Shown one piece after another: positions 1-32,835 of a stretch of 32,835 bases of DNA (position 1 is the first letter of the stretch; each line of letters starts with the position of its first letter). Source of the stretch: Candidatus Nanopelagicales bacterium (GTDB lineage: Bacteria; Actinomycetota; Actinomycetes; S36-B12). The position numbers and the translations under genes were made by a program. A model generated the notes under the pieces. That model had not been told where the DNA came from. It saw nothing but the letters and a program-made list of their open reading frames with translations, and made no database searches. The stretch spans positions 1 through 32,835 of the forward strand of contig JALQUH010000126.1 in NCBI GenBank assembly GCA_023263845.1. Direction: 5' to 3'.

Positions 1-1
1 C

Positions 2-421
2 CTCGCCGAGGGCTGGATGCACAACCGAGTTCGCATGGTCGTCGCCTCGTTCCTCGTCAAAGACCTTCACCTGCCCTGGCAGCGGGGTGCAGCGCACTTC
101 ATGCGCTGGCTGCGCGATGGTGACCTCGCCAGCAACGCCCACGGCTGGCAGTGGACCGCGGGCTGCGGCACCGACGCCTCGCCGTACCACCGCGTCTTCA
201 ATCCGGTGGGGCAAGGTGAGCGATTCGACCCCCACGGGGACTACGTCCGACGCTACATACCGGAGCTGGCGCATCTGCCCGGCAAGGCCGCGCACAAGCC
301 ATGGGACGTGCTGGGCGGGTACGACGGCGGATACCCCGAGCGCATCGTCGATCACGCGACCGAACGACTCGATGCGCTCGATCGCTTCGCCCGGATGAAA
401 GAAGTCACCACCCGGACCTGA
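2..421 (+). CDS. phr: Deoxyribodipyrimidine photolyase / cryptochrome family, C-terminal part (5' truncated by window edge)
   Basis: The reading frame is open from base 2 and ends at TGA 419-421, so only the last ~139 residues are present. It starts in the hallmark FAD-binding segment (GWMHNRVRM), followed by ASFLVKDLHLPWQRG, the WQW-type segment of the FAD pocket, and the FNPVGQGERFDPHGDYVRRY motif that closes the photolyase fold. The family repairs cyclobutane pyrimidine dimers using light and a bound FAD in the cytoplasm. The antenna-binding N-terminal domain is outside the window, so the photolyase class and the cryptochrome alternative cannot be settled. ParA begins 14 bases downstream on the same strand, which permits read-through. 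The 17-base ATG is an internal methionine of this motif, not the real start. Confidence 0.93.
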   Translation, partial: LAEGWMHNRVRMVVASFLVKDLHLPWQRGAAHFMRWLRDGDLASNAHGWQWTAGCGTDASPYHRVFNPVGQGERFDPHGDYVRRYIPELAHLPGKAAHKPWDVLGGYDGGYPERIVDHATERLDALDRFARMKEVTTRT

Positions 422-435
422 GAGACTGGTCCACT

Positions 436-1191
436 ATGACGACCGTCGCCGTGCTGTCCCTCAAGGGCGGGGTGGGCAAGACCACCTGCGTCCTCGGGCT
501 GGCCGGCGCCGCGTGGGCGCGCAATCTTTCGGTCCTCGTGGTCGACGCCGACCCCCAGGCCAATGCCACCGCAGCCCTTGATCTGCCACCCCACGTCTTC
601 AGCCTCGGCGACGTGTTGGCCGACGGCCGACCCGGCATCGCCAAGGAGGCGGTGGTCCCCTCGGGCTGGGGTCCGCGTCTACACGCCGTCCCCAGCGAGG
701 AGGCCCTCGCCCACCGCAATCGGCCAGAGGGACCTGACTCGGCGACCCGGCTGCGCGTGAGCCTGACCGGGGTGGCCGACCGCTATGACCTGGTCCTCAT
801 CGACTGCCCGCCGTCGTTGGACGAGCTCACCCGCAATGCCCTGGCCGCTGCCGACGGCGCCCTTGTCGTCACCGAGCCGGGCTTTTTCGCCCTTCAGGGG
901 GCCACCCGCGCGCTGGCCGCCGTCGAGGCCGCCCGTGATTCCCTCAACCTGCGCCTGCGACCGGTCGGGATCTGCGTCAACCGACTGCGCACGCAACTTA
1001 GCGAGCATCGCTACCGGCTCGAGGAACTCCACATGGCGTTCCCCGACCTCATCATCGATCCGCCCATCCCCGAACGCTCGGCCGTGCAGCAGGCACAGGG
1101 CGCGAGCGTGCCCATCCAAGCCTGGCCCTCACCCGGTGCCCGGGAAGCGGTGGAGGCGTTCGACGACGTACTTGATCGAGTGCTGCGCTGA
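436..1191 (+). CDS. ParA/Soj-family partitioning ATPase (orphan, no ParB nearby)
   Basis: This is a 251-residue protein with a deviant Walker A motif KGGVGKT at residues 10-16, a VVDADPQAN switch I/Walker A' region near 36-44 and a Walker B-like LIDCPPSLDE near 120, the layout of ParA/MinD ATPases. Such proteins bind DNA non-specifically in the ATP form and position plasmids, chromosome origins or protein cargo. I chose the ATG at 436 because the family begins directly with the beta strand before the P-loop; longer frames upstream overlap the photolyase. No parB, parS-like site or replication gene is visible. The next gene, 29 bases downstream, is a small DNA-binding-like protein, so the two probably form an operon and a functional pair. 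It may serve cargo positioning or be a relic of a plasmid. Confidence 0.9.
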   Translation: MTTVAVLSLKGGVGKTTCVLGLAGAAWARNLSVLVVDADPQANATAALDLPPHVFSLGDVLADGRPGIAKEAVVPSGWGPRLHAVPSEEALAHRNRPEGPDSATRLRVSLTGVADRYDLVLIDCPPSLDELTRNALAAADGALVVTEPGFFALQGATRALAAVEAARDSLNLRLRPVGICVNRLRTQLSEHRYRLEELHMAFPDLIIDPPIPERSAVQQAQGASVPIQAWPSPGAREAVEAFDDVLDRVLR

Positions 1192-1220
1192 CGTGCAACG
1201 CTGACCGAAGAAGGAGTCCC

Positions 1221-1505
1221 ATGTCCAAGCCCGAACCACGACCGGCGCTCACCAAGGCACCCGATGCGGCGCTTCATCCGGTCAGCGGCCGTCCGGCGCC
1301 AGTCGAGCGACGGGCCAGCAAGGACGGTACGTCGAAGGGGTCTGCCGCCGACGCGATCACCGGCACCCTGAAGGACAAGTACGTCGACCTTGGGGTGCGC
1401 GTGCCGAAGTCAGTTCGCAAGCGGCTGCGCCAAGAAGCGAAGGCCCGAGGGATCACCACGGACGAACTTGCCACCACCCTCCTGGCGACATCACTCCCGC
1501 GCTAG
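1221..1505 (+). CDS. Small ribbon-helix-helix-like protein, putative ParA partner
   Basis: This 94-residue protein starts at an ATG with a clear Shine-Dalgarno (AAGGAG, 1211-1216). Residues 1-45 are rich in Pro, Ala, Lys and Ser and look disordered. Residues ~52-92 (VDLGVRVPKSVRKRLRQEAK, then a turn and a second helix ITTDELATTLLATSL) resemble a ribbon-helix-helix fold: a short beta strand followed by two helices. Small proteins of this type follow ParA in many plasmid loci (ParG-, Omega- or CopG-like), where they bind the centromere and stimulate the ATPase. That role is inferred from position and fold pattern only. Its TAG stop shares a CTAG with the stop of the convergent GNAT gene. Confidence 0.78.
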   Translation: MSKPEPRPALTKAPDAALHPVSGRPAPVERRASKDGTSKGSAADAITGTLKDKYVDLGVRVPKSVRKRLRQEAKARGITTDELATTLLATSLPR

Positions 1506-2113
1506 CCAAGAACCCGGTGCATCCGCTTGACGCGGATCCCCCCCATGAGCCACGCCGGCGGCGATGTGTCGTACACGGTAAATCCGTTTGACCGATACAG
1601 ACGCTCGGCCCCAGTGTTGCTGGCATCGACATCCAACGCCGCCGTCACGAGGTTCTGGTCGCGGCCGCGCTGTAGAAAGTCCGCAAGCAGGGCGGACCCC
1701 ACGCCTGCCGTGCGCATCGGCGCTCGCACGGCGATCGCGGTCAGATACCACTCTTGATCAACATGGGACTCCATGAATCGCAGGAACGGCAAGCCCGCGA
1801 ACGCGACGGCGGTCATTCTCAGGCGCGGCCAACCCCAGCCCAGGCCGAGCGCCGGATCGGGCACGGGGGTCGCCGCGGGAGCACTCACCGTGACACCGGC
1901 CACGCGGCCGTCTACTTCGGCGATGCGCCCGCGCTCAACCGACCAGGCATGTCCCGAGGTGGCCACGACCGCATTCATGACCTCTTGCCATCGCCGGCCC
2001 AGCATCATCGAGAACATCTTGCCCGTGGCAGTTTCCAAAGCCCAGGAGACGTTGGCGATGTCCTCCGCCGAATCGGATCGGGCATCGCGCATCACCAACG
2101 CACCCGAGGCCAT
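1502..2113 (-). CDS. GNAT family N-acetyltransferase
   Basis: This 203-residue protein has a GNAT core in its C-terminal half: strand YLTAIAV (123-129), the acetyl-CoA pyrophosphate loop RTAGVG (134-139) in the R-x-x-G-x-G form, and the late GNAT block around LDVDASNTGAERLYRSNGF (160-178). The N-terminal ~110 residues are helical and unlike well-known subfamilies, so the substrate is unknown. The start is supported by a TAGCGT hexamer at 2120-2125 exactly 6 nt upstream of the ATG, suggesting a leaderless transcript of its own, although pdxH and the MFS gene precede it on the same strand (18-nt gap to the MFS stop). Its stop overlaps that of the ParA-partner gene by four bases. Confidence 0.85.
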   Translation of the reverse strand: MASGALVMRDARSDSAEDIANVSWALETATGKMFSMMLGRRWQEVMNAVVATSGHAWSVERGRIAEVDGRVAGVTVSAPAATPVPDPALGLGWGWPRLRMTAVAFAGLPFLRFMESHVDQEWYLTAIAVRAPMRTAGVGSALLADFLQRGRDQNLVTAALDVDASNTGAERLYRSNGFTVYDTSPPAWLMGGIRVKRMHRVLG

Positions 2114-2119
2114 GGGGAG

Positions 2120-2125
2120 ACGCTA
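2120..2125 (-). promoter_or_regulatory. Putative -10 element of leaderless GNAT transcript
   Basis: TAGCGT is separated by 6 nt from the ATG at 2113 (minus strand). It fits TANNNT placed so that transcription starts at or next to the start codon. There is no Shine-Dalgarno in front of this gene. Confidence 0.5.
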
Positions 2126-2131
2126 CCGCCG

Positions 2132-3385
2132 CTAAGGAACGGGGTGGCGGGCGTCGTACTTCAGAAAGCTCGGAGCCCAGGCGACCAGGCCGATGGCAGC
2201 CACGATGCACAGCAGACCGCCCGTGGCCGCCGAGATCGTCTCTCCGAACGCCGCGGCGACCGCGCCGGACTCCACGTCGCCCAGCCTCGGGCCACCCACG
2301 ACGACGACCGTGTGGATGCCCTGCAGTCGGCCGCGGAAATCATCGGGTGTGGCCGCCTGCAAGATCGTGGCCCGAAAGATCGCGCTCACGCTATCGGCGC
2401 CGCCGGCGATCGCCAGTAGGACGAGCGCGGCCGGCAGCCAGTGCCACAGACCGAAGAGGGCAATCGCTGCGCCCCAGACCAGGATGGAGATGAACACCGC
2501 AAGACCCTGCCGTCGTACGCCACCGAGCCGGCCGGACAGGCTGCTCGCGATCACCGAGCCGACAGCCGGGGCTGCCGAGAGCAGTCCGACGATGAGGGCA
2601 ACGTCGGCGACCGAGCCTCCGAACCACAGTGTCGCGATGGCGGGAAAGAGTGCTCTGGGCATGCCGAAGACCATGGCGGCCATGTCGACGTAGAACGACA
2701 TTTGCAGATTTCGCTTGCCGCGCAGGAAGCGCAGCCCCTCCAGCACGCTGGCCCAGCCCCGGCGCGCGTCGACCGGTACTCCCTCCGGCGGTAGCGCTGG
2801 CAAGCGCCACATCGCCCACACTGCCACCGCAAACAGGACGAGGTCGATGAGGTAGACGATGGTCGTGGTCCCCGCGGCCGCGACAACCAAGCCGGCGAGG
2901 ACCGGCCCCAACGTGAAGGCGATCCCCCAGGTCAGGGTGTTGAGTGCGTTGGCCGCCGGCAGCAATTCGATCGGCACCAGTCGCGGGACGATCGAGTTGC
3001 GCGCTGGATTGCTGAAGGCGAAGAACCCTGACTGCACGGCGATGATCCCGTACAGCACCGCGACAGAACCCACGCCCGCGAGTGCCTGCGCCACCAAGGC
3101 CAGGGTGCACCCCCACAGGCCGATCGTGGCGAAGAGCGCGACGCGCCGACGATCGACGCGATCGAGTAGCGCACCGCCGTAGAGGCCAAGGACGACGAGC
3201 GGCACGAACTGGAACAGGCCCACGAGACCGACGGCGAACGACGACCCGGTCAGGTCGTACACCTGAAGCGCGACGGCGACGCCGGTCATCTGTTGGCCGA
3301 TGGTGCCCACGCTGTGACCGATCCACAGACGACGGAACGGCGGGCTCTCCCGTAGGGGTGTCAGGTCAGCGAAGAGTCCGGCCAC
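2132..3385 (-). CDS. MFS transporter, EntS/MFS_3-like exporter
   Basis: A 417-residue protein with about 12 hydrophobic segments. Features of the major facilitator superfamily include the loop 2-3 motif GGALLDRVDRRRV and the LTPLRESPPFRRLW N-terminus typical of the MFS_3/enterobactin-exporter-like group. These proteins export siderophores or drugs by proton antiport across the inner membrane; substrate unknown here. I place the start at GTG 3385, one base after the pdxH stop (TGA-C-GTG), because the longer frame (to 3454) would overlap pdxH by 68 bases and add residues outside the family N-terminus. Tight spacing to pdxH implies translational coupling. The longer start cannot be excluded. Confidence 0.87.
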   Translation of the reverse strand: MAGLFADLTPLRESPPFRRLWIGHSVGTIGQQMTGVAVALQVYDLTGSSFAVGLVGLFQFVPLVVLGLYGGALLDRVDRRRVALFATIGLWGCTLALVAQALAGVGSVAVLYGIIAVQSGFFAFSNPARNSIVPRLVPIELLPAANALNTLTWGIAFTLGPVLAGLVVAAAGTTTIVYLIDLVLFAVAVWAMWRLPALPPEGVPVDARRGWASVLEGLRFLRGKRNLQMSFYVDMAAMVFGMPRALFPAIATLWFGGSVADVALIVGLLSAAPAVGSVIASSLSGRLGGVRRQGLAVFISILVWGAAIALFGLWHWLPAALVLLAIAGGADSVSAIFRATILQAATPDDFRGRLQGIHTVVVVGGPRLGDVESGAVAAAFGETISAATGGLLCIVAAIGLVAWAPSFLKYDARHPVP

Positions 3386-3386
3386 G

Positions 3387-4094
3387 TCAGGGTGACAACC
3401 GTTCGACGACCCAAGCGCCGGCGTCGTCGAGTGCGGCGTCCGCATGGTCGTCATCGACTGCGCGCCGAAAACGCAAGCGATCGTGCAAGCGCGAGTCCCG
3501 CCCCTGCCAGAACTCCATGGTGTCGGGCACGACTATCCAGCCACCCCAGAAGTCCGGGAGGGGAACTTCGTCCGGGTAACGCTCGGCGATCTCGGCGTAA
3601 CGAGCATCAAGAGGCTCACGTCCGTCGAGCACCTCAGACTGCCGACTGGCCCAAGCGCCCCAACGCGAGCCGATCGGTCGGGAGGCGAAGTAATCCGCCG
3701 CCTCTTCCCGCGGCACCCGAATGGCACGACCGGTGACGACCACCTGCCGGTGCATCGCGAACCAGGGGAAGACGCAGGAGGCTCGCCCGGTCGCGGCGAG
3801 GTCCTGCCCCTTCGTGGATTCCAGGTTGGTGTAGAACGCCAGGCCGCGGGCGTCGATGTCCTTCAGCAACACAGTTCGAGCGCTGGGCACGCCCTCAGGC
3901 GAAACGGTGCCGAGAACCATGGCATTGGGCTCGGGCAGCTCGGCGGCCACAGCCTCGGCGAGCCATCGACGGAACTGGGCCAGCGGCGTCGGCGCGAGGT
4001 CAGCCTCAGCCAGGGAACCGGCCATCACGGACCCATCCGGGCCATAGGAGACCCGCATGTGGCGCAGATCAGAGGCATCGTCCACGACCCGCAT
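3387..4094 (-). CDS. pdxH: Pyridoxine/pyridoxamine 5'-phosphate oxidase
   Basis: This 235-residue FMN-dependent oxidase makes pyridoxal 5'-phosphate from PNP or PMP with O2, in the cytoplasm. Recognisable parts are the substrate-binding start (LRHMRVSYG, 10-18), the FMN-binding PSARTVLLKDID (70-81), the YTNLESTKGQDL stretch (88-99), RPIGSRWGAWASRQSEVL (139-156), and the C-terminal PNPOx signature EFWQGRDSRLHDRLRF (194-209). Length fits the family. It is the first gene of a minus-strand group (pdxH, MFS, GNAT) and is divergent from citrate synthase with only 35 bases between starts, so regulatory sequences must be shared. PLP made here would serve the nearby SerC and the class III aminotransferase, though that link is general. 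Confidence 0.96.
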   Translation of the reverse strand: MRVVDDASDLRHMRVSYGPDGSVMAGSLAEADLAPTPLAQFRRWLAEAVAAELPEPNAMVLGTVSPEGVPSARTVLLKDIDARGLAFYTNLESTKGQDLAATGRASCVFPWFAMHRQVVVTGRAIRVPREEAADYFASRPIGSRWGAWASRQSEVLDGREPLDARYAEIAERYPDEVPLPDFWGGWIVVPDTMEFWQGRDSRLHDRLRFRRAVDDDHADAALDDAGAWVVERLSP

Positions 4095-4129
4095 CCCATC
4101 ACGGCCGCGTTTCAGGGTTGAATGGGGGG

Positions 4130-5287
4130 ATGAGCGACTTCGTTCCCGGCCTCGAAGGCGTCGTGGCCTTCGAAACCCAGATCGCCGAGCCCGACCGCGC
4201 AGGGGGTTCGCTGCGCTATCGCGGTGTCGACATCGAAGACCTGGTGGGCCGGGTGAGCTTCGGGAACGTCTGGGGTCTGCTCGTCGACAATGAGTTCAAC
4301 CCGGGCTTGCCGCCCGCCGAGCCCTATCCGATCCCGGTGCATTCGGGTGACGTGCGGGTCGACGTCCAGGCCGCCTTGACGATGCTCGCGCCGTCCTGGG
4401 GACTGCAGCCGCTCCTCGACATCGACGACGACACCGCACGCGGCAACCTGGCCGATGTCTCGGTCACCGCAATGTCCTTCATCGCCCAGTCAGCACGCGG
4501 TCTTGGACTACCGATGATTCCGCAATCGCGCATCGACGAGGCGCACACCATCGTCGAACGCTTCATGGTTCGCTGGCGCGGCGAGCCGGATCCCCGGCAC
4601 GTGCAGGCTGTCGACGCCTACTTCGTTTCCGCGGCCGAGCACGGAATGAATGCATCCACTTTCACGGCTCGTGTGATTGCCTCCACCGGGGCAGACGTTG
4701 CTGCCTCTATCTCCGGCGCCATCGGCGCTCTCAGCGGACCCTTGCACGGCGGCGCCCCCTCCCGTGTCCTAGGAATGATCGAGGAAGTCGACCGCACGGG
4801 CGATGCGGACGCCTACGTGCGCTCAGTCCTCGACCGCGGCCAGCGCCTGATGGGCTTTGGTCATCGTGTCTACCGAGCGGAGGATCCGCGCGCCCGCGTC
4901 CTGCGTCGCACTGCCGCCGAACTCAACGCACCCCGCTATGAAGCTGCGGTGGCACTCGAGCAGGCTGCGCTCCGCGAACTCAGGTCTCGACGTCCGGACC
5001 GCATCCTGGAGACCAACGTTGATTACTGGGCGGCCGTCATCTTGGACTTCGCCGAGGTGCCCGCCGAACTGTTCACCTCGATGTTCACCTGTGCCCGACT
5101 CGCTGGCTGGAGCGCGCACATCCTGGAGCAGAAGCGCACCGGCCGACTGGTCCGCCCGTCGGCCCGCTATGTGGGCTCGGCACCGCGCGTTCCTGAGGCC
5201 GTGCCCGGATGGGATCCGGTCATGGTTGCACCGTCCGGCTATGTACCTGATGAGCGCGAATCACGACGTCCCGCCGTTCGCCGCTGA
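4130..5287 (+). CDS. gltA: Citrate synthase (actinobacterial type II-like citrate synthase 2)
   Basis: This 385-residue enzyme condenses oxaloacetate with acetyl-CoA in the TCA cycle. The N-terminus MSDFVPGLEGVVAFETQIAE is that of the actinobacterial second citrate synthase. Catalytic features: GPLHGGAPSRV near 203-213 with the first active-site His, the signature GFGHRVYRAEDPRA near 242-255 with the second His, and NVDYW near 297-301 with the Asp. I chose ATG 4130 rather than an in-frame TTG at 4118, because the family starts at MSDFVPG. Length (shorter than the ~430-residue hexameric E. coli form) suits a dimeric small citrate synthase. It is divergent from pdxH and precedes serC by 24 nt. 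A methylcitrate synthase side activity cannot be excluded. Confidence 0.95.
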   Translation: MSDFVPGLEGVVAFETQIAEPDRAGGSLRYRGVDIEDLVGRVSFGNVWGLLVDNEFNPGLPPAEPYPIPVHSGDVRVDVQAALTMLAPSWGLQPLLDIDDDTARGNLADVSVTAMSFIAQSARGLGLPMIPQSRIDEAHTIVERFMVRWRGEPDPRHVQAVDAYFVSAAEHGMNASTFTARVIASTGADVAASISGAIGALSGPLHGGAPSRVLGMIEEVDRTGDADAYVRSVLDRGQRLMGFGHRVYRAEDPRARVLRRTAAELNAPRYEAAVALEQAALRELRSRRPDRILETNVDYWAAVILDFAEVPAELFTSMFTCARLAGWSAHILEQKRTGRLVRPSARYVGSAPRVPEAVPGWDPVMVAPSGYVPDERESRRPAVRR

Positions 5288-5299
5288 AGCACGGCCACG

Positions 5300-7596
<2,297 letters not shown>

Positions 7597-7615
7597 CCAC
7601 TCCCGAGTAAGGCCG

Positions 7616-7705
7616 CTAGCGGGAAACAAGGGCGGCAATGATCACCGCGAGAACGAGGGCGCCGAGCACACCGAGCGTGACGAAACGACGAACCCGGTGA
7701 TCCAC
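7616..7705 (-). CDS. 29-residue single-pass membrane miniprotein (hypothetical)
   Basis: GTG 7705 to TAG 7616-7618 encodes 29 residues: a basic N-terminus (MDHRVRRFVT) followed by one hydrophobic stretch of ~18 residues (LGVLGALVLAVIIAALVS). The positive-inside pattern predicts a single-pass inner-membrane protein. Support for reality: TAGTCT at 7712-7717 is exactly 6 nt before the GTG, the same leaderless arrangement as its neighbours, and the ORF fills a gap that otherwise has no gene. A GGAG also sits just before the GTG, but very close. It is divergent from DUF2530 and convergent with the MFS gene. No function can be given, and it could still be chance. Confidence 0.5.
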   Translation of the reverse strand: MDHRVRRFVTLGVLGALVLAVIIAALVSR

Positions 7706-7711
7706 TACTCC

Positions 7712-7717
7712 AGACTA
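7712..7717 (-). promoter_or_regulatory. Putative -10 element for the 29-codon ORF
   Basis: TAGTCT is followed by 6 nt and then GTG 7705 on the minus strand. It lies back to back with the TACGGT element of DUF2530 (7728-7733). Confidence 0.42.
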
Positions 7718-7727
7718 GGCGAGGCGC

Positions 7728-7733
7728 TACGGT
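7728..7733 (+). promoter_or_regulatory. Putative -10 element of leaderless DUF2530 transcript
   Basis: TACGGT, then 6 nt, then GTG 7740. No Shine-Dalgarno is visible. The spacing fixes the start codon. Confidence 0.5.
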
Positions 7734-7739
7734 GACGCT

Positions 7740-8006
7740 GTGGACGGGACCCCAGACGCCGGCGATCTCACACTGGCGCAGATCGAGGCCGATCCGGCAC
7801 TGCGGACCCGCGACGACAGCGGCATCGCTGCCCTGGCCATCGGCACCGTGGCCTGGGCCATTGCCCTCGGGATCGCCCTCATGCTTGGCTACACCGGCCA
7901 GGTCATCATGGTCTGCGCACTCGGCACCGCGCTCGGCGTCCCCGGCATGGTGCTCGCCTCGGCTCGTCGGGCCCGGCTGCGCAGATCCGACACGGGCACG
8001 GCGTAG
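7740..8006 (+). CDS. DUF2530 family small membrane protein
   Basis: An 88-residue protein with two transmembrane segments, about residues 30-47 (AALAIGTVAWAIALGIAL) and 53-72 (QVIMVCALGTALGVPGMVLA), and a basic tail (RRARLRRSD). This two-helix pattern and the AIGTVAWAIAL block match DUF2530, a family found in actinobacteria near serC, DUF3027 and cspA genes. Function is unknown. Start GTG 7740 is supported by a TANNNT element 6 nt upstream. An overlapping frame from 7732 (97 codons) has no membrane pattern and is a shadow. Confidence 0.82.
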   Translation: MDGTPDAGDLTLAQIEADPALRTRDDSGIAALAIGTVAWAIALGIALMLGYTGQVIMVCALGTALGVPGMVLASARRARLRRSDTGTA

Positions 8007-8029
8007 GGCAACTCCGCCGCACTGATCGG

Positions 8030-8785
8030 CTAGGAGTGTCCGAGGTCGAGGGCGTCGAAGCCGACGAAGTCCGTCACCGGCTCGGGAGTCGGCTCACGCT
8101 CGGCAACGGCGATCTGCGAGTGAGCTCCGCAGCCGAATCCCAGCGCGACGACAGCACCATCGGCGGGCGACATCACCTGCGCACAGACACCGAACGCCTG
8201 TCCGAGCGGCCCGCCGATCGGCAGTAGAAAGCCACAACTCGAGCACGTGAGCGGTACCGACCGGGCCATGGCGGAGTCGGGCCCGCGCTCGCCATCGTGC
8301 CAGCGGTGGGCGGCGTCATCGCGTCCCCAGGCGGAGAGAACCCGCTCTCGACCGAGCCCGATCTCCCAGGTCGAGGGGTGCACTGGCGCACGCCCGGCCA
8401 CCCCGTCCAGTTCGTCAGCCCCCGTCAAGCCGGCGGCGAGACGGGGATCATCCACGGGGGTCTCCCAGACAACGCCGACTGCGAGGTCGCCCGGCTGAAC
8501 ACGATCGGACCAAGGCACCCACGCCGGGGCAACGAGAGCCTCCGGGCCGGGCAGCAACACGACCTCATCCACCGTCGCCACGCGAGCACGTGACGCCCGA
8601 GCGAGGGTTACCGACCAGCGCCACCCGACGTAGCCCGGATCGTTGCACGCGAAGTAGTGCGTGGCCACGCGCTCGTCTTCGGCGACCACCTCAAGGTGAT
8701 CGCCGACGACATCGGCCTGAGCGACTTCCCGCGCGGCATTGCGAGCCAGCTCCACGGCCTGAGCAATCAGCTTGTCCGTGGGCAT
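8030..8785 (-). CDS. DUF3027 family protein with Cys pairs
   Basis: A 251-residue actinobacterial protein of unknown function. Family-typical blocks: AVELARNAAREVA near the N-terminus, VATHYFACNDPGYVGWRWSV, VDEVVLLPGPEALVAPAWVP, GRDDAAHRWHDGERGP, then a cysteine-rich C-terminal part (CSSCGFLLP near 180, GVCAQVMSP, GFGCGAHSQ) that may bind a metal. The CxxC and later Cys/His are seen; zinc is inferred. The start is ATG 8785, with GTG 8788 directly in front as the alternative; the ATG overlaps the stop of a 26-codon mini ORF (TGATG). It lies downstream of the cspA-like gene on the same strand and is probably cotranscribed. Confidence 0.9.
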   Translation of the reverse strand: MPTDKLIAQAVELARNAAREVAQADVVGDHLEVVAEDERVATHYFACNDPGYVGWRWSVTLARASRARVATVDEVVLLPGPEALVAPAWVPWSDRVQPGDLAVGVVWETPVDDPRLAAGLTGADELDGVAGRAPVHPSTWEIGLGRERVLSAWGRDDAAHRWHDGERGPDSAMARSVPLTCSSCGFLLPIGGPLGQAFGVCAQVMSPADGAVVALGFGCGAHSQIAVAEREPTPEPVTDFVGFDALDLGHS

Positions 8786-8865
8786 CACGCATCACCGCGA
8801 CCGGGGATGAGGGCGACAACTGTGAGGATCGGCAAATCGACCAGGGTCCGGATGCGCACACTCAC
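8785..8865 (-). CDS. Possible 26-codon coupling ORF between cspA and DUF3027
   Basis: GTG 8865 lies one base after the cspA stop (TGA-G-GTG), and the frame ends in TGA 8785-8787, which overlaps the ATG of DUF3027 (TGATG). The peptide (MSVRIRTLVDLPILTVVALI...) has a hydrophobic middle. It exactly bridges the 81-base gap, so it may keep ribosomes moving from cspA into DUF3027. No homology is recognised and no Shine-Dalgarno is clear, so it could be accidental. Confidence 0.25.
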   Translation of the reverse strand: MSVRIRTLVDLPILTVVALIPGRGDA

Positions 8866-8866
8866 C

Positions 8867-9250
8867 TCACACGTCAAAGTCATCGGCGACGGCCCGCATG
8901 ACGGCGGCCATCTTGCGGCAGTGCTCATCACTGGGGTAGCGACCTCGGCGCAACTGATTGGACGCACCGTCCATCAACTTGATGAGGTCTTCCAGGATCA
9001 CGGCCATGTCCTCAGCGGGCTTGCGCCCGGCTTTAACCACCGACGCCGGCTGTTCGAGCACCACAACGCTGAGTGCCTGCTTGCCGCGTTTGCCGTCGAC
9101 AACACCGAACTCCACCTTGGCGCCCTGCTTGAGCGAGGTCACCCCGGCGGGCAACGCCGAGGCATGGACGAAGACGTCTTCACCATCGTCGGAGGCAAGG
9201 AACCCAAATCCCTTGTCCACGTCGTACCACCTGACCTTGCCGGTCGGCAT
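8867..9250 (-). CDS. Cold-shock domain protein with C-terminal extension
   Basis: A 127-residue protein: residues 1-67 form a cold-shock domain with RNP1 KGFGFLA (13-19) and RNP2 DVFVHAS (25-31), which bind single-stranded RNA/DNA. Residues ~75-127 are an extra helical domain (EDMAVILEDLIKLMDGASNQ onward) that ordinary 67-residue CspA proteins lack. Long actinobacterial CspB-type proteins share this layout. ATG 9250 has a good Shine-Dalgarno (GGGAG, ending 6 nt upstream). It is the first gene of the cspA-DUF3027 unit. Confidence 0.92.
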   Translation of the reverse strand: MPTGKVRWYDVDKGFGFLASDDGEDVFVHASALPAGVTSLKQGAKVEFGVVDGKRGKQALSVVVLEQPASVVKAGRKPAEDMAVILEDLIKLMDGASNQLRRGRYPSDEHCRKMAAVMRAVADDFDV

Positions 9251-9275
9251 GGCATCTCCCTCGTCCGTTGCACTT

Positions 9276-9293
9276 CTAGCCCCCCAAGGCTAG
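9276..9293. repeat. Short inverted repeat upstream of cspA-like gene
   Basis: CTAGCC and GGCTAG form a perfect 6-bp stem around a 6-nt loop, 26 bases before the cspA start. It lies in the 110-base gap between the HAD gene and cspA. It may be an operator, part of the cspA leader or a weak terminator of the HAD gene; sequence alone cannot decide. Nothing else distinct is seen in 9251-9360. Confidence 0.3.
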
Positions 9294-9360
9294 TCGCCGC
9301 TCACCGGCTTTGCCCCCCTAGGGTGGGTCACCGAGCGCTGACTCCGCTCCGGGCCGTGGC

Positions 9361-9963
9361 CTAGGGGCGCGTGGCGGCGAGCCAGGGCGGCAGTTCGGTG
9401 AGATCCGCGAGCACGACATCCGGTCCGGCCGCCTGCAAATCCTCATGACTGGTCGGGCCGGTCGCGACGGCGACGGCGTGCACCTGCGCCGTCCGCGCGG
9501 CCCGGATGTCGCCAGGATGATCTCCGACATAGGCCCAAGCGCCGTGCTCGGCAAGGGCACTCGCCTTGCCCTCCGCGAACAGATCCCCCACCACCTCATC
9601 TGCGTCCAATCCGGCGGCATGCAGCGCCAACTCGGCGACCGCCCCGTACTTCGCCGTGACCACCAGGACCCGATCTCCGCCCGCTCGCACGGCCTCGATC
9701 GCTGCTGCAGCTCCGGGCATGGGGAGGGTCAACGGGATGCCGTTCACCCGGTAGTGAGCGCGGTATGCCGCTAGGAGAACGTCATACGGTTCGTCCGGCA
9801 ACCATCGCGGGAAGACATGGTCGAGTGGGAGTCCGATCGTCGATCGGATCTCGTCCCCATCGGCGTGTACGCCGTACTCCCCCACGACGTACTGCACGGA
9901 AGCGACGATCCCGTCGGCAGAGTCGACGAGGGTCATGTCAAGGTCGAAGCCGACGAATCCCAC
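9361..9963 (-). CDS. HAD-family hydrolase (phosphoglycolate phosphatase-like)
   Basis: A 200-residue haloacid dehalogenase-type phosphatase. Motif I is DLDMTLVDS at 7-15 with nucleophile Asp7 and acid/base Asp9, motif II is VVTAKYG near 99, a lysine-bearing motif III lies in AEGKASAL near 130, and motif IV is YVGDHPGDIRAA near 145 with the Mg-binding Asp pair. The alpha-helical cap between motifs I and II places it with phosphoglycolate phosphatase-like enzymes. The substrate is not known. GTG 9963 is preceded at exactly 6 nt by TAGGCT, implying a leaderless transcript. It is divergent from the helicase-associated gene (28-nt gap). Confidence 0.9.
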   Translation of the reverse strand: MGFVGFDLDMTLVDSADGIVASVQYVVGEYGVHADGDEIRSTIGLPLDHVFPRWLPDEPYDVLLAAYRAHYRVNGIPLTLPMPGAAAAIEAVRAGGDRVLVVTAKYGAVAELALHAAGLDADEVVGDLFAEGKASALAEHGAWAYVGDHPGDIRAARTAQVHAVAVATGPTSHEDLQAAGPDVVLADLTELPPWLAATRP

Positions 9964-9969
9964 CCGGTG

Positions 9970-9975
9970 AGCCTA
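9970..9975 (-). promoter_or_regulatory. Putative -10 element of leaderless HAD transcript
   Basis: TAGGCT, 6 nt, GTG 9963 (minus strand). Together with the plus-strand TAACGT at 9980-9985 it forms a compact divergent promoter. Confidence 0.5.
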
Positions 9976-9979
9976 GGGG

Positions 9980-9985
9980 TAACGT
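9980..9985 (+). promoter_or_regulatory. Putative -10 element of leaderless helicase-associated transcript
   Basis: TAACGT, 6 nt, GTG 9992. The spacing decides the start codon of the helicase-associated gene. Confidence 0.5.
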
Positions 9986-9991
9986 CTGCGG

Positions 9992-11920
9992 GTGCCTCCG
10001 CGTAGCCTCGCCGATGACCTGCGACGTCGTTCCGAAGACGACCTCGCTCGGCTCCTCACGCTGCGGCCGGACCTGCTCCACCCCGTGCCCCCCGATATCA
10101 CGGCCCTGGCCGCGCGTGCCGCAAGTTCGACCTCCGTAGCCCGCTCACTCGATCGACTCGATGCCCCCTCGCTCGCCGCGGCCCACGCCCTGGCGCGGAT
10201 GGATGAGCCGGCAACCGGGGAGCGCGTGCGCGACATTCTCTCGGCAATCGTTCCGGGTAGAGCCGATGACTTGTTCAGCCACCTTCGCGCCCTCGCGATG
10301 CTGTGGGGAGACGACTCGTCATGGCGTCTGGTGCGAGCGGTTCGCGAGACTCTGCAGAGCGAACCTCGATACGCGGTCGACTGGCCGCCCGTGCCGCTCG
10401 CGACAACCGAGCATGATCCGGTCCGCGTGGAGCGAACTGCTGGTCAACATGCGCTTGCGGCCGTGATGAGTGTGACCGCGATCGCCGAAGCATGGTCCAG
10501 CGACGACGCACCAGCAGTCCTGCGCAAGGGCGGGCTCGGAGTGCGTGATCTCACCGTCACCTCTCGCATCGTTGATCTCGATCCGCATCGGACCGCGCTC
10601 CTCCTCGAAGTCGCGCACGCCGCCGGACTCATCGGCCGCGACGGTGACACGGACGAGCGTTGGCGGCCGACGACGGCGTACGACGACTGGCATGACTCCC
10701 CCCTCGCCGAGCAGTGGGTGACGCTTGCCCGGGCCTGGCTGACGATGCAACGCGCCCCGGACCGTGTCGATGAGGGCTGTAACGCGTTGTCGGACGACAT
10801 GTCTGGCCGCGGCTTACCGCTGCTGCGCGAGCAGGTTCTTCGAGTGCTGGCCGATCTCGCTCCCGGATGTGCACCGGCCGACGTCGGAGAGGTTGTCCGG
10901 GGCGTCGACCTCGCGGCTCCGCGCCACGCCGGACCGCTCCGCACGGCCCGGGTGGCGGCTATCAGTGCCGAACTGGACATGCTGGGCCTTACCGGTGCAC
11001 ATGCTCTCGCCGACATGGGGCGCGCGGTAGCGGGGCTGGTCGACAGCGAGCCGCTGGTCGTGGCCGCGGCCGCCCTGCCGGCACCGGTCGATCACATTCT
11101 CGTGCAGGCCGACCTCACCGCTGTGGCACCTGGACCGCTCGACCCCGAACTCGCACGGCCATTGCGCCTCATGGCCGACGTCGAAAGCACCGGCGGCGCG
11201 ACGGTCTACCGGTTCACCAACGCCTCAGTGCGCCGCGCGATGGACGCCGGTAGCGATGCGACATCACTCCTGGAGTTCCTCACTCGCGCCTCGCGTACCC
11301 CCGTGCCACAACCACTGGGCTACCTCATTGAGGATGCCGCACGATCACACGGCGTCGTGCGGATCGGAGTTGCGACGGCATACATCCGCTGTGATGATCC
11401 GGCGACGCTGGCTACGGTCGTCGCACATCCGCGTTCCACCGACCTTGGAATCACCTCGGTGGCGCCGACGGTGCTCGCTGTTGGTGGTCGACTTGAGGAC
11501 GCGGTGGCGCTACTGCGCGAACTTGGTCTACACCCCGTGCCAGAGAGCCAAGACGGCCACACTTTGGCCCCCGGTTCCGCCGCTCGTCGTGCACCGACCC
11601 CGTCAGCACCTGCCGCCGTGTCTCGACGTGATGCGACACCCGCTCTCGTTCGTGCCGCGATTGCCACGTTGCAGTCGTCGACCGCAGACACGTCGAACGA
11701 GCGCGTCGGATTGGAGCCCATGGCAGCAGCCGACACCGTTGCGGTGTTGCGGCACGCCATCACCGAGTCCCTCCCGGTGTGGGTGGCGCAGGGCGAGGAG
11801 GAACACCTCGTTGAGCCCCTGCGCATGTCCGGAGGCACGCTGACGGCGATTGATCGCGTCACCGGGCAGGTGCGTAGCGTCGCGGTTGCGCGGCTGAGTG
11901 CCGCACGTATTGCCGATTAG
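9992..11920 (+). CDS. Helicase-associated protein (XPB/Ssl2-like Helicase_C_3 domain, WYL-like C-terminus)
   Basis: A 642-residue protein without Walker motifs. Residues 1-360 are mostly helical (RRRSEDDLARLLTLRPDLL; winged-helix-like repeats). Residues ~366-520 (DHILVQADLTAVAPGPL onward) match the conserved C-terminal domain found in proteins annotated as helicase-associated/XPB-Ssl2-like. Residues ~545-640 look like a WYL-type domain (LVEPLRMSGGTLTAIDRVTG). In actinobacteria such a gene usually neighbours the XPB helicase, as here with three genes in between, suggesting joint action in DNA repair. The precise role is not established. Start GTG 9992 is supported by a TANNNT element. Confidence 0.88.
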   Translation: MPPRSLADDLRRRSEDDLARLLTLRPDLLHPVPPDITALAARAASSTSVARSLDRLDAPSLAAAHALARMDEPATGERVRDILSAIVPGRADDLFSHLRALAMLWGDDSSWRLVRAVRETLQSEPRYAVDWPPVPLATTEHDPVRVERTAGQHALAAVMSVTAIAEAWSSDDAPAVLRKGGLGVRDLTVTSRIVDLDPHRTALLLEVAHAAGLIGRDGDTDERWRPTTAYDDWHDSPLAEQWVTLARAWLTMQRAPDRVDEGCNALSDDMSGRGLPLLREQVLRVLADLAPGCAPADVGEVVRGVDLAAPRHAGPLRTARVAAISAELDMLGLTGAHALADMGRAVAGLVDSEPLVVAAAALPAPVDHILVQADLTAVAPGPLDPELARPLRLMADVESTGGATVYRFTNASVRRAMDAGSDATSLLEFLTRASRTPVPQPLGYLIEDAARSHGVVRIGVATAYIRCDDPATLATVVAHPRSTDLGITSVAPTVLAVGGRLEDAVALLRELGLHPVPESQDGHTLAPGSAARRAPTPSAPAAVSRRDATPALVRAAIATLQSSTADTSNERVGLEPMAAADTVAVLRHAITESLPVWVAQGEEEHLVEPLRMSGGTLTAIDRVTGQVRSVAVARLSAARIAD

Positions 11921-11957
11921 GTCCTACCCCCCGCGCGACTGCGCACTCGCGAAGCGG

Positions 11958-13070
11958 CTACCGGCCGTCCAGCACCGTCGACCAGGTGCCGAACTCGTCG
12001 AGTAGCGACGGGATCGGATCGACGCCGATCCCCGGACCGGCCGGCACGCGCAGCCGTCCGTCCTGCAGGACGAATGGCTCAGTGATGTCGGTGGCGAAAT
12101 AGCGGCTCGAGGCGCTGGTATCTCCCGGTAGCGTGAAGCCCGGGAGAGCCGCCAGCGCCACGTTGGCCGCACGTCCGATCCCGGTCTCGAGCATCCCGCC
12201 ACACCACACCGGGATGTCGCGCTCGACGCACAGATCATGGATCGCCTTGGCCTCGAGGTAGCCACCCACGCGACCTGGCTTGATGTTGATCACGCTCGTG
12301 GCACCGAACGCGATCGCCGTATCGGCGACGGCCGTGGAGATGATCGACTCATCAAGACACACCGGTGTATCTATCTGCTCGGCGAGCAACGTATGGCCGC
12401 GCAGGTCGTCCTCAGGCAGCGGCTGCTCGACGAGCAGCAGATCGAGCGGATCCATCGCACCGAGAAGCGCCGTGTCCGCACGCGTATAGGCCTGGTTCGC
12501 ATCCGTCTGCAGCGGCATGTCGGGCCAGGCCTCGCGTACCGCTCGCACCGGTTCGATGTCCCAACCGGGCTCGATCTTGAGCTTGATACGCCGGTAGCCG
12601 GCGTCGACGTACGATCCAACCTCGCTCAAGAGGGCATCGATGCTCGTTGGGATACCCACCGAGACACCGCAGTCCACCTCACTTCGGACCGCACCAAGAA
12701 AGTCCGCGAGCGACCGACCCTGCTCGCGCAACCAGGCGTCCAGCATCGCTGTCTCCAGCGCGGACTTGGCCATCGGATGCCCCATGAGCCGTGCGAGTTG
12801 GCTGTGCGCACGTTGCGGATCAAGAGTGCGATCGGCAAGCACCCGCGGCACGAGATGTTCGATGAGTACGTCGACCGCACCATCGACGTACTCGGCCGAG
12901 TAGCCCGGCCACTCCATGGCCGCACACTCGCCCCAGCCACTCACTCCGTCCTCGGTGACGACTTCCACGATGAGGACATCGCGTGCGGTTTGTGTGCCGA
13001 AGGACGTGCGAAATGGCCGCACGAGCGGCATGTCGATTCGGCGCAGACGCACCAACTCAATGCGACTCAT
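11958..13070 (-). CDS. menC: N-succinylamino acid racemase / o-succinylbenzoate synthase (enolase superfamily)
   Basis: A 370-residue enolase-superfamily enzyme of the OSBS/NSAR branch (N-terminus RIDMPLVRPFRTSFGTQ resembles the Amycolatopsis NAAAR). Catalytic set: KLK in RIKLKIEPGWD (~162) with the two Lys, metal ligands Asp (TDANQAY, ~189), Glu (LVEQPLP, ~213) and Asp (CLDESI, ~240), and Lys in NIKPGRVGG (~264). The family makes o-succinylbenzoate for menaquinone and/or racemises N-succinyl amino acids. No other men gene is nearby, while a GNAT and an M20 deacylase are, which favours the racemase role. ATG 13070 has a Shine-Dalgarno (GGGGAG) and overlaps the GNAT gene by 14 bases, so longer frames are rejected. 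Confidence 0.92.
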   Translation of the reverse strand: MSRIELVRLRRIDMPLVRPFRTSFGTQTARDVLIVEVVTEDGVSGWGECAAMEWPGYSAEYVDGAVDVLIEHLVPRVLADRTLDPQRAHSQLARLMGHPMAKSALETAMLDAWLREQGRSLADFLGAVRSEVDCGVSVGIPTSIDALLSEVGSYVDAGYRRIKLKIEPGWDIEPVRAVREAWPDMPLQTDANQAYTRADTALLGAMDPLDLLLVEQPLPEDDLRGHTLLAEQIDTPVCLDESIISTAVADTAIAFGATSVINIKPGRVGGYLEAKAIHDLCVERDIPVWCGGMLETGIGRAANVALAALPGFTLPGDTSASSRYFATDITEPFVLQDGRLRVPAGPGIGVDPIPSLLDEFGTWSTVLDGR

Positions 13071-13953
13071 GCCATCTCCCCTCGGTCGGTTCGAGCACAT
13101 AGGCGCCGTCCGTGGTGACCATGGAGACTCGCAGCCCGGCGTCGTACGCCGCGCGCATCGCCTCACGCAGCGCGAACCTCCACCGCAATGCGCGTGCCGG
13201 ATCTGCTCGCCGAACAGCGACGGCGTCTGACGGCAGATGCACAAGCACCGTCTCCGCCTCAGTGGGCGCTTCATGGGTGACCGGCTCGCCGTCGACGTCA
13301 GTCAGGAGTGCGCGCGCGACGTCGACCAGCGCGACCGAACTCGGCGCCCGCAGCTCCCCCGCGGCAGCCAACGACGCCTGGGTGGAGTCCAGTTGCCACC
13401 ACGCCACGAGACGGTCCGATCGATCACCGGCATTCACCGCATCGGTCATCTCTCCGTAGAAATCCTCGTGGTAGGAGCGCACCTGTACGCCAAGGCGAAC
13501 AACGTTGAAGAAGGCATTGCGGCGGACGAGCGGATCGAAGGTCCATGCGACGACCGGAATTCCCTCCCCCATCGACCATGCTCGCTGGTGCAGTTTCAGT
13601 GCGGTGCCGATGTGTCGATCCCGGTAGTCCTCCCACACGCCCGCCATATGGCTGTGCACGAAGACGCCACCCGGTACCTCCCCCGACCGACCCACTAGCC
13701 CGAGCGCAGCACCCAACGGGCGTCCGGTATCGCGGTCGCGCGCGAGTGAACAGTAGGAACCGGAGTGCACCAGGGCGCGCAGCAGGTTGGGCGTGACCTG
13801 GGTGCCTTCCCCCGGCCACACATGGTCGAGCACCTCCCGCACCTGCCGCTGATCCTCGGCGGTCTCCGCGAGCTCGATGACGACGGATGCGGCCGCATCG
13901 GCCGCACGAGAGGCCTCCCAGGCACGAAGGACCGGGTCGATGTCGGAGGCCAT
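13057..13953 (-). CDS. GNAT acetyltransferase of COG3375 type, putative D-amino acid N-succinyltransferase
   Basis: A 298-residue protein with a GNAT-like core: VHSHMAGVWEDYRDRHIGTALKLHQRAW (~98-125), where RDRHIGTAL serves as the acyl-CoA-binding loop, then WTFDPLVRRNAFFNVVRLG. This long GNAT subfamily commonly accompanies N-succinylamino acid racemase genes. In Geobacillus such a protein is the succinyl-CoA:D-amino acid N-succinyltransferase; assignment here is by family and context. It overlaps the racemase start by 14 bases, so the two are cotranscribed. Start ATG 13953 has TAGCGT 6 nt upstream (leaderless). It is divergent from the M20 gene by 38 nt. Confidence 0.85.
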   Translation of the reverse strand: MASDIDPVLRAWEASRAADAAASVVIELAETAEDQRQVREVLDHVWPGEGTQVTPNLLRALVHSGSYCSLARDRDTGRPLGAALGLVGRSGEVPGGVFVHSHMAGVWEDYRDRHIGTALKLHQRAWSMGEGIPVVAWTFDPLVRRNAFFNVVRLGVQVRSYHEDFYGEMTDAVNAGDRSDRLVAWWQLDSTQASLAAAGELRAPSSVALVDVARALLTDVDGEPVTHEAPTEAETVLVHLPSDAVAVRRADPARALRWRFALREAMRAAYDAGLRVSMVTTDGAYVLEPTEGRWHESH

Positions 13954-13959
13954 GACGCG

Positions 13960-13965
13960 ACGCTA
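13960..13965 (-). promoter_or_regulatory. Putative -10 element of leaderless GNAT-racemase operon
   Basis: TAGCGT, 6 nt, ATG 13953 (minus strand). On the opposite strand CACGAT (13980-13985) lies 6 nt before the M20 ATG 13992 and is a weaker match to TANNNT, so both arms of the divergent pair may be leaderless. Confidence 0.5.
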
Positions 13966-13991
13966 GCGGATCGATACGGCACGATGGTCCG

Positions 13992-15137
13992 ATGCACACC
14001 GTCGATCCCGTGGGCCTCCTCGCCCGGGCAAGGAGCCGCCAGGACGAGCTCGTGGCGGCCGTGGCCGATCTGGTCCAGGTGGAGTCCCCGAGCGCGGACC
14101 TGGACTCCTGCCGGCGCTGTGTCGACCTCACCGCCGCTCTCGTCGAGCGCTGGCTCGGCTCGTCACCTCGGGTCCACGATCACGGAGGCCGCCCGGTGCT
14201 GCAGTGGGGATCGGAGCGCCCGCGTGTTCTGCTCCTCGGCCATCTGGACACCGTGTGGCCCATCGGCACCCTGGAGCGGCTGCCGTGGCGCATCGAAGGC
14301 GATGCGATGAGCGGTCCCGGCGTGTTCGACATGAAGGTCGGCGTGGTGCAGGCCATTGCCGCCGCGGCACTCCTCGATGCCGGTCCCGACGACGGCATCG
14401 GCCTGCTTCTCACCACCGATGAGGAGATCGGGTCCGGTACGTCACGCAACCTCATCGAACAGGTGGCCGCCGACGCCGACGCTGTCTTCGTTCTGGAGGC
14501 CTCCATCGACGGCGATCTCAAGCTCGCCCGCAAGGGCACGTCCTGGTACATCGTGGAGATTATCGGGCGCGCCGCGCACGCCGGCCTGGATCCCGAGCGC
14601 GGCATCAATGCGCTCGTCGAGGCCGCCGGTCTGATCGCTCAGTGCACGACCTGGGCCGATCCCGACCAGGGCACGACGGTAACACCCACCACCGCCACTG
14701 CTGGCGTGACCGACAACACGGTCCCCGACCGCGCCGTCATCGGCATCGACGTACGTGCCTGGACCGCCGACGAGCAGCGCCGCATCGACGACCTCATGCG
14801 CGGCTGGCAACCCACCCACCCGGAGGCCGCCGTGGCCATCATCGGCGGGGGCATCAATCGCCCAGCCATGGAGGAGTCGGCTGGACGCGATCTCGCCGCC
14901 CTCGCCGTCGGACTCGCCTCCGCGCTGGGGCTGCGCGAACTGGGGGCGCGCGCCGTCGGCGGTGCGAGCGATGGCAACTTCACCGCCGCCATCGGCACCC
15001 CCACCCTCGACGGTCTCGGCGCCGTCGGCGACGGGGCGCACGCCGACCACGAATGGGCGAGCGTCAGCGCGCTACCCGAGCGCACGGCACTGCTCGCCGC
15101 CCTCTGCCAGACCGTCCTCGAGCAGGGGACCCGGTGA
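13992..15137 (+). CDS. M20-family metallopeptidase, putative N-succinyl-L-amino acid deacylase
   Basis: A 381-residue di-zinc amidohydrolase (M20/ArgE/CPG2 family). Metal and catalytic motifs: GHLDTVWP with His ~84, GPGVFDMK with the bridging Asp ~113, TDEEIGSG with the catalytic Glu ~143, a following LEASI acidic ligand, and GAHADHEW with the last His ~350. The lid-domain dimerisation segment contains GRAAHAGLDPERG. Members remove acyl groups from amino acids or cleave carboxy-terminal Glu. Divergent from the racemase/GNAT operon, it fits the third step (desuccinylation) of D-to-L amino acid conversion. Its stop overlaps the XPB helicase start by four bases (GTGA), coupling two unrelated functions. 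Confidence 0.9.
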   Translation: MHTVDPVGLLARARSRQDELVAAVADLVQVESPSADLDSCRRCVDLTAALVERWLGSSPRVHDHGGRPVLQWGSERPRVLLLGHLDTVWPIGTLERLPWRIEGDAMSGPGVFDMKVGVVQAIAAAALLDAGPDDGIGLLLTTDEEIGSGTSRNLIEQVAADADAVFVLEASIDGDLKLARKGTSWYIVEIIGRAAHAGLDPERGINALVEAAGLIAQCTTWADPDQGTTVTPTTATAGVTDNTVPDRAVIGIDVRAWTADEQRRIDDLMRGWQPTHPEAAVAIIGGGINRPAMEESAGRDLAALAVGLASALGLRELGARAVGGASDGNFTAAIGTPTLDGLGAVGDGAHADHEWASVSALPERTALLAALCQTVLEQGTR

Positions 15138-16786
15138 CCGACGGACCGCTTATCGTCCAAAGCGACAAGACGCTGCTGCTCGAGGTCGATCATCCCTCCG
15201 CTGCTGACTGCCGCCGTGCCATCGCGCCCTTCGCCGAACTTGAGCGCGCACCGGAGCATGTGCACACCTACCGCGTCACTCCCCTTGCACTCTGGAACGC
15301 GCGAGCAGCCGGCCACGACGCCGAGCAAGTCGTCGACACACTGATCACCTACTCGCGGTACGCCGTACCCCACTCGCTACTCGTCGACATCGCCGAGACG
15401 ATGGACCGCTATGGACGATTGACGATCGCGAAGCATCCCGCGCACGGCCTGGTTCTCATCACCACCGACCAACCCGTGCTCGAAGAGGTACTGCGAAGCA
15501 AGAAGGTGGCGCCACTCGTCGGCGCACGCATCGACGCCGACACGGTCGTCGTCCACCCCAGCGAACGCGGCCATCTGAAGCAGGTCCTTCTCACTCTCGG
15601 TTGGCCGGCGGAGGACCACGCAGGCTACGTCGATGGTGAAGCGCATCCCATCGCCCTGCGGGAAGACGACTGGCACCTGCGCGACTATCAGCGCGACGCC
15701 GTGGAGAATTTCTGGGCCGGAGGCTCCGGGGTCGTCGTCCTCCCCTGCGGTGCCGGCAAGACGATTGTCGGCGCCGCCGCCATGGCTCAGGCCCAGGCCA
15801 CGACGCTGATCCTCGTGACCAACACGGTGTCGGCACGGCAGTGGAAGGCAGAACTGCTCGCGCGCACGACGCTCACCGAGGACGAGATCGGTGAGTACTC
15901 CGGTGCTCGCAAGGAGATTCGGCCTGTGACCATCGCGACGTACCAGGTCATGACCACCAAGCGCAAAGGTGTTTTCCCCCACCTCGAACTCTTCGACACC
16001 CGTGACTGGGGACTGGTCATCTACGACGAGGTGCACCTGCTGCCCGCACCGATCTTCCGATTCACCGCCGACATCCAGTCCCGACGACGACTCGGTCTCA
16101 CCGCCACCCTTATCCGTGAGGACGGTCGCGAGGCAGATGTTTTCACCCTCATCGGCCCCAAGCGATTCGATGCGCCGTGGAAGGAAGTCGAGGCGCAGGG
16201 CTGGATCGCACCGGCCGACTGTGTCGAGATACGAGTATCGCTACCGAACGACGAGCGCCTCGTGTACGCGACGGCCGAACCCGACGACCGCTACCGGCTG
16301 GCCTCGACGACCCCGGCCAAGCACGGCATCGTCGAATCCCTCGTCGCCGCGCACCCGGACGAGCAGATCCTCGTGATCGGCCAGTACCTCGATCAGCTCG
16401 ACGAGATCGCCGAGCATCTCGATGCGCCAACGATCACCGGCGCGACCAGCGCCACCGAACGCCAACGCCTCTTCGAGGCGTTCCGCCAGGGTGAGGTGCG
16501 CATCCTGGTCGTGAGCAAGGTGGCGAACTTCTCCGTCGACCTACCTGAAGCTTCGGTTGCGGTGCAGGTGAGCGGGTCGTTCGGTTCGCGCCAGGAGGAG
16601 GCCCAGCGTCTCGGTCGCCTGCTACGCCCCAAGGCGGACGGTAAAACTGCCCGCTTCTACACCGTGGTGGCCCGCGACACTGTCGACGCGGACTTCGCGC
16701 AGCGAAGGCAGCGATTTCTCGCCGAGCAGGGGTATGCCTATCGGATCATGGACGCCGAGGACCTCGACCGCGCCGAGGAGACCTAG
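15134..16786 (+). CDS. XPB-type DNA repair helicase (3'-5', SF2)
   Basis: A 550-residue superfamily 2 helicase. The N-terminal ~170 residues are the XPB damage-recognition-like/helicase_C_3 region. Then come motif I LPCGAGKT (~203-210), motif II YDEVH (~295-299, the DEVH form), motif III GLTATL with the adjacent RED-type IREDGRE (~319-331), motif V region VVSKVANFSVDLPEA and motif VI QRLGRLLRP (~490). Mycobacterial XPB unwinds DNA 3'-5' with ATP and is linked to excision repair. The GTG start overlaps the M20 stop. The stop shares a CTAG with the convergent YceI-like gene. Longer open frames upstream run antiphase through the M20 gene and are not coding. Confidence 0.95.
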   Translation: MTDGPLIVQSDKTLLLEVDHPSAADCRRAIAPFAELERAPEHVHTYRVTPLALWNARAAGHDAEQVVDTLITYSRYAVPHSLLVDIAETMDRYGRLTIAKHPAHGLVLITTDQPVLEEVLRSKKVAPLVGARIDADTVVVHPSERGHLKQVLLTLGWPAEDHAGYVDGEAHPIALREDDWHLRDYQRDAVENFWAGGSGVVVLPCGAGKTIVGAAAMAQAQATTLILVTNTVSARQWKAELLARTTLTEDEIGEYSGARKEIRPVTIATYQVMTTKRKGVFPHLELFDTRDWGLVIYDEVHLLPAPIFRFTADIQSRRRLGLTATLIREDGREADVFTLIGPKRFDAPWKEVEAQGWIAPADCVEIRVSLPNDERLVYATAEPDDRYRLASTTPAKHGIVESLVAAHPDEQILVIGQYLDQLDEIAEHLDAPTITGATSATERQRLFEAFRQGEVRILVVSKVANFSVDLPEASVAVQVSGSFGSRQEEAQRLGRLLRPKADGKTARFYTVVARDTVDADFAQRRQRFLAEQGYAYRIMDAEDLDRAEET

Positions 16787-17265
16787 GCCGGGGTCAGTTT
16801 CACGTTGCCGTCGATGGTGAACGTGATCGAGTTGATCCCGGACAGCCCCGGAATCGGTATCTCGATGTCTTCCATCGTGACGGTGCCACCGAGTTGCAGT
16901 TGACGTGGCGCGTCACCGGGCTGCGGCGTCGCATCCACCGACATCGGAACGTCAACCTGACCAGCCTTGGCGTTGCCGGAGACCGCCCAGGGCACGGCCG
17001 CTGCTTCTCCCTCGGCGTCGAAGATGAGCAGGTCGCCGTCGAATCGCTTGACCAGCGCGCGGGCCGCTCCCTGCATGAGGAAGTTGGATGCCTTGAGTTT
17101 GGCGAGCGACATCTCCAGCCGCAGCGCCACCGTCGACTGCACGACGTGCAGGCGGCCGCCTGTCACCGGGGCCGTGACCTCGAGGGAGGAGATGCCGATC
17201 TTGTCGGTCTGCAAGGTGATGCGTGGTCCAGGCTCCAGCTTCCAGGTCCCGGTGGGATGGGTCAT
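16783..17265 (-). CDS. YceI-like family protein
   Basis: A 160-residue protein predicted to be nearly all beta strand (GTWKLEPGPRITLQTDKIG at the start; NSITFTIDGNVKLTP at the end), in keeping with the YceI-like lipocalin-type barrel that binds lipophilic or isoprenoid compounds. There is no signal peptide, so it would be cytoplasmic, unlike E. coli YceI. Similarity is judged by pattern only. It starts 22 bases after the stop of the dimethylglycine-dehydrogenase-like gene on the same strand, so it might be the last gene of that operon; a weak CAGGCT 7 nt before the ATG might instead give it its own promoter. Confidence 0.65.
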   Translation of the reverse strand: MTHPTGTWKLEPGPRITLQTDKIGISSLEVTAPVTGGRLHVVQSTVALRLEMSLAKLKASNFLMQGAARALVKRFDGDLLIFDAEGEAAAVPWAVSGNAKAGQVDVPMSVDATPQPGDAPRQLQLGGTVTMEDIEIPIPGLSGINSITFTIDGNVKLTPA

Positions 17266-17287
17266 GCCCGCAAGCCTGCCATGCCGT

Positions 17288-19756
17288 TCATCGCACCCGC
17301 TCGCGAGCCGGATCGTAGAAGGGCGCGAATTGCAGCGTTGCCGGATAGGCCTGCCCGTTCACAACGACCTCGAAGCCGCCGCTCGCCAACCACTCAGCGG
17401 TCACGCCTTCCGCGTTGTCGACGGTCGCAAGTCCCACCGACGTCCCGAGGGTGTGCCCAAAGCCCCCGATCTGCAGGTGGCCCACCCGAACGCCGTCCTT
17501 ATGGACCGGCTCACTGCCATGGAGAAGTGGCGCCGGGTCATCGACCCGGAGCGGGACGAGCCGACTGGTGCGATCACCACGGAGGGCCTCGAGGGCCGCC
17601 TTGCCCCGGAACGCTGTGGGCTTGTCCCACGCCACCGCGAAGGAGAGCCCGGCTGAGATCGGCGTATCGGTAACGTCGATGTCCAAGCCGTAGTCGCGAT
17701 AAGCCTTCTCCAGGCGCAGGCCGTGCATGGCCGCGAGACCCACGGGACGAAAGCCCAGGTCCTCTCCAGCCGACTCAAGGGTCTCCCATACCGACACCGC
17801 CTGGTCACTGGGAATGAGCAGTTCGAAACCAAGCTCGCCCACATAGGTCACCCGCAGGGCCAGCAGCCGGGAATACCCAACCTCAATCTCCTGGGCCGTG
17901 AGATAGGGGAAGGCCTCCTCGGACAGATCATTCGGGCTTACGCGCTGCAGAAGCTCGCGGGAACGGGGACCTTGCACCGTGAGCAGGCAGTACGCCGCTG
18001 TCATGTCCGTCACGGCCGCATATTCACCCTCACGAACTTCATCGCGGAGCATGCGCTCAACGCGTCGATGGCTGATGTCAGCGACGATGACCATGAATCG
18101 GTCATCTGCCAGTCGAGTGACTGTGAGATCGGCCTCGATGCCGCCCTTGTCGTTGCACCACTGCGTGTACGTCACCTGACCGACCGGACCAGCCACTGCA
18201 TTGGCACTGAGCCGATCCAGGATCGCCGCTGCGTCCGGGCCCTGCACGAGGAACCTGGACATCAAGGTCATGTCCATGGCACCGACGGCCTCCCGGATGG
18301 TGCGGTGCTCCTCGGCGACCCATGGAGTCCAGAAGCCACGTCCCCATGTCTGGGGGATCTCCCGGACGTCCTCTCCCGGTGGATAGAACCACTCGGCGAA
18401 CTCCCAACCCGACGTTACGGCGAAGTGGGCCCGATGCTTGACCCACACCTCGTGCAGCGGCGAGCGGCGAATGTTGCGGGCCGTGTGCGGGTGGTACGTC
18501 GGGTAGGTACCGTCCCCGAAGAGCACACCGAGGAGTTCGACGGTGCGTTCTGATCGAAACCGTCGAGAGTTCTCGACCGCGTGGGCACGCTCGACCGAGA
18601 AGCCCGCGATGTCCACCGGGCAGGCCCCATCCACCATCCACGTGGCCATCAGGCTGCCCACACCACCGGCCTGGAGGATGCCCAGCGAGTTCAGTCCCGC
18701 GGCAATCCACAGCCCGTGCATCTCCGGAGCCGGTCCCAGCATCGGACCGACGTCCGCGGTGAAACTCTCCGGGCCACAGAAGAAGGTCCGAATACCGGCC
18801 GAGCTCAAGGCCGGTATGCGGTCCATCGCCTTCTCCAGGAAGGGAGTCATGCGCTCCCAGTCCGGCGGAATCGTGCCGAAGGCAAAGTCCTCCGGAGCGC
18901 CTTCGGGATGCCAGGCGGCGGCCACCGGCTCGAAAAGCCCGACGAGCATGCCGCCACCCTCTTCGCGGAAGTAGCCGTAGCAGTCCAACTCCTCGATGAT
19001 GGGCAGGTCCCGATGTATTCCGTCGACGGGCTCGGTGAGCAAGTAGTAGTGCTCAGCGGCCTGCAGTGGAACGTCGACGTCGAGTTGAGCCGCGAGTTGC
19101 CGCGTCCACAAGCCTGCAGCCAGGACGACCATGTCGCATTCGACATCGCCCGCATCCGTGCGAACACCGGTGATGGTCGGTCGCTGCCCGGAGCGCGTCG
19201 GTGGTGACGTCATGAACCCCGTTACTCGGACGCCCTCGACAATCGTCGCCCCACCCATTTTGGCGCCCTTGGCCAGCGCTGTCGCCACACCGACTGGATC
19301 AGCCCGCCCCTCGTCCGCGACGTACGAGCCACCGATGAGGTCGTCGACCTTGACCATGGGGAAGAGTTCAGCGATCTCCGCGGGTGTCACCAGCTCATTG
19401 GGGACCCCGAACCCCACCTGGAAATCTCTCTCTCGGACGATCGCTTCCATGCGCTCGGGGCTGGTGGTCACCGAGAGGTGACCCACCGGCCGGAAGCCGG
19501 TCGAATGACCGGTCTCCTCCTCGAGCCGTTCGTACAGGTCCCGCGAGTACCGACAGATCCACAGCGAGGTCTCGTCGTGGAAACCGGCGCTGGTGATGAG
19601 CCCGGCCGCATGCCACGTGGTGCCCGCGGTCAATTCGTGCTTCTCGATGAGGACGACATCCGTCACACCGAGTTTCGTCAAGTGATAGGCGATCGAACAA
19701 CCGATGGACCCCCCGCCGACGATGACGACACGGGCCCGAGCCGGTAGCGATGGCAT
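17288..19756 (-). CDS. FAD-dependent oxidoreductase fused to GcvT domains (dimethylglycine/sarcosine dehydrogenase-like)
   Basis: An 822-residue protein. Residues ~8-400 form a DAO-type FAD domain with VVIVGGGSIGCSIAYHL (10-26) and GTTWHAAGL, in which His49 sits where dimethylglycine dehydrogenase binds FAD covalently. A linker (FAO_M-like) follows to ~460, then a GcvT aminomethyltransferase domain and GcvT C-terminal barrel (~470-815; RDYGLDIDVTDTPISAGL). Such enzymes oxidatively demethylate N-methyl amino acids and pass the one-carbon unit to tetrahydrofolate. Strong Shine-Dalgarno (AAGGAG) before ATG 19756. It follows the PotBC-like permeases by 33 nt in the same operon, linking uptake and demethylation. 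The actual substrate is unknown; sarcosine-type is an alternative. Confidence 0.92.
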   Translation of the reverse strand: MPSLPARARVVIVGGGSIGCSIAYHLTKLGVTDVVLIEKHELTAGTTWHAAGLITSAGFHDETSLWICRYSRDLYERLEEETGHSTGFRPVGHLSVTTSPERMEAIVRERDFQVGFGVPNELVTPAEIAELFPMVKVDDLIGGSYVADEGRADPVGVATALAKGAKMGGATIVEGVRVTGFMTSPPTRSGQRPTITGVRTDAGDVECDMVVLAAGLWTRQLAAQLDVDVPLQAAEHYYLLTEPVDGIHRDLPIIEELDCYGYFREEGGGMLVGLFEPVAAAWHPEGAPEDFAFGTIPPDWERMTPFLEKAMDRIPALSSAGIRTFFCGPESFTADVGPMLGPAPEMHGLWIAAGLNSLGILQAGGVGSLMATWMVDGACPVDIAGFSVERAHAVENSRRFRSERTVELLGVLFGDGTYPTYHPHTARNIRRSPLHEVWVKHRAHFAVTSGWEFAEWFYPPGEDVREIPQTWGRGFWTPWVAEEHRTIREAVGAMDMTLMSRFLVQGPDAAAILDRLSANAVAGPVGQVTYTQWCNDKGGIEADLTVTRLADDRFMVIVADISHRRVERMLRDEVREGEYAAVTDMTAAYCLLTVQGPRSRELLQRVSPNDLSEEAFPYLTAQEIEVGYSRLLALRVTYVGELGFELLIPSDQAVSVWETLESAGEDLGFRPVGLAAMHGLRLEKAYRDYGLDIDVTDTPISAGLSFAVAWDKPTAFRGKAALEALRGDRTSRLVPLRVDDPAPLLHGSEPVHKDGVRVGHLQIGGFGHTLGTSVGLATVDNAEGVTAEWLASGGFEVVVNGQAYPATLQFAPFYDPARERVR

Positions 19757-19789
19757 GGTCTCTCCTTGGTTGAAATGGGATTTCGAGAT

Positions 19790-20713
19790 CTAGATCTGGC
19801 TAGCGATTGCGCCGATATCCGTCCCGCGCTCACCGCGGTTAAGTCGGCGATAGAGCAGCCATCCCAGAATGATGACCACGGTCGAGACCACCAGGATGAT
19901 TGTTGCCATGGCATTGAGTGCGGGCGTCGGCGCCGCTCGCGCTGTCTGATAGATGCGCATGGACGTGGTTTCCGTTGACGCATCGGATGACAGATAGCGA
20001 ACGATGACGAAATCGTCGAGAACTCCAGCGAAAACGATAATGGCGCTCACCAGAATTGCGGGGAACAGCATCGGCAGGATCACTCGCCGGATAGCCCCGA
20101 GCGCCGTGGCACCGAGGTCGCGCGCAGCTTCCTCATACTGCGTTCCGATCGTGAGCAGGCGGGCTCGGCAGATCACCACCGGATAGGCCAGTTGGAAGGT
20201 GACGAGCCCGATGACCTGGGCGGTCGTTCCCAGGCCGAAAGGAGTCGCGAGGTACGTCACCATGAACAACAGGCCAATGGCCAAGGCGATCTCGGGGATG
20301 ACAAAGGTGATGAGGACGGTGAAGTTGGCGCCGGCCGGAATACGACCCCGCCAACGATCGAGCGCGAGGGCGAGGAGCACACCGAGTGGCACCGTGATGA
20401 TCGTCGCGAGGATGCCGAGCACGATGGTGTGCATCAAGGTCACCCGGATGGACTCATCGTTGAGGACCGATCCATCGGGATCCCAGGTGTACCACCGCGT
20501 GGAAAACCCCTGCCACGTACTTCGTGAGCGGCCAGCGTTAAAGGAAAACAGCACCACGATGGCGACCGGCACCAGCGACCACAGCAGGTAGATAGTTGTG
20601 ATCGTCGCCAAGCCGTAGGCACGGGCATCCGACGAGCCGCGAAGTCGCGATCGACGGCCGCCCGGCTGCGACTCTTCGAGTATCGCTTCAGCGGGTGCTG
20701 CTGACACCGTCAT
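19790..20713 (-). CDS. ABC transporter permease, PotC-like
   Basis: A 307-residue inner-membrane permease with about six transmembrane segments (first ~33-56) and the ABC-interaction EAA loop EEAARDLGATALGAIRRVILP (~190-210). It resembles the second permease (PotC) of spermidine/putrescine-type importers. The start ATG 20713 overlaps the stop of the PotB-like gene (ATGA), so translation is coupled. A perfect AGATCTAGATCT palindrome overlaps its stop codon (19786-19797). Substrate specificity cannot be read from the sequence; the surrounding genes suggest a methylated or cationic amine. Confidence 0.93.
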   Translation of the reverse strand: MTVSAAPAEAILEESQPGGRRSRLRGSSDARAYGLATITTIYLLWSLVPVAIVVLFSFNAGRSRSTWQGFSTRWYTWDPDGSVLNDESIRVTLMHTIVLGILATIITVPLGVLLALALDRWRGRIPAGANFTVLITFVIPEIALAIGLLFMVTYLATPFGLGTTAQVIGLVTFQLAYPVVICRARLLTIGTQYEEAARDLGATALGAIRRVILPMLFPAILVSAIIVFAGVLDDFVIVRYLSSDASTETTSMRIYQTARAAPTPALNAMATIILVVSTVVIILGWLLYRRLNRGERGTDIGAIASQI

Positions 20714-21606
20714 GACCGCACCTCCGCCTTCGCCGTGCTGCGGGTGTACCAGATCATGGGAAGGAGAAGCACCAGAAGCAGCAGGATGAGCAATGCGCCC
20801 GCCTGACCCGACTGCCCTGGCGTTGCGATCGAGAGATTGATGAGGTTGCCGATCATGGAGGTGCTCGGCGACTTGGACAGCATGTCGGTGGTGAAGTAGT
20901 CGCCCATCATGGGGAGCGCGACGAGAAGAGTTCCTGCGATGACCCCCGGCATGCTCATGGGCAGGACGACCCGTCGGAAGAGATCAAAACTGCCGGCACC
21001 CAAGTCGCGGGCCGCCTCGAGCAAACTTGGATTGATGCGATCCAGGGCAGCAAAGAGGGGCAGGATCATGTACGGCACGTACCCGTAGATCAGCCCCAGA
21101 ACGACCGTGTAGGGGTTGCCGCTGAGCCAATTGACATCGAGCGGGACAACGCCTCCCATCGTGATGACAGCGTTGACGAGGCCATCCGGCTGCAGCAGGT
21201 TGATCCACGCCAGCATGCGCATCATGTAGGAAATCCAGAATGGCGCGACCAGAAGTGCCAGAACCAACGCTCGGTATCGGCCGGCATAGCGGGCGGCGAA
21301 GTAAGCCACGGGGAAGGAAATCACTAAGCAGGCGACCACAGCAATGACGACGTAGTAGAGCGTGCGCAGCACCGGCGGGAGGTAAAAGTTGTCGGGTCCG
21401 ACAAGTCGATCCCACACCACCACGACCTGGTCGAAGCGCCACTCCAACGGGTTCCACACCGGGATCGGTGTACGGAAGATCGGATCGACCTCGCCGAAGG
21501 ACACGCAGAAGACGACGTACAGCGGAACGAGGAAGAACAGGACGATCCAGACGATCGCGGGCAGGCCGAGAATCGGCCACAACAGCCGCTGGAGGCGTCC
21601 GCCCAA
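20710..21606 (-). CDS. ABC transporter permease, PotB-like
   Basis: A 298-residue inner-membrane permease with six or so transmembrane segments and the EAA loop LLEAARDLGAGSFDLFRRVVLP (~195-215, quoted in part). The N-terminal TM (ILGLPAIVWIVLFFLVPLYV) and the large periplasmic loop match PotB-type subunits. The start is TTG 21606, two bases after the TGA of the binding-protein gene (TGA-C-TTG), the only start in frame that keeps TM1; coupling would explain the weak codon. Partner of the PotC-like permease. Confidence 0.92.
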   Translation of the reverse strand: MGGRLQRLLWPILGLPAIVWIVLFFLVPLYVVFCVSFGEVDPIFRTPIPVWNPLEWRFDQVVVVWDRLVGPDNFYLPPVLRTLYYVVIAVVACLVISFPVAYFAARYAGRYRALVLALLVAPFWISYMMRMLAWINLLQPDGLVNAVITMGGVVPLDVNWLSGNPYTVVLGLIYGYVPYMILPLFAALDRINPSLLEAARDLGAGSFDLFRRVVLPMSMPGVIAGTLLVALPMMGDYFTTDMLSKSPSTSMIGNLINLSIATPGQSGQAGALLILLLLVLLLPMIWYTRSTAKAEVRS

Positions 21607-21607
21607 G

Positions 21608-22912
21608 TCAGGCTCCAGCTTTGAACTGCTGCCAGATCTTCTGGTACTCCGCCTCGGTCTCGGGCTTCAGTTCGAGCAAGGGGTAGCCCACGTCGAACCA
21701 TTCGGGCTTCACGACAGCCGCGGCTAGGTTTTCCGGAACCCAGCCGTCGGCCACCATCGTCTCGGGGGACAGCGACTTCATGGGTGGCTGGTAGCCCACC
21801 CAGCCGAAGTTCTCCAGTGCCACATCGTTCGTGAGCATGTAGTTGAGGAAGTGATGTGCCAGGACCGGGTTTTCGCCCCCCTTGAGAATGCACAGGAAGT
21901 CGTTGCCAATGAGGCCATTGCCATCCGGCGGGCTCCAGTAGCGCAGCACAGAGGGATCGACGCCTTCGGGCATGTAGTACTGCCCGGTGATCATGTCCCC
22001 GGACCAGCATTGCGAAAGGGAGAGCGTGCCCTCGGGAATATCGGTGTATCCGGTAATCGTGACCCGCGGCTGGCTGAGTGACAACATCTCCAGCATCGCG
22101 TCGCGAGCAGCTCCCAACGTTGCCGGATCGCTGGAGTTCACATCCGTGCCGCCGTTACGCAGGATGGTCATGCCGATCACCTCGCGGTCATCGTCAAGCA
22201 CCGCGAGCTCTCCCGCATACTTGGTGTCCCAGAACACGTTGTAGGGATCGGGGCGTGCACCGATGTCCTCGGGAATGAGATCGGATCGCCACCCGATGCC
22301 GGTCGTGTACACCGTGTAGGGCACGGTGTACTGCCACTCCTGGTCGTACCACGGGTTCTGGAAGTTGTCCCAAGCATCCACGATGTTGGGGATGTAGCTG
22401 TGATTCAGCGGTCGAATCAAGTCTCCGTAAACCAACTTGCCGAGATAGTTGTACGTCAGGAAGGCCACGTCGTAGGGAACGCTTCCGCTACGGATCTTCG
22501 TCAGGGCCTCGGGAAGGTCATTGAAAGTCGATAGCTCGATGTTGACGTTGTAGTCCGCGTACTCCTTCTGGAAATTCTTCAGGACGCGGTTCCAGACGTA
22601 GTCCGGATAGTTGTAGAGCCGCAGCGTGGCATTGGCTTCGGGTTCCAAGTCTGAGGCGATGGGTTCGTTGCCCGCGTTGATCGGCCACTTGACGGGGTTC
22701 TGCGGCGACGCGATCGGGATGCCGGTCTCGGATGGTGCGGGAGCCGCACTCGCCGACGATCCCCCGTCCACTGAGGCAGAGGAGGCAGAGGTGGGTGCGC
22801 CGAGCGGCTGTTCGCGCGCGCAGGAGGACAGCGCCCACGCGCCGGGGAGCGCAAGGGCCGACGCCTGCAGAATCTGGCGGCGAGACACCGGGCGGCGGGG
22901 GCGATTCGTCAT
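21608..22912 (-). CDS. Extracellular solute-binding lipoprotein, PotD-like
   Basis: A 434-residue binding protein of the spermidine/putrescine type. N-terminus: basic region with a Tat-like SRRQIL (10-15), hydrophobic stretch and lipobox LSSC with lipidated Cys31, then a Ser/Ala-rich linker to ~65. The mature part has LRLYNYPDYVWNRVLKNF (~97-114), similar to PotD/PotF N-terminal strands. It would capture the substrate outside the membrane for the PotBC permeases. Shine-Dalgarno GAGGAG before ATG 22912. First gene of the pot-DMGDH operon, with an operator-like palindrome 47 bases upstream (22959-22974). The ATPase gene is divergent rather than in the operon. Confidence 0.93.
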   Translation of the reverse strand: MTNRPRRPVSRRQILQASALALPGAWALSSCAREQPLGAPTSASSASVDGGSSASAAPAPSETGIPIASPQNPVKWPINAGNEPIASDLEPEANATLRLYNYPDYVWNRVLKNFQKEYADYNVNIELSTFNDLPEALTKIRSGSVPYDVAFLTYNYLGKLVYGDLIRPLNHSYIPNIVDAWDNFQNPWYDQEWQYTVPYTVYTTGIGWRSDLIPEDIGARPDPYNVFWDTKYAGELAVLDDDREVIGMTILRNGGTDVNSSDPATLGAARDAMLEMLSLSQPRVTITGYTDIPEGTLSLSQCWSGDMITGQYYMPEGVDPSVLRYWSPPDGNGLIGNDFLCILKGGENPVLAHHFLNYMLTNDVALENFGWVGYQPPMKSLSPETMVADGWVPENLAAAVVKPEWFDVGYPLLELKPETEAEYQKIWQQFKAGA

Positions 22913-22958
22913 GCGGACTCCTCAATCTGCGGGCAAAACTGGCCGAATGATGCCTAGA

Positions 22959-22974
22959 CTGAACCACCGCTCAG
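22959..22974. promoter_or_regulatory. Putative TetR operator A (pot operon / potA)
   Basis: CTGAACCACCGCTCAG, within a longer 7-bp perfect inverted repeat AGACTGA/TCAGTCT (22957-22976). It matches the 16-bp pattern at 28721, 29433 and 29469 and sits between the divergent binding-protein and ATPase genes, where it could control both. Conserved outer bases CTGAA...TCAG and spacing are seen; binding by the nearby TetR is inferred. Confidence 0.6.
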
Positions 22975-22976
22975 TC

Positions 22977-23004
22977 TTGCGCAAGGACTTCGGCAAATTA
23001 GGGA
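22977..23004 (+). promoter_or_regulatory. Possible promoter of the potA-like gene
   Basis: TTGCGC (22977-22982), 16-nt spacer, TAGGGA (22999-23004) reads as -35/-10 toward potA. Operator A lies directly upstream of the -35. TTGCGCAA is itself palindromic and could also serve the opposite strand. Confidence 0.3.
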
Positions 23005-23029
23005 GAATTGCGCCTCTGAGGGGCACAAT

Positions 23030-23062
23030 GCGATTCACCCACAGGGCGATTCACCCACAGGG
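23030..23062 (+). repeat. Tandem 16-base direct repeat upstream of potA
   Basis: GCGATTCACCCACAGG occurs twice back to back (23030-23045, 23046-23061), followed by a third G at 23062. It lies between the possible promoter and the potA start, in the untranslated leader. It may be replication slippage or a binding site; no function is known. The rest of 22913-23101 holds only operator A, a promoter candidate and the potA Shine-Dalgarno. Confidence 0.7.
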
Positions 23063-23101
23063 CTGGCTTGATGCTGCGCCCACGAAGCGAAGGAGACCCC
23101 C

Positions 23102-24187
23102 TTGAGAGGTGGCAGCGTCCACGTCGTGAACCTGCACAAGTCCTATGGGGATGTGGCGGCCGTTCGCGGCATATCAGTCGACGTTGCGGCCGGAGAGTTC
23201 TTCAGCCTTCTGGGGCCGTCCGGATGCGGCAAGACGACAACGCTGCGCATGATCGCTGGCTTCGAAGCCCCGACCGAGGGTGAGATCCGCATCGACGGCG
23301 AGGATGTGGCCCGCGTTCCGGCCAACGATCGACCTGTGAACACTGTCTTCCAGAACTACGCGCTCTTTCCCTTCATGTCCGTGGCCGACAACGTGGCGTT
23401 CGGACTGCGATATCGGAAGTTGAGCAAGGCCGAGGCCAAGGCCAAAGTGGGCGAGGCCCTGGAAATGGTGCGCATGGAGGGCTACGCAAAGCGCAAGCCC
23501 GGTCAACTCTCCGGAGGTCAACAGCAGCGAGTAGCCCTCGCCAGGGCCATCGTCCTAGGGCCGAGGGTGCTCCTTCTCGACGAACCCCTGGGAGCCTTGG
23601 ATGCCAAACTTCGCAAGACCCTGCAAATCGAGTTGAAGGCCCTCCAGGAGTCGCTCGGCATCACCTTCATCTATGTGACGCACGACCAAGAGGAAGCGCT
23701 GACGATGTCGGACCGTCTCGCCGTCATGGCGGGCGGGCTCATCGAGCAGGTGGGAACCCCCGAGGACGTCTACGACGCCCCCGCTACGGCCTACGTCGCC
23801 GACTTCCTCGGAAGTGCCAACATTCTCAATGTCGAGGTTGTCGGTTCGTCGAGCGAGGGCAGGGTGAGCTTCCGCCTCGGCCCCGACGTACTCAGTTGCC
23901 GCGGGCAGGGCGCCGCCGGTTCGGACATGAGACTGGTCGTCCGCCCAGAGCGGTTGCTTCTGGAGCCGACCGACGAGGAAGCCGGAACCATCGATGGCAC
24001 AGTCACGCGAACGGTGTACCAGGGTCCGACGACGGACGTGCTCGTACGCCTCGCCAGCGGCGATGAGCTCGTCGTGCGCCGGCCCAGTGAGCGGGCCGGT
24101 CAGCACGCTCCTGGCGACAAGGTGACGGTGCACTGCCGCCCGGACGCCATGTTGCTGCTTCCGCCGGGGGCACTCACGTCTGCCTGA
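23102..24187 (+). CDS. ABC transporter ATP-binding protein, PotA-like
   Basis: A 361-residue importer ATPase. Walker A GPSGCGKT (38-45), Q-loop VFQNYALFP, signature LSGGQQQR (~136-143), Walker B LLLDEPLGALD (~157-167), switch His in YVTHDQEEAL, and a C-terminal TOBE domain (~275-355, VVRPERL). This is the PotA/UgpC type and would drive the PotBCD-like system encoded divergently. The start is TTG 23102, chosen because AAGGAG lies 6 nt upstream; an internal GTG lacks a site. It is convergent with the Rieske gene, separated by 93 bases containing a long inverted repeat. Confidence 0.93.
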   Translation: MRGGSVHVVNLHKSYGDVAAVRGISVDVAAGEFFSLLGPSGCGKTTTLRMIAGFEAPTEGEIRIDGEDVARVPANDRPVNTVFQNYALFPFMSVADNVAFGLRYRKLSKAEAKAKVGEALEMVRMEGYAKRKPGQLSGGQQQRVALARAIVLGPRVLLLDEPLGALDAKLRKTLQIELKALQESLGITFIYVTHDQEEALTMSDRLAVMAGGLIEQVGTPEDVYDAPATAYVADFLGSANILNVEVVGSSSEGRVSFRLGPDVLSCRGQGAAGSDMRLVVRPERLLLEPTDEEAGTIDGTVTRTVYQGPTTDVLVRLASGDELVVRRPSERAGQHAPGDKVTVHCRPDAMLLLPPGALTSA

Positions 24188-24204
24188 CCCCGGACACCTC
24201 TCCA

Positions 24205-24273
24205 CGTTTGCCACCTAAAACCGTGTTTTGGCGCCCAATTCAGGCCCGCAAACGCGGTTGGAGGTGACAAACG
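24205..24273. repeat. Long imperfect inverted repeat between potA and the Rieske gene (bidirectional terminator or REP-like)
   Basis: Two arms of ~33 bases face each other around a central AATT (24237-24240). The left arm reads CGTTTGCCACCTAAAACCGT and the other strand of the right arm reads CGTTTGTCACCTCCAACCGC, with further matching GTTT and GGCC-rich stretches toward the centre. Match is about 80% with one indel. It occupies nearly all of the gap between the convergent stops. There is no U-run, so it may be an actinobacterial-style bidirectional terminator or a mobile palindromic repeat. Confidence 0.6.
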
Positions 24274-24280
24274 AGGGGGT

Positions 24281-25468
24281 TCAGGCCGTGGCGGACTCGG
24301 TTGAGGTGGCCGCCAAGGGTAGGCCCCGGTAGCCGCGCGCCACCATCGTGACGAACTGGTAGATCGCATCCTCCTCGGGAGAGAGGGGCCCGGCCTGGGC
24401 CATTCCGCTCTCCAGGCCGCGCTGCACGGACTCGCACGCAGCCCAGTCCTCCCGATTGGTGATGTCCCAGAAGTCGACCGCGTACGCGGGGTCGAATGTG
24501 GGGAGTGCCACGGCTTCGGCCGGAAACGCCCAGGAACACTCGACCCAGGTCTTGCCTGGTCCGAGCGGCACCATGCGATGGGTCATGACGTAGTCCGGAT
24601 GCAGACTGATCAAGAGGTTGGGGAAAACGCCGATGTAGTCGATACGTCGCTGCTCAATATCGTTCAGTCCAGGGATGAAAACGCCATCGCTATGGCCATC
24701 GAGCGACATGGTGACGGCGTGGGGCCGCAGATCTTGCCAGCCACCCACCCAGGCTCCTGCTGATGGCGCCCAGTTCTCACCGCTCTCCGGTGCGCTCACC
24801 TGACACAACTCCGGATGGATAGACGTGCAGTGATAACACTCTTGGTAGTTCTCGATGATGATCTTCCAGTTCGCCTCGAGAACGTACTCGTGGCGACCCA
24901 TGACCGTCAGACTCTCCGGTACGTACTGCCCGACCCGCTCCTCAAGACCTGCAACGTGTTGACTCAGGGGGCCGGCCAGCCCAGACAGATCGAGGAAGAT
25001 CCAGCCGTGCCACTCCTGCACCGCGATGGGGCGCAGCGGAAAATCAGCCATGTCGAAGTCGCCGAAGCCGGCGTAGCCGGCGGCACTGAAAAGGTCACCT
25101 TCCAACGTGTACGACCATGAGTGATAGGGGCAGGTGATGGCCCGCGCCGTGGTTGACCCGCCGCACGGCAGGATCTCGTGGCCTCGGTGACGACAGGTAT
25201 TGGCAAAGGCCCGCAGGACATGGTCCTGCCCGCGCACCAGAAGCACCGTCGTGTCACCGACCCGTTCCGCGCGCTGCATCCCAGCCTCGGCAATGTCGTC
25301 GCCGCGGCCGACGCATTGCCAACCACGGAAGAAGTTTGTCATTTCCCAGTCGAAGACTTCCTGGGACGTGTAGGCAGCCGGGGGCAGCATGCGGCTCTCA
25401 CCGAACGGGGCGAGTGCCCGGTCCAGGTCCGCCTGCGACAAGGGTGCGGGTGTGAACTGATTGGCCAT
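24281..25468 (-). CDS. Rieske non-heme iron oxygenase, GbcA-like
   Basis: A 395-residue oxygenase alpha subunit. Rieske [2Fe-2S] ligands: C92-x-H94 (CRHRGH) and C113-x2-H116 (CPYHSW). Mononuclear iron site: NYQECYHCTSIHPEL with His213 and His218, and a distal acidic ligand probably in NREDWAACESVQRG. The NYQECYHC form occurs in the branch with glycine-betaine monooxygenase GbcA, which removes a methyl from a quaternary amine as formaldehyde; other betaines are possible. No reductase partner is in the window. ATG 25468 has TAGACT 6 nt upstream, so it may have its own promoter besides belonging to the ACAD-synthetase operon (48-nt gap). Confidence 0.92.
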   Translation of the reverse strand: MANQFTPAPLSQADLDRALAPFGESRMLPPAAYTSQEVFDWEMTNFFRGWQCVGRGDDIAEAGMQRAERVGDTTVLLVRGQDHVLRAFANTCRHRGHEILPCGGSTTARAITCPYHSWSYTLEGDLFSAAGYAGFGDFDMADFPLRPIAVQEWHGWIFLDLSGLAGPLSQHVAGLEERVGQYVPESLTVMGRHEYVLEANWKIIIENYQECYHCTSIHPELCQVSAPESGENWAPSAGAWVGGWQDLRPHAVTMSLDGHSDGVFIPGLNDIEQRRIDYIGVFPNLLISLHPDYVMTHRMVPLGPGKTWVECSWAFPAEAVALPTFDPAYAVDFWDITNREDWAACESVQRGLESGMAQAGPLSPEEDAIYQFVTMVARGYRGLPLAATSTESATA

Positions 25469-25474
25469 TCAGGA

Positions 25475-25504
25475 AGTCTAGAGCGCCCAAGCCGCCCAGG
25501 GCAA
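25475..25504 (-). promoter_or_regulatory. Possible internal promoter of the Rieske gene
   Basis: On the minus strand TTGCCC, an 18-nt spacer and TAGACT (25475-25480), then 6 nt to ATG 25468. This fits a leaderless promoter inside the operon. Confidence 0.45.
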
Positions 25505-25516
25505 TCACTTTCCGGG

Positions 25517-27514
25517 TCAGCGGATGAGCGCGTCGAGCGCCACGGGTTCTCGGGACGTGAGTACCAGTGGATTGACCTCGACGAGGACATGGTTGTTCTC
25601 GACCAGGACGTCGCTAATGGCGACGGCCGCTCGGCACAGCGCATCGATGTCGTACGCCTGGCCGCCCCGGGCGCCGGCAAGCACAGGCCACGCCCGCAGG
25701 TGTCGCAGAGCCGCCTTGACGCGGCCGAGGTCAACCGGGAGGGGGACGACGACGACGTCACCTAGGGCCTCGGCCCAGAGCCCACCAAGCCCGATCGTGA
25801 GCGTAGGGACGACGCCATCAGCGCGGGCCGTGACCAGCAGTTCGAGTCCATCGTCGATGCGCTCCTCCACGAGGACTCCTTGAGCCGATGGCAGGTTCAG
25901 CAGTCTCTGTGCTGCCGCTGAGATCTCGACTTCGCTGAAAGCGTCGACCACGACGCCCCCGACATCCGACTTGTGGGCGAGGCCAGGTGCGAGCACCTTG
26001 AGCACCACGTTGTTGCCGAGTCCCGCCGCGGCTTTGATGGCCTCGTCCAATGTCTGGGCAACGACACCGCGCGGGACGGCCACACCGCGATGCGCGAGCG
26101 TGACCTTCGCTTCAGACTCCGTGAGCTGACCCCCGTCACCTCCGGACCCAACCAGGCTGCCGATATCGCGCAGACGCGACGGGTCAGGTGGCAAGCCCTG
26201 GAGGAGCGCTAGCGCCCTCAGCGCATTGTCGAGGCCGGCAACAGCTCCCGGCGGCGCCTGTCCTGGTGTTGTCGACACGAGCATGGTTGTGAGCCCGGCA
26301 CGTTCCCCACCGAGTACGCCGCCCGCCCTCGTGGCGCGCCATTCGGACTGGGCAGCCTCCGGCAGGCCGGGGGGCTCGTCCTGCACGTAGACAAGATGCC
26401 CGACGCCCACATCACGCCCCACGGCCTCGGTCAGCGCCGCGACCGCTTCGGTGTCATCCCAGATCAGTGACGTGTGGTCGACGGGATTCGCCACGGTCGC
26501 GGCAGGAGGAAGCAATGCGGCAAGGGTCTCGCGCGTCGCCTCGCTGAAGTCGGCAAAGTGAGCGCCGAGATCATCGGCAAGGTCCGCCGCGATGGCGGCG
26601 TCCCCGCCCGAGCAGGTGAGCATCCCGACGCCTCGTCTGTCGCGTCGGCCGACAGACAGAGCGCGAGCCGTCTCAAGAAGTTCGTGCGGTTGATTCACCA
26701 AGACACCACCGGCCTCGGCAACCAGTGCGGTGAAGACGCCGTGATCACCCACGATCGCGGCAGTATGTGCAGCACCGACCGCCGCGCCTCGCGCACTTCT
26801 TCCGACTTTGAGAACGACGACGCGAACGTCGTTTTCAGCACACGCGGCAAATGCGCGGCACCAATCGGCTCCGACTCCGTCGCCTTCCAGGTAGAGCGCC
26901 ACGGTCCGAACACCCTCGACCGAGGCAAGGTGCTCGACCATGTGGGCAGAACTCACCACGGCTGCGTTTCCCATGGACGCCACACTGTGGAGCCCCTCGC
27001 CTTGGCGATGAGCAAGGCCAATCACGCCGATGTTTCCGCTCTCGGACACCAGGGCGACTCCCCCAGCATGGTCCGGCAGACGCGCCGCGTCGCCCCAGAG
27101 CGGAGCACGGGCCGCGATGTTGACAAAGCCGTTGCCATTCGGCCCGATAACGGGCAGGTCGCCGGCCGCTTCGGTGAATCTACGCGCGAGATCATCCCGG
27201 CCCGCTTCAGCGAAGCCAGCGGCGTAAACCACGGCGCCACCGCACCCGAGGTGCCTGGCTTCCTCCAGGTAGTCCGGCACCGAATCCGCGGGCGTGGCGA
27301 TGACGACCGCGTCCACCGGGCCAGCATCTGCCAGCGTCGGCACGCAGGTGACGCCGGCGGCCGTCTGTCGGGTGGGGTGCACGCCGATCAGTCGCCCTGC
27401 GTAGCCGGCTCGTGCGAGATTCGACAGGGTGTTGTGCGCGTACGTCCCTTCCCGATCTGAAGCTCCCACGATCGCGATCGACGTGGGCGTGAACAGCCGA
27501 TCCAATCGGCTCAC
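25517..27514 (-). CDS. Acyl-CoA synthetase, NDP(ADP)-forming (CoA-binding + ligase + ATP-grasp)
   Basis: A 665-residue single-chain acyl-CoA synthetase. Residues ~1-130 form a CoA-binding Rossmann domain (SIAIVGASDREGTYAHNTL), ~140-430 a succinyl-CoA-ligase-like part (VALVSESGNIG; flavodoxin-like domain), and ~440-665 an ATP-grasp domain (KVLAPGLAHKSDVGGVVVDA; VLVEERIDDGLELLV). The family joins a carboxylate to CoA with ATP to ADP and phosphate. GTG 27514 overlaps the stop of the acyl-CoA dehydrogenase gene (GTGA), so longer frames to 27688 are rejected and the two products are probably made together. The acid is unknown; relatives include acetate, acrylate and various carboxylates. Confidence 0.93.
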   Translation of the reverse strand: MSRLDRLFTPTSIAIVGASDREGTYAHNTLSNLARAGYAGRLIGVHPTRQTAAGVTCVPTLADAGPVDAVVIATPADSVPDYLEEARHLGCGGAVVYAAGFAEAGRDDLARRFTEAAGDLPVIGPNGNGFVNIAARAPLWGDAARLPDHAGGVALVSESGNIGVIGLAHRQGEGLHSVASMGNAAVVSSAHMVEHLASVEGVRTVALYLEGDGVGADWCRAFAACAENDVRVVVLKVGRSARGAAVGAAHTAAIVGDHGVFTALVAEAGGVLVNQPHELLETARALSVGRRDRRGVGMLTCSGGDAAIAADLADDLGAHFADFSEATRETLAALLPPAATVANPVDHTSLIWDDTEAVAALTEAVGRDVGVGHLVYVQDEPPGLPEAAQSEWRATRAGGVLGGERAGLTTMLVSTTPGQAPPGAVAGLDNALRALALLQGLPPDPSRLRDIGSLVGSGGDGGQLTESEAKVTLAHRGVAVPRGVVAQTLDEAIKAAAGLGNNVVLKVLAPGLAHKSDVGGVVVDAFSEVEISAAAQRLLNLPSAQGVLVEERIDDGLELLVTARADGVVPTLTIGLGGLWAEALGDVVVVPLPVDLGRVKAALRHLRAWPVLAGARGGQAYDIDALCRAAVAISDVLVENNHVLVEVNPLVLTSREPVALDALIR

Positions 27515-28677
27515 GTCAGCATGGCCAGGACGCCACGGCGCTCCAGTGATCGCGCCACGATGAGGCGTTGGATCTCGGAGGTGCCCTCCCAGATGCGGTC
27601 GACGCGCAACTCTCGCCAGAAGCGCTCGGCGGCGGTCGTGCGCATGTAGCCGCGACCACCCCAGATTTGCAGTGCGCGGTCGGCACAACGGTTTGCCGCC
27701 TCGGAGCAGAACAACTTGGCCATAGAAGCCTTGCCGTGCACCAACTTGGGGTCCGCGCCCGCATCAGCCATGGCCGCCACCTCCAACCCGAGTAGACGTC
27801 CGGCAGCTGCGTCGGCGGCACTATCGGCCAAGGGGAAACTCACCCCCTGGTGGTCGATCAGCCGAGCGCCACCCTGCACGCGTCCCGTCGCCCAGTCCAT
27901 CGTCTCCTCGATGAGCCGTTGCATCGCGCCGACGGACCGCGCCGCGATTCCCAGGCGCTCCTCGGTGAACCACATGCGCTGCAGATCCTCCCCCTCTCCT
28001 ACGGCGCCGATGACGTCGCCGCCACTCACGATCACGTCAGTGAAGCGGAGCGTTGGATGGCCGTGCGGGTAGGTGTGCGTGAAGGGGACGTCCGCCACCG
28101 TTTCGATACCGGGCGTGTCGGCAGGAACGGCGAAAAGGGTCGGCAACCGCTCGCCGTCAACCAGTGCGTAGGCCATGACAACGATGACCGAGGCGACACT
28201 GCCGAACGTGACAAACCACTTCTCGCCGTTGAGGACCCATCGACCGTCATCAAGGGGCCGTGCCGTCGTCGTCATCCCCGAGGGATCGCTGCCGGCTTCG
28301 GCTTCGGTCACGGCGTATGCGTCATGAAGGTCACCGCGCAAGGCCGGAATGAGCCACCGCTCCTGCAGGGCCGGCGATGCGTGCTTCCACACGTTGTAGG
28401 CGTTCGGGATGTACCACGACACTCCGTTCGTGGTCCGGCCCAGTTGCTCCTCGACAATGAACCACTCCGTGGTCGACCAGCCGTGACCGCCATGTTCGAC
28501 AGCGTGGGGTCCCCCGTTGACGCCGTATTCGAATGCCTTGGTGCGCACGTGGTACTGCGTGTCAGTCGGGAGTGGACCGCCTGCGAGTTCGGCCGTGACC
28601 TCCAGGGGAATGAGAACGTCGTCAACGAACTCGGCGACTCGGGCTTGAAGTTCGAGGTACCGGGGATCGGTGGCCAT
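27511..28677 (-). CDS. Acyl-CoA dehydrogenase
   Basis: A 388-residue FAD flavoprotein of the ACAD family. Flavin/substrate signature AYAVTEAEAGSDPSG (~119-133) and W-region GEKWFVTFGS are seen, and the catalytic base Glu lies in RIWEGTSEIQR (~360-370), the position used by medium-chain enzymes. It would make an alpha,beta-double bond in an acyl-CoA and pass electrons to ETF. Shine-Dalgarno CAGGAG before ATG 28677. First gene of the ACAD-synthetase-Rieske operon; divergent from tetR across an 83-base region containing operator B. Substrate likely the CoA ester made by the coupled synthetase, which is inference. Confidence 0.95.
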   Translation of the reverse strand: MATDPRYLELQARVAEFVDDVLIPLEVTAELAGGPLPTDTQYHVRTKAFEYGVNGGPHAVEHGGHGWSTTEWFIVEEQLGRTTNGVSWYIPNAYNVWKHASPALQERWLIPALRGDLHDAYAVTEAEAGSDPSGMTTTARPLDDGRWVLNGEKWFVTFGSVASVIVVMAYALVDGERLPTLFAVPADTPGIETVADVPFTHTYPHGHPTLRFTDVIVSGGDVIGAVGEGEDLQRMWFTEERLGIAARSVGAMQRLIEETMDWATGRVQGGARLIDHQGVSFPLADSAADAAAGRLLGLEVAAMADAGADPKLVHGKASMAKLFCSEAANRCADRALQIWGGRGYMRTTAAERFWRELRVDRIWEGTSEIQRLIVARSLERRGVLAMLT

Positions 28678-28720
28678 GGCGCTCCTGTGGCTGCGAGGAT
28701 GGGCTCGCGGGCCAGGCTAC

Positions 28721-28736
28721 CTGAATGCCCGTTCAG
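28721..28736. promoter_or_regulatory. Putative TetR operator B (ACAD operon / tetR)
   Basis: CTGAATGCCCGTTCAG: CTGAA and TTCAG are perfect inverted arms around 6 bases. It lies midway between the divergent ACAD and tetR starts, the normal place for an autoregulated TetR operator. Confidence 0.7.
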
Positions 28737-28760
28737 GGTGGCGCGCATCAAGGAGGTCCG

Positions 28761-29369
28761 TTGGCTAAAGGCTCGCTATCGGCGAAGGCTCCCGAGGAGC
28801 GACGGGACCGCATTCTGCGTGCCACCGTTGACGTGGTGCGGGATCGTGGATTTTCCGGAACCCGGGTGGCGGACATCGCGGAGGCAGCAGGCACGTCCCA
28901 GGGCTTGATCCTGTATCACTTCAAGTCTCTGGCCGGAGCCCTCAACGCGGCCCTCACCCTCCTCGAGGATGAGTTCTACGACGACCTTGATCGAGATCTG
29001 CGCGAGCAGACCGGACCCGTCGAACGCCTGCGTCACATGGCCGATCTCGCCGCAGGCATGGGGCCGGCGGTCGGCGACTGGCGTCTCTGGCTCGAACTGT
29101 GGGTGCGAGCTCTGCACGACGACGACGCCCGGGCGACACGGGAGTCCCTGGATCGACGGTGGCGATCGGCCCTTCGAGAGGTCATCAGTGAGGGGCAGGC
29201 AACCGGCGACTTCGATCCCGTGGACCCCGAAGCGTCGGCCATTCGCCTTGCAAGTCTCATGGATGGGCTGGCCATTCAATTGGCACTCGGGGACCGTGGA
29301 ATGACCGCCCAACGCCTCGCCGATCTGTGGTGGCAGGGGGCAGTTACCGAGCTGCGAATGGCCATGTGA
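28761..29369 (+). CDS. TetR-family transcriptional regulator
   Basis: A 202-residue repressor-type protein. The N-terminal domain (~14-63) is a TetR helix-turn-helix: RRDRILRATVDVVRDRGFSG, then VADIAEAAGTSQGLILYHFK, the classic recognition region with Y-H-F. The rest is a helical ligand-binding/dimerisation domain. The start is TTG 28761, preceded by a strong AAGGAGG site; an in-frame start at 28725 would overlap the operator and has no site. It is flanked by the ACAD operon and the aminotransferase, both with the same palindrome, so it likely controls this island. Ligand is unknown, perhaps a CoA ester or amine. Confidence 0.94.
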   Translation: MAKGSLSAKAPEERRDRILRATVDVVRDRGFSGTRVADIAEAAGTSQGLILYHFKSLAGALNAALTLLEDEFYDDLDRDLREQTGPVERLRHMADLAAGMGPAVGDWRLWLELWVRALHDDDARATRESLDRRWRSALREVISEGQATGDFDPVDPEASAIRLASLMDGLAIQLALGDRGMTAQRLADLWWQGAVTELRMAM

Positions 29370-29429
29370 CACTCCCGCGGCTGGCACCCGGTTGCGACAC
29401 AACTGCGACCCGGCACGCGGCGCCGCACC

Positions 29430-29459
29430 TTGCTGAACGGTCATTCAGGGTGCTAACCT
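29430..29459 (+). promoter_or_regulatory. Putative promoter of the aminotransferase gene
   Basis: TTGCTG (29430-29435), 18-nt spacer, TAACCT (29454-29459). Operator C overlaps the -35 and spacer, and operator D lies just past the -10, so repression by steric blocking is likely. Confidence 0.5.
29433..29448. promoter_or_regulatory. Putative TetR operator C (aminotransferase)
   Basis: CTGAACGGTCATTCAG, perfect CTGAA/TTCAG arms around 6 bases. It overlaps the promoter of the aminotransferase. Confidence 0.68.
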
Positions 29460-29468
29460 CCCTTCATC

Positions 29469-29484
29469 CTGAACGTCTACTCAG
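29469..29484. promoter_or_regulatory. Putative TetR operator D (aminotransferase leader)
   Basis: CTGAACGTCTACTCAG, CTGA/TCAG arms around 8 bases, 36 bases start-to-start from operator C. It is a second site in the leader just upstream of the ribosome binding region. The gap 29370-29504 holds nothing else beyond the promoter. Confidence 0.6.
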
Positions 29485-29504
29485 GATCAAGGGATGTGAA
29501 AACC

Positions 29505-30968
29505 ATGGACCCTGCCAAGCAACAGGGCACCGGAACCACACGTCAGCAGGCCCGCGATCACCTGCTGCTGAACTTCACCGACATGGGCGAGTACGCCGAG
29601 GCCGGCTCCAAGATCATCGTCCGCGGTGAGGGCTGTGAGGTCATCAACGACCGCGGGCGCCGCTTCATCGACGGCCTGTCGGGGCTGTTCTGCACGAACC
29701 TCGGTCACTCCTACGGAGACGAGATCGGGGCAACCGCGCACCGGCAACTGGCCACCCTCCCCTTCACGCCGACGTGGTACCTGGCGCATCCACCGGCCGC
29801 CGCGCTCGCGCAGACGCTCGTCGAGCGGGCCGGGCCGCTGGGGATGCAGCGCGTCTACTTCGCCAACAGCGGAGGTGAGGCCGTCGAGTCGGCATGGAAG
29901 CTCGTTCGCCAGTGGCACGCGGCCAATGGGGAGCCGCAGCGCACCAAGGCGATCGCGCGTCGCATCGCGTACCACGGAACCACGCTCGGAGCGCTGAGTT
30001 TCACCGGCATGCCCGAATGTCGCGCGGGATTCGAGCCCCTCGCCGTACCGACGACGCACGTGTCTCCCACGTACGCCTACCGCCATCCGGCTGGCGACAA
30101 TCCCGAGGCCTTCACGCGGGCGCTGCTCGAGGAGGCCGAGGAAGCCATCCTCTTCGCCGGTCCCGACCAGGTCGCCATGTTCATCGCCGAGCCGGTGCAG
30201 AACGGTGGTGGCGCCTTCGTGCCGCCGCCGGGTTACTGGCCCGGGCTGCGCGCCCTGTGCGACAGGTACGGCATCGTGCTCGTCGCCGACGAAACGATCA
30301 CCGCATTCGGCCGTGTCGGAGAGTGGTTCGCCTCCAGCCTCTTCGGCGGCCGCCCGGACATCATCACGTTCGCCAAGGGGGTGACCGCGGGCCATGCACC
30401 GCTCGGTGGCTTCCTCATGACGGAGGCCATGGCCGCGCCCTTCGTCACCGGCGGACACACCTACATGCACGGCCACACATACTCCGGCCATCCCCTCACG
30501 ACCGCCATCGGTGCGACCGTGCTCGAGATCTACGCGCGAGATGAGGTCTTCGAGAACGTCCGCGAGCTCTCACCCCGATTCGAAGCCGCCCTACAGGAGC
30601 TGCGCCGAATCCCGCTCGTCGGCGACGTGCGCGGCATGGGCTACTTCTGGGCACTTGAACTGGTGAAGGATCGCGAATCCAAGGAACGGTTCGACTCCGA
30701 CGAGGCCGACTGGCTGCTCAGGAAGGAACTGTCCACGCACATGGACGATCTCGGACTGCTGTGCCGACTCGACGACCGGGGCGAGCCCGTCATCCAACTC
30801 TCCCCGCCGCTGGTAAGCGACGCCGCATTGCTCGACCGCATTGTCGACATCGTCGGCACCGCGACTGAGCGGGCGTGGGACGCCTGGTCCGGATCGAATG
30901 CATCCGCGGCAGGCTCTTCACGGTCGAAGCCGCGGCAGACGGCGAAACCCGAGGCTGGCGCAGCCTAG
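29505..30968 (+). CDS. Class III (omega-amino acid:pyruvate type) aminotransferase
   Basis: A 487-residue PLP enzyme of aminotransferase class III. Key parts: LSGLFCTNLGHSYGDEIG at the N-terminus, the FANSGGEAVESAWKL phosphate pocket, YHGTTLGALSFTG, the ADETITAFGRVG motif with the PLP-contacting Asp, and ITFAKGVTAGHAPLGG with Lys291 as the internal aldimine. Close relatives act on putrescine, beta-alanine, taurine or other omega-amino donors with pyruvate. I chose ATG 29505 over GTG 29496 for spacing to AAGGGA. The C-terminus carries an Ala/Ser-rich tail. Two operator-like sites precede it. Its TAG stop shares CTAG with the cupin gene. Donor substrate cannot be told from sequence. Confidence 0.93.
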   Translation: MDPAKQQGTGTTRQQARDHLLLNFTDMGEYAEAGSKIIVRGEGCEVINDRGRRFIDGLSGLFCTNLGHSYGDEIGATAHRQLATLPFTPTWYLAHPPAAALAQTLVERAGPLGMQRVYFANSGGEAVESAWKLVRQWHAANGEPQRTKAIARRIAYHGTTLGALSFTGMPECRAGFEPLAVPTTHVSPTYAYRHPAGDNPEAFTRALLEEAEEAILFAGPDQVAMFIAEPVQNGGGAFVPPPGYWPGLRALCDRYGIVLVADETITAFGRVGEWFASSLFGGRPDIITFAKGVTAGHAPLGGFLMTEAMAAPFVTGGHTYMHGHTYSGHPLTTAIGATVLEIYARDEVFENVRELSPRFEAALQELRRIPLVGDVRGMGYFWALELVKDRESKERFDSDEADWLLRKELSTHMDDLGLLCRLDDRGEPVIQLSPPLVSDAALLDRIVDIVGTATERAWDAWSGSNASAAGSSRSKPRQTAKPEAGAA

Positions 30969-31357
30969 GAAAGCGGGGGCCCGGGGTCGTTGATGATCAC
31001 CATGCGCAGCGGCGCCGGGCCAGTATTGGCAATTCCCCGCCAGACGCGCGATCCAGCCGCAAAGGCATCGCCAGGGCCGAAGTCGTACTCCGTTCCATCG
31101 AGCGTCACCCGCGCCTGGCCTTCCACGACGAGGTAGACCTCGCGCGCGTCGGCGTATCCATCGGGGTCGTGCTCGTCGTGGACGTGCGGACCCTCGGCCG
31201 CGCCGACCGGGATGACCCACATCTCGACCTCGATCGGCCAGGGCAATTCCCGCTCGAAATATCTCTGCACGTCGATATCCCCGGTGCCGCCATGGAGGTC
31301 GGACCACGTCGCCCGGTTGTCGCCGGACCTTTGGATGTCGACGTCCTCAGGACCCAT
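30965..31357 (-). CDS. Cupin-domain protein
   Basis: A 130-residue single cupin barrel. Metal-binding motif 1 is in GPHVHDEHDPDGYADAREVY with His residues and a Glu, and motif 2 in GDAFAAGSRVWRGIANTGPAP, although it lacks the usual second-motif His. A beta-sandwich role in sugar isomerisation, oxygenation or ligand sensing is possible; none can be chosen. Start ATG 31357 has TAGGCT exactly 6 nt upstream, and this hexamer begins with the stop codon of the upstream DUF2461 gene. Its stop overlaps that of the aminotransferase. Confidence 0.85.
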   Translation of the reverse strand: MGPEDVDIQRSGDNRATWSDLHGGTGDIDVQRYFERELPWPIEVEMWVIPVGAAEGPHVHDEHDPDGYADAREVYLVVEGQARVTLDGTEYDFGPGDAFAAGSRVWRGIANTGPAPLRMVIINDPGPPLS

Positions 31358-31363
31358 AGGGGG

Positions 31364-31369
31364 AGCCTA
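31364..31369 (-). promoter_or_regulatory. Putative -10 element of leaderless cupin transcript
   Basis: TAGGCT, 6 nt, ATG 31357 (minus strand). Its first three bases are the stop codon of DUF2461. Confidence 0.5.
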
Positions 31370-32032
31370 GGGCAGAAGGTCACTTCCGGGATCCCCCTCG
31401 GGACCGGCATGATCGGCGAGCCAGTCCATCGCGGGCGTGATGGCCCGCCAGTCCCGACGCACCGTGGCAAGGACCTTGGGTGAGGCCAGCATCGACTCAT
31501 CGGCGTACATGCGGGTGAAGATCAACCGCGTCATACGCAGTAACTCGAGCCGGGGATGGTCCACGGCAACGCCCTTGGGTCGCGTCTTCAAGGGTGCACC
31601 ATCGATATCCCACGCCGGACGCGCTCGACGGAGCTTCGCGAGTTCGGACTCCAAAGTCGCGCAGGCTGGGGAGTCGATAGCGGCGCGCATCCGGGCGAGT
31701 TGGCGTGGTGCGGGGGCATACAGTCCACCACCCACCATGAGTCCAGCCGCGGAGATCTGCACGTAGTAACCGACGGCGTCCTCGATCATCACGACCGCGC
31801 CCTGGTGGTCCTTGATCGGTGTCTTGTCCTTGCTAAACCGGGTATCCCGGTAGGGCCGATAGATCTTGAACTCACCGAACTCCGTCGCGACAGCCTCAAG
31901 GAGTTCGGTCATGGGCTCCTTGATGGCTTCGTCGTACGTCGATCGATTCTTTTGCCACCACGCCTTGGTGTTATGGGCGGCGAGTTGTTCGTAGAACGCG
32001 AACGCAGCGGGCGGGAATCCGGTGAAGGTCAC
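31367..32032 (-). CDS. DUF2461 family protein
   Basis: A 221-residue protein of DUF2461. The family signature is seen at the N-terminus, FPPAAFAFYEQLAAHNTKAW followed by WQKNRSTYDEAIKEPM, and in the middle YRPYRDTRFSKDKTPIKDHQ with a VGYYVQISAAGLMVGGGLY stretch. Function is unknown. GTG 32032 has TAACGT 6 nt upstream, supporting a leaderless start just below the groEL hairpin. It is followed by the cupin gene after 9 bases, but the cupin has its own promoter-like element. Confidence 0.92.
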   Translation of the reverse strand: MTFTGFPPAAFAFYEQLAAHNTKAWWQKNRSTYDEAIKEPMTELLEAVATEFGEFKIYRPYRDTRFSKDKTPIKDHQGAVVMIEDAVGYYVQISAAGLMVGGGLYAPAPRQLARMRAAIDSPACATLESELAKLRRARPAWDIDGAPLKTRPKGVAVDHPRLELLRMTRLIFTRMYADESMLASPKVLATVRRDWRAITPAMDWLADHAGPEGDPGSDLLP

Positions 32033-32038
32033 TTCACG

Positions 32039-32044
32039 ACGTTA
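32039..32044 (-). promoter_or_regulatory. Putative -10 element of leaderless DUF2461 transcript
   Basis: TAACGT, 6 nt, GTG 32032 on the minus strand. Confidence 0.5.
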
Positions 32045-32060
32045 GCGCCCTAGACATGGC

Positions 32061-32094
32061 AGAAGGGGTGGTTCCCGTGGGAACCACCCCTTCT
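32061..32094 (-). terminator. Perfect 16-bp hairpin after groEL
   Basis: AGAAGGGGTGGTTCCC (32061-32076) is followed by GT and then its exact reverse complement (32079-32094); in practice a 15-bp stem with a 4-nt loop. It begins 14 bases beyond the groEL stop and before DUF2461. There is no U-tract on the groEL strand, as is common for actinobacterial terminators. Confidence 0.8.
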
Positions 32095-32108
32095 GTTGTT
32101 CAACGGAC

Positions 32109-32835
<727 letters not shown>

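Follow-up and report, generated by a model that had tools for sequence, protein, structure and literature searches.

A putative D- to L-amino acid conversion module between two helicase genes of a Nanopelagicales bacterium

The window, i.e. the whole stretch of 32,835 nucleotides analysed here, belongs to a Candidatus Nanopelagicales bacterium and carries three intact genes which fill the positions 11,958 to 15,137. On the minus strand, the gene of a GNAT-fold acyltransferase (298 aa; 13,057–13,953) is followed by that of an enolase superfamily enzyme of the N-succinylamino acid racemase (NSAR)/o-succinylbenzoate synthase (OSBS) family (370 aa; 11,958–13,070). The start of the latter is best set at the ATG at 13,070 and not at 13,274; the protein then begins with MSRIEL, and its start overlaps the stop of the GNAT gene by 14 nt. 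An M20 metallohydrolase of the carboxypeptidase G2 type is encoded divergently on the plus strand (13,992–15,137), and 38 nt (13,954–13,991) lie between the ATG of GNAT at 13,953 and the ATG of M20 at 13,992. The left flank is formed by the gene of a Helicase_C_3 (XPB-associated) protein (PF13625; 9992–11,920, plus strand), which is placed outside the pathway, and the right flank by the gene of the DNA repair helicase XPB (15,134–16,786, plus strand; NF045503, 869 bits at a cut-off of 610). The TGA of M20 (15,135–15,137) overlaps the GTG start of XPB (15,134) by 4 nt (GTGA). All three gene families of the pathway considered below are present together in this one locus, and the preliminary description was right in placing them between two helicase genes.

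The enolase superfamily enzyme matches TIGR01928 with 320 bits (cut-off 200.65), and among solved structures it comes closest to the Amycolatopsis N-acylamino acid racemases (PDB 1sja, E 8e-138). It is 59 % identical to the counterpart of Amycolatopsis orientalis, itself nearly identical to 1sja. The residues K165, K264, D190, E215 and D240 align with the NSAR positions of 1sja; we take the two lysines to be catalytic and the three acidic residues to be metal ligands. R267, located in the motif NIKPGRVGG, corresponds to Amycolatopsis position 266, at which 7s8w has a glutamine. Presumably an arginine at this position helps to set racemase specificity, as has reportedly been described. These six residues are kept in 24 of 25 aligned sequences, the exception being a contig-end fragment. 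The pair of catalytic lysines is also stated in PMC8142540. Family and residues together strongly support racemisation as the predicted activity, although members of the NSAR/OSBS family are known for their promiscuity.

The acyltransferase is less easily placed by similarity: no match was obtained in Pfam or NCBIfam, a single-sequence search of the PDB returned nothing up to E 1, and a profile gave four very weak PDB matches, of which three bear the name GNAT or acetyltransferase. An AlphaFold model (pLDDT 93.8, pTM 0.91) has the GNAT fold, its best matches in the PDB being GNAT acetyltransferases (Foldseek E 1.1e-08; VIA Z 15.3, 151 residues at 2.0 Å, residues 24–190 of 298). The fold model does not reveal the acceptor. 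We propose a D-amino acid N-succinyltransferase; the family may have other acceptors as well, since its homologues in Brevibacterium stand without the racemase, and one has an IclR regulator and a phenol-hydroxylase-type gene as neighbours.

The third protein contains the Peptidase_M20 (PF01546) and dimerisation (PF07687) domains with metal ligands and catalytic glutamate, and its best PDB relatives are carboxypeptidase G2 structures (1cg2, E 3.9e-39). H84, D113, E144, E145, E169 and H350 are present in all 17 aligned sequences; their roles as metal ligands or catalytic residues are assumed from carboxypeptidase G2. It remains below the NCBIfam cut-off of every named hydrolase among the matches listed, and an N-succinyl-L-amino acid deacylase is proposed. 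At the level of GNAT, NSAR/OSBS and M20, the three enzyme families are thus those which the preliminary description had named, with COG3375 as its suggested type of GNAT.

Within the 38-nt spacer the hexamer TAGCGT precedes the ATG of GNAT by 6 nt (TAGCGT-N6-ATG) and reads towards this gene. A TANNNT motif close to the start codon is a mark of leaderless transcription in actinobacteria. Of 29 distinct loci with the divergent arrangement, 28 show such a motif at a distance of 6 or 7 nt from an in-frame GNAT start, compared with a mean of 1.51 and a maximum of 5 in shuffled upstream DNA; for real and shuffled sequences alike, any candidate start within 25 codons counted. The corresponding counts before the other genes are 1/29 for M20, 2/25 for the racemase, 5/23 for XPB and 3/10 for Helicase_C_3. 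The conservation argues that the spacer carries a leaderless promoter for GNAT and racemase, and it supports the prediction that both genes form one overlapping, leaderless operon. Of the shared promoter region that had been suggested for the spacer, the half serving GNAT–racemase therefore stands, while the search for a leaderless promoter of M20 found none, the motif preceding its start in just one of 29 loci.

The distribution of the genes was followed in 27 genomes, all those listed for the same family and order, with gene order taken from search tables and tblastn; simple open reading frame calls give wrong frames in places and miss some GNATs (e.g. at locus L162). GNAT occurs in 17 of the 27, and an enzyme above the TIGR01928 cut-off in the identical 17. 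This co-occurrence is not merely a matter of proximity because in one genome (G264) the racemase lies on contig C23 and GNAT on contig C5. A relative of the window's M20 was found at E 1e-30 in 13 of the 27 genomes, beside GNAT in 12 and on another contig in G127; the carriers G157, G272, G288 and G105 have no relative at this threshold. M20 is thus missing beside GNAT in five of 17 carriers, likewise at most acI-type loci, which makes the deacylase the loosest member of the module.

A wider set comprises 80 named GNAT loci, a few of which coincide with loci of the 27 genomes; as they are the best of at least 582 relatives, their counts are not unbiased rates. The racemase gene directly follows GNAT in 56 of these best 80 loci; of the other 24, three are cut off by a contig edge, unlike the remaining 21. 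The same set includes 20 loci with a divergent M20 and 10 in which M20 and the racemase are co-directional, and XPB is near 18 of the former and none of the latter. Among the best loci listed, the order M20–GNAT–racemase in one direction is found in Amycolatopsis (L130, L135, L147), Microbacterium and others. The match of the A. orientalis racemase (L135) to 1sja spans 368 residues and scores 805 bits, so that a near twin of the characterised enzyme sits in an M20–GNAT–racemase operon. Its M20 and GNAT, directly upstream of the racemase, are 52 % and 41 % identical to those of the window, and the Amycolatopsis racemases (1sja, 4a6g, 7s8w) have the same catalytic residues. However, the three Amycolatopsis genes are co-directional with no helicases near, whereas M20 is divergent and the locus helicase-flanked in the window. 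Deinococcus radiodurans has a racemase of solved structure (1r0m) and a plasmid paralogue (L168). The latter also keeps the catalytic residues and shares one cluster with a GNAT gene, but a gene for a family 3 solute-binding protein lies in between and, unlike in the window, no M20 is annotated in this plasmid stretch. Hydrolase genes of the S12 type (beta-lactamase family) occur near 12 of the best 80 loci (of at least 582), one of them truncated where its locus ends, as well as next to a trio on a Streptomyces plasmid. The S12 family includes D-aminopeptidases; as the queries were drawn from two of these places, the count shows recurrence only.

Taken by family and context, the three genes quite probably encode the known three-step route from D- to L-amino acids. 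GNAT would acylate a D-amino acid, succinyl-CoA being the most likely donor. The enolase superfamily enzyme would then racemise the N-succinyl-amino acid by two-lysine chemistry through a metal-bound enolate. Finally, the M20 hydrolase would deacylate the L-form only, by which the mixture would be pulled to the L-amino acid. The same three activities are known from the NSAR pathway of Geobacillus kaustophilus, for which a GNAT succinyltransferase, an N-succinylamino acid racemase and an M20 desuccinylase have reportedly been described. The comparison is one of described activities; Geobacillus belongs to another phylum, whereas in the window a GNAT–racemase pair and a divergent M20 lie inside a helicase pair.

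The same steps could also run with another acyl group, e.g. acetyl, or on a narrow, non-proteinogenic acceptor, and the module would then serve the salvage of N-acyl-D-amino acids or the detoxification of a specific D-amino acid or amine. Many GNATs use acetyl-CoA, and carboxypeptidase G2, to which M20 is closest, is an N-acyl-glutamate hydrolase. In a table of PMC8142540, the Amycolatopsis enzyme also racemises N-acetyl-methionine; the same table, however, gives N-succinyl substrates for the Amycolatopsis, Deinococcus and Geobacillus enzymes, with a high kcat/Km of DrNSAR on such a substrate. Together with the precedent of the Geobacillus pathway this makes a different acyl group or acceptor unlikely, and succinylation is preferred. 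A more distant reading regards the enolase as a plain MenC (o-succinylbenzoate synthase) displaced from its menaquinone cluster, with GNAT and M20 as chance neighbours. It has some appeal, as TIGR01928 itself carries the name menC and public plasmid records label such genes menC. Yet the tight linkage of racemase and GNAT in the named loci speaks against chance, and the source genome (2.52 Mb in 295 contigs, 92.9 % complete, 5.07 % contamination) possesses a menC of its own. No menaquinone gene was found among the 30 open reading frames scanned in the window, as had been noted before; the men genes are on contig C155. There, menD (34,437–35,663) is above its cut-off, and a menC of the actinobacterial NF002782 type (35,743–36,720; 328.9 bits, cut-off 288) lies directly upstream of it. 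The check that had been suggested, for a second menC in a menaquinone cluster elsewhere in the genome, thus came out positive: the racemase is not the sole menC, and because this separate menC adjoins menD, the gene in the window is not needed for menaquinone. In an alignment read by eye, the C155 menC keeps its own lysine and acidic motifs and has no arginine at the 266 position. NF002782 is above cut-off in 20 of the 27 genomes and found at E 1e-3 in 26; ten of the 27 are without a TIGR01928 enzyme above cut-off, yet in nine of these ten menD is above its cut-off. With menC and menD on C155 and menD kept in genomes without the TIGR01928 enzyme, the MenC reading was rejected as very unlikely. 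The futalosine route was likewise rejected as a menaquinone source, MqnC matches staying below the cut-off in all 27 genomes of the order. The best of them lie in open frames of about 766–1469 codons with several match pieces each, and these long frames look, as we assume, like the FO synthase of F420.

A last question concerns the helicase genes, which had been described as usual neighbours with a plausibly inserted module. XPB and the Helicase_C_3 protein occur in an identical set of 22 of the 27 genomes, 16 with and six without GNAT. In five of the latter six (G212, G203, G047, G029, G080) both genes are direct neighbours with about 30–160 nt between the match ends, and in G203 and G047 their open reading frames overlap by 4 nt. 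The sixth (G001) has a lone enolase of 371 aa between them, which stays below the TIGR01928 cut-off (175.6 bits) and in which both the first catalytic lysine and the arginine have been lost (KLK to RIA, KPGR to KPSG). Among the 17 GNAT carriers, module genes are located between the helicase genes in 15; a 16th (G238), although interrupted by contig ends, fits this order. The remaining carrier (G247), of the window's genus, has the trio but no match for either helicase gene, and keeps the outer neighbours, a cold-shock gene, a 16783-type gene and a DAO/GcvT gene. Since the helicase genes are adjacent without GNAT and separated by the module in carriers, insertion is well supported, and both earlier statements hold. 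The gene order suggests that the module entered a Helicase_C_3/XPB operon in an ancestor within the order. The simplest history would be an insertion into an overlapping helicase pair, after which M20 took over the coupling to XPB.

Translational coupling of the divergent M20 gene to XPB is probable. That this coupling ties amino acid salvage to helicase expression, so that the insertion was kept by selection, seems very improbable. Least likely of all, close to negligible, is a functional tie of the module to the helicases, such as an amino acid recycling linked to DNA damage, in place of a mere insertion. Both the constant position in the carriers and the 4-nt overlap of M20 with XPB would fit such a tie, but the trio persists in G247 without a helicase match, the ten co-directional trio loci (of the best 80 of at least 582) show no XPB in the examined stretch, none is annotated beside the Streptomyces plasmid trio, and more than a quarter of the XPB-bearing genomes (6/22) do without GNAT.

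Insertion of a probable D- to L-amino acid module is therefore preferred. The pathway itself is already known; what the trio adds is a good example from a new lineage and a neat site of insertion, and in the open-access literature searched no description was found of the locus or of the pathway in Nanopelagicales. The NSAR pathway of Geobacillus and Amycolatopsis appears to be widespread in Actinomycetota, including freshwater lineages of the Nanopelagicales type, where its genes are easily mistaken for the menC of menaquinone synthesis. As aged dissolved organic matter is rich in D-amino acids, a dedicated route for their conversion to the L-form in such lineages is ecologically testable. Two proteins with the alanine racemase fold are above cut-off in the source genome, an observation which is neutral to the D-to-L reading.

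The gene of the GNAT-fold acyltransferase is preceded by the arrangement TANNNT-N6/7-start in 28 of the 29 distinct divergent loci, which comprise the window (38-nt spacer to the M20 hydrolase gene, 13954–13991) and 28 others. As read from the sequence, this arrangement represents a predicted conserved leaderless promoter of the GNAT gene.

The locus most closely related to the window (L162, contig C6 of genome G247, same genus) has kept the trio of hydrolase, acyltransferase and racemase together with its outer neighbours. No HAD gene was seen at L162, and neither of the two helicase genes has a match anywhere in the G247 genome. In the window the gene for a DAO/GcvT fusion enzyme adjoins those of an ABC importer composed of two permeases, a binding protein and an ATPase (17288–24187); the fusion enzyme and its adjacent genes are likewise found beside the module in G247. 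In genome G001 an enolase-superfamily gene (L152:5932–7047, contig C6) is the sole gene between both helicase genes. It lacks the first catalytic lysine motif as well as Arg266, no GNAT was found in this genome, and the gene is possibly a changed or decaying relic. In genome G264, where racemase and GNAT genes are separated, the racemase gene (L153:5794–6924, contig C23) has a phage-type integrase gene at a distance of about 0.5 kb.

Around the co-directional trio S12 beta-lactamase-family hydrolases recur (L130, L131, L137, L139, L147, L149, L169), in most of these loci together with PucR-type regulators. Among the best 80 of 582 GNAT relatives, Brevibacterium loci (including L109, L111, L114 and L116) possess homologues in the absence of a racemase. 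Since these homologues stand without a racemase, the one in L116 adjoining IclR and phenol-hydroxylase-type genes, the GNAT family of the window probably has, judged by this gene context, further acceptors beyond those of the racemase-linked GNATs.

In public plasmid records, racemase-type genes are labelled menC, o-succinylbenzoate synthase (L168:5959–7146, Deinococcus radiodurans; L169:8921–10045). Five MAG contigs (L084, L095, L100, L104, L146) are titled, e.g., Bifidobacterium breve or Streptomyces griseus; their loci resemble those of freshwater actinobacteria, and the titles are probably wrong.
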